From Phycisphaerae bacterium (lineage in GTDB: Bacteria; Planctomycetota; Phycisphaerae; UBA1845), in the NCBI GenBank assembly GCA_024102815.1, contig JAGFJJ010000031.1, forward strand, positions 169,273-233,272: a DNA stretch of 64,000 nucleotides, in the 5' to 3' direction. Position numbers and translations under genes: made by a program. A model generated the notes under the pieces. It was not told the DNA's origin. It saw nothing but the letters and a program-made list of their open reading frames with translations, and ran no database searches. Positions 1 through 64,000 of the stretch are shown here, one piece after another (within the stretch, counting starts at the first letter, position 1; each line of letters starts with the position of its first letter).

Positions 1-55
1 TACGGACTGCTCGAGCTGTCCGGTCGTGGCGATACGCAGCGGACGGCGGACCATC
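1..55 (-). CDS. 5' fragment of a CDS, probably a second glycosyltransferase-like gene
   Basis: On the minus strand an ATG at 53-55 overlaps the TGA of the upstream CgeB-like gene in an ATGA arrangement and stays open to the window edge. The visible residues begin MVRRPLRIATTGQ, a hydrophobic beta-strand start such as opens a Rossmann-type glycosyltransferase. The 4-nt overlap indicates translational coupling with the preceding gene. Only 18 codons are visible, so the product is an inference from context. Confidence 0.45.
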
Positions 56-1340
56 AACGCCTCTCCATCGCGGGTTCTCGATCGCGAGCGCTTTCGGCAT
101 GAGCGTCGCGTCCACCGCCAGACGCGTCTTCGATGAAGGTAATCAACTTGCGCAGGCGGTGGCTGTAAAGATGTTGCCTCAGCGTGCGGCGCTGTCCGGC
201 CAGGGCGATGTCGGCGCGCTCAGCCGGATGAGAGAGATAGTAACCGATCTTCTCCAACAGGTCGGACTCGCCGGTGAATACGGCGCATTCCTTCCCGGGC
301 GTGAAGCACTCACGAAGTTCGGGCTGGTCGGCGCAGAGCATGAATCCGCCGGAAGCGGTGATTTCGAAGTGCCGCATGTTCAGGCCGGTCTCAGCGTTCC
401 CGTTGACGAAGTTCAGGTTGATGGCGGACTGTCGGAAGCTGGCGAGGTATTCATTCGTGGTGGCGTACTGCGAGCGGCACGGAATGCCGTAGGCCTTGTC
501 CCAGCCGGTGCCAACCAAATCGAAGACGTTCTCGAGTCGCCGCGCCAGGAAGAGGACGTAACGGTCGCGATTCCGCAGGCAGAGCGCGGCGTTGAAGAAC
601 AGTTTGGCGTTGTAGAACTGCACGATCTTCTCCAGCCTGCGGCGAGGCTCGTCATCGGGTTGGGGCGCCTCGCCGAGCGAGAAGAGATCGTGGTAGATTT
701 CGTCGAACGTGTAGGCTCCGAGGTCGCCTCGGACGGCATGGGCAATCGTTCCGGGAAGCAATGACCCCGTTGGGACGGCGGCATTGGAAGAGAAATAGGT
801 GGTGTTCTGGCCGCCGACAAAGGCGACAACGGGGCGCTGCTGGCCGGGGTCGATGGGCGTCGTATCGTAGTCGCGGTCCGGCGCGGCCATCGGCAAATGG
901 CAGACATTGGGCACGCCGAACCGCAAGAGTTCTCGCGCCTGGGCTTTGTCCCATACGGCCTTGGTCCACGTACCGCTCTGCAGGCACTGCCAGACAGCTG
1001 GCCAGGGCAATCCCTGAAAAGTCGTGACCAGCGGGTCGATAATGTGCGAAACCAGGCGCTTTCCGCATCGTTCATGGAGGAGCAGGTAGTCATTTTCGCG
1101 GTCGGGGTTGGCCGCGAAGGTCAGCCCCGCGCCGCCGCAATCAAGCAGGAAATCGACCCCTTGCTGCGAAAGCTGCCTGTCGATGGCACTTCCGCGGCCA
1201 ACCCGGGCCTGAAGGTCAGCGGCATAAAGGTTGCCTTCGAACAGAGAGTCATCACCGACGATCGCGTGGTCCAAGCTGGCCGCACGGCAGGCGTCGATCC
1301 ACCATCCGCTTCCAACGCTGAGAACACCGATTCTTCGCAA
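54..1340 (-). CDS. CgeB/YkvP-like glycosyltransferase family protein
   Basis: The protein has about 428 residues. The N-terminus (RRIGVLSVGSGWW) is a Rossmann-type opening, and the C-terminal third carries the signature of the spore-maturation CgeB/YkvP glycosyltransferase family: a NLNFVNG stretch, RHFEITASGGFML, and ELRECFTPGKE followed by a helical tail (YYLSHPAERADIA). Known members transfer sugars onto surface or spore polymers; the substrate here is unknown. I chose the TTG at 1340 because GGGAGG lies about 8 nt upstream; a GTG at 1346 is also possible. Longer in-frame extensions are arginine-rich and look non-coding. It overlaps the next minus-strand gene by 4 nt, so the two probably form a surface glycan operon. 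Confidence 0.75.
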   Translation of the reverse strand: MRRIGVLSVGSGWWIDACRAASLDHAIVGDDSLFEGNLYAADLQARVGRGSAIDRQLSQQGVDFLLDCGGAGLTFAANPDRENDYLLLHERCGKRLVSHIIDPLVTTFQGLPWPAVWQCLQSGTWTKAVWDKAQARELLRFGVPNVCHLPMAAPDRDYDTTPIDPGQQRPVVAFVGGQNTTYFSSNAAVPTGSLLPGTIAHAVRGDLGAYTFDEIYHDLFSLGEAPQPDDEPRRRLEKIVQFYNAKLFFNAALCLRNRDRYVLFLARRLENVFDLVGTGWDKAYGIPCRSQYATTNEYLASFRQSAINLNFVNGNAETGLNMRHFEITASGGFMLCADQPELRECFTPGKECAVFTGESDLLEKIGYYLSHPAERADIALAGQRRTLRQHLYSHRLRKLITFIEDASGGGRDAHAESARDREPAMERR

Positions 1341-1492
1341 GACCACGCCCTCCCGCTCGAAACTCGCGACCCTTCGCACACAACGCAGCGTCGACCGAGT
1401 TGGGTACCCACGAGGGTTATCGGCCTCGGTGGGAGGACCGGTTGACCGCAATCGGCGGATTCGCCGTGGTTCGTTCGGATGTGCGACGAGTC

Positions 1493-2878
1493 TCAGTCGT
1501 TTTCCGAAGCTGATGTGGCCGGTCCGGATTCGGCGCCGCCTGGTTCACTCTTTGCGGAGGCCAGTTGTTGCGTGACACGTTCCGCGTCACCGCCGATGGT
1601 CTCTTCGAGGTAGATCTCCCCGAGGTCGACCTTGTCCACATCGCGGCGAAGGAGGAAGTAGAGAATCGTGGCGCTGCAAAAATAGAACGAGATCAGAAAC
1701 GAGAACATAAGTCCAATGACCAGAAGCACGGTCAGGCCGATGAAGAATGCGGAGATGTACTCGTACCAAGCGAGATGGCTGCCTTCCGGCCATGTATAGA
1801 GCGCGCTCGGTCCCTTTAGACTCCACAGCAGATCAAGCTTGTTGGCGGGCTCGACGACGGTTCCCCGTTCCCACCATGAGGCACCGAAGTGGATGACTTC
1901 GTGGCTGATATACAGCGCCAAATAGGTGAAAAGGTTGATGAACACCCAGCAGAAACTGGCGAGGACGAGGGCGATAATTGCGTAAATCGCCGTTTTCCAC
2001 ACGCGGGTGAAGGCATAGTTGAGGGCGCGGGCGAATGCGTCCAGGGCATCCTGGCCCTCCGCGGCAACTGCCGGCCACATGAGGTGTCCCCCGACGAGCA
2101 ATCCGATAATCAGTGTGGCTACTGCAAAGCCCGCCAGAATGGCAACAGGAAAAAAAACGCCGGCGAGCACATCCCCGATGAAGGGCAATCGAAGTACGGC
2201 ACCGAAGATCGCCAGCGTGATCACGCCCAGGAGGGCGAAGAAGAGCGGCACGCACGGTGCGAGGATGAACCCGTTGAAGAGGTGCCGCTGCGCGTAGGCA
2301 ATTCCCTGCGAAGCGGTGAGCTTATCGTCCTGGGCGAATTGAACGGCGGCAAGCCGGCAGATGGCGCCGCCGCCCCAACTCCAGAGTACGAGACAGCCTG
2401 CCCAGAAGATCAGGAAGAAGGCGGGATGTTGGTCCCACATCCACCAGATTCCAACGCCAAGTGAGGCAATGTTGCGAAGCGGCCCCCGCTGGGCGTGGTA
2501 GGCGAAGTACTCCCCAAGCGGCGTCCCCTCGGCAACCGATGCGCCGGGGATGGACGATGTGAACAGTCCGAAAATCTTCCGTTGCGTGTGCTCACGCCAG
2601 ACCTCGAACACGCCGGCATTGCCCGGCTGGCTCTCGTACTCGGTGCCCAATTCCTTGGAGGCGATGAAGCGGTCGACGGCCGCGCTGTCCACGCCGCCGC
2701 GGATGGCCCACAGGGCGTCGAGGAGGCTGCCGAACAGAAAGGTCAGGATCAGTGTGAGCAGGGCGAGCCCCAGCTTTCCGGGTTGGAGCGAGAGCCCAAT
2801 AGCCCTAAATATGTGCAGCAAACCCGTCTGTTCGAGCCAGCCGCCGGAGTTCGTTGCGTGTTCCGATGCCTGCGACAT
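1493..2878 (-). CDS. polytopic membrane protein of unknown function
   Basis: About 461 residues with at least six hydrophobic segments, including LALLTLILTFLFGSLL near the N-terminus, FFLIFWAGCLVLW, LAIFGAVLRLPFIGDVLAGVFFPVAILAGFAVATLIIGLLVGG in the middle, and LVIGLMFSFLISFYFCSATILYFLLR near the C-terminus. A short acidic cytoplasmic tail (VDLGEIYLEE) follows. The layout recalls large planctomycete membrane proteins of unassigned function; I see no catalytic motif. The ATG at 2878 is preferred because the upstream in-frame residues are arginine/proline-rich. It lies about 150 nt upstream of the CgeB-like gene on the same strand and may be cotranscribed with it. Confidence 0.75.
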   Translation of the reverse strand: MSQASEHATNSGGWLEQTGLLHIFRAIGLSLQPGKLGLALLTLILTFLFGSLLDALWAIRGGVDSAAVDRFIASKELGTEYESQPGNAGVFEVWREHTQRKIFGLFTSSIPGASVAEGTPLGEYFAYHAQRGPLRNIASLGVGIWWMWDQHPAFFLIFWAGCLVLWSWGGGAICRLAAVQFAQDDKLTASQGIAYAQRHLFNGFILAPCVPLFFALLGVITLAIFGAVLRLPFIGDVLAGVFFPVAILAGFAVATLIIGLLVGGHLMWPAVAAEGQDALDAFARALNYAFTRVWKTAIYAIIALVLASFCWVFINLFTYLALYISHEVIHFGASWWERGTVVEPANKLDLLWSLKGPSALYTWPEGSHLAWYEYISAFFIGLTVLLVIGLMFSFLISFYFCSATILYFLLRRDVDKVDLGEIYLEETIGGDAERVTQQLASAKSEPGGAESGPATSASEND

Positions 2879-3238
2879 GAGAAGGCCTCGCGAGAGAACG
2901 GTTGCTTTCGAAACTGCCGGGTTCGGCCGGTTGATTCCCACCTGATACACTCGGCCGCCCGATCGGGCGGCATTATAGGCCGCAGAGTTTGACGGGCCAG
3001 ACTCCGACAGGGTGGCTCGACATCCCCTGGATGGTCCCCGCCTGTTCGGTGAACACAAACGTTTGCCATCGTGAAGATTAGGCCACGCGCGGCGGATCGC
3101 ACGCGGGGGGCGATTTTGCCGCAATGTGCCCCCGAAGAGAGATCAAGTTCCGCAGCAGAAAATGACGAAATCGTTAAGAGTGGAGTCCCGGTCGGCAGCA
3201 AAAAACGTCCGTTTTTCTTTCTGCCCGACCGGTGCGAG
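2879..3238. other. intergenic region, no gene seen
   Basis: This stretch holds the 5' flank of the minus-strand membrane protein. The open frames that cross it have no ribosome binding site and read as arginine/serine-rich shadows. No convincing terminator or repeat is visible before the promoter at 3239. Confidence 0.4.
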
Positions 3239-3247
3239 TGATATAAT
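3239..3247 (+). promoter_or_regulatory. extended -10 promoter element
   Basis: The sequence TGATATAAT is a perfect TGn-TATAAT extended -10 hexamer in otherwise GC-rich DNA. There is no good -35 (TTCTGC lies at about the right place), which is tolerated by extended -10 promoters. Transcription would start near 3254, about 350 nt before the next gene and ahead of a strong terminator at 3463-3497. Confidence 0.45.
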
Positions 3248-3253
3248 GATTCG

Positions 3254-3497
3254 GTCTGATCGGAGCGGCTTTCATGCTCGACCGAGGGCATTCATTGGCC
3301 GAACCGATGCGGAACCCAAGGGCGACAATACGACGGTCATCAACGACGTACCGGTCCCTTTGAGACTGGCGGTCCGCGACCCGTGACGCCGCCCACCTTA
3401 GCGAAGGGTTCTGCCAACCGCCCTTACCGGCATTACGACGGTTGCCCGTTCGGACTGCAAGAGAGCCTGTGCCCCCTCGGCGCAGGCTCGTTTTTTT
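3254..3497 (+). ncRNA. candidate stand-alone small RNA (about 245 nt)
   Basis: The interval runs from an extended -10 promoter to a strong intrinsic terminator and contains no plausible reading frame. Several helices are visible, for example CAACCG (3415-3420) with CGGTTG (3439-3444), and ACCGGTC with GAC/CGGT around 3349-3373. I do not recognise tmRNA, RNase P, SRP or a known riboswitch in it. An attenuated leader of the GlmU-like gene at 3602 is the main alternative, since the terminator lies about 105 nt upstream of that gene. Confidence 0.4.
3463..3497 (+). terminator. intrinsic (rho-independent) terminator
   Basis: GAGCCTGTGCC (3463-3473) pairs with GGCGCAGGCTC (3479-3489) over 11 positions with one T-G wobble, closing a 5-nt loop. 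It is followed by G and seven T residues (3491-3497). No coding region ends just upstream on this strand, so it terminates either a small RNA or a regulated leader. Confidence 0.85.
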
Positions 3498-3601
3498 GGA
3501 CAATTGAGCACATCGGCTGACGGGACCACTTCGCGGCAAGGTCCCGGCGCATCTCCACCGGTGCCGCAGGCAGAGCGCGCTCGCTTCCGCGCGGACCAGA
3601 T

Positions 3602-4819
3602 ATGAGCGAACTCATTCTCTTTGAAGATCACGGCTGGAAACAACTTCTCCCGCTGACGTATTGGCGGTCCCTCTTCGAGTTGCGCGTGGGACGCAAGATC
3701 ATCCTGGATCGGACCGCCCAGCAACTCGGACAAGCCGTCGCCGGTATTTGGTGCCGGCCATGGATGGCGAATGTCGCTCGGCAGCGGTGCGGCGCGCCGG
3801 CCAATAGTCCCGCATCCGGCGGCACGATACTCGTTAATGCGCGCTGGTTGTTCGACGGTACTGGCTCGCTTCCGCAGCCACCATGCGTGGGGATGGTCGA
3901 CGGCGAGATCGCCGTCGTCTCCTGTGACGAGGCCTTGGCGTCGCGGCTCAGCGCCGAGACGCTCCTCGATCCCGGGACGTCGGGTGAGGCCCTCGCCAAA
4001 GTGCCGCGCGTTTCATTGCAGGGGCAGATGATTCGATTCCCCTGGGATTTGATTCGCGACGTAGGCCGCCTGATCGAAGGGGACTGGCACGAAGGTGACG
4101 CGCTGATCGACGGCGAAGTCGATCCCGCGTCGATGGATAATCCCGCACGTCTGCATGTCGGGCAACGGAGTCATGTGCACCGAACGGCCGTGCTGGACTC
4201 GACGGGGGGCCCCATCTACCTGAGCCACGACGTACACGTCGGAGCGCTGGCTGTGCTCCAGGGCCCGTTGTACGTCGGTCCGGGCACGCGCGTCCATCCA
4301 CGCGCGTACCTCCACGGAGGAAATGCCATCGGACCGGTCTGTCGCATCGCCGGCGAGGTACACGGCTGCGTCATCGACGGCTACAGCAACAAGCAGCACG
4401 AAGGCTTCCTCGGGCATTCGTACGTGGGCAGCTGGGTCAATCTCGGCGCAGGGTGCACGAATTCTGATTTGAAGAATACGTACGGATCGGTTCGCGTCCG
4501 GCTGCCGATCGGCGAGGCGGATACCGGCGAGACGTTCCTCGGCTCGATCATCGGCGACCACGCCAAAGTGGGCATCAACGCCAGTCTGCCGACCGGCTGC
4601 GTGATCGGCATGGCCGCCTGCGTGGCGACGACGCGCCTGGTTCCGTCATTCGTACCTTCGTTCGGATGGCTGGCGGAGGAGGGCCTGCGCGCGGGCGACG
4701 TCGAGAAACTGCTGGACGTGGCCACCAGGGTCATGGCCCGCCGCGACGTGGACATGACCGACGAGGAAGTCGAGTACTTTCTTGAACTCGGGCGGCGCTG
4801 TCGCGAACTGGAGTCCTAG
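3602..4819 (+). CDS. GlmU-type sugar-1-phosphate nucleotidyltransferase/acetyltransferase (alternative bacterial family)
   Basis: 405 residues. The N-terminus (ILFEDHGWKQLLPLTYWRS then FELRVG) matches the alternative GlmU family, in which LPLTYxRPxxELRxG replaces the classical GxGTRM loop. The C-terminal half is a left-handed beta-helix of hexapeptide repeats (for example IGPVCRIAGEV, GFLGHSYVGSWVNLGAGC and SIIGDHAKVGINASLPTGC), the fold of acyltransferases acting on sugar-nucleotide precursors. The likely role is UDP-GlcNAc or a related activated sugar for envelope polymers. The ATG at 3602 has no strong Shine-Dalgarno. The gene follows a terminator and precedes a zinc-ribbon membrane protein by 35 nt, so those two may be cotranscribed. 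Confidence 0.8.
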   Translation: MSELILFEDHGWKQLLPLTYWRSLFELRVGRKIILDRTAQQLGQAVAGIWCRPWMANVARQRCGAPANSPASGGTILVNARWLFDGTGSLPQPPCVGMVDGEIAVVSCDEALASRLSAETLLDPGTSGEALAKVPRVSLQGQMIRFPWDLIRDVGRLIEGDWHEGDALIDGEVDPASMDNPARLHVGQRSHVHRTAVLDSTGGPIYLSHDVHVGALAVLQGPLYVGPGTRVHPRAYLHGGNAIGPVCRIAGEVHGCVIDGYSNKQHEGFLGHSYVGSWVNLGAGCTNSDLKNTYGSVRVRLPIGEADTGETFLGSIIGDHAKVGINASLPTGCVIGMAACVATTRLVPSFVPSFGWLAEEGLRAGDVEKLLDVATRVMARRDVDMTDEEVEYFLELGRRCRELES

Positions 4820-4854
4820 GCATCGATCGGTCTGCTCAATTCCGTCGGGGCGAA

Positions 4855-5505
4855 ATGTCCTCGCGATTGGCGGATTTCAGTCAGGCAGAGAGCGCTGGGG
4901 TGAGCGGCGCTGCGGACTCACTGCCCGGTGAAGACCTCTATTGTCCTCACTGCGGCTACAACCTGCGAGAGATCCCCGAGAGGCAATGCCCGGAATGCGG
5001 GTTCGGATACGACCATCGCGGTGTGCGTTCCGTCAGTGTGGCCGAAGCAGTGGAGCGCGATCGGGCATGCCGACACGTTAATCGTCTCGCGACATTTTCC
5101 ATCGCCATATTGCTGGCGCCGCTCATCGATCCGGCATCCCAAGGTTCGTTGATGACCCTGGCCATCGCGTTCGCGGGACTGGTCGTTGCGGTCGCCGTAG
5201 CCCGGCGTCTGGGCGATCCGACGCCACTCGGTTCGGGGTTCGGGCCGATTCCCATGTTCTTGCTCATGCCCTTACTGCTGATTCCTTCGGCCGTTGCAGC
5301 GTTCTTTCCCGCGGTTGCCTTGATCACAGGAACCGCAATTGCCGTTCGCGGCTGGTGGATCTTTCAGCGGATACCGGGAATGGCGCCGTTTTCCGAGAAG
5401 AATCTCGGCGAAAATGACCGCCGGTTTCTTCATCGCCGCTACATCCAAGCGCTTGCGCTTCTGACGATTTCTTCGATCTTCGTGGTTTCGGCATGGATGC
5501 AATGA
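4855..5505 (+). CDS. zinc-ribbon membrane protein, planctomycete type
   Basis: 216 residues. A four-cysteine zinc ribbon (YCPHCGYNLREIPERQCPECG) sits at about residues 25-45. It is followed by four hydrophobic segments (for example FSIAILLAPL, LMTLAIAFAGLVVAVAVA, MFLLMPLLLIPSAVAAFFPAV and ALLTISSIFVVSA). The 'CxxCGYxLR...CPECG' ribbon on a small membrane protein is very common in Planctomycetota; its role is unknown. It ends 30 nt from the convergent DUF2723 gene. Annotate as hypothetical with a zinc-ribbon domain. Confidence 0.75.
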   Translation: MSSRLADFSQAESAGVSGAADSLPGEDLYCPHCGYNLREIPERQCPECGFGYDHRGVRSVSVAEAVERDRACRHVNRLATFSIAILLAPLIDPASQGSLMTLAIAFAGLVVAVAVARRLGDPTPLGSGFGPIPMFLLMPLLLIPSAVAAFFPAVALITGTAIAVRGWWIFQRIPGMAPFSEKNLGENDRRFLHRRYIQALALLTISSIFVVSAWMQ

Positions 5506-5535
5506 GCCCGCATTCGTCTCCATGGGCGCGGACGA

Positions 5536-7002
5536 CTACGGAGTCGACATTGGCAGTGCGAACCAGCCTGCCGGAGCTGATACATTCGCAGCATCGCCCG
5601 GAGTCGTAACCGGTGGAATCGAGTCGACAAATACCGGCCGTGTCGCTGCCGATTCCTCCGCAAAGGTCCACGCGTCGTCCACCATCCCCCATGCGTACCG
5701 CCGCGGCTGGCGGATGGCTTCAACGAGCGTGACGTCCGGCCGCATGCCGTGAACACGCTGAAAGTAGACCATCGGTGCGAATTTGTACCAGTCGCAAACG
5801 GCCACCGCGTCAGGCGGAAACCGCTCCAGCGATGCGGTAACGAAGCTGGTTACGGGCCGCGCGGTTGACTGCGGCGGATGATCAAAGAGTCCGACAACAA
5901 GCAGCCACGCCGTAACGATAATGGGAATCGCGGTTCCCGCTGCTTCCCAGAAACGTCGCTTCCGTTGTTGCATCCACGCGAGTCCGCAAGCCAGGAATAG
6001 GCAGATCAGGAAGTAGGACGGATTGATCATCTCCTGGTAGTCCACCCACGGATGGCCGGTGAAGTAGAGGAAATTGCCGGCGAACATCAATCCCAAGGAG
6101 ATGACGAGCCCCCGGGAGCGTCCCCAGAGCACGGCGACGCCAATCGCTGCTGGAATGATCCCAATCCATGAGAGCGAGGCGAGGACGTGCAGGCCGTGCT
6201 CGATCAGCCGGCCAAGATAGAAACCCGGCGGCTGGACCATAGTCGTACCAAATTGGGCTCCGCTGAGATAGCGGAGCAATCCGCCCAGAGTATTCGGGAC
6301 ATATTGCGTGCCCAGCGGCAGGTACGAAGCGGCGCGGAAGTAGTTCCAACTCTCGATCAGTGCTCCCGACGCGACGAACATCGCCGCCGTAAGCAGCCCC
6401 TGTCGCCATCGGATGGGGCGAACACCGAAGAACAGCACCAGGAATCCCGGGAGCATCAGCAGATTGGCGAGGCCGCTTCCCAGTGACAGTCCCAGCACCG
6501 CTCCCGCCGCCAGCCCGCGCGACAGGACTGGCCTTTCCGCCCAGCGAAGAAACAGCAGCAGGCTCAGTGCGACGAAGAAGAGGTTGACGCTGTAAATCTC
6601 GGTGATGACCGCGGAACTCCAGATCGCGGGGACCACTGCCAGCACGCCGGCCGCTCGAGCGCCGGCGCTGACGCTTCCGGTCAGGCGAATCGCGATCAGG
6701 CACAGCAGCGCCACCGCGCCGGCCGTCGACACGGCGGAGAGCATGCGCGTTCCGCGGGCGGGGTCGCCGAACATCCAGGCGAACCCCTTCCCCGTGAATG
6801 TATGGAGCGGGTAGCCGGGGGGATGCGTAATGCCCAGTTCATGGGCCACCAGCGCCAGTTCGGCTGAATCACCGGGCTGGACCTCGGGTGCCTGAGTTAC
6901 CACGAAAAGCACGAGGGACAAGAGGGCGATGCCCAGTGCCGCCCGTAAGGCGAGGGCGGTGTGAGCCGCCGGGCGCTCCGGTACATTCTCGGTTCGGGAC
7001 AT
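5536..7002 (-). CDS. DUF2723 family membrane glycosyltransferase (TMEM260-like)
   Basis: 488 residues with about eleven hydrophobic segments. The diagnostic DUF2723 region lies at the N-terminus: PGDSAELALVAHELGITHPPGYPLHT, with the acidic GDSAEL and the HPPGYP motif. This group is related to GT-C protein O-mannosyltransferases and uses a lipid-linked sugar on the outer face of the membrane. The periplasmic C-terminal part ends in WYKFAPMVYFQRVHGMRPDV, as in homologues. It is convergent with the zinc-ribbon gene and divergent from mnmG. The donor and acceptor cannot be read from sequence. Confidence 0.8.
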   Translation of the reverse strand: MSRTENVPERPAAHTALALRAALGIALLSLVLFVVTQAPEVQPGDSAELALVAHELGITHPPGYPLHTFTGKGFAWMFGDPARGTRMLSAVSTAGAVALLCLIAIRLTGSVSAGARAAGVLAVVPAIWSSAVITEIYSVNLFFVALSLLLFLRWAERPVLSRGLAAGAVLGLSLGSGLANLLMLPGFLVLFFGVRPIRWRQGLLTAAMFVASGALIESWNYFRAASYLPLGTQYVPNTLGGLLRYLSGAQFGTTMVQPPGFYLGRLIEHGLHVLASLSWIGIIPAAIGVAVLWGRSRGLVISLGLMFAGNFLYFTGHPWVDYQEMINPSYFLICLFLACGLAWMQQRKRRFWEAAGTAIPIIVTAWLLVVGLFDHPPQSTARPVTSFVTASLERFPPDAVAVCDWYKFAPMVYFQRVHGMRPDVTLVEAIRQPRRYAWGMVDDAWTFAEESAATRPVFVDSIPPVTTPGDAANVSAPAGWFALPMSTP

Positions 7003-7218
7003 GGGACCCGACGATATCGTCCGGCGCCCGCCTGTCCAGCGAAGGCATTCAAATTGGGGCGCAGCCGCTGCTCGATAGGAATGTTGGCATCCCGGTTTTT
7101 GCGATGATCAGTGCTGCAGTCTGATCCAGCCACCTTGAACAATCGCCTCCGTTGGCGATACCATCCCTCGCCGGGAGTCACGGAATCCATCGATCCAACA
7201 GGGGGTGGTTGTTCAAGG

Positions 7219-9144
7219 GTGCGCAATACGTACGACATCATCGTCATCGGAGGCGGACACGCGGGCATCGAGGCCGCTTGGGCGGCGGCGCGCGCGGGAG
7301 CCGAAGTTGCCCTGGTCACGATGCAGCGCGAGGCCATCGGGCGGATGTCTTGCAACCCGGCGATCGGCGGGATCGGCAAGGGGCAAATGGTCCGGGAGGT
7401 CGACGCCCTCGGTGGGCTGATGGGCCTGGCCAGCGACGCCGCCGGCATTCAGTTCCGCATGCTCAACCGTCGCAAGGGGCCGGCGGTCTGGGCTCCTCGC
7501 GCCCAAGCCGATCGTCACGGCTATCCGCATGTCGTCCAGGAGCTCCTCTGCCGGGCCCGATCACTGGAGATCATTGAAGGATCGGTCGAGCAAATCTTGG
7601 CCGACGAGATCCCCTCAGATGATCTCGACGTATCTCCCGAAATTGCGTCTTCGTCGGGTGATTGCGCCACCTCCACGCGCGGGCCCAAGCACCGCGTCAG
7701 GGGCCTAATCCTTGCCGACGGCCGGAGGCTCAACGCTCGGGCGGTCATTGTCACCACCGGTACGTTCCTTCGGGCGCTGATGCACTGCGGACCGCAGAGG
7801 GTTGAAGGTGGGCGTGTTGGGGAACAGAGCGCGGTGGGGCTCAGCGATTCATTACGATCGCTGGGGTTCGAACTCGGGCGACTCAAAACCGGAACGCCGC
7901 CCCGGGTTCATCGGGACTCGATTGATTATTCCCAGGTCGAGGTGCAGTACGGAGACGAGTTTCCCACGCCGTTCTCCGCGATGACCGACGCCATTCTCCA
8001 GCCGCAGGTCAACTGCTGGATTACCTGGACGAATGAGGAAGTCCATGTCCCAATCCGCGCCAATCTGCACCGTGCTCCGATGTACAGCGGGCAAATCGAA
8101 TCGCGCGGCCCGCGATATTGCCCGAGTATCGAGGACAAGGTGGTGCGCTTTGCCGACAAGTCCCGGCACCAGGTCTTCCTTGAACCGGAGGGCTACGACA
8201 ACGAGCGCGTGTACTGCAACGGCATCAGCACATCCCTCCCGGGTGACGTCCAGGATGACATGGTCCGCCGGATTCCGGGTTTGCAGCAGGCACGGATTCT
8301 CCAATACGGGTACGCCGTCGAATACGACTTCGTCCCCACGCACCAGACGAAGTCGTCGCTGGAGACCAAGCTCGTTTCGGGGCTTTTCCTGGCGGGACAG
8401 ATCAACGGAACGAGCGGGTACGAAGAAGCAGCCGGTCAGGGGATCGTTGCCGGAGTTAACGCGGTTCAGTTTCTTCGTGACGCCGAGCCGCTGGTCCTTC
8501 GTCGGGATCAGGCCTACATCGGCGTCATGATCGACGACCTCGTGACCCGCCCGCCGACTGAACCCTATCGGATGTTCACATCCCGGGCCGAGTTTCGTCT
8601 CCTGTTGCGGTCCGACAATGCCGACGAGCGCCTGACGCCGGTCGGCCGTCGCTTGAGGCTCGTTGATGATATTCGTTGGGAGCGCTTCACGGAGCGGGAG
8701 GCGCTTGTCGACGAGCTGGAGCAGCGGCTTGGTTTGTCCCGAGGCAACGCGCGGATCCTCTCCCAGCTCTGCGGAAACGAAGAGGATCTTGCGGTCGCCG
8801 CCCGACTCCTTGGGTCCGGGCCTTCCCGACCTGTCTGCAGCGATGTTTTGGAGCGTGTATTGATCGGCGTCCGTTATCGCGGCTACGTCGATCGCCAGGC
8901 GCGGCACGTCGAGCGGATGTCACGCCTGGAGTCCATGGTGATTCCGGAACGTCTCAACTACGCGAGACTCAGCGGGCTTCGGGCCGAGGCTCGTGAACGC
9001 CTGGCGGCAGTCGCCCCCCGGACCCTGGGGCAGGCATCGCGGATCAGCGGAATCAACCCGGCCGACGTAACCGTCCTTTGGGTGGCGCTGAGCGGCGGAC
9101 GTCGCCGTCGACGGACCGAGGACGGTACGGTTCCGGTGGCGTAA
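7219..9144 (+). CDS. mnmG: tRNA uridine-5-carboxymethylaminomethyl(34) modification enzyme MnmG
   Basis: About 641 residues, the usual length for MnmG (GidA). The FAD-binding loop GGGHAGIEAAWAAARAG opens the protein and is followed by the family motif SCNPAIGGIGKGQMVREVDALGG. Other signatures are GTPPRV, NGISTSLP, GLFLAGQINGTSGYEEAAGQG and RPPTEPYRMFTSRAEFRL. With MnmE it makes the cmnm5 modification at tRNA wobble uridine 34 in the cytoplasm. I chose the GTG at 7219 because the motif begins three residues later and GGGGGTGG lies upstream; the in-frame extension to 7111 is not conserved-looking. No mnmE or rsmG is next to it. Confidence 0.97.
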   Translation: MRNTYDIIVIGGGHAGIEAAWAAARAGAEVALVTMQREAIGRMSCNPAIGGIGKGQMVREVDALGGLMGLASDAAGIQFRMLNRRKGPAVWAPRAQADRHGYPHVVQELLCRARSLEIIEGSVEQILADEIPSDDLDVSPEIASSSGDCATSTRGPKHRVRGLILADGRRLNARAVIVTTGTFLRALMHCGPQRVEGGRVGEQSAVGLSDSLRSLGFELGRLKTGTPPRVHRDSIDYSQVEVQYGDEFPTPFSAMTDAILQPQVNCWITWTNEEVHVPIRANLHRAPMYSGQIESRGPRYCPSIEDKVVRFADKSRHQVFLEPEGYDNERVYCNGISTSLPGDVQDDMVRRIPGLQQARILQYGYAVEYDFVPTHQTKSSLETKLVSGLFLAGQINGTSGYEEAAGQGIVAGVNAVQFLRDAEPLVLRRDQAYIGVMIDDLVTRPPTEPYRMFTSRAEFRLLLRSDNADERLTPVGRRLRLVDDIRWERFTEREALVDELEQRLGLSRGNARILSQLCGNEEDLAVAARLLGSGPSRPVCSDVLERVLIGVRYRGYVDRQARHVERMSRLESMVIPERLNYARLSGLRAEARERLAAVAPRTLGQASRISGINPADVTVLWVALSGGRRRRRTEDGTVPVA

Positions 9145-9221
9145 TTCCAATAAATCGCCCAAATCCCCGCCGTGCCCAGGTACCCCCAGAACCCGGTACA
9201 GTGCCCCCGTCATCTTTTTCG

Positions 9222-9250
9222 TTGACCGATGACGCCTCCGTATGTATCGT
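9222..9250 (+). promoter_or_regulatory. sigma-70-type promoter of the HTH-receiver gene
   Basis: TTGACC (9222-9227) and TATCGT (9245-9250) are separated by exactly 17 nt. Transcription would start near 9257, giving a leader of about 65 nt before the ATG at 9323, which has its own strong Shine-Dalgarno. Confidence 0.55.
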
Positions 9251-9322
9251 ATAGGGAATATGGGGAAGCTGGCTAATATGAACGTCCGAGATTCCCAAGG
9301 CAGCCAAACGGAGGGGAGCGCC

Positions 9323-9904
9323 ATGGAAAACCATCGCAGCAAGACCGTTTTCACCACGGGCGAGGTTGCCGCCATCTGCAAAGTGAGCCAGCAAACGGTG
9401 ATCCGGTGCTTCGACAGCGGACGCCTGAAGGGTTTCCGTGTGCCGGGTTCACGCTTCCGCAGGATTCCCCGCGAGTCGCTGATCCAATTTATGAAGCAGA
9501 ACCACATCCCGCTGGATGCGCTGGAAAGCGGAAAAAAGCGCGTCCTTGTCGTGGATGACGATCCCGCCATTGTGGACATGTTCCAGGAATTGCTGGAACG
9601 GGACGGGCGGTTCGAGGTGGCCACTGCGAACTCAGGCTACCAGGCGGGCATTTTTACCGAGCAGTTCAAGCCGGATGTTCTGTTATTGGACTTCAAGTTG
9701 CCCGACGTGAACGGAACGGGGGTCTGCCGGACGATCCGGGCCAATCCCAGCTACGAGCACATCAAGATCATCGCCATCAGCGGTGTTGCCGATCCAGATG
9801 AGGTGAACGAGCTCATGGCGGCCGGTGCGGATGAGTTCATTCGCAAGCCGTTCGATATCAACCATGTGATCGAGCGCATTGAGCAGTTGGTCAGCGCCCA
9901 GTAG
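9323..9904 (+). CDS. response regulator with N-terminal excisionase/MerR-like HTH and C-terminal receiver
   Basis: 193 residues. Residues 8-55 form a MerR/excisionase-type winged helix (FTTGEVAAICKVSQQTVIRCFDSG, then a RVPGSRFRRIPRESL wing). Residues 72-193 form a CheY-like receiver with the acidic DDD at 78-80, phosphoacceptor Asp123 in LLLDFKLPD, Ser153 and Lys175 in KPF. The order HTH then receiver is the reverse of most response regulators. The start at 9323 follows GGAGGGG with ideal spacing. The next gene encodes a histidine kinase, whose own start lies 31 nt after this stop, so this is likely the DNA-binding output of that kinase. Confidence 0.88.
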   Translation: MENHRSKTVFTTGEVAAICKVSQQTVIRCFDSGRLKGFRVPGSRFRRIPRESLIQFMKQNHIPLDALESGKKRVLVVDDDPAIVDMFQELLERDGRFEVATANSGYQAGIFTEQFKPDVLLLDFKLPDVNGTGVCRTIRANPSYEHIKIIAISGVADPDEVNELMAAGADEFIRKPFDINHVIERIEQLVSAQ

Positions 9905-9935
9905 GTCATCACAGACTCCGGACAGCACACCGGGC

Positions 9936-12251
9936 ATGAGTACCACCGCCGAGTCCACGCGCCCTCTTCCGTCGCGTAATGACGCGCATGCGGAGCGACT
10001 GCTCGCGCAGGTTGATCGACTTCCGACGCTCCCGTCCGTAGCCGTACGACTGCTTTCAGTGACAACCGATCCCGATTGCCGCATGGAGGAGGTGGTGCGC
10101 CTGATCACGGCCGACGCCGCGCTCACCGCGGCCGTGTTGCGGCAGGTCCGACGGGCGGATCTGGGAGTGGCCAACCGGGCGATCACCGTTGACCGTGCCG
10201 TGGGGCTGCTGGGTTTTCGGGCCATCCGCAACCTGGTGCTTTCGCTCACGATTTATGCCGCGATCCCTTCGCCCCCCGACGAGGACAGGGCCAGACGGGC
10301 TCGGCGCGATCTCTGGAAGCACAGCTTGGCCGTGGCCTGCGCCGCCGAAATGCTGGCATCGGATACGCGTCCGAAGTCTGACGTGGCTGAGGCGTTTGTT
10401 GGCGGCTTGCTCCACGACATTGGAAAGATGGCGTTGGACGCCGTGGCTCCGAAGGCATACGCGCGGGTCCTCGATCGCATGGAGCGATTTCACGGGAATT
10501 TGTGCGACGCGGAGCGAGAGGTCCTGGGAATTGATCACACCATCGCGGGAAAGCGCCTGACGAGCCGGTGGGGACTGCCCGCAGCCATCATTGAGTGCAC
10601 GTGGCTCCATCACCACGTCTGCGAGGCACTGCCGGCGGCGACCGAGAACCCGGCCTTGGTCGCCTTGGTCCAGGTTGCTGACGGACTGGTCCGACGGCAG
10701 TACATCGGTCTATCCGGATCGGCGGGACACCACGAGGTGCTGGAGCGGGCGGCGCGGCTGGGCGTGTCGCCGGAAGAGCTGGACGACGTGGCCCGCCGTC
10801 TGCCTGACGCCATTGAACAGTATTGCGAATTCGTCGGGCTCGACACAGAGGTCAGCCGGACGTTGTACGCCGAGTCGTTGGAGCGAGCCAACGGTGATCT
10901 GTTCCGATTGAATAGTGAGCTTGAGGCGCGGAATCGCGAGCTTGCTCGCCGGGCGAAGTGTTTCGACATCATTCGCGATTTCGCGGCGGTTATCTCGGAG
11001 CAGAGCGAGCCTGCGGCAGTTTGCGCCGCCGCCGCGGAATCCATGCGCTCGGTGTTGGGCGTCGGCACGGTCGTCGTGATCGCAGCCGATGAACGAACCG
11101 GGCAATTTTACGGAGCGGCTGCGGGAGCCGCGGACTCACCCTGGCCTGCCGGATCGGGAACATTCGATGCGCTGGCGTATGGAGAGGCTCTTGCCTCTCT
11201 CTCTTCCCTCGCTCTTGACCATGCGCTGCAGCAGGCCGGGGGGGAGTTCATGCCACTGTGGCGATTCTGCACCGGCTCCTATCCGAACGGAACGTTGTGG
11301 CAGCTACCGCTCCCGCAGGCGGCCGGATTGGGCGGCGCCGTCCTTTTCCAGAGTGCCGAGGATGACATCGGCGACCTTCGCGGGGCTACGGCCGAGTGGC
11401 GGGCGCTGGCGGGGACGCTTGCCTTGTCACTGGCATCGGCCAAGGCGCGATACATTGCCGAGAGAACCAACGAAGAGCTCCTGGACGCGAACCGGCGGTT
11501 ATACGAGGCCCAACGAGAGCTCGTGCGTGCCCGGACCGTGGATATGGTTGCGCAGTGGGCGGCGGGCGCGGCGCACGAGCTGAACAATCCGCTGGCCGTG
11601 ATCAGCGGTCGGGCGCAGATGGAGATCGCCCAGACCGCGGAAGGTGATCCGCGGCGAAAGCGGACGCTGGAGCTAATTGAGTCCGAGGCGCGGCGGGCCT
11701 CCCAGATCGTGCTGGAATTGATGGATTTTGCCAAGCCCGACGCGCCCGAACCCGAGTCCGTTGTCGTGGCGACGGTGCTCGAAGCCGGACGGCAGCGCTG
11801 GCAAGCACGCTTTGACCTCAGAGACGGGCAGTTGGATATCCAGATGACCGACCGTGCCAGCACAGTCTGGGTCGATCCGACGCACCTGGAATCGGTGCTG
11901 GATGCGCTCATGGCGAACGCCGTCGAGTTTACGGACGTTTCCCGTCGCCGGATCGTGGTCAACTCGCCCTCGCGGTCTTCCGATGAGACAGTCCGGATTG
12001 TCGTCGAGGACAACGGCGCGGGTATGACGGCGGAAGTTCTGGAGCATGCCTTCGATCCGTTCTTCTCGAGTCGCCCGGCCGGTCGTAGCCGGGGGCTGGG
12101 ACTCTCGCGGTCCTATCGACTGGTGGACATCAACGGCGGACAGATTTGGATTCGATCCACGCCACAAATCGGCACGATTGTCACGGTCGAGCTGCCCGCC
12201 TGCGCCGCAGGCAGCAAGGCGCGTTCCGCGCACATCACCCCCGACGCCTAG
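9936..12251 (+). CDS. HDOD-GAF-like hybrid sensor histidine kinase
   Basis: About 771 residues. An HDOD domain occupies roughly residues 25-230 (LPTLPSVAVRLL, then GGLLHDIGKMALD). A GAF-like sensory region follows at about 350-510. The C-terminal kinase core has an H-box AHELNNPLA with the phospho-accepting His547, an N-box, DNGAGM and a G-rich GLGLSRSYRLV. HDOD domains occur in signalling proteins with unclear ligands; the histidine kinase core autophosphorylates. I see no membrane segment, so it is probably cytoplasmic. The start at 9936 has a weak Shine-Dalgarno; an alternative at 9879 would overlap the previous gene. Genes for receiver proteins lie on both sides. Confidence 0.88.
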   Translation: MSTTAESTRPLPSRNDAHAERLLAQVDRLPTLPSVAVRLLSVTTDPDCRMEEVVRLITADAALTAAVLRQVRRADLGVANRAITVDRAVGLLGFRAIRNLVLSLTIYAAIPSPPDEDRARRARRDLWKHSLAVACAAEMLASDTRPKSDVAEAFVGGLLHDIGKMALDAVAPKAYARVLDRMERFHGNLCDAEREVLGIDHTIAGKRLTSRWGLPAAIIECTWLHHHVCEALPAATENPALVALVQVADGLVRRQYIGLSGSAGHHEVLERAARLGVSPEELDDVARRLPDAIEQYCEFVGLDTEVSRTLYAESLERANGDLFRLNSELEARNRELARRAKCFDIIRDFAAVISEQSEPAAVCAAAAESMRSVLGVGTVVVIAADERTGQFYGAAAGAADSPWPAGSGTFDALAYGEALASLSSLALDHALQQAGGEFMPLWRFCTGSYPNGTLWQLPLPQAAGLGGAVLFQSAEDDIGDLRGATAEWRALAGTLALSLASAKARYIAERTNEELLDANRRLYEAQRELVRARTVDMVAQWAAGAAHELNNPLAVISGRAQMEIAQTAEGDPRRKRTLELIESEARRASQIVLELMDFAKPDAPEPESVVVATVLEAGRQRWQARFDLRDGQLDIQMTDRASTVWVDPTHLESVLDALMANAVEFTDVSRRRIVVNSPSRSSDETVRIVVEDNGAGMTAEVLEHAFDPFFSSRPAGRSRGLGLSRSYRLVDINGGQIWIRSTPQIGTIVTVELPACAAGSKARSAHITPDA

Positions 12252-12300
12252 CTTGTGCTGCTCATGGCGCGCTCACTGCCCCGAAAGGGAGAGTGAGCCG

Positions 12301-12858
12301 ATGACGCCGCGCGCCCCCAAGATCATGCTTGTCGTCGGCGATCCGGCCCTGCTGGAGTTGATCGTGGCTGCGCTGAGTCGGCGCATCGACGCGCAGATCA
12401 CCTGCGTTCCGGATGCGTCGACCTGCCTCGACGTGGAGTTGAGCAGTCCGCACGATCTGGTCATCGCCGACCTCGATCCGCCGAACGAGAATATCCTGAA
12501 GCTCTGCGAGGAGCTTCGCGTATTGAGCAGCCGACCCATCATCCTCATGGGCGGCAATCCTTCGCGCGACGAGACGCTCGCGGCGCTGCGCCTTGGCGTG
12601 CGTGACTTGTTCATCAAGCCGTTTCCCGTGGTGGAGCTGCTCGACGCTGCGGAACGGGCACTGCTCGGTCAGGATCTTCATCGCCGTCACGTGCAACGGC
12701 ACCGCAAGCTGCGTGAGCTGGTGCGACGAATGGTTCGCGATCGCCGGGAGATGAATCGCCGCGTGGAACTGATCTGCCGCGATCTAGTTGGCGCCCATCG
12801 CCGCCTGGTGCAGCGCGTTCTTGCCCGCGAACAGACGCAGGCGGCGGCGAGCAGCTAG
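12301..12858 (+). CDS. receiver-domain protein with basic C-terminal helix
   Basis: 185 residues. The first 120 form a CheY-like receiver with VVGDP at the acidic pocket (one of the usual two acidic residues is replaced by Gly), phosphoacceptor Asp57 in VIADLDP, and Lys106 in IKPF. The remaining 60 residues are a highly basic helix rich in Arg and His (RRHVQRHRKLRELVRRM), which could be a coiled coil or bind nucleic acid. The ATG at 12301 follows AGGGAGAG. It lies 49 nt after the histidine kinase gene and probably belongs to the same phosphorelay operon. Confidence 0.85.
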   Translation: MTPRAPKIMLVVGDPALLELIVAALSRRIDAQITCVPDASTCLDVELSSPHDLVIADLDPPNENILKLCEELRVLSSRPIILMGGNPSRDETLAALRLGVRDLFIKPFPVVELLDAAERALLGQDLHRRHVQRHRKLRELVRRMVRDRREMNRRVELICRDLVGAHRRLVQRVLAREQTQAAASS

Positions 12859-12975
12859 GCGCGGAGTGCCGCGCGGCGAGTCCGTCCTCCAGCGCCATCC
12901 GAAAATCAGACTGCCAACGAACGTACCCCGTCTGGACTCGCTCTTTCGCCGGTGTGACGCAGGGCGCGGCCGTAA

Positions 12976-13293
12976 TCAACTCAGCCAAAGTCCCAACAAC
13001 AGAAGCACTGTGCCGAGCAGGACGCAGGCCCACCCCGAGTTGGCCGGAGTGCTGACGGCGCGTTTCGCAGCGCGGAGCTTTAGCGCGCCCGGCCGATGTG
13101 TGTTTTTCGATTGGGCTCGAACGGCTTGATCGATCAATGCACCGAGTTCTACGGGAGACAAACCAAGCTGGGCACCATATTGAATGATGCGGCGGCGCCG
13201 GGATCGGCTAAGCGCCCCGCAGCGGCATTCAAGCTCGATCAGCGACCGGAAGACGGCGTCCATATCGACCGGACCGCTGCTGAAGCGAGCCAT
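12976..13293 (-). CDS. small tail-anchored protein of unknown function
   Basis: About 105 residues from the ATG at 13293. The soluble part has a CRCGALSRSRRRRIIQYGAQLGLSPVELGALIDQAVR stretch, read here as two segments: a short Cys/Arg-rich part and a helix of the 'LGLSPxE...I..A' kind that I associate with unassigned planctomycete proteins. The C-terminus is one hydrophobic helix (WACVLLGTVLLLLGLWLS) that reaches the end, so the protein is likely tail-anchored. It is convergent with the receiver gene. The coding call is moderate. Confidence 0.55.
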   Translation of the reverse strand: MARFSSGPVDMDAVFRSLIELECRCGALSRSRRRRIIQYGAQLGLSPVELGALIDQAVRAQSKNTHRPGALKLRAAKRAVSTPANSGWACVLLGTVLLLLGLWLS

Positions 13294-13533
13294 ATCGCCG
13301 GTCCCGTCGTCGCTACCGGTCGATTCGGTCCGTATGGCGTGATGACTGCATCGATGATTGTCGCGAATCGGCTCCCGCTGCATCAGCCCCCTCCTCCTTC
13401 GATTCTAGGCACGGAGGGCCCTGGTTCTCCCATTTGAGTAGCAGACGAATTCGCTGGCGGGAATATGCGACCGGCTTGCACCGGTTCCGCGTTGCAAGCA
13501 GCCTGATTATCGGAAAGCCAGCGGTCGGGAGAA

Positions 13534-15219
13534 TCAGACTTCGACTCGCTCGAAATGGCGCCGCCCCAGGGACATGGCTCCGCGACCCACGGCGTAGGCC
13601 AGGACCATTCCCGCCAGACAGAGCAGGGCCGAGATTCGATCCGGCGGTGCGTCCTCGGCCAGATTTCCGGCGCGGTAGGTCGCCCAGCCGGCCATGACGA
13701 GAACGCCGGTCGCAAGAACGAGCGAGACCATCAGGTTGATGGTACCTCCAAGGCCATTGGCGATGCGCGCCGGGTTGGTTTCGCGGAATTGGGGGAGCCG
13801 GGCGCCCAGTCCCACGCTGACGCCGCACAGACCATAGCACATCGTGATGATCAGGCCGAAGTGCATCAGGGCCCAGGTTCGCTGCATGCCCAGCACGATG
13901 ATCGCGGGGATCAACGCGGCTAGGCCAACCGACATTGTGACGGTCATGGCGAAGGCGAACTTGGCCCTGAGCACGCTGCCTCTTGGCATGGGAAGAAGTC
14001 CGACGAGCCAGAGCGTCTGCCCCTCCAGCGACACGAGGGGGAACACAAACCGGCACGTAAACGTTGCCAGAATCAGGGTCACGGCGCAGAGATTGAGGTA
14101 TGGGATCGCCAGGTACCAACCATATCCGGAGAGGTTGGCGCGCAACGTGGGCATGTTTGACAGATACAGGGCGAGCAGGCCGAAGAGAATGGCAAGCTGG
14201 CTCCATTGCAGCGGATCACGGAAGAACGTGCGCAGGTCCTTGGCGGCGATCAGTCGCAGCGGCAAGGGCAGATAGGAGAACAGCCGTCCGGCAAGCCCGC
14301 CGGAGGAACGAACCGCCTGGCGCCGGGAACCGCCGGCGGCTACGGCCCGGTCGAGGGCATGAAACAACCTGCCGGAAACGACCCGGACCGCGATCCAACT
14401 GAGAAACAGCGCGTTCGCGGCCGTGACGCCGAGGTAGAGCAGGGCGTTCTCGAACCGCTCGTGCATAGCTTCATCGATGCCGGCTGCCACCCAGTAGTTG
14501 GGCATGAACGCGCTCTGCAGGATCGCCATCCGGGACTGGAAGTCGCGGAGCCAGACTTCGATTTCCTCGTTGCCCAGTTGCATCGAACGGATGCCCGCAA
14601 GCACGAGCAACGCAGCGACCACGCCGACGCCGACGAACAGGCCCTGCGAGACCCTCCGCGGGAAATACTCGGCCGTGAGCCAGGCCAGTAGCAGACCCAG
14701 CGACGCGGGGATCGGGATGAAAGCAATGAAAAAAACCAGGAAAAGGACATAGAAGAGTGGATTGTCCGTCTGCCTGGCCAGGGCGAGCATCAGTGGAATA
14801 CCGAGCAGAACCAGGGCCCAACTGGCGAGGACGAGACTCTCCAGATATTTCAACGTGACGACATCGAGCGGTTCCAGCGGGGCGGAAAGCAGGTAAGCGG
14901 ACTCGCTCTTGCTGAACAGCGCGGAATAGACGATGACCGCGTTGGACAGCGTCAGCAGAATAAGCATGGCCACGAAGAAGAAGTTGAATATCAGGGGAAA
15001 GGCGACTGTGGCCTCCAGCGGCGTGTGCCGCAGCTCCCGAAACACGCCCCAGAACATCCCGTACAGCCCGACCCAGATCACGGCGATCATTACCACGGAG
15101 AGGCTGAGACGCATGGGCGCTTCGTCAACGGCCTGCAGGATGCGGTTTCTCACACAGCGGGTGCGCACCCTCAGGAGAAGTCCGAGCATGGGGCGGGTGG
15201 CAGGGGGGGCGTCAGCCAT
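13534..15219 (-). CDS. ABC exporter permease subunit (large, ABC-2 like)
   Basis: 561 residues with about twelve hydrophobic segments arranged as in ABC-2 type or putative ABC exporter permeases. There is a basic N-terminus (RVRTCRVRNRILQAVDE-like, so cytoplasmic) and a large hydrophilic loop near residues 195-260. Conserved-looking stretches include SKSESAYLLSAPLEP, AAKDLRTFFRDPLQWSQ and FPLVSLEGQTLWLVGLLPM, the last two typical of this permease group. Its start overlaps the 3' end of the ATPase gene by 8 nt, so the two are translationally coupled and form one transporter. The substrate is unknown. Confidence 0.85.
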   Translation of the reverse strand: MADAPPATRPMLGLLLRVRTRCVRNRILQAVDEAPMRLSLSVVMIAVIWVGLYGMFWGVFRELRHTPLEATVAFPLIFNFFFVAMLILLTLSNAVIVYSALFSKSESAYLLSAPLEPLDVVTLKYLESLVLASWALVLLGIPLMLALARQTDNPLFYVLFLVFFIAFIPIPASLGLLLAWLTAEYFPRRVSQGLFVGVGVVAALLVLAGIRSMQLGNEEIEVWLRDFQSRMAILQSAFMPNYWVAAGIDEAMHERFENALLYLGVTAANALFLSWIAVRVVSGRLFHALDRAVAAGGSRRQAVRSSGGLAGRLFSYLPLPLRLIAAKDLRTFFRDPLQWSQLAILFGLLALYLSNMPTLRANLSGYGWYLAIPYLNLCAVTLILATFTCRFVFPLVSLEGQTLWLVGLLPMPRGSVLRAKFAFAMTVTMSVGLAALIPAIIVLGMQRTWALMHFGLIITMCYGLCGVSVGLGARLPQFRETNPARIANGLGGTINLMVSLVLATGVLVMAGWATYRAGNLAEDAPPDRISALLCLAGMVLAYAVGRGAMSLGRRHFERVEV

Positions 15220-15967
15220 CAGCCTGGGTCTCCGTCAGTCGCAGGAAGATGTCCTCCAGCGATTGTTGCTGTCGGGCCTGCGAGCGCAACTCGTCGAGCG
15301 TGCCGATGGCGATGAGGTCTCCGCGGTTGATGATGCCGATGCGATCGGCCACCGCTTCGGCAATGTCCAGCGTGTGCGTGCTCATGAATACGGTTCCGCC
15401 GGCGCGGGTGTGCTCCACGAACAGGTCCTTGACGGCGCGAATGGAGCGCGGATCGAGACCGACCATGGGCTCGTCGATGACCAGCACGGCGGGGTCATGG
15501 AGCAGCGCGGCCGCGAGAACGACCTTCTGCTTCATCCCATGGCTGTAGTTCTCGGTGAGCTGATCCAGAAACTCGAGGACATCGAGTCGCCGCAGGAGAT
15601 GGTCGAGTCGGCGATCGCGCTGAGCATTCGACAGGCCGTACATCTCCGCGACGAAGTACAGGAACTCTCGGCCCGTGAGCTTTTCGTAAAGAAAGGGCAA
15701 GTCGGGCACGTAGGCAAGCTGGGCCTTCGCTGCGAGTCCGTTCTCCCCGATGGAATGGCCGCAGACGTGCACTCTGCCCGCGTCCGGGCGCAACAGCCCG
15801 ACGATCATCTTGATGGTCGTCGTCTTGCCCGCGCCATTGGGACCCAGAAAGGCGAAGAGCTCCCCCCGGGGGACGGACAGGCTGAGTTCGCGGACGGCGA
15901 GCTTTCGCCCGTAGGACTTGCGAACGCCTTCCAGAAGTATGGCTATGTCGTTTAATTCGGAATGCAT
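15212..15967 (-). CDS. ABC transporter ATP-binding protein
   Basis: 251 residues. The Walker A motif GPNGAGKT is at 42-49, the signature motif is YSHGM at 141-145 in place of LSGGQ, Walker B is VLVIDEP at 161-167 with a LDPRS D-loop, and the switch histidine is in STHTLD. The YSHGM signature is common in ABC-2 type exporters. It energises the permease encoded just downstream with an 8-nt overlap. The lipid-processing-like membrane-anchored protein gene lies 20 nt upstream and is probably in the same operon, driven from 16936-16965. Confidence 0.93.
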   Translation of the reverse strand: MHSELNDIAILLEGVRKSYGRKLAVRELSLSVPRGELFAFLGPNGAGKTTTIKMIVGLLRPDAGRVHVCGHSIGENGLAAKAQLAYVPDLPFLYEKLTGREFLYFVAEMYGLSNAQRDRRLDHLLRRLDVLEFLDQLTENYSHGMKQKVVLAAALLHDPAVLVIDEPMVGLDPRSIRAVKDLFVEHTRAGGTVFMSTHTLDIAEAVADRIGIINRGDLIAIGTLDELRSQARQQQSLEDIFLRLTETQADG

Positions 15968-15987
15968 ACTCGGGCTTGCTTACAGTT

Positions 15988-16803
15988 TCAGCGGAAGGAA
16001 AACCGCCGTGCGGCGGCCCGTGCGTCCTCGTCGTATAGCGGTTCGCGATCGATGCGAATGCGCCCTCCGATACCGAGCTCCACTTCCTGTCGATGGACCG
16101 TGCCCTTGTCATCCACCCAGGCCTTGGCGCCCAAGGCTTCCAGCACGAAACACTCCGCCCTTCCCATGTTTGTACTCACGAATTCCCGTCCGGTGACTTT
16201 CACCACGACGGAGCGGAACCTCTCACCCAATCCCGTCAGGACAGCCACCGGGTTGAAGACCTGAATTCGCCAGTGCTGTCCGACCTCGAGTCCTGCCATC
16301 GAGCTGAACGGGCTCAGCGCATCGGAGATGAGCGTGCCCTCGGTCAGCGGAAACTTGAATGTCCGTTGCAAACGACGCAGCGGTCCGTCCGCGAGCGTGA
16401 ATGAGAAATCCGAATGAAAGCGCTCGCCATGAAGTGTCAGTTGACCGCTGGGATATTCCACCTCAACTGTGAATTCGTCGAGAATCCCGTTCGCCTGGAA
16501 GACGGCGTCCGTCGTGACCCGGAGGGGGGCGATGGGTAAAGGGAATCGCTCGATGAAGACAAGATCCGTCCGCCGGATCGACGTTTCATCAATCGTATAA
16601 TCCGTCCACATTGTCCCCAGGCGGCCGTCGTCGTTTGCAATGGTGTACTGCGTTTTCCGACCTTGGGTTTGCAGCCATTCCGTGACCTTCAGCGGCGGAG
16701 CAGGGCGTGCCATCCATCCCGGCAGGACATCGCGGGCGAAGAGCCAGCTCATCGCCAAGATCCACAATGGAACGATGATCCATCCGGTTCCGCGGGTGAA
16801 CAA
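15988..16803 (-). CDS. membrane-anchored protein of unknown function, first gene of the ABC exporter operon
   Basis: About 271 residues if the TTG at 16803 is used; it follows CCAGAGG by 6-7 nt. An ATG at 16899 would add a Cys/Pro/Arg-rich stretch that looks untranslated. An N-terminal anchor (GWIIVPLWILAMSWLFA) is followed by a beta-rich exported domain with FERFPLPIAPLRVTTDAVF-like strands and GLEVGQHWRIQVFNP. I do not recognise a family; the pattern of predicted strands recalls periplasmic lipid- or ligand-carrying domains. It lies 20 nt upstream of the ABC ATPase gene. Confidence 0.7.
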   Translation of the reverse strand: MFTRGTGWIIVPLWILAMSWLFARDVLPGWMARPAPPLKVTEWLQTQGRKTQYTIANDDGRLGTMWTDYTIDETSIRRTDLVFIERFPLPIAPLRVTTDAVFQANGILDEFTVEVEYPSGQLTLHGERFHSDFSFTLADGPLRRLQRTFKFPLTEGTLISDALSPFSSMAGLEVGQHWRIQVFNPVAVLTGLGERFRSVVVKVTGREFVSTNMGRAECFVLEALGAKAWVDDKGTVHRQEVELGIGGRIRIDREPLYDEDARAAARRFSFR

Positions 16804-16935
16804 GACTGACCTCTGGTAAACTGGGCGCCCGCGTCGGGCGCAGTACGCCGGCCATGCCGCTGCGACAGGGCGCGCGAAGCACGATGGATCAGGCTCCATG
16901 CGCCTTGGCCATCGGCTTTCGATCCGGGGCTTTGC

Positions 16936-16965
16936 ATTGTAGGTTATGCCGCGTCGTATCGTCAA
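16936..16965 (-). promoter_or_regulatory. sigma-70-type promoter of the ABC exporter operon
   Basis: On the minus strand TTGACG (16960-16965) and TACAAT (16936-16941) are separated by 18 nt. Transcription would start near 16929, which fits a start codon at 16899 or 16803 and argues against the longest in-frame extension to 16974. The divergent gene on the plus strand begins at 17025. Confidence 0.55.
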
Positions 16966-17024
16966 TTTGGACATGGGCGCGAAGACGACGTTCGACAGTT
17001 GCTTGCAAAGGACGGCAGGAGATC

Positions 17025-17732
17025 ATGCGCGAAAGCGAACCGGCACCGGGAAAGCGATCCGTCCGCAAGCGCGTGATTCGTCGCATTCTGCTCGTATGGT
17101 CGCTCGTCTCGGGTGCGGTCGGCCTGTCCATGCTCCTGGCATTCCAGTGCCGTCCCTCCTGGTACAATCCGGTGGCGGTTGGCGAGGAAGTGCTTCGCCG
17201 TGCCCAACGGGAATCGGCCGGGGTGATCGATGACACTGGCAGGCATCTGGTTCGCCGCGAAGCGTACGAGGTGTCCATCACCCAGCAGCAGATCAACGAG
17301 TGGCTGGCGGCCATGCCCAAATTATGGCCGCGGTGGGGGAACCGCCTTCCGGAGGACGTCCGGAATCTGGCCGCCAAACTCGAGCCCGGCCGTATTCGCA
17401 TCGGCGCCCTGGTCGATCGCGGCGGGGTACGTGTGGTGTTGAACGGCGCCCTGCGAATCTCCCTCGCCAATAATGGCCACGCGGTCCGAATTCAACTGGA
17501 GCAGATCCGGGGAGGGAAACTGGCGGTTCCTCGACGGTTGATTTCGGCCGTTCACGGATTGCTCAATGATTCAGAAGGCAGCGATAACGAGCAGGGTACG
17601 TCGATCGTGGACCTGTTCGACGGCGTGGATGTCCCTAACGATTTCATCTGGCCCAACGGAGAACGGCGCTTCAGGATCGCTGACATCCGTATCGAGCCCG
17701 GCGGCGTTCACCTTCGGCTGGAGCCGCTCTGA
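17025..17732 (+). CDS. single-pass membrane-anchored protein of unknown function
   Basis: 235 residues from the ATG at 17025, which follows CAGGAGATC. A very basic N-terminus (RSVRKRVIRRI) precedes one membrane segment (LVWSLVSGAVGLSMLLAF), so the C-terminal domain is exported. That domain has a helix (ITQQQINEWLAAMPKLWP) followed by beta strands (IRIGALVDRGGVRVVLNGAL) and recalls unassigned planctomycete envelope proteins. No catalytic residue is apparent. It is divergent from the ABC operon and 67 nt upstream of purU. Confidence 0.7.
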   Translation: MRESEPAPGKRSVRKRVIRRILLVWSLVSGAVGLSMLLAFQCRPSWYNPVAVGEEVLRRAQRESAGVIDDTGRHLVRREAYEVSITQQQINEWLAAMPKLWPRWGNRLPEDVRNLAAKLEPGRIRIGALVDRGGVRVVLNGALRISLANNGHAVRIQLEQIRGGKLAVPRRLISAVHGLLNDSEGSDNEQGTSIVDLFDGVDVPNDFIWPNGERRFRIADIRIEPGGVHLRLEPL

Positions 17733-17799
17733 GCGGTGCCTCATAAGCGCCCGGCGGCCTTTTGCCGATGAATAGACGGTCGCCGTTTGAGGAGCCGTT

Positions 17800-18684
17800 T
17801 TGACCAACAACAACCGCAACAACATTGAGCCGCCGCAGACCGCACGGCTGCTTATCTTCTGCCCGGATCAGCGGGGGATCATTGCCGCCGTTACGGCGTT
17901 CATCGCGAAGTACAACGGCAACATTCTCGACGCGGACCAGCACACCGATCCCCAGCGCAGCGAGTTTTTCATGCGTGTGGAGGTGGACCTTCACGGATTC
18001 GAACTCACGCGGGACACGTTTGAAGCGGCCTGGTCGCCGGTGTCCGATCAATACACCATGCGCTGGCGGGCATACTGGGGTAACCACCGCAAACGCATGG
18101 CGATCCTGACGAGTCGCGAGGGGCACTGCCTGAACGATCTGCTTTGGCGCTGGCGCACGGGAGAATTGAACGTGGATATCCCCTGCGTCGTCAGCAATCA
18201 CCCCGACCTGCGGGACCACGTGGAGGCTTGCGGTCTGCCGTACCACGAGTTGCCGGTGGAAAATAACGACGTGAATTCACAAGAGGCGAGGGTGCTCGAA
18301 CTTCTGGAAGACGCGCGGGTCGATTTCGTGGTACTGGCACGGTATATGCGAATTCTCTCCGGCACGTTTGTGGCGCGGTACCCGGAGCGCATCATCAATA
18401 TTCACCACAGTTTTCTGCCAGCGTTCGCCGGACCCAGACCGTATCACCGCGCGTACGAACGAGGCGTCAAGATCATTGGTGCTACCAGCCACTACGTAAC
18501 AGAAGTCCTCGACGATGGGCCGATCATCGCCCAGGCGACGCTTGCCGTGGACCACCGTGACACGGTGGCCGATCTGGTCCGCAAAGGGCGGGACCTGGAA
18601 CGCGTGGTCCTCGCCACGGCCGTTCGGCAGCATGTTGAAGATAAGATACTGGTGAGTCAGAACCGGACAATCGTCTTTGATTGA
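17800..18684 (+). CDS. purU: formyltetrahydrofolate deformylase
   Basis: 294 residues. An N-terminal ACT domain (about 15-95, LLIFCPDQRGIIAAVTAFI) is followed by a formyltransferase-fold hydrolase domain (about 100-294). The active-site segment IINIHHSFLPAFAG and the DDGPIIAQ loop with its catalytic Asp are both present. The enzyme hydrolyses 10-formyl-THF to THF and formate and balances one-carbon pools or supplies formate for purine synthesis. The start is TTG at 17800, behind GAGGAG at good spacing. It ends 7 nt before the convergent MarR gene. Confidence 0.95.
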   Translation: MTNNNRNNIEPPQTARLLIFCPDQRGIIAAVTAFIAKYNGNILDADQHTDPQRSEFFMRVEVDLHGFELTRDTFEAAWSPVSDQYTMRWRAYWGNHRKRMAILTSREGHCLNDLLWRWRTGELNVDIPCVVSNHPDLRDHVEACGLPYHELPVENNDVNSQEARVLELLEDARVDFVVLARYMRILSGTFVARYPERIINIHHSFLPAFAGPRPYHRAYERGVKIIGATSHYVTEVLDDGPIIAQATLAVDHRDTVADLVRKGRDLERVVLATAVRQHVEDKILVSQNRTIVFD

Positions 18685-18691
18685 CCGGTGC

Positions 18692-19303
18692 CTACCGGCG
18701 TCCCTTCGTTCGCGCCGTACGCTTCGTTCGACCGTTCGCCGGTACTTCCTCCCCTTCCAGTGGACAATGCGCATGGCCGCCGACAAGCACGCACGTGCGG
18801 TCTTCGAAGGCGCCGCACTGCAGGCAATAGTGCTCGACTTCGCTGTTTGCCTGGGCAAGATGAGCAGCAATGTTCTGAAGGTTCTCGGCAAGGTTGTCGG
18901 CCGAACCGACGCGCGCGTCTCGTAATGCGGCGCGGACCAGATGCCGCTGCTGCTTGTTCACCTCTCGCGCCAGGCGTCGGCCCTGCTCGGTCAAATGCAG
19001 ATTCACTTCGCGGCGATCGGTCTTGGCGCTGAGGCGATTGACGAGCTTCGCACGGACCATGGAGTCGATCAGCTGAGTGACGGCCGGTTTGGACACACCG
19101 AGATAGCGTCCAACCTGGGTGGCGGTGTGCCCTCCGCTTTGCGCCAGGAGGCGGAGAATCTGGACCTTTGAAGCGGAAAGCGGCTCACCCGCCGCGCTCT
19201 CGACGGCCTGCGTCTCAAGCACATGCTGCACGCTGCGCGAGAAAACGAGAATGGCCTTGAGGAGCTTATCCAATGACTTTGTCGACTGTACAGCCGTGGG
19301 CAT
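18692..19303 (-). CDS. MarR-family transcriptional regulator with cysteine-rich C-terminal tail
   Basis: 203 residues. Residues about 40-130 are a MarR winged helix (LSASKVQILRLLAQSGGHTATQVGRYLGVSKPAVTQLI in two parts, then the DRREVNLHLTEQGRRLA wing). The unusual part is a tail at about 155-185 with four Cys and two His (YCLQCGAF, then TCVLVGGHAHC), a likely metal-binding or redox-sensing site, followed by a basic end. ATG 19303 has the strong leader GGAGGTAGGTCT. The promoter at 19491-19519 is close to consensus. The target is not evident; autoregulation is typical of the family. Confidence 0.88.
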   Translation of the reverse strand: MPTAVQSTKSLDKLLKAILVFSRSVQHVLETQAVESAAGEPLSASKVQILRLLAQSGGHTATQVGRYLGVSKPAVTQLIDSMVRAKLVNRLSAKTDRREVNLHLTEQGRRLAREVNKQQRHLVRAALRDARVGSADNLAENLQNIAAHLAQANSEVEHYCLQCGAFEDRTCVLVGGHAHCPLEGEEVPANGRTKRTARTKGRR

Positions 19304-19490
19304 AGACCTACCTCCAGCGATGGGGAAATCTGGCTTGCGTCAGCGCGAACCGACCCTGGAACATTGACGACCCGGTGTCACTTCCGGGGAAACCGGCCGG
19401 AGGTTACCTCGGCCCGGAGGTCGACCTGCGCGGTCCGGATTGCGTTGTGCCGACAACGATGACGACACACCCGGTTCACTTCACCGCAAA

Positions 19491-19519
19491 GTCATAGCGT
19501 TCCTGCAGGAGGCTGTCAA
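19491..19519 (-). promoter_or_regulatory. near-consensus sigma-70 promoter of the marR-like gene
   Basis: On the minus strand TTGACA (19514-19519) and TATGAC (19491-19496) are separated by 17 nt, which contains the palindrome CCTGCAGG. Transcription would start near 19484, giving a leader of about 180 nt. A MarR operator may overlap this region but cannot be assigned by eye. The rest of the 19304-19612 gap holds nothing else I can support. Confidence 0.65.
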
Positions 19520-19612
19520 GTTTATTGCCTGAACGAGTTTAGACGCCGTTACAGCGCCGGCTGGAAGAATGTGACGGGCGAGAGTGCTGAAGCGACAGTT
19601 TACGGGCTTCGC

Positions 19613-20860
19613 CTACACCCCGTTAAGATTGTGGCCCATTTTCTCCTTCTTGGTTCGCAGGTACGCCGCGTTGTACAGGTTTGCCGGGAACTCCAACGCG
19701 ATTTGCTCGGCGATTTTTACACCGTAGACCTCGAGTCGCTTCACCTTCTTGGGGTTGTTGGTCAGGATGCGGAGTTGCCGTAGCCCGAGATCGCGGATGA
19801 TGTGCGCCCCGACTCCGTAATCCCGGCGATCCACGGGCAGGCCGAGTTTGAGATTGGCCTCGACAGTGTCCAGGCCACCGTCCTGAAGCTGGTACGCCTT
19901 GAGCTTGTTGTGCAGCCCGATGCCCCGCCCCTCCTGGCGAAGATAGATGATGGCGCCTTTTCCGGCATCCTGCACCATCTTCATGGATGCGTCGAGTTGC
20001 TCGCCGCAGTCGCAGCGGGCCGAGTGAAAGACATGGCCCGTCATGCACTCGGATTCCACACGCACGAGCACCGGTTCGTCGTGAACGATCGGTTGTCCGT
20101 CTGCACCCAGGTCGCCGACGCCGCCACAGCACAGCGCCAGGTGGGGCTCCGGATCAACCGGCGAGTGGTAGGCGATCAAGGTAAACTCGCCAAAGGATGT
20201 TGGGAGCTTTGTCACAACGCCGCGATGCACAAACGGCTCACGCATCATGCGGTATTCGATGACGTCCGCAACGGTGTACATGCGCAGGCCGTGGCGCTCG
20301 CAGAATCGGACCAGATCCGGCGTGCGGGCCATGGTGCCGTCGTCGTTCATGATCTCGATGATCGCTGCGGCGGGGCGCAGACCGGCCAGCCGACAAAGAT
20401 CGACCGAACCTTCCGTCTGGCCTGCGCGGACGAGTACGCCGCCATCGCGTGCCATCAGGGGGTTAATATGTCCGGGGCGAACCAGGTCCGTCGGTCGCGA
20501 ATCGGGCGCGCAGGCGACCTCGATGGTCCGCGCACGATCGCTGGCGGATACACCCGTAGTCACGCCGAACCGTGGATGGGCGTCGATCGTCAAAGTGAAT
20601 GCCGTTCCGTAGCGCGTCGTGTTCTGCGAGGCCTGGAGTGGCAGATTGAGCTCTTCGCAGCGCTCTCGCGCCATCGCCAAACAGAGCACGCCGCGGGCGC
20701 GGGTCAGCATGAAATTCACGGCCTCGGGTGTGATGGCCTGCGCGGCGACGACCAGATCGCCTTCGTTTTCCCGGTCAGCGTCATCTACCAGTACGATGAA
20801 CCTCCCCTGCCGAAGGTCCTCGAAGGCCTGCTCGATGGGGGAGAAGGGTGAGTCCGTCAT
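19613..20860 (-). CDS. ribBA: bifunctional 3,4-dihydroxy-2-butanone-4-phosphate synthase / GTP cyclohydrolase II
   Basis: 415 residues from the ATG at 20860. The N-terminal DHBP synthase half has the acidic active site [11 protein letters not shown] and the PGHINPL and [10 protein letters not shown] motifs. The C-terminal GTP cyclohydrolase II half (from about residue 206) has the zinc ligands in [11 protein letters not shown] and the [11 protein letters not shown] loop. Together they make two precursors of riboflavin in the cytoplasm. The start overlaps the pgsA stop as ATGA; the longer in-frame extension runs antisense-like through pgsA and is not real. The last gene of the lipoprotein-pgsA-ribBA operon. 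Confidence 0.95.
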
Positions 20861-21498
20861 ACGGAACGCTCCTGTGCGAGGCGTGTTGATTCGCGGCGAT
20901 CGGCCTGAATTCCGGCAATGAAGTAGTCTATCACCGCCGCGACGGCCAGACCACTGGCCATCCACCAGACTGTAGGCAAGGTCCGTACCACCGGCGACGG
21001 AAGATCGGGCGCCGCGAGCACCAAGCCCACCAGCACCAATTGGAACAGCGTGCAGACCTTTCCTGTCAAACGGGGGCGGTCGAGCCCGCGCCCGATTTTC
21101 AGATACAACGCGGCCAGCCCGAGCGTCACGACGATGTCCTTGCCGATCACGATCGCCGGGACCCACCAGGGAACACGATGTCCCGGAACCGCCGTCGCAG
21201 GTATCGCCAGGAGGACGAGGGCGACGGCGATCAGGAGCTTGTCGGCCAAGGGGTCCAGGACGAAGCCTGCCCGGCTTTGCTGCCCGAGCCTGCGGGCGAG
21301 GTACCCATCCAGGGCGTCGCTCACCGCCATCACGAGGAAAAGGCCGAAGGCGACGCGTCGCCAGAATGGATCGGCGGGAAACTCGATGAGGATCAGGCTG
21401 AGCGGAAGGAGCAATACCATCCGTGCGGCACTGATCGCATTCGGCCAGGTCAGCCACTCCGGCCTTGACGGGCGGCGGTTGGTCGAATGCTCCATCAT
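20857..21498 (-). CDS. pgsA: CDP-alcohol phosphatidyltransferase, probably PgsA
   Basis: 213 residues with about five membrane segments. The CDP-alcohol phosphatidyltransferase signature DxxDGxxAR(x)8G(x)3D(x)3D is intact (DALDGYLARR followed by a G and the D-PLA-D pair). In the membrane it would transfer a phosphatidyl group from CDP-diacylglycerol to glycerol-3-phosphate, a step to phosphatidylglycerol. Members of the family use other alcohols, so the acceptor is inferred. Its start overlaps the stop of the preceding lipoprotein (ATGA), and its stop overlaps ribBA. ATG 21495 is an alternative start. Confidence 0.87.
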   Translation of the reverse strand: MMEHSTNRRPSRPEWLTWPNAISAARMVLLLPLSLILIEFPADPFWRRVAFGLFLVMAVSDALDGYLARRLGQQSRAGFVLDPLADKLLIAVALVLLAIPATAVPGHRVPWWVPAIVIGKDIVVTLGLAALYLKIGRGLDRPRLTGKVCTLFQLVLVGLVLAAPDLPSPVVRTLPTVWWMASGLAVAAVIDYFIAGIQADRRESTRLAQERSV

Positions 21499-22325
21499 TC
21501 GGTTCGCCGGGAGACCGCCAGATCGTCGACTTGTGCGGATGGCTCGCTCGCGGCGAGCAGGATTGTTCCGATGTCGGTAAGGGTTTGTGGTCGTTCCGCG
21601 GTGTAATATCCGCCGTGGGGGGCAACGGCGACGACCGCGGGCAGCGCAAGCTGACCAAACGCGGTCTCCGTGCGCTGTGACCAAGGCCAGCCGACCGTCA
21701 CGCGGCGAATCCGCCAACCGGCGAGGCGACGGCGGATCTCGAGTCTTTCAAGAAGGGATCGAACTTGCCCCCAGTCGCCGGTCATACGTCTTGCGTAAAC
21801 GACAAGAGTCGGTGAGGAGCTACTCGTCAGACGTTCGAGCGAAACATCTGCGGCGCGTTCCCAAGCTAGACTTCTTTCGCGCGGAAGCAGATCATCGCGC
21901 ACCGGCGTGGCGCCCGGGGGATTGGCACGCTCGAGAAAATTCAGTACCTCGCCGGTAGTTTGAATACCCGACACGGCATGGTACGTCCCGTCTCGGTGGA
22001 CGATGATGACCGCCGGGGCCCGCTCCACGCCGAATTGGGCCACATAGCGCCGGTCCGGCTCGGAGGAACGGAACAGCTTGCAGCAGGTGTACGGTTTCAG
22101 CGCCTCTCTCAAGCCTTCGTCCCGAAGGAGGTCGCGAAGGTCGTCGTGCACGCCGGGGCGGGTGTTGTCGTAATAGATGAACAGCGGGGTATCGGTTCCG
22201 CGGGCGGCTCGCTCGGCCGATTCGAAATCCGTGCGCCAGCGCATCAGCGCGCCAGTCGGGCCGAGCGCGCATGCGCCGCTCAGTCCAAGGACAGCCGCCG
22301 AGAGGAAAACTCGAATCCAGCGCAT
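21495..22325 (-). CDS. thioredoxin-like lipoprotein
   Basis: 276 residues from the ATG at 22325. The N-terminus is a lipoprotein signal (MRWIRVFLSAAVLGLSGAC) with the lipobox LSGAC. The mature part begins with a thioredoxin-like region (PLFIYYDNTRPGVHDDLRD, then FGVERAPAVIIVHRDG) but lacks a CxxC active site; the TCC pair at about residue 87 is not in the usual position. A second strand-rich half follows. The role is unknown, perhaps a structural or chaperone-like envelope protein. It is the first gene of the pgsA-ribBA operon, with an ATGA overlap to pgsA. Confidence 0.75.
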   Translation of the reverse strand: MRWIRVFLSAAVLGLSGACALGPTGALMRWRTDFESAERAARGTDTPLFIYYDNTRPGVHDDLRDLLRDEGLREALKPYTCCKLFRSSEPDRRYVAQFGVERAPAVIIVHRDGTYHAVSGIQTTGEVLNFLERANPPGATPVRDDLLPRERSLAWERAADVSLERLTSSSSPTLVVYARRMTGDWGQVRSLLERLEIRRRLAGWRIRRVTVGWPWSQRTETAFGQLALPAVVAVAPHGGYYTAERPQTLTDIGTILLAASEPSAQVDDLAVSRRTE

Positions 22326-22422
22326 CGTGCCTCGATCGGGAATTGAAGCCGAGGGCAGCCAATCTCCTCCGCGCCGCAAAGAACCGGAGGAGATTCTAAG
22401 CGGCGTCGCCGAGCGAGGCAAT

Positions 22423-25140
22423 TCATGTCGTCTGTGACAGGGGGACCGAAGCACCGGAGTCGGCGGTGTGGGACCGCCGCCAGATCCGCCGATCGATCGA
22501 AGAGAGTTGCTCCGCCTCCGTATCGTCGGACAGGACGCGGGCCAGGCGTTCGAACGTCTTCTCGCGTCGGCGGAGCGCCTTGACCAGCTCGGGATCGAAT
22601 TGCGTACCGGACGCCTCCGTAATGATCCGAAGCGCCTCGGCGTGGGGAACCGGCTCCTTGTACACCCGGCGCGACGTCAGCGCGTCGTAGACGTCGGCGA
22701 CCGCGACGACCCGTGCCGAAAGGGGGATTTCGCGTCCCCGTGTGCCGTCGGGGTATCCATTTCCGTTGAACCATTCGTGGTGGCTTCGGGCAATCTCCAC
22801 GGCCATTTTCAGAAAGCCTGCGTGCGGAACAAGGTCGACCACTTCCTGAATCGTATGCGCGCCGATGGCAGTGTGTGTTCGCATCGCCTGCATTTCCTCG
22901 TCCGTGAGCCTTCCCGGCTTGTTGAGGATGCTGTCGGGAATGGCAACCTTGCCAATGTCGTGAAGGGGAGCCGCTCGCTCCAGATCACGGATAAACCGGT
23001 CATCGATCAGTCCGGAGTACGAGGATGATTCGTGCAGTTCCCTGGCCAGAACCGCGCTGAATTTCGTCACACGTTCCACGTGGTGGCCGGTATCGGAGTC
23101 GCGGTGCTCGGCGAGCTTCGCCAACGCAAAGACGATGGCGTCCCTCGCCTCTTCCCGCGAGCGGACAACCTGGTGCTTCCTGACAGCCGCGGCCGCATCG
23201 TTGGCAATGAGGTCTACGTACTCCAAGTCCGTTCCCGCAAATGGTTTTCCGTCACGGCGGAATCCCCCGATCAGCACGCCGAGCGTCGCGTGTTCCTCGA
23301 TCATGGGAATACAAACGAACGGCGGCTCGCCAAGCATCAGCAGATCGCTCGGGCGGAGTGATTCGGGAAGGTCTTCCGGCCGGTTGATAATGAGAGGCAC
23401 GCCGTCTTGGAAGACTTCTCCCGGAATGCTGCCATTCACCGGCAAAGACATTCCGGCGAGCTGTCGCCCAATGGTTCCCGTGGATCCCGCGACGACGAGC
23501 AGTTCCTTCGAAGGATCGGGAAGCAGTGCGCTTACCCGACGGCACTGGGTCACATTCGAAAGGGTATGGATCGTATGCTGAATGACGGCCTTCATCGTCC
23601 GGCAGGCGACCAACTGGCGGGCAAATTCGAACAGTCCGTTCATGACCCGCTTTTGCACGCCACGCTCAATTTCCGCTGCGGTCAGACTCTGGAACTTCAA
23701 TCGATCCTTCACCAGCCTCTTCACGCGAAAGAGCAGTTCCTGCGGGGACATGTCAGCGACGGCGAGGTCGTCCGCGTGAATCTCGATCGCGTGCTGGGCG
23801 ACTTCGGGTCTGATGCAGTCCGCAACCAGCATGAGCGGCGTTTCCGCAGTCAGATCGCGGTATTTCAAGCACTCTGCCGCCGCAATCCATCTCGAGGCGG
23901 GCTCGACGAGCGGCAAGAGTACGACATCCGGCGCGGAGGAGGGATCAAGCCCCTCGATCGGGTCGTCCAACGATGAGAATTGGACCTCACAGCCTTCCGA
24001 GTCAAGCATGCCGCATCGCTCTCGAAACGCGGACGAGGGCTCCACGACCAGGATCCGGGCCGGTCGCTCGGTGCCGGGGTGGACCAGATCCTGGGGCGGA
24101 CTGGGGGACTGGACAACGCCGGTATCGAATCTCGATCGGAGATGGGCATTCAGTGTGCTTGCCAGACAGATCCGGTTGCGACCCTGGTACTTGGCCGCGT
24201 ACAGGGCCTCGTCCGCCGCCCGGAGCAGGTCGTCCGGCGATTTCATTCCCGGGGTTCTTGTGGCCACACCCAGACTGACCGTAATTCCCAACGTGTGACC
24301 GCGGAATTCGACACCCTGAGACTCCACCGCCAGCCGCAGCCGCGAAGCCAGGATCGACCCATCCGATTCGGTCGTATTCTTCAGGAGAATGAGGAACTCT
24401 TCTCCGCCGAATCGCGCCACGCGCTCGTTCTCCCGGGTCGTTCGGAGGAGCGTTTTCGCCGTTTCCCGCAGAACAGCGTCCCCGGCCGCATGACCGTACG
24501 TGTCATTGACGTTCTTGAAATGGTCGAGGTCCAAGCTGATGCAGGTGATGGCGTTCGCGTCTCCGGTGTTGTCTCCCCATGCGGACTCCAACTGGCGAAG
24601 GATGTCCCAGCGGTTGGTCAGGCCGGTGAGCTCGTCGCGCGTCGCGAGTCGGCGAAGTTCCGCATAGGCGTCTTCCAGTCTTGTATTGGCGACGGCCAGT
24701 TCCGCGTTGGTTCGGTGGACTTCACGATTCTGTCGCTCCAGGTCGGAGTGAACCCTCAGCACGCGCTCACCGCCGCGCAACCTCGCTATCACCGCGCCCG
24801 GTCGCAGCGGTTTGACGAGAAACCCGTCGGCTCCGGCCTCGAACGCCTGGATGAGCTGGTTTTCGGCTTGGGGCTGTTCCGCTACAACGACCACATAGAC
24901 AAACGGTATTCCCTCATGCGTGCGGATCGCCCTGCACAGGGCGAGTCCGTCCATCGACGGCATGGCGAGATCGGTTACAACGATCTGGCATCCCTGGTCA
25001 AGAAGCACGTGGAGCGCCTCGCAACCATCGGTCGCCGTCAGGACTTCATAGCCCGCCTGTTCGAGGTGTGCCTGAAGGAAATGCAGGGCGTCCGGATCGT
25101 CGTCGACCACGAGAACGCGACTTCGCGGGGGCGTCATCAT
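22423..25140 (-). CDS. receiver-GGDEF-receiver-like-GAF-HD-GYP protein (c-di-GMP turnover)
   Basis: About 905 residues from the ATG at 25140. A receiver domain carries phosphoacceptor Asp57. A GGDEF domain follows with an active-type GGEEF at 245-249; the upstream inhibitory RxxD site reads RENE, so feedback inhibition may be altered. Next come a degenerate receiver-like segment without a clear acceptor, a GAF-like sensory domain, and an HD-GYP domain (LHDIGKVAIPDSIL and NGNGYPDG). It therefore carries both diguanylate cyclase and c-di-GMP hydrolase modules. No upstream kinase gene is adjacent. The start is uncertain because no strong Shine-Dalgarno precedes 25140. Confidence 0.9.
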   Translation of the reverse strand: MMTPPRSRVLVVDDDPDALHFLQAHLEQAGYEVLTATDGCEALHVLLDQGCQIVVTDLAMPSMDGLALCRAIRTHEGIPFVYVVVVAEQPQAENQLIQAFEAGADGFLVKPLRPGAVIARLRGGERVLRVHSDLERQNREVHRTNAELAVANTRLEDAYAELRRLATRDELTGLTNRWDILRQLESAWGDNTGDANAITCISLDLDHFKNVNDTYGHAAGDAVLRETAKTLLRTTRENERVARFGGEEFLILLKNTTESDGSILASRLRLAVESQGVEFRGHTLGITVSLGVATRTPGMKSPDDLLRAADEALYAAKYQGRNRICLASTLNAHLRSRFDTGVVQSPSPPQDLVHPGTERPARILVVEPSSAFRERCGMLDSEGCEVQFSSLDDPIEGLDPSSAPDVVLLPLVEPASRWIAAAECLKYRDLTAETPLMLVADCIRPEVAQHAIEIHADDLAVADMSPQELLFRVKRLVKDRLKFQSLTAAEIERGVQKRVMNGLFEFARQLVACRTMKAVIQHTIHTLSNVTQCRRVSALLPDPSKELLVVAGSTGTIGRQLAGMSLPVNGSIPGEVFQDGVPLIINRPEDLPESLRPSDLLMLGEPPFVCIPMIEEHATLGVLIGGFRRDGKPFAGTDLEYVDLIANDAAAAVRKHQVVRSREEARDAIVFALAKLAEHRDSDTGHHVERVTKFSAVLARELHESSSYSGLIDDRFIRDLERAAPLHDIGKVAIPDSILNKPGRLTDEEMQAMRTHTAIGAHTIQEVVDLVPHAGFLKMAVEIARSHHEWFNGNGYPDGTRGREIPLSARVVAVADVYDALTSRRVYKEPVPHAEALRIITEASGTQFDPELVKALRRREKTFERLARVLSDDTEAEQLSSIDRRIWRRSHTADSGASVPLSQTT

Positions 25141-25315
25141 TCGGGCGTCCGAATGCGTGATGGTGGTCGCTTCACCGAGGCCAGGTCTTTGGGGGCCGGG
25201 ACCGGATGCGATCGTCGAGAGAAACGCTCTACGAGTGTTATCGATGCGTATGGAAAGGCGATTGAGCATGATCGGGGCGATACGCGCCGTTTGGAGATTG
25301 ACCCATCCGCGAGGC

Positions 25316-25344
25316 TTGACAGGCGCGCGAGATCGTCCGGTAAT
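25316..25344 (+). promoter_or_regulatory. possible sigma-70-type promoter
   Basis: TTGACA (25316-25321) is followed after 17 nt by GGTAAT (25339-25344). It points toward the 25542 gene and would give a leader of about 190 nt. A second, weaker -10 (TATAAT) lies nearer at 25452-25457. Confidence 0.4.
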
Positions 25345-25451
25345 GCCCGACGGTGAAATCGGTTTCGCATGGTGATCTGCGTCGGATTCGTTGATTCCTA
25401 TGGAAAGAGCTCTGGGGGCTCGCGGGAGGCGTTCCAACTTTTTCGGACTTC

Positions 25452-25457
25452 TATAAT
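25452..25457 (+). promoter_or_regulatory. TATAAT -10 element upstream of the nucleotidyltransferase-like operon
   Basis: A perfect TATAAT lies 85 nt upstream of the gene at 25542. No clear -35 is found at 17 nt; a GTTCCA-type sequence sits nearby. It would transcribe the overlapping 25542-27850 operon. Together with the weaker site at 25316 it accounts for the 400-nt gap; nothing else is evident there. Confidence 0.4.
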
Positions 25458-25541
25458 GGTTGCCGACGACACGGTGCCGTACAGAAGAGTAATCCGGACC
25501 GGAAACGCCAGGCGCAGCCAGGAAAGGAGGAAACCGAGGCA

Positions 25542-26285
25542 ATGACCGAGGTTGCTCTCGAGCAGGATTGGAAATCACAGGTGTCCGGCGAGGTGATCCC
25601 CGGCATCGCCCGACTGGCCGAGTTCGTCCAGGCAGTGTTTGCCGACGTGGTCGAAGCGCTGGTTCTATTCGGTCCGGCCGTGTCGTCGGAGTTTCATCCC
25701 GGCATCGACCGCGCCAGGACCGTTCTCGTTCTTCGAAATGTCGAACTGGCCGGTTTGCGGCGGTTGGCGACGGAGATTCCCGGACTGACGAATCAGGGCG
25801 TGGCAGCACCACTGATCATGACGCCGGCCTACATTGACGAGTCGCGGGATACCTTCCCGCTCGAATTCCTGGAAGTCCAGCAGCGCCATGTGATCGTTCT
25901 TGGCCGAGATCCGTTTTCCAACCTGACGTTCCTGGATGCCGACATCCGGACCCAATGCGAGCGGGAAGTCAAGATTCTGATGATCGGGCTTCGCCAGGGT
26001 CTGCTGGCCTCTGGCGGGGCCGATGACGATCTCGTCGATCTCGATCACGACGTGGCGTCGGGACTCGTGCGGACGCTTCGCGGTGTCCTTTGGCTCAAGG
26101 GCACGCGCGACGCGCTGTCCACGAAGGACATCCTGACACACGTGGAAGGAGTTGTGGGACGGAAGCTGGACGGACTTCGTAAATCGCTCCAACCGGAAGC
26201 GAGGGAACGATGGGACGAATTCGTGCGCTTGTATGACGATGTTGCGGCTGTGGGAAGGTTCATCGATGAACTTCAGACGAACTAA
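25542..26285 (+). CDS. nucleotidyltransferase-like protein of unknown function
   Basis: 247 residues behind a very strong Shine-Dalgarno (AAAGGAGG). The N-terminal half (ALVLFGPAVSSEFHPGIDRARTVLVLRNV, read as two segments) recalls a nucleotidyltransferase fold but lacks the canonical GSxx(10)DxD. The C-terminal half is helical with a VEGVVGRKLDGL stretch. I do not assign a reaction. It overlaps the TPM-domain gene by 20 nt. In many bacteria TPM and LemA proteins sit together; this gene extends that set. Possible role: regulation of the membrane TPM/LemA pair. Inference only. Confidence 0.7.
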   Translation: MTEVALEQDWKSQVSGEVIPGIARLAEFVQAVFADVVEALVLFGPAVSSEFHPGIDRARTVLVLRNVELAGLRRLATEIPGLTNQGVAAPLIMTPAYIDESRDTFPLEFLEVQQRHVIVLGRDPFSNLTFLDADIRTQCEREVKILMIGLRQGLLASGGADDDLVDLDHDVASGLVRTLRGVLWLKGTRDALSTKDILTHVEGVVGRKLDGLRKSLQPEARERWDEFVRLYDDVAAVGRFIDELQTN

Positions 26286-27111
26286 GCCTCGTCTCCCGGC
26301 CTTGGCGCTCGCCATTGTTCTCCTGCCCGTTTCCGGGGCGCTCGCCGAGGTCACCGTGGATGACCCCGGGACATACGTGGTCGATCGCGCCGGCGTTATT
26401 GACGCTTCGCTGGAAAGAGAGCTGGAGAACGTACTTGGCGAACTGGAGCGCAAGACCGGCGCTCAAGTGAAGATCCTCACCGTTCCCACCACCGAAGGTG
26501 AGTCTATTTTCGATTTCTCCGTGCGCCACGCGCAGCGCTGGAAGCTCGGGCAAAAGGGCAAGGACAACGGTGTTCTGATGACCCTGGCCGTGAAGGAGCG
26601 CTCCGACCAGATTCAGGTTGGATACGGGCTCGAGGGCGTTCTGCCCGACACGTGGCTGGGGGCGCTGCGGCGGAAGGTGATGGTCCCGAGATTCAAACAG
26701 GGCAAGATCGGTGAAGGTCTGGCCGCGGGTGCCTTGGCCATCGCCAATAAGATAGCGGAATCGGAGAATATGACACTGGAGGGCGCGTCTTCCCAGGCGG
26801 CGCCCCGGGTTCAATCATCGCGCGCCCCCCCGGTCGAAGCCGCCGGAAGCTGCTGCGTGGGGGTGATACCGTTCCTGATACTTCTCAGCATTATCGCTTC
26901 GGCAAGTCGCCGACGTCGGCGTTATGGCGGCAGCGGCGGACTGTGGGGCGCCCTGATCCTGGCGCAGATGTTGGGAGGCATGTCGCGGGGTGGACGGGGT
27001 TCGTTCGGTGGGGGCGGCGGCTTTGGCGGTGGTTTCGGGGGCGGTTTCGGCGGCGGATCGTTTGGCGGCGGGGGCTCGTTCGGAGGAGGCGGTGCCGGTG
27101 GCAGTTGGTAA
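26266..27111 (+). CDS. TPM-domain membrane protein with glycine-rich C-terminus
   Basis: 281 residues. A signal peptide (LPALALAIVLLPVSGALA) precedes a TPM domain of about 130 residues (YVVDRAGVIDASLERELENVLGELERKTG then RWKLGQKGKDNGVLM, split here). A membrane segment (VGVIPFLILLSIIASA) follows, then a tail of GGGF/GGGSFGGGG repeats ending in GSW, the typical ending of this family. The ATG at 26266 lies inside the 3' end of the preceding gene behind GGGAAGG. It is translationally coupled with the next gene, lemA-like. Family members are linked to envelope quality control and photosystem repair; the exact role here is unknown. Confidence 0.85.
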   Translation: MNFRRTKPRLPALALAIVLLPVSGALAEVTVDDPGTYVVDRAGVIDASLERELENVLGELERKTGAQVKILTVPTTEGESIFDFSVRHAQRWKLGQKGKDNGVLMTLAVKERSDQIQVGYGLEGVLPDTWLGALRRKVMVPRFKQGKIGEGLAAGALAIANKIAESENMTLEGASSQAAPRVQSSRAPPVEAAGSCCVGVIPFLILLSIIASASRRRRRYGGSGGLWGALILAQMLGGMSRGGRGSFGGGGGFGGGFGGGFGGGSFGGGGSFGGGGAGGSW

Positions 27112-27850
27112 GGAATGTCCACGTTGCGGTGCGGCCGTCGCTCGCCAGGGAGGGTTCTGCCCTTCCTGCGGCGCGGCGCTGAGCGGAAAGCGAGGTGCGT
27201 CTGTGAGTTTCGGCAAAGTCCTTCTGGTGATGTTTCTTGCGCTGGCGGGCGCGCTGGTTATCGTCGGCGGCTGTGTCTATTCGGGCTACAATCGGGCCGT
27301 TACGCTCGAGGAGAACGTAAAGGGGGCCTGGTCGCAGGTCGAAAATCAGCTTCAGCGGCGGTTCGACCTCGTTCCCAATCTCGTCGAAACCGTGAAGGGC
27401 TATGCTTCCCACGAGGAGAAAATCTTCACCAACATCGCCGAGTCGCGCCAGGCCTACTTCCAGGCCAAGGACAAGGGCTCCGTCAGTGGCATGGCCAAGG
27501 CTGCGACGGGTTTCGAGTCCGCCCTCTCGCGCCTGCTTGTGCTGCGCGAAAGCTATCCTGATCTGAAAGCCAACGAGTCGTTCAACAACCTTATGGTGGC
27601 GATCGAGGGTTCGGAGAATCGGCTTGCCGTCGAGCGGAAACGGTACAACGACGCCGTCCGGCAGTTGAACACCTTCACGCGAAGACTGCTGGGGCGGTTC
27701 TACTCCTCCCTGGCAGGCGTGGCGCCGGCCGAGTACTTTGAAGCACCGGAGGAGGCAAAGACGGCGCCCAAGGTGGATTTCTCCCGCAACTCCGAGGACA
27801 CTGGCCGCAGTCGAGATGAGGTCCCACAAGGCGGGGACGACGGCGGCTGA
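27092..27850 (+). CDS. LemA-family membrane protein with N-terminal zinc ribbon
   Basis: About 252 residues from the GTG at 27092, which follows GGAGGAGG. A zinc ribbon (CPRCGAAV then FCPSCGAAL) precedes a signal-anchor (VLLVMFLALAGALVIVGGC) and the LemA core (helices with GAWSQVENQLQRRFDLVPNLVE, split, and YNDAVRQLNTF). LemA cores are four-helix bundles. The ribbon before the anchor is unusual; the common LemA start would be the GTG near 27203, but the ribbon is in frame and well formed. It overlaps the TPM gene end by about 20 nt. Confidence 0.82.
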   Translation: MPVAVGKECPRCGAAVARQGGFCPSCGAALSGKRGASVSFGKVLLVMFLALAGALVIVGGCVYSGYNRAVTLEENVKGAWSQVENQLQRRFDLVPNLVETVKGYASHEEKIFTNIAESRQAYFQAKDKGSVSGMAKAATGFESALSRLLVLRESYPDLKANESFNNLMVAIEGSENRLAVERKRYNDAVRQLNTFTRRLLGRFYSSLAGVAPAEYFEAPEEAKTAPKVDFSRNSEDTGRSRDEVPQGGDDGG

Positions 27851-27885
27851 CAACAAGCCGTTCGTCGAACCGCGGGATTCATGAA

Positions 27886-28932
27886 ATGAGCTCGCTCAAT
27901 CTGATTCACGAGAGTGTTCAGGACTACTACGGGCGTGTGCTGGGAGGAACGCGCGACCTGAAGACCAGCGCCTGCTGCACCGGGGAGAGCATGCCGGCGC
28001 ACGTGCGGGCGCTGCTGCCACGGATTAAGCCTGAAATCCGCGAACGATTCTACGGCTGCGGTTCGCCGATCCCTCCGGCGATCGAGGGCTGCACGGTGCT
28101 CGACCTCGGATGCGGCACGGGGCGCGACAGCTACATCTGCTCGGCGCTGGTCGGATCGAAGGGGCAGGTCTTGGGCCTGGACATGACGCCCGAGCAGCTC
28201 GACATTGCCCGCCGTCATCAACAATCTCAGGCCGAGCGATTTGGATTGCCTGAGCCCAACACGACTTTCATGCAGGGCTACCTGGAAGACTTGGCTGCGG
28301 CCGGCATCGGGGACGAATCCGTCGACGTGACCATTTCGAATTGTGTCCTGAATCTCGCGCCGAATAAGCAACGCGTATTCGACGAGATTTACCGGGTTCT
28401 CAAGCCGGGCGGAGAGCTATTGTTTTCCGATGTGTTCGCGGACCGCCGTCTCCCGCAAGAGTGGATGGACGATCCGGTGCTGCTCGGCGAGTGCCTGGCT
28501 GGGGCCATGTATTTCGAGGACTTCCGTCGCATGATGGTTCGCAGGGGCATTCCGGACGTACGGGTTGTTCATCGCCGGCCAATGACGCTGGGCAACGCCG
28601 CCATTGAAGAGAAGGTGGGCCCCGTTCGGTTCGAGTCCGTGACGGTGCGCATATTCAAGCTTGCCGATCTGGAAGATCAGCAGGAAGACTACGGGCACAT
28701 TGCCACCTATCTCGGTTCGATGTCGCATGCCTCCGGCGGATTCGCCCTCGATCAAAACCACGTCTTTCCGGCGGGCAAACCCACCCCGGTGAGTGGCAAT
28801 ACAGCCGCAATCCTGACCGCCACGCGGTATTCAAAACACTTCAAGGTCCGGGGAGATCGGTCGCGGCATTTCGGTTTGTTCGCGGCCGCCGGTGCGACGC
28901 CAGGGAGTACCGCCGCCCCATCCTGCTGTTGA
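27886..28932 (+). CDS. arsM: arsenite S-adenosylmethionine methyltransferase (ArsM-like)
   Basis: 348 residues. A class I methyltransferase core (VLDLGCGTGRDSY; later EIYRVLKPGGELLFSDV) is preceded by RERFYGCG and contains SNCVLNL and GECLAGAM. The cysteines at positions 58, 153 and 203 match the three conserved arsenic-binding cysteines of ArsM. An extra CC lies at 30-31 and the protein ends in CC. ArsM enzymes methylate As(III) to less toxic or volatile forms. No arsR or arsenite transporter is adjacent, so arsenic function is inferred from the cysteine pattern. Confidence 0.85.
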   Translation: MSSLNLIHESVQDYYGRVLGGTRDLKTSACCTGESMPAHVRALLPRIKPEIRERFYGCGSPIPPAIEGCTVLDLGCGTGRDSYICSALVGSKGQVLGLDMTPEQLDIARRHQQSQAERFGLPEPNTTFMQGYLEDLAAAGIGDESVDVTISNCVLNLAPNKQRVFDEIYRVLKPGGELLFSDVFADRRLPQEWMDDPVLLGECLAGAMYFEDFRRMMVRRGIPDVRVVHRRPMTLGNAAIEEKVGPVRFESVTVRIFKLADLEDQQEDYGHIATYLGSMSHASGGFALDQNHVFPAGKPTPVSGNTAAILTATRYSKHFKVRGDRSRHFGLFAAAGATPGSTAAPSCC

Positions 28933-29075
28933 CTGCCCCTCAGCATGCCGCCGTCTTGACGCACGGAGTTCTCCGTGGATACTTGAGGCTGACAAATCCG
29001 GCGCGTTGTCGAGCCCGTGGAGCGCGGTCCGCTTCGGTTCGTCAATTCGTCGTCCATCAACTGGAGGAATTGGAT

Positions 29076-29978
29076 ATGGCAGGACGTTTTTTCTTGACCC
29101 GAAGTGCGCTGAGCGCGGTGCTGGCGATGGTTCTTTCCGGTTCGGTTCTCGCCGGTGAGCTCGGCGCGCGGGGGCCAAAGTCCGATCCGTTGGCGCGGCC
29201 GACGTCGCTCGTGCTGGCATCGCAGCAGGATGCGGGCTCGTCGGAGAGCACGACAATGACGACAAGCACGACGACGGGAGCTTCCGAGTGGGTGATTGAC
29301 GGTCCCGTTTTCCTGCGCAGCGCCGATCCAGAGCCGGTCGGCGTGTTGGAAATCAAGAACAACTTCGCCTGGTCGACTTCCAAGGACGGCAGCGATGACG
29401 ATTACGAGTATGAGTTGGAAGTCGAATACGGTCTTGTGGAGAATCACGAACTGCTCCTCGCCTTGCCATTTGAACTGGGTGACGGAGAGGTGGACGGCAA
29501 TGGCGATCTGACCCTGGGCTGGCACTGGCGGCTGTGGAGAGAGGACGGGTGGATTCCGGCGTTTGCCGTGCGAAACTATCTGCGTTTCCCGACCGGCTAT
29601 CGTTCCAGTGGTGTGGATTACGAGCTTCGCGGGCTTTTCACCAAGACGCTCGTGACTGATTTATTGCGACTGCATCTGAACCCGTTCGGCCGATCGGTGA
29701 ACGGTAATAACGAAGAGGACGCCCACGATTTCTTTTACGGGGCCGCTCTCGGTGTTGACTACCGCGTCTCTCCCGAATTCCTGCTCGTTGCCGACTACCT
29801 CTATACCAACGGGGAAGACGAAGGCGAGAGCAACGAACACATGGCCGAGCTCGGCTTCGATTGGGAGTTGGGCGGCCCGCACATTTTCAGTTTTGCGCTT
29901 GATGTAAGCCTCGACGGCGACGACGAAGGCGAGGCATTCGGCGCGAAGTTAAGCTACATCTACGAGATTGGCGAGTAG
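29076..29978 (+). CDS. predicted outer-membrane beta-barrel protein
   Basis: 300 residues from the ATG at 29076 behind GGAGGAATT. A signal peptide (LSAVLAMVLSGSVLA) is followed by a Thr/Ser-rich stretch. The rest consists of alternating strands with aromatic ends (for example LEVEYGLVENHELLLALPFEL, GLFTKTLVTDLLRLHLNPFG and FSFALDVSLDGDD), ending at IYEIGE. This is typical of small outer-membrane porin or channel barrels. The substrate cannot be read. It follows arsM by about 140 nt on the same strand; a shared role is not supported by motif. Confidence 0.72.
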   Translation: MAGRFFLTRSALSAVLAMVLSGSVLAGELGARGPKSDPLARPTSLVLASQQDAGSSESTTMTTSTTTGASEWVIDGPVFLRSADPEPVGVLEIKNNFAWSTSKDGSDDDYEYELEVEYGLVENHELLLALPFELGDGEVDGNGDLTLGWHWRLWREDGWIPAFAVRNYLRFPTGYRSSGVDYELRGLFTKTLVTDLLRLHLNPFGRSVNGNNEEDAHDFFYGAALGVDYRVSPEFLLVADYLYTNGEDEGESNEHMAELGFDWELGGPHIFSFALDVSLDGDDEGEAFGAKLSYIYEIGE

Positions 29979-30016
29979 CCGGTCCGCTTGAGGTTTCCAG
30001 CACGGGAATCGCCGGA

Positions 30017-31435
30017 TTACCTCGCGGCAACGGGTTCCGAATGGCGCAGCATTGAGGCGCTCGGCACCTGTTGCTGCGAGGTGTTCCATTGCGCTTCGAT
30101 CATCGCCGCTCGTGCGCGCCAGTGGCGGTTGATGTCGACCAGGCGGGCATGCCACACATCCGGCAGTGACACGACGTGTTTCACGAACTCCCCGTAAACT
30201 TCCATCCATTGCGGCCGGGCCGTGAGCTGCGGCTCGGGGTGCGTGCAGACGCTGATAAGCGAATGACGCGCCCACAGCGACGTGGCCATTTTCGCCTGTC
30301 GCTGGGCGGCCTTCTCCGGCGTGCAGCCCTCAAACTCCAGGGACACGTCCTCCAGCACGGTGTTCGGCAGTTCGAGTAGATCCGTCCCCTCGATCGTGAA
30401 CGGCAGGGATGTCGAGCAGCCGTCCGTTCGCGGAGTCATTGCCGACATGGGTCGCGCGAAGCTGGGGACCGTGGCATCGTATTCGGCGTAGGCGTCAAGC
30501 TCGCGGAATAGCCGGGGCGTCCGCAAATAATTGGGCGATCGAAAACCGACGGCCCCGTAACGATTGCGCAGCGGCTCGATCTCACTGAGCTCGCGGCGCA
30601 TCTCCTCACTGGGCGCGAACGCCAGCCGATGATCGTGCCGCGCGCTGTGAAAGCCGATCTCATGACCCTCGGCGCAGAGCTCATCCAGGCTGACTCGTCC
30701 CCCCTCGAGGAGTGAGCCGACCACCATCCACGTCGAGCGCAGCCCCCGGCGTTTTTCGATTTCCGTGAATCGCTCCAGGGTCCCCGGCCTTCGGAAGGCA
30801 TAAGCCGTGTCGATGTCGTGTGTAAGCGCGACCGCACAGCGTTTGCCTTCGGGCCAGAGTGGAATCGCCTGCTCTCCGGTCGCTCGTTCGATCTGCGTAC
30901 GCAGCCAGTAGAGCCAGAAATCGACGGATGGGTCGAGCGCGCCGTTGGGGAATGGCGGGACCCGGCTGTGGTTCAGAGATCGCACCGCGCGGAGCAGCTT
31001 GAGTCCGCCCATGCGCAAGGTGGCGGGAAGCGGAAGTCGCAGGACGCCCATGCGGACGTACAGCGGCGGACGATGGGTCAGGTAGCGTTCGTTGCGGATA
31101 AGCGAGATTGTCGCATCGACGTCAAAGTGCAGCCGAATCTTGCCGGCCGTGGTTCGCGTGACAAGATCGAGTTTATCGCCGTTCCCGGTCTCAACACGAG
31201 CCAATGAATCGCCGCGAACCTGCGGACCTTCGGGCAGCAGGAACCAGCTCCACCAACCGGACTCGATGTTCTCGCGGTATGGCCCGGCTTCTTCCAGCAA
31301 AGCGAGCGTCGGTTCAACCCGTCCGAATACGACCCGTGCCGGCCCGGCAGGCTGAGGTTCCAGCCACCCGTGCTGCTCGATTGAGCGTGCCCAGGACTCC
31401 GGCGAGAAGCCCCAATATCGAAAAACACCGTCCAT
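30017..31435 (-). CDS. polysaccharide deacetylase-like protein
   Basis: 472 residues from the ATG at 31435, 4 nt after the upstream gene's stop. The middle contains a NodB-type deacetylase core: ALTHDIDTAYAFRR with the catalytic Asp, EIGFHSARHDHRL with the metal-binding histidines, and GFRSPNYLR. Such enzymes remove N-acetyl groups from polysaccharides, usually outside the cytoplasm, but no signal peptide is visible, so it may act on a cytoplasmic intermediate. The N-terminal 160 residues are extra relative to a minimal NodB domain. It is coupled to the upstream methyltransferase gene. Confidence 0.75.
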   Translation of the reverse strand: MDGVFRYWGFSPESWARSIEQHGWLEPQPAGPARVVFGRVEPTLALLEEAGPYRENIESGWWSWFLLPEGPQVRGDSLARVETGNGDKLDLVTRTTAGKIRLHFDVDATISLIRNERYLTHRPPLYVRMGVLRLPLPATLRMGGLKLLRAVRSLNHSRVPPFPNGALDPSVDFWLYWLRTQIERATGEQAIPLWPEGKRCAVALTHDIDTAYAFRRPGTLERFTEIEKRRGLRSTWMVVGSLLEGGRVSLDELCAEGHEIGFHSARHDHRLAFAPSEEMRRELSEIEPLRNRYGAVGFRSPNYLRTPRLFRELDAYAEYDATVPSFARPMSAMTPRTDGCSTSLPFTIEGTDLLELPNTVLEDVSLEFEGCTPEKAAQRQAKMATSLWARHSLISVCTHPEPQLTARPQWMEVYGEFVKHVVSLPDVWHARLVDINRHWRARAAMIEAQWNTSQQQVPSASMLRHSEPVAAR

Positions 31436-31439
31436 TGAT

Positions 31440-32177
31440 TTACGTTCGTTCGGCAAGCAGCGCCACGCGCATGGACCAGTTTCGAATCAGCGGCAATCGG
31501 CTCAGCAGCGCGTCGATCGGACGCAGAAGCGTCACGGCCAACGATCCAAGTGCGTTGGGGATGAACACGAAGTGGGTCAATCCCGCGATGCGCAGCCCTG
31601 CGGCACCCGCAAGCTCGCGGAGTCGCCGGTCGTTGGACTGGCGTATGTGCGGATACCATTGGGGCATCTCGTTCTTACCCGTCCATTTCATGATGCGATA
31701 CAGCGGGCACGTCCCATTCATGTCGATGAAGACGATCCGGCCGCCGGGCTTGAGCAGGTTGTAGTATCCCTTCAGGGCGGACTCTTTGTTCGGGTAGTAA
31801 CTGAACGTGTTGATGCCGAGGATGATATCGAAAGCGTCGCGCCTGTCTTCCTCGGGAAGATGTTCCAGCGGTCTCTCGCAATCCCCGACGACGTATGTCG
31901 CATCCGGACTGCGTTTCCGCGCCTGCTCGATCATGGCCGGGCTGATATCCATGGCCGTTACGGTGCACCCGCGATCCGTCAGCCACCGGGTGTAGACGCC
32001 CGTCCCGCAGCCCAGCTCGAGCACGCGGCTTCCTGCGGGTACGTGGCGGGTCAGAAACGGCTCGTAGTACGTGCGGAAGTTGTAGGCCTGTCCCGCTCCC
32101 GAGACGCCGTGTTTCGTGTCGTACACGCCGGCGAACTCGTCGTAGTAGGCTCGTACGCAGTCCTTCAGGTCGGCCAC
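31440..32177 (-). CDS. class I SAM-dependent methyltransferase
   Basis: 245 residues from the GTG at 32177, which has a perfect AAGGAGG seven nt upstream. A longer in-frame start at 32243 is less likely. The Rossmann motifs are VLELGCGTGVYTRWL, then AMDISPAMIEQA and DIILGINTFSYY, with YYNLLKPGGRIVFID as the post-core motif. The C-terminal helices (GLRIAGLTHFVFIP) are hydrophobic and could touch a membrane. The acceptor is unknown; pairing with a deacetylase suggests a polysaccharide or lipid-linked saccharide. Confidence 0.85.
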   Translation of the reverse strand: MADLKDCVRAYYDEFAGVYDTKHGVSGAGQAYNFRTYYEPFLTRHVPAGSRVLELGCGTGVYTRWLTDRGCTVTAMDISPAMIEQARKRSPDATYVVGDCERPLEHLPEEDRRDAFDIILGINTFSYYPNKESALKGYYNLLKPGGRIVFIDMNGTCPLYRIMKWTGKNEMPQWYPHIRQSNDRRLRELAGAAGLRIAGLTHFVFIPNALGSLAVTLLRPIDALLSRLPLIRNWSMRVALLAERT

Positions 32178-32447
32178 GATTTCTCCTCCTTGGGGGTAGT
32201 CTTCCTCATGGGGCACATGTAGCCTGATCGAGTTATCGGTCACGAATCGGGCCGACCTTACGTAGCCCGCAATCGGGTGGTTCCCGGGACGGACGCAGCC
32301 ATGCGGCTCTCCGTGCTGTCAGGATCGCGGAAGTCGATTACCATGCCGCCGACGTTGCCGGCTTGGTCGACGAACCTGGTCTCAGCGGGGACCGGGCCAT
32401 GTGGCGGGTAGGGGGAAGGTTGAAGGGGACTGCAGGAGGACGCTCGG

Positions 32448-32687
32448 ATGGCTGAACCGAAACACGGAACACGGCCGATGGTCGTGGAGGAAACCCCCGG
32501 AAAGAAGGCCTATTGTCAATGTGGGCTCTCGGCCCGTTTGCCCTATTGCGACGGGACGCACAGCCGCGAGCAGACCGGCCTGTCGCCGGTCGTGTGCGAG
32601 GTCACCGAAACAGGACGAAAGTCCGTCTGCCAATGCCATCGCAGTGCGTCCCTGCCGTGGTGCGATGGAACGCACAAGACCATCTGA
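32448..32687 (+). CDS. small tandem CDGSH iron-sulfur protein
   Basis: 79 residues with two CDGSH-type 2Fe-2S motifs: CQCGLSARLPYCDGTH and CQCHRSASLPWCDGTH, each with the three-Cys one-His ligand set. The ATG follows GGAGG with 8-nt spacing. Small tandem CDGSH proteins are found in many bacteria and are linked to electron transfer or Fe-S/redox homeostasis. It precedes the prepilin peptidase gene by 80 nt but a link is not evident. Confidence 0.88.
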   Translation: MAEPKHGTRPMVVEETPGKKAYCQCGLSARLPYCDGTHSREQTGLSPVVCEVTETGRKSVCQCHRSASLPWCDGTHKTI

Positions 32688-32768
32688 TGTCTCCAACCGC
32701 CGATCAAAACAGGCGGGTCCGATTCGCGCTGCAATGGAGTATCACAGCCTCGGGGAGGACGGTCACGA

Positions 32769-34331
32769 TTGAGCCTGCTGGCGACCCTTTGGTGGATGGC
32801 GTTCTTCGCAGCGCTGGGCCTGTGCGCTGGCAGTTTCCTCAACGTCGTCATCTATCGCCTCCCGCGCAACCTGTCCCTCCGAGATCCGATCTGGTCGATG
32901 TGCCCGCACTGCGGATCACGCATACGCTGGTACGATAATTTGCCCATCGTCAGCTACCTCGTTCTGGGCGGGAGATGCCGAGACTGCCACCGGACCATTT
33001 CCCAGCGTTATCTCGTCGTGGAAGCGTTGACTGCAATCGTAGTCCTGGCCATTGTGGATGCGTTCTTCGTCGCCCATACCCGCGGCGGACTGCTGCAATC
33101 ACAATTCGGCCTGACCGACAAACTCGCGGTGGATTGGCCGATCCTGCTCGCCCACCTGGTCCTGTTCACCAGCCTCCTCTCCATGTCAGCCATCGATATT
33201 GAGCATTACTGGGTGGATATTCGTTTCACGCACTTCGCGACGATCGTCGGATTCGCCGCACACACCATCTGGACGCCCCGGCACTCGATGGAGTGGATCC
33301 GACCCTGGGACTCCACGGCCATAGGATCGATCTTTGCTCTCGGCGGCTTGGGTCTCACCTGGGTTATCCTGGTTTGCCAGCCGCGTGTCGATCCCGAGGA
33401 TTTTGACGAGAACGACGTCGATGGACCTGAAGAATCATTGACGGTTGCTTCGGATTCCCCCGGATTCCCCACAGCGAGCGAGGCGGCGATGCTGACCGGC
33501 CCGGCGGCCGAAATCGGCGTTGCGCCGCCGGTGGCGAATCCGCGAACGCTCTGGAAAACTGTCACGATCCCTTGGGGTGGATGGCTGTTCATTGCCGCGC
33601 TTACGGTCCTGCTGACACTGATGTCATTGGCGGAACTGGGATATGGCACAGCGGCAAACGATTGGCGCTTGCTTGGCGTCATGTTCCTCCTGTTCCTGCT
33701 CGTCGCACGACTGGGCATGACGCCGCGCGAGTCGGATCAGCACATCGTCGAGGCGATTCACGAAGAGCGCTTCGGGGCTCGGCGTATGGTGCTGGAAGAA
33801 CTGGCGTTGCTGCTGCCGGCAATTGCGGGCGGGATCATCGGACTCTGGTTGATGTCGCGGGGCGGCACGTTTACCGAGGACGCGGCCCGCTCGCTGCACT
33901 CGACCCTGCATCTGTCCGACTTCGGCCTATTCCGCCATTGGCAGCCACTGTATGGTCTGGCCACCGCCGCGAGCGGGTTCGTCGTTGCCGGAGCAATCGG
34001 TTGGGCCGTCCGTATCGGATTCACGCTCCTGTTTGGTCGCGAGGCGTTCGGTTCAGGCGATATTCACATGATGGCCGCCGCGGGGTGCGTTGCCGGCTGG
34101 CCGGTCGTCGCCCTCGGCCTTTTTCTGACCTGCGTACTAGCGCTGGGAGGCTGGATTCTGGCCCTTCCCTTGAAACGCAGCCGGGCGATCCCGCTGGGTC
34201 CGTGGCTTTCGTTGGCGTTCCTGATCGTCGTGGTTTTCTACGACCAACTCCTCCGCTGGCCTTTTCTGGAGAGGGCCATCAGCAACGTGAATTACCTGCT
34301 CTTCAACAACTCACAGGCTCCGTTTTCCTGA
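32769..34331 (+). CDS. pilD: prepilin peptidase (type IV, A24 family) with a large internal insertion
   Basis: 520 residues, about twice the usual length. The N-terminal domain (GSFLNVVIYRLPRNLSL) has the four-Cys zinc knuckle (C45, C48, C70, C73) of prepilin peptidases. The two active-site aspartates are in AIDIEHYWVD (Asp143 or Asp150) and FGSGDIHMM (Asp431). They are normally about 65 residues apart but here about 290, because a hydrophilic, acidic and then membrane segment is inserted at roughly 205-390. The enzyme cleaves and N-methylates type IV prepilin-like leader peptides. The start is TTG at 32769 behind GGGAGG. No pil genes are adjacent. Confidence 0.82.
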   Translation: MSLLATLWWMAFFAALGLCAGSFLNVVIYRLPRNLSLRDPIWSMCPHCGSRIRWYDNLPIVSYLVLGGRCRDCHRTISQRYLVVEALTAIVVLAIVDAFFVAHTRGGLLQSQFGLTDKLAVDWPILLAHLVLFTSLLSMSAIDIEHYWVDIRFTHFATIVGFAAHTIWTPRHSMEWIRPWDSTAIGSIFALGGLGLTWVILVCQPRVDPEDFDENDVDGPEESLTVASDSPGFPTASEAAMLTGPAAEIGVAPPVANPRTLWKTVTIPWGGWLFIAALTVLLTLMSLAELGYGTAANDWRLLGVMFLLFLLVARLGMTPRESDQHIVEAIHEERFGARRMVLEELALLLPAIAGGIIGLWLMSRGGTFTEDAARSLHSTLHLSDFGLFRHWQPLYGLATAASGFVVAGAIGWAVRIGFTLLFGREAFGSGDIHMMAAAGCVAGWPVVALGLFLTCVLALGGWILALPLKRSRAIPLGPWLSLAFLIVVVFYDQLLRWPFLERAISNVNYLLFNNSQAPFS

Positions 34332-34502
34332 AGGATGCGTTATCGTTGCGTTTCGTCGGCCGAATCGCTATGGTCGCTACCGGGGCGGCTGCGGTGGACG
34401 GCAGTCCGCGCATTTTTCCGACAACGCCGATGCGGTGCGACGCGGTATGGCCGCTCGCGCATCGATAGCCGGCGAACATCTGAAACGAATGGAGGTTGTT
34501 CC

Positions 34503-35177
34503 ATGTCCAGGCAGGCGATGAGCGGTCTGGTCCTGATCTGTGGTTTGGGATTTCTGACGACCGGTTGTGCAAGCAATCAGAAACAGCGGATGTCCATGCT
34601 GGAGGACGCCAACCAGCGGCTTGCCGATCAACTCAACCGCATGCGCGGCGACCTCACCACAGCCAGCCAGGACGTGGACGAACTGAATCGTAGACTTCTT
34701 GCGGCGCAGCAGGAAAACGAGAATTTGCGGGGCGAGCTCGCCGACGCCTCGACGCCCGTGGAAGCCGCGCCGGGTTGGACCGCCGTACCCGGCGGTGCGA
34801 TGATTGCGATCGAGACAGAGGTTCTATTCCCTTCCGGAAAAGCCGTGCTTCGACCTGAGGCCCTTCGTACGCTGGACGGCATCGTCAGCACCATCTCCGG
34901 GCAGTATCAGGAGAAGGACGTTTTCGTCATCGGCCACACCGACAACCAGCCCATCAAGAAGAGTGGGTGGAAGGACAACTGGGAGTTGAGCACCGAGCGG
35001 GCTTTGGCCGTCGTTCGCTACCTCCAGGACCATGGTGTGGGTGCGGCCAGACTGGTGGCCGGAGGCGCGTCGATGTATCGACCTGTTGCCGAGAATTCCT
35101 CCGAGCGAGGCCGAGCACTTAACCGCCGGGTGGAAATCTACGCGGTGGATTCATACCTGCTCAAGGCAACGCCGTAA
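34503..35177 (+). CDS. OmpA/Pal-like peptidoglycan-associated lipoprotein
   Basis: 224 residues from the ATG at 34503 behind GGAGG. The signal ends in the lipobox LTTGC. A coiled coil of about 70 residues (MLEDANQRLADQLNRM on) precedes an OmpA-like domain with FPSGKAVLRPEALRTLDGI, VFVIGHTDNQP, WELSTERALAVVRYL and NRRVEIY, which binds meso-diaminopimelate or peptidoglycan. It therefore anchors the outer membrane or a surface complex to the wall. It ends 11 nt before the convergent NHL gene. Confidence 0.87.
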   Translation: MSRQAMSGLVLICGLGFLTTGCASNQKQRMSMLEDANQRLADQLNRMRGDLTTASQDVDELNRRLLAAQQENENLRGELADASTPVEAAPGWTAVPGGAMIAIETEVLFPSGKAVLRPEALRTLDGIVSTISGQYQEKDVFVIGHTDNQPIKKSGWKDNWELSTERALAVVRYLQDHGVGAARLVAGGASMYRPVAENSSERGRALNRRVEIYAVDSYLLKATP

Positions 35178-35187
35178 CCGAACCGTT

Positions 35188-37059
35188 TTAGCGCCCATCA
35201 AGCCGCAGAACGGAATCCGTTCCCGAGAGGCGTACGGGGACCGTCCAGCGGTGTGTGCCGGGCGCGCATAGACCGCCGTCGGCAGTCGTACAATAGGTTA
35301 CGCTGGCCAGAATGCTCCACGTTCCCTCGCGGACGGCGCCGGCGGGGAGCTTGACCAGCAACGGCAGCTCGGACGATTTGCCCGTCACTTGGGACACGAC
35401 CGTGTCACCAAGGGAAATGCGTACCGACCACGGCGCTTCACCGTTCAGATGCGCCCCTTCGGGTAGCAGGGGATGAAGCAGCAGATCGATACTGCGATCC
35501 GGGGCGATGTTCACCGGGGCGAGTTTCGTCGTCGGTGTCTCGCTTTCCTCCTCGCGTCCGCCGATTCCTGAGATCCCCGTCAGCACGACTTCGCGCCAGG
35601 ATTGTGTCGCCAGGTCGAGCTCGACGACACGATGGTTGTTGGTGTCCGCCACAAACAGCCGTTGCCCGGACACCGAAAGTCCGCCCGGCTCGAAGAACGC
35701 GACCTGACCGTCACCAGCCGAGGCTTCCGGCTTGCCCGTGCCCAGCAGCGTGCGAACCGTTCGCCCGCCCGGGTCGACGACCTTGATCTTGTGGTTGTAC
35801 GTATCGGCTACGAGCAGCACGTTGCCCCACGGCGCTACGCCCAGCGGGTGCTGCAGACGAGCGTCGGGGTACGATCCGTCCACGTCACCGAAGACGAACA
35901 GACCTTCACCGATCACCGTGAACACCTGCTCGGTGGCCATGTCGATGCCCCGAACGGCGCTGACCTCGCTGTCCGCGAAATAAATCGTGCCGTTGAGCAT
36001 GCATATGCCCGATGGCTGGGCCAGTGCCGCGGTCTCCGTCGGCCCGTCGGCGAGGTTCTCCCGCCCCGATCCCGCAAGCGCCCGAGCGAATCCCACCGGC
36101 AGGTCGATGCGCCAGATCTGATGCCGACCGGCCATGGCTACGTAGAGGGTCGAGCCCTCGATGGTCAGGTCCCAGGGAGAATTGATGCCCTGTGCCGTGC
36201 CCATGGCACCACCTGCGCAATCGTTGCTCAACTCTCCGGTTCCGACGACCGTCGTCACCGTGTACGCATTCAGGTCGATAGCGCGGATCAGGTGGTTCTC
36301 GGTGTCCGCGACGTAGAGCTTGCCGCGGGAGTAGGCGAGCCCCTGCGGATGGTTGAACGTGGCCCGGTCCGGTGGGCCGTCGTCGCGACCTGCGCTGCCC
36401 GAGCCGATCACCGCCAGAACACGGCTATGACCGTTCTCGTCGGGAAGCTCGGCCACCAGGATGCGATTGTGATTCGAATCGGCGATGAACAGCCGATTGG
36501 CTGCCGCGTCCGCCAGGACCTTGCCGGGGAACGCCAGTCCCGATGCAGCGCGGACTTCGCCCTCCCGTTGCAGCTCGAGCGGGCCTGGCGCCAAGCTGCC
36601 CTCGGCCCGACCCTGCGCCAGCGCCTGGGCGATGGCCTGGTCCAGCGTCTCTCGGTTCCCTTCCCCCGCGGCCACGCACGAAACCACGCCCTTCGCGTCC
36701 ACAACGACGACGGTAGGCCAACTGCGGGCAGCGTAGGCCCGCCAGATCTTCATGTCCTCGTCGATGACCACCGCGTGACGAATCTCGTATCGGAGAATCG
36801 CGGCGCGGATCGTTTCTCGCGACGCCTCATTGCTGAACTTGGCGCTGTGCACGCCGATAAACGTCACCGGCTGGTCGGCGTATTTTTCCTCCAGATACGC
36901 CAAATCGGGCAGGATGTGGATGCAGTTGATGCAGCAATAGGTCCAGAAGTCCAGCACAACCACCTGCCCGCGAAGCTCCTCGGCGAAGCTGAGCGGGCGG
37001 TCCGTATTCAGCCAACCCAGGTTGGCCGTGAGCTCCGGCGCTCGAACGCGTCCCATCAT
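35188..37059 (-). CDS. thioredoxin-like/NHL-repeat protein (NHLRC2-type)
   Basis: 623 residues from the ATG at 37059. The N-terminal 150 residues are a thioredoxin-like domain with a WTYCCINCIHILPDL active site containing CINC. Next come six NHL-type propeller blades, for example GLAYSRGKLYVADTENH, LTIEGSTLYVAMAGRHQI and PWGNVLLVADTYNHKI. A C-terminal region about 120 residues long is beta-rich. The domain order matches NHLRC2-like proteins. No signal peptide is evident, so it may be cytosolic. The function is unknown. Confidence 0.87.
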   Translation of the reverse strand: MMGRVRAPELTANLGWLNTDRPLSFAEELRGQVVVLDFWTYCCINCIHILPDLAYLEEKYADQPVTFIGVHSAKFSNEASRETIRAAILRYEIRHAVVIDEDMKIWRAYAARSWPTVVVVDAKGVVSCVAAGEGNRETLDQAIAQALAQGRAEGSLAPGPLELQREGEVRAASGLAFPGKVLADAAANRLFIADSNHNRILVAELPDENGHSRVLAVIGSGSAGRDDGPPDRATFNHPQGLAYSRGKLYVADTENHLIRAIDLNAYTVTTVVGTGELSNDCAGGAMGTAQGINSPWDLTIEGSTLYVAMAGRHQIWRIDLPVGFARALAGSGRENLADGPTETAALAQPSGICMLNGTIYFADSEVSAVRGIDMATEQVFTVIGEGLFVFGDVDGSYPDARLQHPLGVAPWGNVLLVADTYNHKIKVVDPGGRTVRTLLGTGKPEASAGDGQVAFFEPGGLSVSGQRLFVADTNNHRVVELDLATQSWREVVLTGISGIGGREEESETPTTKLAPVNIAPDRSIDLLLHPLLPEGAHLNGEAPWSVRISLGDTVVSQVTGKSSELPLLVKLPAGAVREGTWSILASVTYCTTADGGLCAPGTHRWTVPVRLSGTDSVLRLDGR

Positions 37060-37321
37060 GGCTCCGGCATCCTTTCGATTGAATCCCTGATGAAGAAGTT
37101 TGTCCCGCGACCGAACTCGGGCCCTTTCCGCTTGGAAGGATAATGGGATCACCGGCATCGCCCAAGAGCTGCTGCTTGCGCACCCGGATACAGAATGGTC
37201 GGATCCCTCCCGCGCGGCTCCGGCGCAGGCGGGCCAATAGGGACACCAGCTGGTGCGTGGGTGGGCTCTTGTACCCCGTTTGCGTAGGGATTGCCTGACA
37301 GGGATGAGGCGGCGCCCAGTG

Positions 37322-38344
37322 TCAGGGCATGGTCGCAGGGGAAGCCGCGTACATATCCGAAGGCGCCTCACTGACCCGTACCGTGCGCATCACGAGCTCA
37401 CGCTCGGGGCGCCCCTGTTCATTGACCGGAACGGCCATCAGACGGTCGAGCGTTTCGAAGGACTCATCGCCGACCAGTTCGGCAAATGCCGTGTATTTGC
37501 CGTCCCATTCCTTCTGCCGTGTGTTGCAGATGAAGAACTGGCTGCTGGCCGAGTCCGGATCGTCGTTCAGCAGCGCCATGGCCACCGTTCCTTTTCGAAA
37601 CGGATGGTCGTTGAACTCAGCCGGCACGCGCTTGCCGTCTAGCCGGATCCCCGTTCCATCGCCACGGGGACACCCGCCGAGAATGAAGTACCCCGGCTCG
37701 AGCCGGTGGAAGGTCTTGCCGTCGTAGAATCGATCGGTGGCCAGTTCGATGAAATTGGCCACCGTTTGCGGGGCATCCTCGTAGAAAAATCGCAGCGTCA
37801 TGCGCCCCTCATCCGTGGTGATGATCGCCTGCTTCAGAGTCTCGATGCGGATATTGGCCGAAGCCGCGGCTGCGGCCCCGTCGTAGGGTTGCCAGGTAAT
37901 CCGATAGTTCCCCGCCCCGCGCAGCGCGGGGTAGTACTCCCGAAGATCCACCGTCGTTCCCACGGAGCTGTGCGGCGCGAGAATGAGGATCGGCGCCTCG
38001 TCCGGCCTGCGGAAACCCAGCGGCGCGTCCCATCGACTGCCCGCCATCCCTTCCAACACGATGGGGGGGGTCGTGACGCCGCTGAATACGTGGGGCAGCG
38101 GAAGTCCCATTTCCGGGGACGGGATGGCCGGCTCCGTTCCTGGGACCGTCAGCGTCACCGATTCATCGGACGAATTCTCGATCGAGAAACCGACCCAGAC
38201 GGGCTGTCCGGGAATCATCGGGACGGCCGGCACGCGCAAGTGCGCCTGCAATCCGGGACGCTGATTGACGACCTTCTCTTGTGCGAACGCCGACGTGGCG
38301 GTGACAAGCGCCAGCGCCAGACACGAATATCCGCGAAAACACAT
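37322..38344 (-). CDS. peptidyl-prolyl cis-trans isomerase, cyclophilin type, exported
   Basis: 340 residues from the ATG at 38344. A signal peptide (GYSCLALALVTATSAFA) is followed by a beta-rich domain of about 170 residues with no recognised family, then a cyclophilin domain: RFYDGKTFHRLEPGYFILGG and ALLNDDPDSASSQFFIC, both including the catalytic-region residues of cyclophilins. The periplasmic location suggests folding assistance to exported proteins. It is divergent from selD; the 210-nt gap between them holds no clear promoter that I can assign. Confidence 0.88.
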   Translation of the reverse strand: MCFRGYSCLALALVTATSAFAQEKVVNQRPGLQAHLRVPAVPMIPGQPVWVGFSIENSSDESVTLTVPGTEPAIPSPEMGLPLPHVFSGVTTPPIVLEGMAGSRWDAPLGFRRPDEAPILILAPHSSVGTTVDLREYYPALRGAGNYRITWQPYDGAAAAASANIRIETLKQAIITTDEGRMTLRFFYEDAPQTVANFIELATDRFYDGKTFHRLEPGYFILGGCPRGDGTGIRLDGKRVPAEFNDHPFRKGTVAMALLNDDPDSASSQFFICNTRQKEWDGKYTAFAELVGDESFETLDRLMAVPVNEQGRPERELVMRTVRVSEAPSDMYAASPATMP

Positions 38345-38554
38345 ACTGAGAACCTCGTTCGCCGGTTTACGGCCGACTGCGACCGTTGGGACGCTGCATT
38401 GTGCAGCGCGCTTGCCTGTTGTCCAGCACGACCCGGTCCCATGAGCACCCGGGGCAGACTCCTCCCCCACGCACTTGTACCGATCGGCGACGCTTCCGGT
38501 TGCGGCGAGTTGCCGGCGTGACGCCGCAACCCGCGGCGCCTACACTGCAACGCC

Positions 38555-39604
38555 ATGACCCCCTCGCGCCAGATTCGCTTGACGGACTATTCGAGCTGCG
38601 CGGGTTGAGCCGGCAAGCTCCCCCAGGGAGCCCTGGCGCAGGTTCTGCGCGTCCTGCCGACCCCTTCCGACCCAAACCTCCTGGTTGGCACCGCCCGTCT
38701 CGATGACGCCGGTGTCTACGCCATCGGACCGTCCACCGCCCTTGTCCAGACCGTCGACTTCTTTCCGCCATTGGTGGACGATCCGTTCGCCTACGGCCGA
38801 ATCGCCGCCGCAAACAGCCTCTCCGACGTGTATGCCATGGGGGGGCGACCCGTCACGGCCATGAACATCCTCTGTTTTCCGGATGACGTGCTGCCCGCCG
38901 AAATCGCCGCCGAGATTGTTCGCGGCGGAGACGAGCGCGTTCGTACGGCCGGCGCCGTCACCGTCGGCGGGCACAGCGTTCGCGACACGGAGATCAAATA
39001 CGGATTGGCGGTTACCGGGCTGGTGGATCCCGCCAGGGTCGTCACCAATGCCGGGGCCCGCCCGGGCGACATCCTCATCCTTACCAAACCTCTGGGAAGC
39101 GGTGTGCTCGCCACTGCGTTCCGCGCCGGGAAGATCGACGAGTCGCAGCTGGCGGAGTCCGTCGACTGCATGATCGACCTGAATGCCGCCGCCTCCGAGG
39201 CAATGGTTGAAGTCGGCGTCAGCGCGGCCACCGACGTAACCGGATTCGGGCTGCTCGGGCACGGGCTGGAGTTGGCATTGGCAAGCGGTGTGACCCTCGA
39301 GATTGACGCCGCTTCGGTTCCTTTGCTTACCGATGTGACCCTGCTGGCTCGCAAGCGGCATCTCACCCGATCCCATCGTGCCACCCTGGAGCACGTGGCG
39401 TCCCACATGCGCCTCGTCGGCGACGTCGATGACGTCCTCGTGAAGATTCTCGCCGATGCCCAGACGTCGGGTGGTCTGCTCATTGCGCTCCCGGCCGATC
39501 GCGTGGATGCCTACGGCTCGTCATTGGAAAGTCGAAGTCCTCGTCCGGCGGTCGCCATCGGTCGTGTCGTCCCGAAGGAAGACTCGGCCATTCTTCTGCG
39601 CTGA
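38555..39604 (+). CDS. selD: selenide, water dikinase SelD containing selenocysteine (UGA-encoded)
   Basis: 349 residues if the in-frame TGA at 38606-38608 is decoded as selenocysteine 18. The N-terminus reads IRLTDYSSCAG-U-AGK. It aligns with the SelD active-site loop (E. coli IRLTQYSHGAGCGCK), with Sec at the catalytic Cys17 position and Lys21 equal to the essential lysine. Downstream the family is plain: DPFAYGRIAAANSLSDVYAMGG (two parts), GGHSVRD and VTGFGLLGHGLEL. SelD makes selenophosphate from selenide and ATP. A SECIS-like hairpin follows the TGA at once. A TTG at 38771 would give a truncated protein lacking the active site. Confidence 0.93.
38609..38637 (+). promoter_or_regulatory. 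SECIS-like hairpin after the selD UGA
   Basis: Immediately 3' of the TGA, GCCGG (609-613) pairs with CTGGC (633-637, one G-T), then after a small internal loop GCTCCC (617-622) pairs with GGGAGC (626-631). The apical loop is CCA, or CCCAG if the last pair opens, and lies 15-17 nt after the UGA, the distance expected for bacterial SECIS elements that bind SelB. A G in the loop is only present in the opened form. Confidence 0.6.
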
Positions 39605-39669
39605 CTGCGGAGTGCCTTGGCACACTGCGGCCGTGCTGACGCTTGCTCCGCTCGGCACTCCCGCCGACA

Positions 39670-40572
39670 ATGACCGTCATGCAGCAGGTATTCGACGAGA
39701 ATCTTTCACAATTGATCGCCATGGCCCGCCGGGAGGATCTCGGCGAGCGCGGGGACATCACCACACAACTGATGGCCGATCTCAAGGCCGATGCGACGTT
39801 TGCACTGGTGGTGAAGAAGCCGGGCGTTTTTGCGGGCAGAGAAATCGTCCCGTTTGTACTGCATGCCTATGATGCAGCGATCGAATGTTCCTGGTCACCG
39901 TCGGGAAACGACGGCGAGCGGATCGAGAAAGTTCCAATGGAACTCGCCCGCATCCGCGGTCCTGTCGGTTCGATTCTCGCCGCCGAAAGGGTCCTGCTGA
40001 ACTTTCTCCAGCGACTCAGCGGAATTGCCACGACTACGCGGAGCTTCATCGACGCCGTGGCCGGAACGTCCGCGGTCATCACCGATACCCGCAAGACCAC
40101 GCCCGGGTGGCGGGCGCTCGAAAAATACGCCGTGCGTTGTGGCGGCGGCAAGAACCATCGTGCCGGCCTGTACGATGCCGTCCTGATCAAGGACAACCAT
40201 CTGGCCGGGGTGGAGCCCACACGCGTCGGCGCGGTGGTTTTCGACATGCTCAATCGGCTGGGTCAATGGGGTGTGAACCCCACCTTCGTTGAAGTGGAGG
40301 CGCCCGGCATGATGTATGTCGAAGAACTCCTCAAAGTCGTTGGCGTCGACATTATCCTCCTCGACAACATGTCTGTCGCAACCATGCGGGAGGCGGTGGC
40401 CCTTCGTGATGCATTCGGGCTTCGCGGCAAAGTCCGGCTGGAAGCCTCGGGCGGTATCGATCTCGCCACGGTCCGCCAAGTGGCTGAGGCCGGCGTGGAC
40501 CGCATCTCCGTCGGGGCGATCACGCATTCGGCACCGGCGCTTGACCTTTCCCTGGAGCCGTCGGGATGCTGA
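39670..40572 (+). CDS. nadC: nicotinate-nucleotide pyrophosphorylase (carboxylating)
   Basis: About 300 residues from the ATG at 39670; ATG 39679 is also possible. Quinolinate phosphoribosyltransferase motifs are intact: EDLGERGDITTQL at the N-terminus, then DTRKTTPGWRALEKYAVRCGG with the catalytic arginines/lysines, HRAGLYDAVLIKDNH and EASGGID. The enzyme makes nicotinate mononucleotide from quinolinate and PRPP in NAD synthesis. It lies 65 nt after selD and overlaps the SGNH hydrolase gene by 7 nt. The selD link is positional only. Confidence 0.95.
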   Translation: MTVMQQVFDENLSQLIAMARREDLGERGDITTQLMADLKADATFALVVKKPGVFAGREIVPFVLHAYDAAIECSWSPSGNDGERIEKVPMELARIRGPVGSILAAERVLLNFLQRLSGIATTTRSFIDAVAGTSAVITDTRKTTPGWRALEKYAVRCGGGKNHRAGLYDAVLIKDNHLAGVEPTRVGAVVFDMLNRLGQWGVNPTFVEVEAPGMMYVEELLKVVGVDIILLDNMSVATMREAVALRDAFGLRGKVRLEASGGIDLATVRQVAEAGVDRISVGAITHSAPALDLSLEPSGC

Positions 40573-41624
40573 CCAGCGGCGTGTTCGGCTTCCTTGCCGA
40601 TTACCTGCTGTGGTGGGTGCTGTTCCTCTCGATTGTCATCCACACCTGGTGCTTCTTCCAGTATTACCCGATCAGGAAACGCACACGCCGCGGTCTTGTT
40701 CTCGGCAACATCCTCGTCTTCTTCTGCCTCTCCGGTGCCGTATTTCTCGTCGGCGAAAGTTACTTTCGATTCCTCGCGGTCTACACCGATTCGTTCGGCC
40801 TGTCCCTCCCCGCCCGCCGCTGGTTCGCGCTGTATACGCGACTCAATCGCCAGGGCTGTCGTGACGAGGAGTGGACCGTGCCTAAGCCCCCGGACGTATA
40901 CCGGATCGCGTTCGTCGGCGACTCGTTTACCTACGGCTGGGGAATCGAAGACGAAGCGGATCGCTTTCCCGAGAAGATCGAGAAGCGCCTGAACGAGAGC
41001 TACCCGGGCCCATTCGAGGTGCTCAACGCCGCGCGGCCGGGTTGGGATACCGGCGATGAGCTTCGCCACTTGCGAGAGTTGATTTCTACGTTCGGTGTTG
41101 ACGAAGTCGTCCTTTGCTACGTGCCGAACGACATCGAGGATCTCATCCCGACCACGGACGACTTCAACCCGCGCGAGCCACCACCCCAAGGCTTCTTCGA
41201 TCCGGATCGATCACCCTTTTACGAGTATCTCTATACGCGGGTGTGGTTGCCGCGCCGGCCCACCGTACGACTTTACCAGTCCTGGCTGGCTCAGGGATAT
41301 GCCGACCCCGCGATCCGGTCCGCCCAGGATGCGCGGCTGGCGGAATTCGTGAGCGAATGCGTGGAGGGTGGGATCGTCCTTCGTGTTGCACTTCTCCCTT
41401 TCCTACGCGTCGGCCCCGACAGCGTGGACCAGGCACGGTTGTTTGCCGAACTCGAACAGTTTTTCACGCAGCGCGGAGTGTCCGTCGTGGATCTCCTCCG
41501 GCAAACGGAGGGCGTTGATCCGCAAGAGCTCACCGTCAGCGCCATCGACCCCCATCCCAACGAGAAGGCCCACGCATTGTTCGCACAGGAAATTTGGAAA
41601 GCCTTTTACGCGAATACGCCCTGA
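40566..41624 (+). CDS. membrane-anchored SGNH/GDSL hydrolase-like protein
   Basis: 352 residues. Two N-terminal membrane segments (LLWWVLFLSIVIHTWCFF and ILVFFCLSGAVFLVG) precede an SGNH domain with FVGDSFTYGWG (catalytic Ser in GDS), NAARPGWDT, a YVPND block and the C-terminal DPHPNEKAHALF Asp-His pair. Such proteins deacetylate or deacylate envelope glycans. It overlaps nadC by 7 nt and is probably coupled to it. It is convergent with the PstS-like gene. Confidence 0.8.
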   Translation: MLTSGVFGFLADYLLWWVLFLSIVIHTWCFFQYYPIRKRTRRGLVLGNILVFFCLSGAVFLVGESYFRFLAVYTDSFGLSLPARRWFALYTRLNRQGCRDEEWTVPKPPDVYRIAFVGDSFTYGWGIEDEADRFPEKIEKRLNESYPGPFEVLNAARPGWDTGDELRHLRELISTFGVDEVVLCYVPNDIEDLIPTTDDFNPREPPPQGFFDPDRSPFYEYLYTRVWLPRRPTVRLYQSWLAQGYADPAIRSAQDARLAEFVSECVEGGIVLRVALLPFLRVGPDSVDQARLFAELEQFFTQRGVSVVDLLRQTEGVDPQELTVSAIDPHPNEKAHALFAQEIWKAFYANTP

Positions 41625-41668
41625 TCGATAGGTCAACTCGATGGACGCGAAGCGGGCTCTCTGCTGCG

Positions 41669-42682
41669 CTATTCGTCCTTCGGCGACGGCGCGGCCAGGG
41701 GGAGGTACACACTTGAATCCGCGATTGCCCCTTGCCCCGAGGCGGAGAGCGCGAAGCTCACGAATCGCCAGACTTCTTCCGGCGCATCGGCCGGGACATA
41801 GAGGTAAACGTAGTAGGCCAATGGATAACGGCGATCGCGGATGCTCTCGGGCGTGGGCGCTACGGCCTCGCTGGATGCGCTCGAAGAAATTGCCAGCATC
41901 TGAGCGCCTCGCGTGCGCCCGAATTCCGTAACGCCGATGCTCAGTGGCTCGGCCGCAACGCGCTGCGCGATCCCGTCGAGCGGCATGCCCTCTCGGTAAT
42001 CCGGAGGCGCCAGTCCGGGTGTGGACCGAATCGTCCATGCAGAAACCAGGTCACCGTCCGCTGGCGGGCGAAGCACGACAACGCGGGGCGACTCGTCTTT
42101 GGCACGGTCGTGACCGTGGGCATCCGGCCCTGAGGAATCTGGCGCCACGCTGTTCGTGTCGCCGACGGGCTCCAGGACGTCCGTGCCGTCTACCCCTAGC
42201 TGCTCCCACCGTCCGACTGCTCCAGCGAGCACTCGAAACGCCTGATGTACCGTCAATTGACGGCATCGGTGTTGTGGATGCACGACGACCACTCCGGCGG
42301 AAATCGCGATGGGGACGCCCAGCACCGAGGGCTGACGGGGCGCCTTGAGACGATTGCGTTCCGCTTCCGTCAGCGGTCGAGCCAGTGCTACCAGATTCGC
42401 CTTCCCGTTTTCCAGTGCTGAAAGGGCGAAGGGCTTGGGCAGGGCGGTTGTCTCGATGGTCGCGTCGTCGTTGGTTCTCTTGAAAGCGTCGCCCAGGCGG
42501 TGAACCAGTTCAGCCATATCCGAGCTGGCGGCGATCGTCAGCCGGGAAGGTTCTTCGTCCGTCCCAGCCCATGCCGAGCGTGGCGATCCCAGCCAGCCCA
42601 GCATCATCAACAGGCAAACCACAGCCCGGGCGAACACCCCGCGAGCGTACCCCGATCCAATCATCATCCCGGCTCTCGCCAT
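41669..42682 (-). CDS. PstS-like periplasmic substrate-binding protein
   Basis: About 337 residues from the ATG at 42682; starts at 42727 and nearby are possible. A signal peptide (ARAVVCLLMMLGWLG) ends in SAWA. The mature part has a phosphate-binding-protein-like pattern (LTIAASSDMAELVHRLGDAF, ALENGKANLVALARPLTEAE, RRYPLAYYVYLYV). The conserved phosphate-contacting residues are not obvious and there is no pst operon next to it, so the ligand is uncertain. It overlaps the start of the preceding lipoprotein gene. Confidence 0.72.
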   Translation of the reverse strand: MARAGMMIGSGYARGVFARAVVCLLMMLGWLGSPRSAWAGTDEEPSRLTIAASSDMAELVHRLGDAFKRTNDDATIETTALPKPFALSALENGKANLVALARPLTEAERNRLKAPRQPSVLGVPIAISAGVVVVHPQHRCRQLTVHQAFRVLAGAVGRWEQLGVDGTDVLEPVGDTNSVAPDSSGPDAHGHDRAKDESPRVVVLRPPADGDLVSAWTIRSTPGLAPPDYREGMPLDGIAQRVAAEPLSIGVTEFGRTRGAQMLAISSSASSEAVAPTPESIRDRRYPLAYYVYLYVPADAPEEVWRFVSFALSASGQGAIADSSVYLPLAAPSPKDE

Positions 42683-42710
42683 ATCTGGATCTGTCTGAAA
42701 GAGCATCCGC

Positions 42711-43121
42711 TCAGTTCGACCCGGCATCCAGCGATCGTGCCCGATCTACCTGTATCCTCAGCACAATCTGCTTTCTCGACGCGCCCGAACCCTCGATCCG
42801 CACGTCCCCGCTGATGTTTTCACCGACGCGAATGTCCTCCAGCCGGGAAACGACACCATCGATCACGATCTCCGTCTCCCGCGTGACTTCTCCGACGCCC
42901 TCCAGCTCCTGCTCGTGCCCGCCGCGATCAGCGCGGTACGTGACCATAATCCGTCCCGTGCCGTCCGGGCCGGGTTCGATTTTCTGAACGCGACCCTCGA
43001 GCGGGACCAGTTTCGCGGCCGGCTTCTCCTCCCGGCAGCCGACGGCGACGACATTCAGCAAGAGCATCAGGAAGGATGCTTCCGCGATCCGCCGCCACCG
43101 GTAATCCGCCCTATGCTTCAT
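42711..43121 (-). CDS. small lipoprotein of unknown function
   Basis: 136 residues from the ATG at 43121 behind GAGGA. The signal ends VVAVGC with Cys as the lipid site. The mature protein is a beta-rich domain (LVPLEGRVQKIEPGPDGTG, RIMVTYRADRGG, TREIEIVIDGVV-like) of about 100 residues with no recognised catalytic motif. It may form an operon with the PstS-like gene, whose start it overlaps. Confidence 0.68.
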   Translation of the reverse strand: MKHRADYRWRRIAEASFLMLLLNVVAVGCREEKPAAKLVPLEGRVQKIEPGPDGTGRIMVTYRADRGGHEQELEGVGEVTRETEIVIDGVVSRLEDIRVGENISGDVRIEGSGASRKQIVLRIQVDRARSLDAGSN

Positions 43122-43331
43122 GCCGTTTTCCTCTTGGTAGTGTCGATTCGGAAAAGGAAACCGCTCCAAACTCGAAGCCGCCGGGATCGACCGCGCCGTC
43201 GAATCCGAAATACTGTCTCAGGCAGGCGCTCGACGCGCCGGCCGGGGCAAACCGCCATCATATCCGGTCGCATCGTCTGCTCAACGGTATGCCGGCCGAT
43301 CACGTTTGCTGAGGTGCAGCAGCACTCCAGC

Positions 43332-43553
43332 CTATTGGCTCGAAGACGAGGGGCAGAAGAGCGAAGTGGTCTCGCCCGATTCATCCACGCACGCCGCAAT
43401 CGCCGCTGGAATCTGCGGAGAGAGAATATAGCTCGTGATTCCGTCCACGACGGAATCACGGAACCGGGCTGTGCATTGCGTGGAGAGAATCGTGCCGAAC
43501 ATCATGGCCGATGCGGCCGCACGAATCCATCGACTGCTCGAAAGCTTGGACAT
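43332..43553 (-). CDS. small exported protein of unknown function
   Basis: 73 residues. The N-terminus (SRWIRAAASAMMFGTILST) looks like a signal peptide, the next residue is Cys, and the rest has FRDSVVDGITSYI, a short motif that I associate with small exported planctomycete proteins. It is directly downstream, on the same strand, of two larger lipoprotein genes, which supports coding. The start codon is ATG at 43553. Confidence is moderate because the gene is short. Confidence 0.5.
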   Translation of the reverse strand: MSKLSSSRWIRAAASAMMFGTILSTQCTARFRDSVVDGITSYILSPQIPAAIAACVDESGETTSLFCPSSSSQ

Positions 43554-43576
43554 GGTCGATCCGTCCCTGGTCGAAA

Positions 43577-44263
43577 TTAGTCGTTCTCGCGTGTCTGCGA
43601 CTCGAGGTAATCCTGAAGATTGACAAACGTATTCGGTCCCGTGAACACGGAAGGTTGCTCAAAACCCGGCAGCAGAAACGACTGGATGATGGCGTTTCCG
43701 GTCACGCCCGGCCGCCGAATAATGCGGAAGATGATCGTGTCGCCACATCCGAAATTCCCCGCCGTCCGCACCAGTGGATTGACGCCCTCGGCGGGCACGC
43801 CGGTGCCCGGCGTACCTGTAGCGGTGCCGCCGCCGACGAACACGGCCGTGTCCGTCGGCAGAAGGTTCTCGCCAAGGCCGACGACGTTTACCGGTGATTC
43901 TCGGCAGGAGAACAGCACGCCGATTTCGTTGCCCGGTGCATTCGCGCCCGCATTGAGGCGCTTGGTCTCGCGGACCGGACGCGTGATGGCATTACCCGAG
44001 TCGTCGACAAGCGGATTGCCCTCGGCGTCGCGCTCGATTACGGCCCGTTCGATCGTCACGATGAACTCGGCATTCTGACCGGTTTCATTGACGCACCGGA
44101 CGAACACGAACGCCGCCTCGGGCCCGGGCGTTACCGGGAAGGCTCCCCCAAGGGTCGTGTTGATGAACGCCGGATTGAAGATCCCTCCGCATCCCACGAC
44201 CACAATGCAGGTTACGAAGGCTGCGCTCGCCCACTTGAAAATCTGCAACGTTCTCTTGCTCAT
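43577..44263 (-). CDS. lipoprotein of unknown function
   Basis: 228 residues. The signal ends VTCIVVVGC with the lipid Cys. The mature part begins GGIFNPAFINTTLGGAFPVTPG and is strand-rich with several Asn/Gly. It contains CRESPVNVVGLGENLLPTDTAV and a cysteine pair that may form a disulfide. No enzyme motif is visible. It shares a NPxF-xN/VDL opening with the next upstream gene, suggesting the two are paralogues. Confidence 0.72.
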   Translation of the reverse strand: MSKRTLQIFKWASAAFVTCIVVVGCGGIFNPAFINTTLGGAFPVTPGPEAAFVFVRCVNETGQNAEFIVTIERAVIERDAEGNPLVDDSGNAITRPVRETKRLNAGANAPGNEIGVLFSCRESPVNVVGLGENLLPTDTAVFVGGGTATGTPGTGVPAEGVNPLVRTAGNFGCGDTIIFRIIRRPGVTGNAIIQSFLLPGFEQPSVFTGPNTFVNLQDYLESQTREND

Positions 44264-44320
44264 GGGGGATTCGATTCCCGTTCCTCCGGCCTACACGTAC
44301 CCGCCGGCCGGATCTTCCTG

Positions 44321-45175
44321 TTATTGCACAGACACGATGAATTCGTAGCGCCCTCCGATCGACGCGACCGCGTTCGGGTCCTGCCGATCATAACTGGGCG
44401 CGTCGCCGCCCACCGCCGCCAGGAATGGCACGCGCAGGACGCCGGTGATCTCGATGGCAATGACCGAGCCGCAAACCGGTGCGTCAGCCGGTGCCGGCGC
44501 CCGCCGGACCGGGATGTTGGCCTGAAGCACCGTATTCCCGTCCTCGTCCACTGTATCCAATCGCAGTACGCGAAACTGCGGCGGGATCGTCTCGCGAAGC
44601 TCGAACCGGGACGTTACGTCGCCGCCTTGCGTTACCGTCACAAGCTCGTACCCGAGCAGCTCCACCGGTACGAAAACCTCGATATCACTATTGGGGTCGA
44701 CCTCAACCTGCGCGACGTCACAGACCACGACCGCGTTGTCCAGGTCGTTCTGAGTCAAATCGGGGAACAAATCGACGTTGAAACGGGGGTCAATCAGGAT
44801 CGTGCTACCGTCCACGAACTCGAATTGCGACGTGACTCCATTTGTAAAAGTGACATTAATCCGCATTCTGAATCGCGGGCGAAGCGCCCGTTTCTCGGCA
44901 TTCGTCAGATTCAGCCCCTGCCCCTCCAGGTACGCCACGAGACGCTCGTCCACCTCGGCATTATTGACCAACTGAACCACGAGGTGCCCGGGAGCGTTCT
45001 GGAGGGTGGTGAACGCGCCGGTTCCCGCGCCATCGACAAGATCGACAAACGACGGGTTGAGCGAGTCACAATTGCCTCCGGCGAACACGAGGCTCAGGCT
45101 CAGGGCAGCCGCGCCCACCCGGCTTCCTTGGTGCCGAATCCACTTCCTGATGCTGATTTTGGGGTGGTGATTCAC
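44321..45175 (-). CDS. exported protein of unknown function, paralogue-like to the adjacent lipoprotein
   Basis: 284 residues. The signal region (RVGAAALSLSLVFAGGNC) ends in Cys, followed by DSLNPSFVDLVDGAG, an opening close to the neighbour's. The mature domain is beta-rich (HLVVQLVNNAEVDERL, MRINVTFTNGVTSQFEF, VVCDVAQVEVDPN) with no catalytic motif. The position near the start of a minus-strand run of three such genes suggests an operon of secreted surface proteins. The gap to the next gene upstream is 480 nt and holds the aspS leader. Confidence 0.72.
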   Translation of the reverse strand: MNHHPKISIRKWIRHQGSRVGAAALSLSLVFAGGNCDSLNPSFVDLVDGAGTGAFTTLQNAPGHLVVQLVNNAEVDERLVAYLEGQGLNLTNAEKRALRPRFRMRINVTFTNGVTSQFEFVDGSTILIDPRFNVDLFPDLTQNDLDNAVVVCDVAQVEVDPNSDIEVFVPVELLGYELVTVTQGGDVTSRFELRETIPPQFRVLRLDTVDEDGNTVLQANIPVRRAPAPADAPVCGSVIAIEITGVLRVPFLAAVGGDAPSYDRQDPNAVASIGGRYEFIVSVQ

Positions 45176-45655
45176 GCAATCGTCCTCGATGCAGGTCCAT
45201 CAAGCCCGGCCACGCCGCTTGACATCGGCGGGCCACCTCGGTTCCGGAGGCGGAATGCGCCCATTTCCGCTCCCGGCGGCGTAGTATCGCCCTGTTTGCA
45301 CTGTCGGGTCAAGTCGCGGGCGCCGGCGGCGGTGCGGCTAGACCCTTGCCGGCGGTGGGTTTAGGGGCGCGCGCGCTTTTTTCCGCTCGCCGAGTGAGCG
45401 CCCATGCGCGTTATTTACCTATGGAGGGCGCCACTTTCTCGCCCCCCTCGCGTGCCGGATTTGATTTTCCGACACACGATCTGCAAGATGTCCGATCTTG
45501 CAAGCAGGGCCCCAAGGCCGCCGTTCCGACAGGATCGGCAAAGTAGGCTCCGCGCCCAGGGGGGCGCGGAGAGTCCGAAACTCGGGGGATGCCGCGCAAG
45601 TGCTCCCTGCTCGAACAACCATGGTCAGCGTGCCTGAAGGATGAAGGAGAGAACG
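45176..45655 (+). other. structured leader region of aspS with two hairpins
   Basis: Two perfect hairpins are visible. TGCAAGAT (45482-45489) pairs with ATCTTGCA (45495-45502) around a 5-nt loop GTCCG. CTCCGCGCCC (45548-45557) pairs with GGGCGCGGAG (45562-45571) around AGGG. There is no U tract after either. The first loop contains GUC, the anticodon triplet of tRNA-Asp. A transcript from an unidentified upstream promoter would carry both. No gene is supported in this gap. Confidence 0.55.
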
Positions 45656-47446
45656 TTGGGCATTCCCTATAACAAGCGATCGCATCGTTGCGGGGACCTG
45701 AGAGCCGGTGACGTCGGCCAGGAAGTGATTCTGGCCGGGTGGGTCCATTCTGCTCGCGACCACGGCGGGATGACCTTTATCGACCTTCGCGACCACACCG
45801 GTATTACGCAGTTGCGCTGCAATCCCGACCATTCGCCCGAGGCGCACCGCATTGCCCGCTCGCTGCACAACGAGGACGTGGTGTCCGCTCGCGGGCGCGT
45901 CGTCCACCGCGGTGAGTGGGTCAACCCCAAACTTCCCACCGGTGAAGTCGAGGTCGAGGTTGCAGAGTTGGAAGTCCTCAGCCGCTGCGATCCGCTGCCC
46001 TTCCAGGTCAACGACGAATTCGAGGCCAACGAAGACCTGTGCCTCAAGTATCGCTTCCTGCACCTTCGCCGCCCGGAGATGCAGGCCAAGCTGCGCTTGC
46101 GCCACACGATCGGCCGGGCGATCCGTGAGTACTTCAACGATCAGGGCTTCGTGGAAATCGAAACCCCGTTCCTGACCAAGTCCACGCCCGAAGGCGCTCG
46201 CGACTATCTGGTTCCGTCGCGCGTCAAGCCGGGCGCGTTCTACGCCCTGCCGCAGTCACCGCAGATCTTCAAGCAGTTGTTCATGATCGCGGGGTTCGAT
46301 CGCTACGCGCAGATCGTCCGCTGCTTCCGCGACGAGGATCTGCGAGCCGACCGCCAGCCGGAGTTCACACAGCTCGATATGGAGATGGCCTTCGTCGACC
46401 AGTCGGACATCCTCACGATGGTCGAAGGCTGCGTGAAGCGCATCTTCAAGGAGGCCCTCGGCATCGACATCAAGACGCCGCTGCCGCGCATGACCGAGGC
46501 GGAGTCCCTCCAGCGTTTCGGCACCGACCGGCCGGATATGCGCTACGGGCTGGAGCTTCAGGACGTCACCGATCTCGTCCGCGACAGCGACTTCCAGGTC
46601 TTCAAATCCGCGATCGAAGCGGGCGGCATGGTCAAGTGCATCGTGGCCTCCGGCGGCGACATGCTGACCAGGAAAGTCACGGACGGGCTCACGGAGGAAG
46701 TGAAGGGCATGGGCGGCGCCGGCCTGCCGGTGACCAAGGTCATCGACGGCGCCAACGGTCCGGAGTTTTCCACCGGCGTGGCCAAGTTCCTACAGCCGCT
46801 GCTCGGCCCCATCTGCGAGCGTACCGGCGCGAAAACCGGGGACACGATTTTCTTCATGCCCGGCAGCTTTGCCGACGTGTGCAAGTACCTCGGCTACATC
46901 CGCGCCCGCCTGGCGGAAATCATGGAGATCATCCCCGAGGACGAGTGGAACCTGCTCTGGGTCGTGGACTTCACCCTCATGGAGTGGGACGCGGAGGAGA
47001 AGCGCTGGTTCGCCAAGCACCACCCCTTCACCGCGCCGATGGATGAGGACGTGCACCTGCTCGACACCGATCCGGGCAAAGTTCGGGCCAAGGCCTATGA
47101 CCTGGTGCTCAACGGCGTGGAGATGGCCGGGGGCAGCATCCGTATCCACCGCCGCGATGTGCAGGAGAAGGTGTTCAGCGTGCTGGGCCTTTCGCCGGAG
47201 GAAGCACGGGAGAAGTTCGAGTTTCTGCTGGAGGGCCTGCGCTTCGGAGCGCCCCCGCACGGCGGCATCGCATTCGGGTTCGATCGCTGGGCGATGATCC
47301 TCAGTAAGTCGGAGAGCCTGCGCGAAGTGATCGCCTATCCGAAGACGCAGCGCGCCGTCTGCCCGTTGACCAATGCTCCGACCACCGTGGCCCAGAAGCA
47401 GCTCGACGAGCTGTTCCTGTCGATCAAGCCGTTGCCGAAGAAGTAG
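45656..47446 (+). CDS. aspS: aspartyl-tRNA synthetase
   Basis: About 596 residues, the bacterial length that includes the GAD insertion. The anticodon-binding OB fold has VILAGWVHSARDHGGM then FIDLRDHTGITQL. Class II motif 2 is FRDEDLRADRQPEFTQLDMEM; motif 3 is GIAFGFDRWAMIL. The start chosen is TTG at 45656, which has AAGGAG six nt upstream; the ATG at 45641 lies within that Shine-Dalgarno. It charges tRNA-Asp (and perhaps tRNA-Asn; the type cannot be told by eye). The leader contains hairpins. Confidence 0.96.
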   Translation: MGIPYNKRSHRCGDLRAGDVGQEVILAGWVHSARDHGGMTFIDLRDHTGITQLRCNPDHSPEAHRIARSLHNEDVVSARGRVVHRGEWVNPKLPTGEVEVEVAELEVLSRCDPLPFQVNDEFEANEDLCLKYRFLHLRRPEMQAKLRLRHTIGRAIREYFNDQGFVEIETPFLTKSTPEGARDYLVPSRVKPGAFYALPQSPQIFKQLFMIAGFDRYAQIVRCFRDEDLRADRQPEFTQLDMEMAFVDQSDILTMVEGCVKRIFKEALGIDIKTPLPRMTEAESLQRFGTDRPDMRYGLELQDVTDLVRDSDFQVFKSAIEAGGMVKCIVASGGDMLTRKVTDGLTEEVKGMGGAGLPVTKVIDGANGPEFSTGVAKFLQPLLGPICERTGAKTGDTIFFMPGSFADVCKYLGYIRARLAEIMEIIPEDEWNLLWVVDFTLMEWDAEEKRWFAKHHPFTAPMDEDVHLLDTDPGKVRAKAYDLVLNGVEMAGGSIRIHRRDVQEKVFSVLGLSPEEAREKFEFLLEGLRFGAPPHGGIAFGFDRWAMILSKSESLREVIAYPKTQRAVCPLTNAPTTVAQKQLDELFLSIKPLPKK

Positions 47447-47511
47447 CCACGAAGCGACGGAGCCACCAAGCCACGAAGTTGGGAAACGGGTAACAGGAAG
47501 TAGGCACGAAG
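47447..47511. repeat. short imperfect CCACGAAG repeats downstream of aspS
   Basis: Copies of CCACGAAG occur at 47447-47454 and 47471-47478, with variants CCACCAAG (47463-47470) and GCACGAAG (47504-47511). Short degenerate CACGAAG arrays are seen between genes in several environmental bacterial genomes. Function is unknown. Confidence 0.55.
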
Positions 47512-47582
47512 CAGAGTGGTTCGCGAACGCCTCCTCTGAGCCGCAGACCTCAGCCTGCGCGATCTGGCGAAAGCGATAAAGC

Positions 47583-48686
47583 ATGTCGAAAGTGCAAACA
47601 ACTCTCGCCGCCGTCATGCCTGGTTCCGGCCGGGCGGTGGAACTCCGCGAACTTCCCCTGCCGGAGCTCGAACCGGACTCGGCCCTGCTCCGCGTGGAAC
47701 TCAGCGAAGTCTGCGGCACCGACGTACACCTGCGCGACAGTCGTCTTGCCGGCGTTCCGTACCCCATCATCCCCGGCCACGTGACGGTCGGGACTATCGA
47801 TCGCCTTCGCGGCACGATGAACGACATTTACGGCGCTCCCCTGGCCGAAGGCGACCGCGTCACCTTCCTCGACGTGCACCGCACGTGCCACCAATGCTGG
47901 TACTGCCTCGTCGCCAGGGCTTCGACGCGCTGCCCGCATCGCAAAGTCTACGGCATCACCTACGGCGTCGGCGACGGCCTCACCGGCGGATGGGCGAAGC
48001 ATCTCTACTTGAAGCCCGGCGTGCGCTGCATCCGCATGGACGGCGTCCCCAGCGAGCTCTACATGGCCGGGGGATGCTCGCTACCGACGGCCTTGCACGC
48101 CGTGGAGCGGGGGGAAATTCGCCTTGGCGACACGGTGCTCGTGTTGGGGAGCGGCCCCGTGGGCCTGTCGGCCGTGGGGTTCAGTGTGCTTCGAGGAGCG
48201 GCCGGCGTGTTGTGTATCGGCGCCCCTACGGAACGGCTTTCCGCGGCGAAGGGGATGGGTGCGAGCGATGCGCTGGATTTCACCGCGGCATCGGATTCGG
48301 AGCGCGTCGATTGGGTTCACAGTCATTCGCACGGCCGGGGGGCAGATGTGACCATCGAGTGCACCGGCTCCCCCGCGGCCGTGGTTCAGGCGATGCACTA
48401 CACGCGCGATGGCGGAACGGTGGTCGTCGTCGGGCAGTACACCGACCACGGCGACGTGGCCTTCAACCCGCACCTGGACCTGAACAAGAAGCACCTCGAC
48501 GTGCGGGGTTGCTGGGGGTCGGATTATTCGCACTTCCATCGCGGTGTGGAGATGCTGCGGACGCCTCGCGGCCAGGCGCTGTGGGGCACGCTGAAATTGA
48601 AGCGGTACCCCTTGGAGGGGGTCAACGACGCTTTGGCGGCGGTGCAGGCAGGCGCGGTGATCAAGGCGCTGGTCGATCCGCAATGA
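47583..48686 (+). CDS. zinc-dependent medium-chain alcohol dehydrogenase family protein
   Basis: 367 residues. The catalytic zinc site is suggested by CGTDVHL and GHVTVG, and the structural zinc by four cysteines in TCHQCWYCLVARASTRC (with one Cys offset from the usual pattern). The cofactor motif is VLVLGSGPVGLSAVG and the later IECTGSPAAVVQA is typical. It oxidises an alcohol or sugar alcohol with NAD(P). The substrate is unknown. It is 126 nt upstream of the ornithine aminotransferase gene. Confidence 0.87.
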   Translation: MSKVQTTLAAVMPGSGRAVELRELPLPELEPDSALLRVELSEVCGTDVHLRDSRLAGVPYPIIPGHVTVGTIDRLRGTMNDIYGAPLAEGDRVTFLDVHRTCHQCWYCLVARASTRCPHRKVYGITYGVGDGLTGGWAKHLYLKPGVRCIRMDGVPSELYMAGGCSLPTALHAVERGEIRLGDTVLVLGSGPVGLSAVGFSVLRGAAGVLCIGAPTERLSAAKGMGASDALDFTAASDSERVDWVHSHSHGRGADVTIECTGSPAAVVQAMHYTRDGGTVVVVGQYTDHGDVAFNPHLDLNKKHLDVRGCWGSDYSHFHRGVEMLRTPRGQALWGTLKLKRYPLEGVNDALAAVQAGAVIKALVDPQ

Positions 48687-48812
48687 CACCCGAAGCGATC
48701 GCTGTCCGCCACGGCATCCTTGATCCGCGGAGCCGACAACGGCTATACTCGCCGCGCTTCAAAACGGCGCGGTTGGAGTGCGCTGCCTCGCCCCTGCGAA
48801 AAAGGAACAACG

Positions 48813-50042
48813 ATGAGTGTACACGCTGAGATGACGGGCGTCGGCCCGAACGCCGCCAGGCACATCGAGACGGTCGACAAGTACGCAGCTCACAACTACC
48901 ACCCCTTGCCGGTCGTGGTCGCCAAGGCCGAGGGAGTCTGGGTGACGGACGTTGACGGCAACCGCTACATGGACATGCTCGCGGCGTACTCGGCGGTGAA
49001 CTTTGGCCACTGCCACCCGGAACTGATCGCCGCAGCAAAGGCCCAGCTCGACAAGGTGACGCTGACCTCCCGGGCATTTCAGAACGACCAGCTCGGCGCG
49101 TTCTGCAAGGAACTTGCCGGGCTTTGCGGCATGGACGTGGTTCTGCCCATGAACACCGGCGCGGAGGGCGTGGAGACGGCGGTCAAGACGGCGCGGAAGT
49201 GGGGCTACGACAAGAAGGGTGTCCCCGCCGGAAAAGCAAAAGTAATCTGCTGCGCGGATAATTTCCACGGGCGCACGACGACGATCATCAGTTTCAGCAC
49301 CGACCCGCTTTGTCGTGAGGGTTTCGGTCCGTTCACGCCGGGCTTTGAAATCGTCAAGTACGGCGATCTCGATGCACTCCGCAAAGCGATCGATGCCAAC
49401 ACCGTAGCGTTTCTCGTTGAGCCCATCCAGGGCGAGGCTGGCATTATTGTCCCGCCCAAAGGCTACCTTCAGAAAGCCCGCGACCTGTGCAAGGAAAATA
49501 ACGTCCTGTTCATTGCGGATGAGATTCAATCGGGCCTCGGTCGTTGCGGAGCGACATTCTGCGTGGAGACGGAGGGCGTCCGGCCGGATATTTTCATCCT
49601 CGGCAAGGCGCTCGGCGGCGGGGTCATGCCCGTCTCGGCCGTGGTGTCCACGAAGGAGATCATGAGCGTCTTCAGCCCGGGCATTCACGGGAGCACGTTC
49701 GGCGGCAACCCGCTGGCCTGTGCCATAGGGCGAAAGGTCGTCGAGATTCTCAAGGGCGGCAAATACCAGGAGAACGCCCGTGTCGTCGGCGAGCACCTGT
49801 TCAGTCGGCTGCGGGCCATCAAGACGGACAAGGTGAAGGACATTCGCGGCCGGGGTCTGTGGGTCGGCATCGAGTTCCATCCGTCGGCGGGCAAGGCTCG
49901 GCCGTACTGCGAGGCGCTGATGCGCGAGGGAATGCTCTGCAAGGACACGCACGAGCAGACCATGCGTCTGGCCCCGCCGCTGTGCATTACCAAGGAAGAA
50001 GTGGACTGGGCGTGCGATCGGCTGGCCAAAGTGCTGGCGTAG
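48813..50042 (+). CDS. rocD: ornithine--oxo-acid aminotransferase
   Basis: 409 residues from the ATG at 48813 behind AAAGGA. The family hallmark is KYAAHNYHPLPVVVAKAEGVWV then YLDMLAAYSAVNFGHCHPE (written here as split blocks). A class III aminotransferase core follows with EPIQGEAGII, ADEIQSGLGR and the PLP-binding Lys in ILGKALGGG. It converts ornithine and 2-oxoglutarate to glutamate-5-semialdehyde and glutamate. It is followed by a MntA/HepT pair, then ornithine carbamoyltransferase and carbamate kinase, so it belongs to an ornithine utilisation set. Confidence 0.95.
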   Translation: MSVHAEMTGVGPNAARHIETVDKYAAHNYHPLPVVVAKAEGVWVTDVDGNRYMDMLAAYSAVNFGHCHPELIAAAKAQLDKVTLTSRAFQNDQLGAFCKELAGLCGMDVVLPMNTGAEGVETAVKTARKWGYDKKGVPAGKAKVICCADNFHGRTTTIISFSTDPLCREGFGPFTPGFEIVKYGDLDALRKAIDANTVAFLVEPIQGEAGIIVPPKGYLQKARDLCKENNVLFIADEIQSGLGRCGATFCVETEGVRPDIFILGKALGGGVMPVSAVVSTKEIMSVFSPGIHGSTFGGNPLACAIGRKVVEILKGGKYQENARVVGEHLFSRLRAIKTDKVKDIRGRGLWVGIEFHPSAGKARPYCEALMREGMLCKDTHEQTMRLAPPLCITKEEVDWACDRLAKVLA

Positions 50043-50090
50043 GCGGCGAAGACGCCGGAGATTCCGCTTGCCGGTTGCGGGACGTCTGCG

Positions 50091-50417
50091 ATGGTGAGAA
50101 AAGGCGCATCCTTGCACATTGAATTGCCGGGGGCGGAGATTGCCTCATTCTGTCGGCGTTGGGGAATCGTCCGCCTCGAAGTATTCGGTTCCGCTCTTCG
50201 TGACGATTTCGGCCCCGAAAGCGACGTCGATTTTCTCGTGACATTCGAAGACTCGGCCAGATTCAGTCTGTTCGATCTGGCCGACGCCCAGCAGGAATTG
50301 GAGGGAATTGTAGGCCGATCCGTGGATCTTGTGGAACGGCGCCCGATTGAACAAAGTGCGAACTGGATCCGGCGAGGGTTGATACTAGGGAATACGCTTC
50401 CGGTTTATGTCCGTTGA
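50091..50417 (+). CDS. MntA-type nucleotidyltransferase (antitoxin of a HepT/MntA pair)
   Basis: 108 residues. The minimal nucleotidyltransferase signature GSALRDDFGPESDVDFLV has the GS and the two active-site aspartates. MntA enzymes adenylylate the HepT toxin and neutralise it. It overlaps the next gene by 11 nt, the usual arrangement. The pair sits between rocD and the carbamoyltransferase gene. Confidence 0.87.
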   Translation: MVRKGASLHIELPGAEIASFCRRWGIVRLEVFGSALRDDFGPESDVDFLVTFEDSARFSLFDLADAQQELEGIVGRSVDLVERRPIEQSANWIRRGLILGNTLPVYVR

Positions 50418-50748
50418 TCTGGCATCCTTGGTAGATATTCGCGAGGCGATCCGCCGGGCCACCGGTTTCGTCGAGGGGCTGGACCACGCTCGATTTCTGG
50501 AGGACGAGCGCACCAGGTGGGCCGTGTTCAGTCAGATCGTGATCATTGGGGAAGCTGCGAATCGGGTCTCCCGTTCGTTCCAGGAGCGAACGCCTGAGTT
50601 GCCGTGGCGAGAGATGATCTCCATGCGTCATCGGCTTGTACATGGCTACGACGAAGTCAATTGGGATCGAGTTTGGGCGACGCTGGAAAGTGATTTGCCC
50701 ATGTTGGCAACAGCGATCGCCCCCTTCATCCCGTCGGAACCGGAATGA
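50407..50748 (+). CDS. HEPN-domain HepT-like toxin (ribonuclease)
   Basis: 113 residues. The HEPN catalytic motif RxxxxHxY is present as RHRLVHGY at about 74-81, in a small all-helical protein. HepT toxins cleave RNA, and MntA disables them by AMP transfer to the tyrosine of this motif. It overlaps the antitoxin gene by 11 nt. GC and codon use look like those of the neighbours, so recent acquisition is not obvious. Confidence 0.87.
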   Translation: MSVDLASLVDIREAIRRATGFVEGLDHARFLEDERTRWAVFSQIVIIGEAANRVSRSFQERTPELPWREMISMRHRLVHGYDEVNWDRVWATLESDLPMLATAIAPFIPSEPE

Positions 50749-50815
50749 GTTGAAGTTAAGCCGAGAGGTGCGCAGCGTTCAAGAGTAGCTTTGATTCAAC
50801 GACAGGAGTTCAATC

Positions 50816-51739
50816 GTGAGCCTGGCAGGTCGTCATTTCCTTTCCATGACCGATCTTTCGCGTATCGAATTGATGGCCGTGCTGAGTACGGCGCGGCGGA
50901 TCAAACGAACCAATCCCTCGCCGCCGCCGCTGGCCAACAAAACGATGGCGATGATTTTCCAAAAGCCGTCACTGCGGACCCGTGTCTCGTTTGAAACCGG
51001 CATGACGCAACTCGGAGGGCACGCGATCTACCTTGCGCCGACGGATATCAGCCTCGGCAAACGAGAGATCACCGAGGACATCGCCCGCGTGCTGTCGCGC
51101 TACGTCGATGTCATCATGGCCCGCGTTTTCGGGCATGACATCGTCGAGGACCTGGCGAAGTACTCCACCGTTCCGGTCATCAACGGCCTCAGCGATCACG
51201 AGCATCCCTGCCAGATTCTGGCGGATTTGCAGACCATCCAGGAGCGCAAGGACCGATTCGAGGGGCTCAAGTTCTGCTTTATCGGCGACGGGAACAATGT
51301 GGCTCACTCGCTCATGCTCGGCTCGGCGATGGTGGGTATGCACGTGACGGTGATCACGCCGAAGGGGTACGAGCCGAAAGAGGACGTGCGCCGCCAGGCT
51401 GAGGCAATCGGCAAAGAGACGGGGGCGAAGGTCGCGGTGACCAACGATCTCGGCGCGACGGAAGGGGCTGACGTCCTTTACACCGATGTCTGGGCTTCGA
51501 TGGGTCAGGAAGCCGAGGCGGCCGAGCGGAAGCGCATCTTCGAAAAGTACCGCATCGACGCCGATACGATGAAACGCGCCGACCGCAATGCCGTCATCCT
51601 GCATTGCCTGCCGGCGCATTATGGTGACGAAATTGACTACGAAACGGCCCGGCTTCCGAATTCTGCGATATTCGACCAGGCCGAGAATCGGATGCATGCA
51701 CAAAAGGCCCTCGTGCTGCATCTGCTGGCGTGCGCGTGA
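50816..51739 (+). CDS. argF: ornithine carbamoyltransferase
   Basis: 307 residues. The start is GTG at 50816 behind AGGAG. The carbamoyl phosphate-binding motif is QKPSLRTRVSFE (SLRTR where many have STRTR), then HEHPCQILADL and HCLPAHYGDE. It transfers carbamoyl phosphate to ornithine, or the reverse in catabolism. The next gene is carbamate kinase, which points to a catabolic or ATP-generating role. It lies after the HepT/MntA pair and 774 nt from rocD. Confidence 0.95.
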   Translation: MSLAGRHFLSMTDLSRIELMAVLSTARRIKRTNPSPPPLANKTMAMIFQKPSLRTRVSFETGMTQLGGHAIYLAPTDISLGKREITEDIARVLSRYVDVIMARVFGHDIVEDLAKYSTVPVINGLSDHEHPCQILADLQTIQERKDRFEGLKFCFIGDGNNVAHSLMLGSAMVGMHVTVITPKGYEPKEDVRRQAEAIGKETGAKVAVTNDLGATEGADVLYTDVWASMGQEAEAAERKRIFEKYRIDADTMKRADRNAVILHCLPAHYGDEIDYETARLPNSAIFDQAENRMHAQKALVLHLLACA

Positions 51740-51837
51740 TCTGGCGCTCGTCGCCAATGATTTCCTGCGATGAACTCCGATGTGTTGTTGCGGGGATGTT
51801 TGCCCGAACGGTCGACTTGTTGACGGGATGATGGAAG

Positions 51838-52806
51838 ATGACGGGAGCAACCAAAGGTCAACGAATCGTCGTAGCGCTGGGCGGCAACGCCATCAGCTTG
51901 CCGGATGAGGAAGGCCGCGTCGATCAGCAGTTCTTCCACTCCCGAGAGGCTGCCGCGCATCTCGTCTCGCTTGCGGAACAGGGCCACCAACTGGTCATCA
52001 CCCACGGCAATGGTCCGCAGATCGGCAATTTTCTTTTGCGCAACGAGGCGGCGGCGGGCAAGATCTACGCCCTGCCCATGGAAGTGGCCGTGGCCCATGT
52101 CCAGGGCGGCATGGGATTCATGATCGCCCAGGTGCTCACCAATGAGCTGGCGAAGCGTAAGATCGATCGCGTAGTGAATGCCGTCGTGACGACGGTACTC
52201 GTACATGAGGATGATTCTTCCTTCCAGAATCCGACCAAACCCATCGGCCGGATCCTCAGCCGCGAAGAGGCTGGCCACTTCGCACAGAATGACGGGTGGA
52301 CGATGAAGGAGGTCTCGCCGGGTAAGTTCCGACGCGTCGTGCCGTCGCCGCGGCCGCAGCACATCATGGAGATCGAACTGATCCGCGAGGCCGTTGCTTC
52401 CGGCCAGATTCTCATTGCCTGCGGGGGCGGAGGGATTCCCGTGGTGCGCGACGGCCATGGAGATCTGCGCGGGGTCCGAGCGATTATCGACAAGGATCTG
52501 GCGAGTGCACTCCTGGCCAACGAAGTCGATGCCGACGCCATGATGATTCTGACCAATGTCGAGAGGGTCTGTCTCGATTTTGGGAAGCCGACCCAGCGCG
52601 ATATTTCCGAAATGACGCTGGATCAGGCTCGTCGCTGGCTCGCGGAGGGTCAGTTCCCGGCCGGCTCCATGGGGCCGAAGGTTCAGGCGTCGGTTGTGTT
52701 CCTGGAGCATTCCAGGAAGAGGGACGCTCACGTCTTCATCGGTTCTCTGGAGAAAGCTTCGAATGTCATCCGTGGCGTGTCCGGCACGCGGATCAGCAAG
52801 TCCTGA
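51838..52806 (+). CDS. arcC: carbamate kinase
   Basis: 322 residues. Signature stretches are IVVALGGNAI at the start, ITHGNGPQIGN, ALPMEVAVAHVQGG, ACGGGGIPVV and VDADAMMILTNVERV, then FPAGSMGPKVQA. It makes ATP from carbamoyl phosphate and ADP. With ornithine carbamoyltransferase it would release ammonia and CO2 from citrulline; no arginine deiminase is in the window. It lies 98 nt after argF. Confidence 0.96.
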   Translation: MTGATKGQRIVVALGGNAISLPDEEGRVDQQFFHSREAAAHLVSLAEQGHQLVITHGNGPQIGNFLLRNEAAAGKIYALPMEVAVAHVQGGMGFMIAQVLTNELAKRKIDRVVNAVVTTVLVHEDDSSFQNPTKPIGRILSREEAGHFAQNDGWTMKEVSPGKFRRVVPSPRPQHIMEIELIREAVASGQILIACGGGGIPVVRDGHGDLRGVRAIIDKDLASALLANEVDADAMMILTNVERVCLDFGKPTQRDISEMTLDQARRWLAEGQFPAGSMGPKVQASVVFLEHSRKRDAHVFIGSLEKASNVIRGVSGTRISKS

Positions 52807-53056
52807 CCGAATCGCGGAAGCAGTCGGCCATTTCACGTGAGGCAAATAGCACTTTTCGTGGGCCAATTGACGCATCCGTCTCGGACCGACAGGTCGAATG
52901 ACTCATAATCGCACATAGTCTGCTCAATGACCGCGTGCACCTCGGCGTGATGACTCCGGACCAATTAAACCAGCAGTTAACTTATTTGACGGCTTTACTC
53001 GGGCGGGCCTAAGCTCACTAGATTGTGGATACGACCAGAAGGGGGGATTTAGCTGA
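52807..53056. other. intergenic region with promoter-like element
   Basis: The only feature I can support here is TTGACG (52986-52991) followed by TCACTAGATTG (53015-53025), a motif also found upstream of the vWA gene at 61092-61102. No CDS, RNA or terminator is evident. A stronger promoter lies at 53057-53085. Confidence 0.35.
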
Positions 53057-53085
53057 TTCAATGCGGGGCGATCCGCCGCTATAAT
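53057..53085 (+). promoter_or_regulatory. sigma-70-type promoter of the dockerin/octaheme operon
   Basis: TTCAAT (53057-53062) and a perfect TATAAT (53080-53085) are separated by 17 nt. Transcription would start near 53092 and give a leader of about 260 nt before the ATG at 53353. The leader contains CTTGGGGGGAA at 53103-53113, a sequence repeated upstream of the second octaheme gene at 58470-58480. Confidence 0.5.
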
Positions 53086-53352
53086 ACCGCGTTGTCAAGT
53101 GACTTGGGGGGAATCCCTGGCACCGCGATTGCTGAACTTCCGGGCGAAGCACGTTGTCCGGGCGGAGAGCGGTGTCATCGGGCTGATGTAAACCGGCGAG
53201 CTTGGCACGGGGGTAGATCGGGACCTCGCAATCTGAGCCTTCGCGACCGATGAAATCGGGCGGACGACCTCGCAGTATTATCGGCCGTCGCCCGGTTCTC
53301 GAGCCTTTCTTTGAGGCAGCCTCCGCCGGTCGGAATCGGGGTCTGGGGGAAC

Positions 53353-56085
53353 ATGATGAGCAGGGACTGGAAGAGGGGCGACTGGCGCTGGGCGGCCGCG
53401 TGCAGCGCGTTCGTCGTTGTCGCGGCTTACCTCGTCTTGCTCGCCCAACGGGCGCCCGCTCCCGTTCGCGCCGACGCCCCGGACCGCGAGGTCTGCCTGA
53501 CTGTACTGGGCGGCACGCTTTCCTTGAAGCTCGACCTTCCCGCCTCCGACCTTTTCGGGGGACCGCTCCTGGCGCAAGGCCACCGATCGGATGAAGATAC
53601 CCGCTGGGTCGAGCGGGAAATGGGCTTTGATGTCCACGTTTCGACATTGACGCTGTCCGAAGGTCCGGGTTTCGATCGAATTCTGGGCGGGCGGCTGAAT
53701 ACCGGGGGCGCGATCATCCTCAGCCAGGGGGAGCCGCGTACCGTCTTCGGCAATCTGTCGCTGGAACCGGATGCTTCCGGTCACCTCATCATCCGCAACG
53801 GGCTGGACGACGCAGCAGAGACCACCGCGTTGTTCACCGTCAAGGACGCCCGGTTGGAATTGAATGATCGAGAGGGCCTGTTGCGCGGTGAAGGGAAAAT
53901 CGCGCTGTCCCCGGATTGGGCCGCAGCACAGGGGGTCCGGTATCCAGTCGGGCGCACGATCGGTGCGGTTTCGTTCGAGGTCGCCGTTGAAGGACTTGCG
54001 AACGACGAATCGGCGCCGAACGTCCGACGTGAAACGCGCGCTCCGAAGGGCACGAGGGGTGACCAAGTGCATCGCGAGGGCGCTGCCGGTTTGCCGGATT
54101 CGAATCCCAAGGCGGATGCTCCGGACTGGGTGGTGGGATATTCCGAGGTCCCCTCGGCCAATGCCTGCGACGAAGAAACGGCGTCGTCGCGTTCCCCGCT
54201 GGCGGGCGACATCGGTCCGGACGTGATCGTCGCCGATCTGCACGCCGTCGGCTATTACGGACATGTGGGTGGCATCACGGCGTATGCGATCGGAACCTAT
54301 GCCTGCAATCTCGGAGACGAGCGGGCAAGCTGGAACGCGATCACTTCCGAGCATCCCGCGATTATTCAGAACATGTACCGTCTGAAGGACAACGAGTTCT
54401 CTCAGATCGGCATGGCCTGGATCAAACACGGATTTTACGCGGTGTCGTACAGCCTGTGTGGTCCGTGCATGGACGAGGTGCCGGACGGGCAGCAACTGGG
54501 CGTAGGGTGTGCCGATCCCTACAGTGCCAACCTCAACTCGATTCAGTCCAACATGAGCCCGCGAGCGCAGGTCAACGGATACACGGGCGTTTTTCCGTTC
54601 CCGCCCACGGCGCCGCCCTTTGACGATGACGTGGATCGCCGGCTTCAGGTACATGATGCCGATGTCGATCCGGTGCTGAACGCCGGGGCGCGGTACTTCA
54701 TTGAGGGTCATTACGTGATGGCCGATGACGCCGCGGCGGGAAACAGCGAGAACAACGCCTCCTATCGCGAGATTCACATCGCCGAGGATCCGCGTGTGCC
54801 GGACCGATTCCTCATGGTTCTTGACGCGGGTCTGCAAACCATGCGCGAGCAGCCCGCCGTGCGAGCCTGGAAGGATGTCGATCCGAGCGTCGTGGAAACG
54901 GATTTCCACGTGCCGGGCGAGGGGCTGTTCATCCTCGCGGGTAAGGCGATTGATCTGGGGACCGGCGTATGGCGCTATCGCTACACTCTCCAGAACCTGA
55001 ACTCCGACCGTGCCGCAAAGGCGTTCTCGATTCCCATTCCTGACGGCGCCGTGGTTTCGAACATCGGGTTTCGGGACGTCGAGTACCACAGTGGCGAGCC
55101 GCAATCCAACGCAGACTGGACTCATTCCGTTGCCGGGGGCTACGTCACCTGGACGACGGAAGATTACTCCGTCAACCAGAACGCGAATGCTCTGCGCTTC
55201 TCCACGTCGTACAGTTTCTCGTTTGATGCCAACGTGGAGCCGGCGACGACAAACGCCGTGATCGACCTGTTCAAACCCGGGCTGCCGGCCAATGTGTCCG
55301 ACGTGACCATCGGGCCGAAGCTCGCATTCATCGACTGCAACCAGAACGGCGTTGCCGATGAATGCGACGTGGATTGCGGCGCCCCGGACTGCACGGAGCC
55401 CTGCGGAGGAAGCACGGACTGCAACGCAAACGGTGTTCCCGACGAGTGCGAGCCGGACTGCAACGAAAACGGGATCGCCGACCAGTGCGACATTCTCAAC
55501 TGTCCGATGGGCGATCTGAGTTGCGCCGACTGCAACAACAACGTCGTGCCCGACGAATGCGAGCCGGACTGCGATGAGGACGGCATTCCGGACGCTTGCG
55601 ACACCTTCGATGATACGGACGAGGACGGCGTTCCGGACTGCTTCGACTTGTGTCCGCTGAACACACCGGCCCGGACGTGTTCCTGTCCGCTGGTTCAGCG
55701 CTGCTACTTCCCGAGCCTGGGTGCGTGCCTTACGCAGGAGTTCTCTGTCGAAGCTTGTCTGGCCGCGCAGGGCATACCCCCGTGCATCCAGCGGCCCTGT
55801 CGGCAGGGTTGTCTTCTGGGCGATTTTGAGGTCGACGGGGACGTGGATCTTGCGGACATCGCTGTTTTCCAGCGGGCGTTCACGGGGCCGGGCGGTTTCA
55901 ATGTTCAGGATTTCACCATCGTCTTCGATGCAAACGAGGACGACGATATCGATCTGGAAGATTTTGAAACGGTGTTTTTCAAGAGTGTACAGATCACGTG
56001 TCCAACCCCGCCTATTCCGGGTTGTGACGTGAGCTGGATCACCGGGCCGTGGGAGAGCGGGCCGGTGCCGTCCTTGTGTCCATAA
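53353..56085 (+). CDS. large exported protein with thrombospondin-type repeats and C-terminal dockerin-like domain
   Basis: About 910 residues from the ATG at 53353 behind GGGGGA. An N-terminal anchor (WAAACSAFVVVAAYLVLLA) exports the protein. A beta-rich region with cysteines (YSLCGPCMDEVPDG) follows to about residue 660. Residues 660-770 have calcium-binding thrombospondin type-3 repeats (CNQNGVADEC, CNANGVPDEC, CNENGIADQC, CDEDGIPDAC). The end has paired EF-hand-like dockerin loops (GDFEVDGDVDLADIAVFQRAF then DANEDDDIDLEDFETVF). It is the first gene of an operon with two octaheme cytochromes and may dock them. The globular family is unknown to me. Confidence 0.82.
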   Translation: MMSRDWKRGDWRWAAACSAFVVVAAYLVLLAQRAPAPVRADAPDREVCLTVLGGTLSLKLDLPASDLFGGPLLAQGHRSDEDTRWVEREMGFDVHVSTLTLSEGPGFDRILGGRLNTGGAIILSQGEPRTVFGNLSLEPDASGHLIIRNGLDDAAETTALFTVKDARLELNDREGLLRGEGKIALSPDWAAAQGVRYPVGRTIGAVSFEVAVEGLANDESAPNVRRETRAPKGTRGDQVHREGAAGLPDSNPKADAPDWVVGYSEVPSANACDEETASSRSPLAGDIGPDVIVADLHAVGYYGHVGGITAYAIGTYACNLGDERASWNAITSEHPAIIQNMYRLKDNEFSQIGMAWIKHGFYAVSYSLCGPCMDEVPDGQQLGVGCADPYSANLNSIQSNMSPRAQVNGYTGVFPFPPTAPPFDDDVDRRLQVHDADVDPVLNAGARYFIEGHYVMADDAAAGNSENNASYREIHIAEDPRVPDRFLMVLDAGLQTMREQPAVRAWKDVDPSVVETDFHVPGEGLFILAGKAIDLGTGVWRYRYTLQNLNSDRAAKAFSIPIPDGAVVSNIGFRDVEYHSGEPQSNADWTHSVAGGYVTWTTEDYSVNQNANALRFSTSYSFSFDANVEPATTNAVIDLFKPGLPANVSDVTIGPKLAFIDCNQNGVADECDVDCGAPDCTEPCGGSTDCNANGVPDECEPDCNENGIADQCDILNCPMGDLSCADCNNNVVPDECEPDCDEDGIPDACDTFDDTDEDGVPDCFDLCPLNTPARTCSCPLVQRCYFPSLGACLTQEFSVEACLAAQGIPPCIQRPCRQGCLLGDFEVDGDVDLADIAVFQRAFTGPGGFNVQDFTIVFDANEDDDIDLEDFETVFFKSVQITCPTPPIPGCDVSWITGPWESGPVPSLCP

Positions 56086-56163
56086 ACGGGAGGCGCAATT
56101 CCGTTGCCGAACGGACTTGCCGGGATCGGGTCGCTGGCGAGTCGACATACAGGGGAGAGAGCG

Positions 56164-58434
56164 ATGCGATCCAATGGACCAAAGATCGGTCCCGTATCGG
56201 CCGTGGCGATTGTACTTGCGCTGGCTGCTCTTGCCGTTCCGGCCTTCGCACAGACATCCTGGTCCGATCCGGCGGATGTGGACTTCGACGGCTACATCGG
56301 CCAATGGGATTACCATTTCTTCGAATTCTGCTTCTTCGATTCCGGACCGCAGAATCCAACGGTCTATTCTGACTGTCGCGACGCGTTCGACGCCGATGAC
56401 GACGGCGATCTGGACCTGCGCGATTATTCCGCGATCGAGCAGCGGTTTGGACACCTGCCCATGCCCCTGCGGGACGCGGCCGGGAACATCCTGACCGCCG
56501 GCTCGACCACGCCGTACAACGGTCCGCAGACCTGCGGCGTGTGCCATCCCGTGGCAGACCGCATCAGCAACGGAGCATGGTTCCAGGACGGTCGGACGAA
56601 TACCGCCGGCCAGGTGGACATGGGGGATGACTACGACGGTGACGGGAAGTTCTGGATCAAGAGCGCCGGTCGATACGGCAAATGGGGACAGTCGTTTCAG
56701 TACATGCTCGCTTCGAAGGCCAACGGCCATCCGTCGGACATGGACCAGACGACGTTTGTGTGGGTCCGGGATTGCAGCGGATGTCACCCGGGCGGCGGGC
56801 CCGGCATGTTCGATCGCGACGATGAACTGCTTTACGACGCCTCCACCGGTCAATTCGGTTATGAAAAACTGGGGCTGACGAGCCAGGACGTCGAGCTCGA
56901 TGGCGATTATTCGATTCTCGATTACGCGACGGGTACGGTTCGCCCGGCGCCGTGGGATGTCACGGGGCTCTCGGCGCCCGATTGTCTGCTGTGCCACCGT
57001 AATGACCGCCCGCTGGTCAACGGGGCGGATCAGTCGCACGGGTGGCGGAAGGGCGTATTGAGCAAGGCGGAGAAGCTCGAGGACAGCGGCGGGGCGCCGG
57101 TTCCCGCGTTTGCTGCAGCGGGTACGGCCGGGCAGGGATGGTTCTCCACTCTCGATCTGGGAGCGACGCCGCCCGTGCTGGATATTGACTACGGGCAAGG
57201 AGTCGCCAACGGCAGCCTGCTGGAGGACGGCGACGGATACCTGGCGATCGCCCCAACGTCAGTGACCTTTCCACCCAAGGATCAGGCCTGCTGGGGCTGC
57301 CATCCCTATGGGACGATTTCCGGCACGACCTGGTTTGACGACCGCGACATTCACTACCGGAAGTTCAATCGACTGAATGACGCCGATCCTTCGAACGACA
57401 TTCCGCCGACGGAAAGCCGGGTCTGCACGGTCTGCCACCAGGGGAATCTCGATCACAACATCGGGAAGGGCAACAGCTTCCAGATTCATTTCCGCAACGA
57501 CCTCGACTACCAGAACATGCTGACGTGTCGCAACTGCCACCTGACGACGCTACCGGACGGCATGCCCAACCCGCTGAAGCATCCCGACGCGCCGGACGTT
57601 CCGGGTGAGGCCTTCGTGCATAACGCCGACATGTTCAACATTCTTTCGTGTCAGTTCTGCCATATTCCCTACACGCTGCTGGGATCGGTCGTGTTTCGCG
57701 ATATCTCGATCGCGTCGAGCGCCAGCGCGCCCGGTGCCTATGCGCCCGGAAACACAGGGCTGACCAGCCAGTACTACTCGGCCGATCCGATGGATCCGAC
57801 GAATCCGGACAAGAGCACGTGGTACCCGTCATTCCTGTACAAGACGGACGTCGACGGCCAGCCGCGCTGGTTCCCCACGAGTGTCTGGATCAATATCTAC
57901 TGGGCCGATTGGGATGACGGAGGAACGCCGGGCGATTACTCGGATGATGTCTTTGCACCCATCCCGACGTGGAAGCTCGGACAGATCACCAATTGGGGTC
58001 CGCTGGCCGGTGTAACGAACGACGATGGAATCGGCGGACCCGAGATCAACCGTCCGGAGGAAATGCTCATCTACATGGCGGCGCTGAAGGGCAACGACAG
58101 CAACGGCGAGCCCGTAGCGCTGCGTCCCGTGTTGGTGAAGGGCAAGTGGATCTGGTACGAGGATCCCGGTTCGCCCGATGGCGTGAATGCCATCTATACG
58201 GAGGACGCGGGGGATACCGTGACGTGGTATCCGTATCTGTGGAGCCTGGATCACAACGTTCTGGCCGTCGAGGAATCGCTGGGCTACAACGAGTTCGAGC
58301 CATTTGGCTGCGTTCAGTGCCACCAGGCGCCATCCGGGGTATTTGATCGTGAGATTCTTGTCGATCCGTTCGGCGTTGACGGTCAGCCGGTGTACCAGAC
58401 CGTTCGGCAGATGACCGGTTTGAACCCGCCGTGA
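56164..58434 (+). CDS. exported octaheme c-type cytochrome with N-terminal dockerin-like domain
   Basis: 756 residues. A signal peptide (LALAALAVPAFAQ) is followed by two EF-hand-like loops (DVDFDGYIGQWDY and DADDDGDLDLRDY), a dockerin-like pair, at about 35-95. Eight CxxCH haem sites follow: Cys124, 204, 274, 376, 421, 455, 496 and 716. The spacing between the fourth and seventh is short, with a gap of 220 residues before the last. The ATG at 56164 has GGGGAGAGAG. Multihaem cytochromes move electrons at the periplasm or surface; haem ligation by CcmF or ResBC is needed. A paralogue follows. Confidence 0.88.
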   Translation: MRSNGPKIGPVSAVAIVLALAALAVPAFAQTSWSDPADVDFDGYIGQWDYHFFEFCFFDSGPQNPTVYSDCRDAFDADDDGDLDLRDYSAIEQRFGHLPMPLRDAAGNILTAGSTTPYNGPQTCGVCHPVADRISNGAWFQDGRTNTAGQVDMGDDYDGDGKFWIKSAGRYGKWGQSFQYMLASKANGHPSDMDQTTFVWVRDCSGCHPGGGPGMFDRDDELLYDASTGQFGYEKLGLTSQDVELDGDYSILDYATGTVRPAPWDVTGLSAPDCLLCHRNDRPLVNGADQSHGWRKGVLSKAEKLEDSGGAPVPAFAAAGTAGQGWFSTLDLGATPPVLDIDYGQGVANGSLLEDGDGYLAIAPTSVTFPPKDQACWGCHPYGTISGTTWFDDRDIHYRKFNRLNDADPSNDIPPTESRVCTVCHQGNLDHNIGKGNSFQIHFRNDLDYQNMLTCRNCHLTTLPDGMPNPLKHPDAPDVPGEAFVHNADMFNILSCQFCHIPYTLLGSVVFRDISIASSASAPGAYAPGNTGLTSQYYSADPMDPTNPDKSTWYPSFLYKTDVDGQPRWFPTSVWINIYWADWDDGGTPGDYSDDVFAPIPTWKLGQITNWGPLAGVTNDDGIGGPEINRPEEMLIYMAALKGNDSNGEPVALRPVLVKGKWIWYEDPGSPDGVNAIYTEDAGDTVTWYPYLWSLDHNVLAVEESLGYNEFEPFGCVQCHQAPSGVFDREILVDPFGVDGQPVYQTVRQMTGLNPP

Positions 58435-58585
58435 CGGACATCACCCGGCGGCAAAGGTGTTTTCTGCATCTTGGGGGGGAAGAAACCTCCAAAACAGGGG
58501 AAACAGGGGAAGGCGTACTCAAATCTTCAGGAAGGGCCGGCGGCTCGGGCGCAGGTCCGGGTTGCCAACGAGAGAGGAGCGGGAA

Positions 58586-60769
58586 ATGAATCGTAAGCGA
58601 TTCCTCACCGTCAGTGCACTTGTGCTAACCATGTCATGTGGAGTCGCCGTGTTGGCCGCTGATCCGGCAGACACCGACGACAACGGATATATCGATCTGC
58701 GTGACTACGTCATGCTGGAATCGTGCTACCAGGGTCCGGGGGAGGGCCTGGCATCCGGATGTGCGACGCTCACCGACCGAGACTTAGACGGCGATGCCGA
58801 CCTGGCGGATTTCGCCGGGCTCAGCAATGCGTGGGGGCACCTGGCGATGCCGCTGCGCGGATTCGACGGGAACATTCTCACGCCCGGATCGACCGAGCCC
58901 TACAGCGGCATCAAGACTTGTGGTGAGTGCCACGACATCGATTTCGTCAAAGGCAATCACTATCAGCAGGGCCGGACCGACGCCGACGGAAATGTCGTCA
59001 TGAAGGACGACTACTTCAACGACGGCAGGTACTGGGTTCGAAGTGGAGGACGATACGGCCAGTTTTCTCAGGCGGCGTTGCGCCAGCATTCCGGGAAAAC
59101 GAATCCGGACGAATCTTCGATGGACTTGACGGCTTTCACGTGGATCCGCGATTGCGGTGGATGCCATCCGGGGAGTGGGCCGGGACAGTACGATCGTGAC
59201 GGCGAACTGTACTATGACTCCGCAACAGGCGAGTTCGGTTACGAGAAGCTCGGCATGACCGCAGATGACGTGCGCCTGGACGGGGATTACGCGGAAGTCA
59301 ACGTGGCTACCGGACAGGTTACGCCCGCGCCCTGGGATATCACCGGACTGTCCGAGCCGGACTGCCTGATGTGCCACCGGTCGGGCCTGACGATCGTCAA
59401 CGGCGTGGCCAAGAACCGTGAATGGCGGCAACTGGCCCTGGGAACGGGTGCAGCACTCGTGGACAACGTGGGCAATCCTGTTCCGGCTTTTCAGGCGGCG
59501 GGTCCGGCCGGTCAGGGCTGGTTCAGCACGTTTGAGCCCGCGGCGAACCCACCGAGGCTCCAGATTGACTATACCGTCGGTTTGACCGAGGGAAGCCTCA
59601 TCGATGACGGCTCAGGAGGATTGGCGCTCCCGCCCACGACGGTGAACTATCACCCGACGGATGAGGTCTGCTGGTCATGCCACAAGGATTTCGCCATCAT
59701 TGCGGGAACGATCTGGTTCGACGAACGCGACGTACACTTCCGGGGATTCAACGGACTCAACGACGAGGATCCGACCAACGACATCCCGGATTCGCACAGC
59801 CGGGCGTGCCTCGAGTGTCATCCGGGGTTTGCCAAGGGGAACAGCCCGCAGATTCAAGCGCAGAACGAGCTGGATTTTGTGGACTTCCGAACCTGTCGCG
59901 ATTGTCACCTGGCGACGCTTCCGGGTGGAGCGCCCAATCCGCTCGCCCATCCCGACGCCCCGCACGTTCCCACCGAGGCATTCGACGATATTCACAAATT
60001 CGAGATGTTCGAAACACTGTCCTGCCAGTTGTGCCACATCCCCAGCGCCCTGAGTTACACGCTCATGTTCATTGATCCGGCGGGTGGCGGCCTGGGCTCC
60101 AGTGCACAATACCTATCGGCCGATCCGCTCAACCCGGCCGATCCGGATAAGAGCACGTGGTATCCCGGGTTGATTCAGAAGATGGACTCTGACGGGGTCA
60201 TGCGCTGGTTCCCCGTGAACTACTGGCCCAATATCTATTGGGCGGATTGGAATCGAAACGGCACGCCGGAGCTTGAAGATGACGTGGTTGCCCCGGTCAT
60301 TGCCTGGCGCCTGAAACAGGTGCTTGCCGGCCAGACCCCGGCGTTGACGGACGACAATGGCGACGGCGTTCCGGAATTGAACCGCCCGGCGGAGATTTTC
60401 GCGTACATGCAAGTGCTCAAGGGCAACGACAGCTACGGGCGGCAGGTCGCAGCCAATCCGGTCCTCATCAAAGGAACGCGGATGTGGTTCGAGGATGCCA
60501 TGGCTCCCGACGGAGTCTCCTCGATCGACCTGCGTCTGCTCCCGATCGCTTTGGACTGGTATGCCTACGTCTGGGAGCTGGACCACAACGTCGTTGACCC
60601 GTCGCAGGCCTGGGGAGCAGGCGGCCAGCCGGGATGCGCCCAGTGCCATATCGCACCGGGGCAGTCACCGGTCTTCGACCGGAAGATTCTGGTCGATCCG
60701 TACGGTGCGGACGGACAGCCGGTCTATGAAACCGTGCGACAGATGACCGGCATCAATCCACCGTATTGA
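58586..60769 (+). CDS. exported octaheme c-type cytochrome with N-terminal dockerin-like domain (paralogue)
   Basis: 727 residues from the ATG at 58586 behind GAGAGGAG. A signal peptide (ALVLTMSCGVAVLAA) is followed by dockerin-like loops DTDDNGYIDLRDY and DRDLDGDADLADF. Eight CxxCH sites at Cys112, 190, 260, 362, 408, 437, 480 and 684 match the previous cytochrome one for one, as do long stretches such as GQGWFST, LTEGSLIDDG-like and DREILVDPxGxDGQPVYxTVRQMTG. It arose by tandem duplication. The two may pair or function under different conditions. Spacing to the first gene is 152 nt and includes a GGGGGGAAG element. Confidence 0.88.
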   Translation: MNRKRFLTVSALVLTMSCGVAVLAADPADTDDNGYIDLRDYVMLESCYQGPGEGLASGCATLTDRDLDGDADLADFAGLSNAWGHLAMPLRGFDGNILTPGSTEPYSGIKTCGECHDIDFVKGNHYQQGRTDADGNVVMKDDYFNDGRYWVRSGGRYGQFSQAALRQHSGKTNPDESSMDLTAFTWIRDCGGCHPGSGPGQYDRDGELYYDSATGEFGYEKLGMTADDVRLDGDYAEVNVATGQVTPAPWDITGLSEPDCLMCHRSGLTIVNGVAKNREWRQLALGTGAALVDNVGNPVPAFQAAGPAGQGWFSTFEPAANPPRLQIDYTVGLTEGSLIDDGSGGLALPPTTVNYHPTDEVCWSCHKDFAIIAGTIWFDERDVHFRGFNGLNDEDPTNDIPDSHSRACLECHPGFAKGNSPQIQAQNELDFVDFRTCRDCHLATLPGGAPNPLAHPDAPHVPTEAFDDIHKFEMFETLSCQLCHIPSALSYTLMFIDPAGGGLGSSAQYLSADPLNPADPDKSTWYPGLIQKMDSDGVMRWFPVNYWPNIYWADWNRNGTPELEDDVVAPVIAWRLKQVLAGQTPALTDDNGDGVPELNRPAEIFAYMQVLKGNDSYGRQVAANPVLIKGTRMWFEDAMAPDGVSSIDLRLLPIALDWYAYVWELDHNVVDPSQAWGAGGQPGCAQCHIAPGQSPVFDRKILVDPYGADGQPVYETVRQMTGINPPY

Positions 60770-60858
60770 AGGGCGTTGCGAAGACTCCGTTCCCCTCCCG
60801 AGGACACGGGGCGGTCTGTGGACCTGGAGATTCTGTCATTTCACTGGTCAACTGAGCG

Positions 60859-60890
60859 GCAGGCGGTTTCGAGCGATCGGAGCCGCCTGC
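60859..60890 (+). terminator. terminator-like hairpin downstream of the octaheme operon
   Basis: A 14-bp stem (60859-60872 with 60877-60890, two T-G pairs) is closed by a GCGA tetraloop, a GNRA loop. It lies 90 nt after the second octaheme gene's stop. The downstream T tract is weak (CATTT), so it could be a rho-independent terminator of low strength or an mRNA-stabilising hairpin. Confidence 0.45.
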
Positions 60891-61072
60891 AACATTTCGG
60901 GAAGGAGCAGCGGCGGACTTTCGATTACATTGCTGCTGAAGGCAGGCTGTTCAAGAAGGGCGGGTGCATTTCGGTTTTGGCCGGTTCAGCGTATCTCCCT
61001 GCGCCCAATGGGGTTGCCAATCTTCCAGCCTCGATTGGACAAAAGGGCGGCCCCCAAAGTTCCACTTTTTGG
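60891..61072. other. intergenic region between octaheme operon and vWA gene, no gene seen
   Basis: Together with the flanking hairpin and promoter it makes a 440-nt gap. The short open frames in it lack a ribosome binding site and have no recognisable protein pattern. Confidence 0.4.
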
Positions 61073-61101
61073 TTGACTGCCTAGGTTCACATCACTAGAT
61101 T
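61073..61101 (+). promoter_or_regulatory. sigma-70-type promoter of the vWA/disintegrin-repeat gene
   Basis: TTGACT (61073-61078) and TAGATT (61096-61101) are separated by 17 nt. The -10 overlaps TCACTAGATTG (61092-61102), the same 11 bases as at 53015-53025 near the octaheme operon. The leader to the ATG at 61210 is about 100 nt. Confidence 0.5.
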
Positions 61102-61209
61102 GCAGCCTGTCTCAATTTCGGGCCACGGTGGCCGGCGGTGGAGCGCTGGTCACTCTCGTCAATGTCGCGAATCGATATCGGACGTACCAAGCGGAGGAGG
61201 GTGCTTTCT

Positions 61210-64000
61210 ATGCGCGCAAGGGGTGTCGGATTTGCCGTCGCAGTCGTCTTTGTGTTGACGTTGTTGCCGATCCACAGAGCGCTGGGAGGAAGCGCCCTTG
61301 AATACAAGTGTTCCACGGCCGGAACTCTGTCGGTCTGCGCCGACATGGCCAAGTATCTGCCGGATTCCTGGGCCTATGTTTCCGGCAACGGATACGCACC
61401 GGACTCCGCCTTGACCATTCGAGTCACGCGGCCGGATGGTTCCATGGTATCCGGAGACGGTACCGGAGCCGCCTGGCCGACCGCGTATGACACGGTTGTA
61501 ACCGACGCGGAAGGGCACTTCGACTACTTCTATTTCGTCAATGGTACCGCCGGGACGTACGTGGCGGACGTCATGGATGGCGGCTCCGTCGTTTCGGCTT
61601 GCTCGTTCGCCTGCTTTGCCGGGAGCAAGCCCAAGGTCGACGACGGCGCTTCAACCACGACGACGGTTCTTTCCATGGTGACGCTCGAATGGAACGATCC
61701 CGCCTCGGCGCCGACGCAGATGCGTGTGGCCAACGACGCGACGCCCGAGGACGGATGTTCCGATCTCGGCGGTGGAAGCTACACGGCCTGGCAGCCGGTA
61801 ACCGATTCCAACGGCACCAACAGCATGGACTTCGCGTGGACACTCGACGCGGGACCGGAAGGCCAGCGCTCGGTTTGTGTTGAAGCCGCGAAAGGCGCGC
61901 TGGATGTTCCGATTGACTCGGCCGTGGACGAGGATCAAATCCTCCTGGCGGTCGAGAATCCGCCGTTGGGCGATGCGTGCGGTCTGGACGTCGTGCTTGT
62001 CATCGACGTTTCTGGCAGCGTCAACTCTACGCAGCTCGCTCAGTCGAAAGCGGCATTCGTTGGATTCGTCAACGCGCTGCTCCCCAGCACGCCAACGCAA
62101 TTTGCCGTGGTCGAGTTCTCCACAACAGCGAACGTGCTTCTGGGATTCTCCTCATCGCCTGCCACCGTCATCGCCGCGATCAATTCCGCCGGTGGAGGTG
62201 GCTCCACCAACTGGGATGATGCCCTGTATGACGCGCGCCTTCTGTTTCCGAACCGCCTGGATAAGCCGGACCTCATCATCTTCTCTTCCGATGGCAATCC
62301 CAATTACCGCGGGGGCCACGCCAGTCACGGTAGTCCAACGAGCGTGTCCCCGGCCACGGCGCTGTCCTTTGCGGTCACCGAAGCGGACGCAGCGAAGACA
62401 GCCGGCATTCGGATTATCGCCCTCGGCATTGGTTCCGGCGTGAACATCGCTAATCTCCAGGCCATTTCAAGTCCCGACGCGGTAATCACCTCCGGCTTCG
62501 ACACGCTTGCTGACGATCTGGCGGATCTTGCCATCCAAATATGCGGCGGCACGATCACGGTAAACAAGCTCATCGACGCCGACGGCAATCTCGCCACGAC
62601 CGGCGACCAGACCCCCGCCATGGGGTGGACCTTCTCGACCAATGTGGACGCGCCGGACTTCTCGACGCCTGCCTCGGGCATGACCGATGGCAGCGGCCAG
62701 ATCAACTTCGATATTGATCTGGGCGACGATCTCTCGGCAGTTGTCGATGTGATCGAGACACCGCAGGCGGGTTATGCCTTGCTCTCCGCAAGCTGTACGG
62801 TAAGCGGTACGCCTTCCGGGCTGGCGGTGAACGACATCACGGTGAGCCCTCTCGACGTCATCACGTGCACCTTCATCAATGCGGCTTTGTGCGGAAACGG
62901 CACGGTGGACGTCGGTGAGGATTGCGATGACGGCAATACCGTGGACGGCGATTGCTGCTCATCTACGTGCACCTTCGAAATCGCCGGGACGGCATGTGGC
63001 AACCAGACGCCGGAAGGTGCCTGCGATCTTGCTGATGTCTGCGATGGCGCCGGCATGTGCGTATCCAACCGCGTTCCGTCGGGCACCGAGTGCCGGGCGG
63101 CCGCCGGTGACTGCGACGTGCCTGAGTTCTGTGACGGCGTAGCGGCCGATTGTCCATCGGATGCCCTGGAGCCCAACACAACGGAGTGCCGCGCCTCGGC
63201 GGGCGTTTGTGACCCGGCGGAGTTCTGCACGGGGAGCAGCGCCGATTGCCCGGCGGACGTCCTCGAGCCGGGATCCACGGAATGCCGCGCGTCTGCCGGC
63301 GAATGCGATCAGGCCGAATTCTGCACAGGAAGCAGTGCCGATTGTCCGGCAGACGGTTTTGAGCCCAATACGACCGAGTGCCGGGCTTCCGCGGGTGTTT
63401 GCGATTCGGCTGAGTTCTGCACCGGCACCAGTGCAAGCTGCCCCTCCGACGTGTTCGAGCCGGACACGATCGAGTGCCGTTCATCGACGGGCGTTTGCGA
63501 TCCGGCCGAGTTTTGTACGGGGAGCAGCGCCGATTGCCCGGCGGATGTGCTTGAGCCCGGAACAACTGAATGTCGAGCTTCGGCCGGTGATTGCGATCCG
63601 GCGGAGTTCTGTACGGGAAGCAGTGCTGACTGCCCAGCCGACGTGCTCGAACCTGGCACAACCGAGTGCCGAGCTTCTGCCGGCGCCTGTGACCCGCCGG
63701 AGTTCTGCACGGGAAGCAGTGCCGATTGTCCTGCAGATGTCTTCGAACCCGGTTCAACGGAGTGTCGGCCTGCTGCGGGGGTTTGCGACGTAGCGGAATT
63801 CTGCACGGGGTCTGACGCCGACTGCCCGGCTGACGCGTTCTTACCTGACACCACGGAGTGCAATGCTTCCACGGGCGACTGCGATCCGGCGGAGTATTGC
63901 ACGGGATCGTCGGCCGATTGTCCGGCGGACGAGATCGCTCCCTTCGGAACGGTCTGCCGCGTGGTGGCCGGTCCCTGCGACATCGAGGAGCTCTGCGACG
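61210..64000 (+). CDS. giant exported von Willebrand factor A protein with disintegrin-like cysteine-rich repeats (3' end beyond window)
   Basis: At least 930 residues; the reading frame is open to the window end. The ATG at 61210 follows GGAGGAGGG. A signal peptide (VGFAVAVVFVLTLLPIHRA) is followed by a beta-rich region, then a vWA domain at about 260-430 with the MIDAS core DVSGS (Asp266). A CGNGTVDVGEDCDDGN Myxococcus-type cysteine repeat starts at Cys561. From Cys628 there are ten 32-residue units of the type CRASAGxCDPAEFCTGSSADCP with spacing exactly 96 nt. These repeat units resemble the disintegrin cysteine pattern of ADAM proteins. It is probably a surface adhesin; the C-terminal anchor is outside the window. 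Confidence 0.85.
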   Translation, partial: MRARGVGFAVAVVFVLTLLPIHRALGGSALEYKCSTAGTLSVCADMAKYLPDSWAYVSGNGYAPDSALTIRVTRPDGSMVSGDGTGAAWPTAYDTVVTDAEGHFDYFYFVNGTAGTYVADVMDGGSVVSACSFACFAGSKPKVDDGASTTTTVLSMVTLEWNDPASAPTQMRVANDATPEDGCSDLGGGSYTAWQPVTDSNGTNSMDFAWTLDAGPEGQRSVCVEAAKGALDVPIDSAVDEDQILLAVENPPLGDACGLDVVLVIDVSGSVNSTQLAQSKAAFVGFVNALLPSTPTQFAVVEFSTTANVLLGFSSSPATVIAAINSAGGGGSTNWDDALYDARLLFPNRLDKPDLIIFSSDGNPNYRGGHASHGSPTSVSPATALSFAVTEADAAKTAGIRIIALGIGSGVNIANLQAISSPDAVITSGFDTLADDLADLAIQICGGTITVNKLIDADGNLATTGDQTPAMGWTFSTNVDAPDFSTPASGMTDGSGQINFDIDLGDDLSAVVDVIETPQAGYALLSASCTVSGTPSGLAVNDITVSPLDVITCTFINAALCGNGTVDVGEDCDDGNTVDGDCCSSTCTFEIAGTACGNQTPEGACDLADVCDGAGMCVSNRVPSGTECRAAAGDCDVPEFCDGVAADCPSDALEPNTTECRASAGVCDPAEFCTGSSADCPADVLEPGSTECRASAGECDQAEFCTGSSADCPADGFEPNTTECRASAGVCDSAEFCTGTSASCPSDVFEPDTIECRSSTGVCDPAEFCTGSSADCPADVLEPGTTECRASAGDCDPAEFCTGSSADCPADVLEPGTTECRASAGACDPPEFCTGSSADCPADVFEPGSTECRPAAGVCDVAEFCTGSDADCPADAFLPDTTECNASTGDCDPAEYCTGSSADCPADEIAPFGTVCRVVAGPCDIEELCD
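63085..64000 (+). repeat. tandem 96-nt repeat encoding disintegrin-like units
   Basis: Ten units begin at TGC codons 63091, 63187, 63283, 63379, 63475, 63571, 63667, 63763, 63859 and 63955, all exactly 96 nt apart, with no insertion or deletion. Each codes for C-x6-C-x5-C-x6-C spacing (cysteines at unit positions 1, 8, 14 and 21). The array continues past the window edge. The units differ by mostly synonymous substitutions, which indicates selection on the protein. Confidence 0.92.

Follow-up and report, generated by a model that had tools for sequence, protein, structure and literature searches.

Three long open reading frames, here called p1, c2 and c3, lie on one strand of the analysed window, a 64-kb stretch whose end is also the end of contig C31 of the source genome (G000), at the coordinates that an initial annotation of this DNA had given them. 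Start codons were set by eye through Shine-Dalgarno-like sequences (ATG at 53353 for p1, 56164 for c2 and 58586 for c3), and export of the three proteins is predicted from a by-eye reading of signal-like N-terminal sequence. The genes are separated by 78 bases (p1 to c2) and 151 bases (c2 to c3), and their GC content by codon position was of the coding type in each case. The features discussed below, where OTR stands for octahaem tetrathionate reductase and Sec for selenocysteine, are the following.

53353..56085, + strand: p1, predicted exported protein of 910 aa with DCNxNGVPDEC-like repeats and a C-terminal EF-hand/dockerin-like pair
55819..55974, + strand: dockerin-like pair of p1, residues 823-874, scoring 15.9 bits (E 0.015) with Dockerin_1, short of the cut-off of 22.9
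56164..58434, + strand: c2, predicted exported octahaem c-type cytochrome of 756 aa
56254..56466, + strand: N-terminal dockerin-like EF-hand module of c2, model residues 32-102
56686..56688, + strand: glycine of GRYGKWGQ in c2, a codon placed by alignments at or near the TGA column of the sister clade
57316..57318, + strand: isoleucine of c2, placed by alignments at the column of a conserved lysine (KRG) paired with OTR Lys153, the pairing being made in Sec/Cys relatives
58586..60769, + strand: c3, predicted exported octahaem c-type cytochrome of 727 aa with eight CxxCH motifs and 50.7% identity to c2
58661..58840, + strand: N-terminal EF-hand pair of c3 (DTDDNGYIDLRD ... DRDLDGDADLAD), read from the sequence and aligned to the c2 module

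An antisense frame at 53278-57198 (1306 aa) was rejected as a shadow, its codon-position GC mirroring that of the sense genes. Scans for promoters and terminators stayed below the shuffled expectation and were uninformative as to an operon. Elsewhere in the window, a nucleotidyltransferase and HepT-like gene pair at 50091-50748, probably an MNT/HEPN toxin-antitoxin system, is flanked by genes for a class-III aminotransferase and an ornithine/aspartate carbamoyltransferase, and 61138-64000 encodes a VWA-domain protein, truncated at the contig end, whose cysteine-rich repeats, about ten in number, match Pfam Disintegrin.

Both cytochromes carry eight CxxCH sites, a motif that 5000 residue shuffles produced on average 0.010 (c2) and 0.013 (c3) times, with maxima of 1 and 2. 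The initial annotation had described eight haem sites in identical order and spacing; count and order hold, while the spacing is similar only (80/70/102/45/34/41/220 in c2, 78/70/102/46/29/43/204 in c3), the identity between the two proteins extending across 758 columns. A third paralogue, c34, is encoded on contig C34 of the same genome (L006), and a fourth match there, on contig C76, is weak (24.4 bits) and restricted to the EF-hand part. A scan of genome contigs with c2 gave one locus with six matched stretches, and close homologues of the cytochromes bear planctomycete source names wherever a name is given. Since c2 and c3 fall into different subgroups of the tree, their tandem arrangement does not reflect a recent duplication. 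Outside the haem motifs, conservation across 139 rows exceeds 85% in only five histidine columns (c2 positions 98, 432, 474, 487 and 698, counted from 56161), so that some haems need not be bis-histidine ligated and a substrate site could lie elsewhere. In each of two loci, L033 (G181:C27) and L044 (G224:C40), one uninterrupted frame of roughly 1490 aa joins two octahaem units; allowing CX2-4CH brings the number of haem motifs to 16, and the tblastn match shows no EF-hand part in the second unit.

EF-hand-like loops lie close to the N-terminus in both cytochromes and, in p1, at the C-terminus. They had been annotated as dockerin loops in all three proteins, and the loops themselves are present, but none passes the Dockerin_1 cut-off: Pfam gave no match in c2 or c3 at E up to 1, and p1 reached 22.0 bits in a genome-wide search. 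The suggested dockerin HMM check was thus negative with Pfam, whereas the c2 module is predicted to adopt a dockerin fold, like that of the type II dockerin of Bacteroides cellulosolvens (2y3n_B), although a cohesin partner is only putative here. Among the best 60 of 231 matches in a profile search, the EF-hand pair drew a double-dockerin module, calmodulin and troponin. Thrombospondin type 3 repeats, which the annotation had assigned to p1, gave no Pfam TSP_3 match at E up to 1; the DCNxNGVPDEC-like repeats seen by eye matched no family and no purpose-written pattern. Overall, the initial interpretation is partly supported: its genes, haems and EF-hand loops stand, its dockerins and TSP3 repeats are unsupported by Pfam, and its identical haem spacing does not stand.

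That interpretation joined p1, c2 and c3 at the surface by dockerin-cohesin pairing into a calcium-dependent electron-transfer complex, which we now regard as very improbable. The cohesin search it had called for yielded five matches in G000, one over the cut-off (two of 14 control genomes had matches, one over the cut-off), and these matches, together with the dockerin-like fold predicted for the c2 module and the p1 homologues that lie within 1 kb of a cytochrome on 6 of 14 contigs (the window counted), are consistent with such pairing. Against it, Pfam detected cohesin within none of p1, c2 and c3, the 16 dockerin matches of G000 are scattered across the genome, and c2 and c3 fail Dockerin_1. 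Homologues of p1 with 39-46% identity over most of their length were present on four cytochrome-bearing contigs, plus one partial, but proteins of the p1 type occur in 45 of 51 family genomes and the cytochromes in 11 of 51, so that the p1 type is not a dedicated partner. A similar idea exists for ANME archaea, where the accessible parts of two papers suggest a role for dockerin/cohesin proteins in multihaem cytochrome adhesion (PMC5244752; PMC9012536); dockerin-type modules at electron-transfer surfaces are common to both cases, but the ANME role is hypothetical and separate from this family, in which the module sits on the cytochrome itself.

The closest structural relative appears to be OTR. 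In a second look with VIA-align, c2 and c3 were predicted to share the fold of the Shewanella reductase (1sp3), while Foldseek gave no PDB or viral-model match at E up to 0.001. Neither c2 and c3 nor their profiles could be linked directly to 1sp3 by sequence, including in the best 60 of 231 matches. With the curated OTR model TIGR04315, whose cut-off is 375 bits, c2 scored 18.8 (19.2 in the G000 genome search) and c3 was unlisted at E up to 1; PF11783 matched neither at E up to 1. The initial annotation had named close homologues of known enzymatic function, such as an octahaem nitrite or tetrathionate reductase, as evidence against its reading, and on this the results divide, the predicted fold being OTR-like and membership of TIGR04315 or PF11783 lacking. 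A bridge is provided by the Sec/Cys relatives described below, whose CxxCH motifs are in register with OTR in a global hhalign alignment and which align to c2 and c3. Besides the shared fold and haem register, c2 and c3 differ from OTR in length (756 and 727 aa versus 443 aa for the 1sp3 chain), in their EF-hand-like module and in the missing Lys153 equivalent. Hao/ONR-like octahaem proteins have been reported in Phycisphaerae through the Hao model (accessible part of PMC11266412); they are likewise octahaem and belong to the same bacterial class, but c2 and c3 had no Hao-type match in Pfam or NCBIfam. Among the papers and passages covered by our search of the open-licence literature, none describes this EF-hand octahaem cytochrome family.

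Cytochrome matches were obtained in 5 of 198 class genomes, 11 of 51 family genomes and 10 of 392 phylum genomes, the window's genome being counted each time. Outside the family, all seven long matches, each spanning at least 616 of the 658 profile positions and together coming from six genomes, contained one in-frame TGA, always in the same column within GMYGKW-TGA-PP, and the three short matches contained none. These Sec-type genes are L027-L031, L055 and L056, from genomes G411, G386, G343, G304, G512 and G442; by eye, their products have a lipobox-like signal and no EF-hand module. There is no in-frame TGA in c2, c3 or c34, which are therefore not selenoprotein candidates. A hairpin of 6 bp with the loop AGUU begins 16 bases past the TGA, with 97.6% of cells paired and one outer pair changed from GC to CG in two of the seven; the z-scores of single sequences lie between -0.37 and -2.90, and because 23 of 500 shuffles came out as high we consider the hairpin supportive of Sec but not decisive. 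Rfam found no SECIS family at eight loci, its one match lying below the gathering score. SelB exceeded its cut-off in all but one of 15 genomes, the window's among the 14 positives, versus 2 of 14 controls. Among the Sec genomes covered (those other than G512 and G442) it did so in three of four; the one below, G411, is 88% complete and holds two of the seven Sec-type genes. Since 3 of 10 neighbouring genes at Sec loci end in TGA, wholesale reassignment of this codon is unlikely. Judged from sequence, the seven genes are likely to encode cytochromes that contain selenocysteine and do not belong to the curated OTR family.

Two octahaem proteins of greater distance, L057 (G542) and L058 (G488), have Cys at the Sec column and align to the Sec group (E 2.3e-58); L058 had no PDB match. 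Both carry a C-terminal segment that by eye looks membrane-spanning. In a tree of 78 rows, covering 66 of 131 proteins, the seven Sec rows grouped with a support of 100, one non-Sec row joined them with a support of 98, and c2, c3 and c34 were placed on the opposite side (support 89). The Sec relatives score at most 32.1 bits with TIGR04315 against the cut-off of 375. An OTR-family gene over that cut-off, L064 (G200:C405), also has one in-frame TGA, just before haem 2, at a site that is Cys in L063, L065 and 1sp3; the distance from TGA to haem 2 is 10 codons in L064 versus 31 in L029. Sec in an OTR-type cytochrome is in fact already listed, under TIGR04315 as WP_331457571.1 by GenBank annotation (accessible part of PMC13188914). 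That protein and L064 are of the same kind, whereas our Sec relatives fall far below the cut-off and have their TGA placed elsewhere, and we found no description of a Sec octahaem group outside the curated OTR family in the open-licence literature. The neighbours of the Sec loci showed no common theme in ten proteins from five loci. Clustering of five Sec loci, from which L090 and L091 were left out, gave one gene pair common to L045 and L048 (cluster 26), and clusters 8-10 contain genes, one of the pyruvate:ferredoxin oxidoreductase type, that L045 has in common with two loci from the family of the window's genome.

A Porin_O_P gene adjoins one Sec relative, L049, as would fit cytochromes that, like MtrC/OmcA, end an electron chain at the outer surface by reducing metals or humics. 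This seems rather improbable to us. PF22113 (MtrC/MtrF domain II/IV) did match c3 with 34.2 bits (cut-off 30) and c2, below it, with 24.2, and the OTR-related multihaem electron conduit MmcA of Methanosarcina reduces soluble Fe(III) and AQDS according to the accessible part of PMC11024163. MmcA is archaeal, has seven haems and is encoded with Rnf genes, whereas c2 and c3 are bacterial and have eight. On the other side, the OmcA/MtrC model TIGR03507 gave c3 10.1 bits against 209.3, c2 being unlisted, and the haem number is eight, not ten.

We take OTR Lys153 to be the haem 2 ligand and Cys64 to be an active-site residue, both positions being computed from the 1sp3 sequence. In the Sec/Cys relatives, the residue opposite Lys153 is the second lysine of KKRG, in a column that depends on OTR alignments that are weak outside haems 4-7. 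At this KRG column c2 has TISG, c3 IIAG and c34 VLRG, and thus no lysine. Among 143 aligned proteins (131 of 133 proteins were taken, two long fusions being left out), every one of the 9 whose Sec column is TGA or Cys has the lysine; of the other 134, it is kept by 39 and missing from 95, including c2, c3 and c34. At the Sec column these 134 show Ser in 31 and a gap in 103, with Cys one column earlier in nine. Given the lysine kept in 39 and the nine with a neighbouring Cys, loss of catalysis would not be uniform; lysine-keeping rows lie on the Sec side of the tree, except P0106 near the base. Cys64 pairs in the global alignment with a residue 19 positions past the Sec site, an offset because of which the two may not be equivalent. 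No Cys occurs between haems 1 and 2 of c2 and c3. At the TGA column c2 has Gly in some alignments and a gap in others, never Cys or TGA, its exact column being uncertain because gap placement varies. In the literature, we found no work on octahaem cytochromes that deals with Lys153.

Genomic context was read from 14 cytochrome-bearing family contigs found by tblastn, several of them short, so that absences mean little. On four of the 14 (G181 C60, G225 C55, G219 C375 and G230 C173), hzsA-like, fused hzsBC-like and binding-protein genes lie within 10 kb of the cytochrome, and three of the 14 carry a NapH-like Fer4+TPR gene. The hydrazine-synthase-like (hzs-like) assignment is based on PF18582 over its cut-off (E 7.7e-21) and on matches to solved hydrazine synthase subunits, the NCBIfam hydrazine synthase models giving 65.8 and 197.9 bits, a long way under their respective cut-offs of 800 and 1250. 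Such genes cluster with an octahaem cytochrome at L035, L037, L039 and L040, some of which also hold NapH-like and DUF362 genes; at L037 the fused hzsBC-like gene includes a cytochrome c554 domain and the DUF362 gene a dockerin. In G000 the hzsA, hzsBC-like and binding-protein run is on C72 (L089), a contig apart from the cytochromes, with 38%, 54% and 30% identity. PF18582 passed its cut-off in 9 of the 11 cytochrome-bearing genomes versus 13 of the 40 others. Clusters of this kind in Phycisphaerae and other Planctomycetota are treated in the accessible parts of PMC10732223, which found them in Phycisphaerae, and PMC12758564, which makes the case that the homologues lack residues important to hydrazine synthesis. 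The genes by the cytochrome in our four relatives are of the same kind, but neither accessible part mentions an adjoining EF-hand octahaem cytochrome, p1 or NapH-like gene.

Taking these observations together, we propose, with about even confidence, that c2 and c3 are OTR-fold octahaem cytochromes with an EF-hand-like module that serve as an extracytoplasmic electron-relay pair and not as a reductase, since they have no lysine at the column aligned with the OTR haem-2 lysine. With lysine and thiol or selenol gone, the substrate site at haem 2 would be lost and this haem would become one more relay haem. The pair may link, by electron transfer, an exported redox enzyme with a donor on the quinol side. 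In some relatives this donor would be a NapH-like protein, and in some the enzyme is probably the neighbouring hydrazine-synthase-like complex. By calcium binding, the EF-hand-like module might stabilise the cytochrome or attach it to an exported partner, possibly p1. Predicted fold, haem motifs, residue states and gene neighbourhoods come from computation; the location, partners, haem ligation and function of c2 and c3 are, at this stage, what we infer from sequence and context.

The same neighbourhood would also suit enzymes that reduce or oxidise a small compound of nitrogen or sulfur at an active site arranged differently from that of OTR, an alternative we hold unlikely. The OTR-like predicted fold, the many invariant non-motif residues of the family and its few conserved non-motif histidines are compatible with catalysis, and OTR itself reportedly, in work by Atkinson in 2007, reduces nitrite and hydroxylamine. 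However, both the Lys153-aligned lysine and the relatives' Sec/Cys residue are missing, and c2 scores far under the TIGR04315 cut-off. A bolder extension of the electron-relay proposal, which we consider doubtful, is that hydrazine-synthase-like enzymes outside anammox bacteria have this pair as their dedicated redox partner, electrons passing from quinol through the NapH-like protein and the EF-hand octahaem pair to the HzsA/HzsBC-like complex, with the Sec sister clade as a still-catalytic haem-selenolate reductase.

This family unites an OTR-like predicted fold, a dockerin-like calcium-type module and, in its sister clade, likely selenocysteine. Its natural variants, with TGA and lysine, with Ser or a gap and lysine, or with neither, could be used to test enzyme against wire in octahaem cytochromes, and the recurrent neighbourhood offers a concrete partner to test for hzs-like genes of disputed function. 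If the dedicated-partner reading were true, it would describe a nitrogen-redox module assembled in Phycisphaerae.
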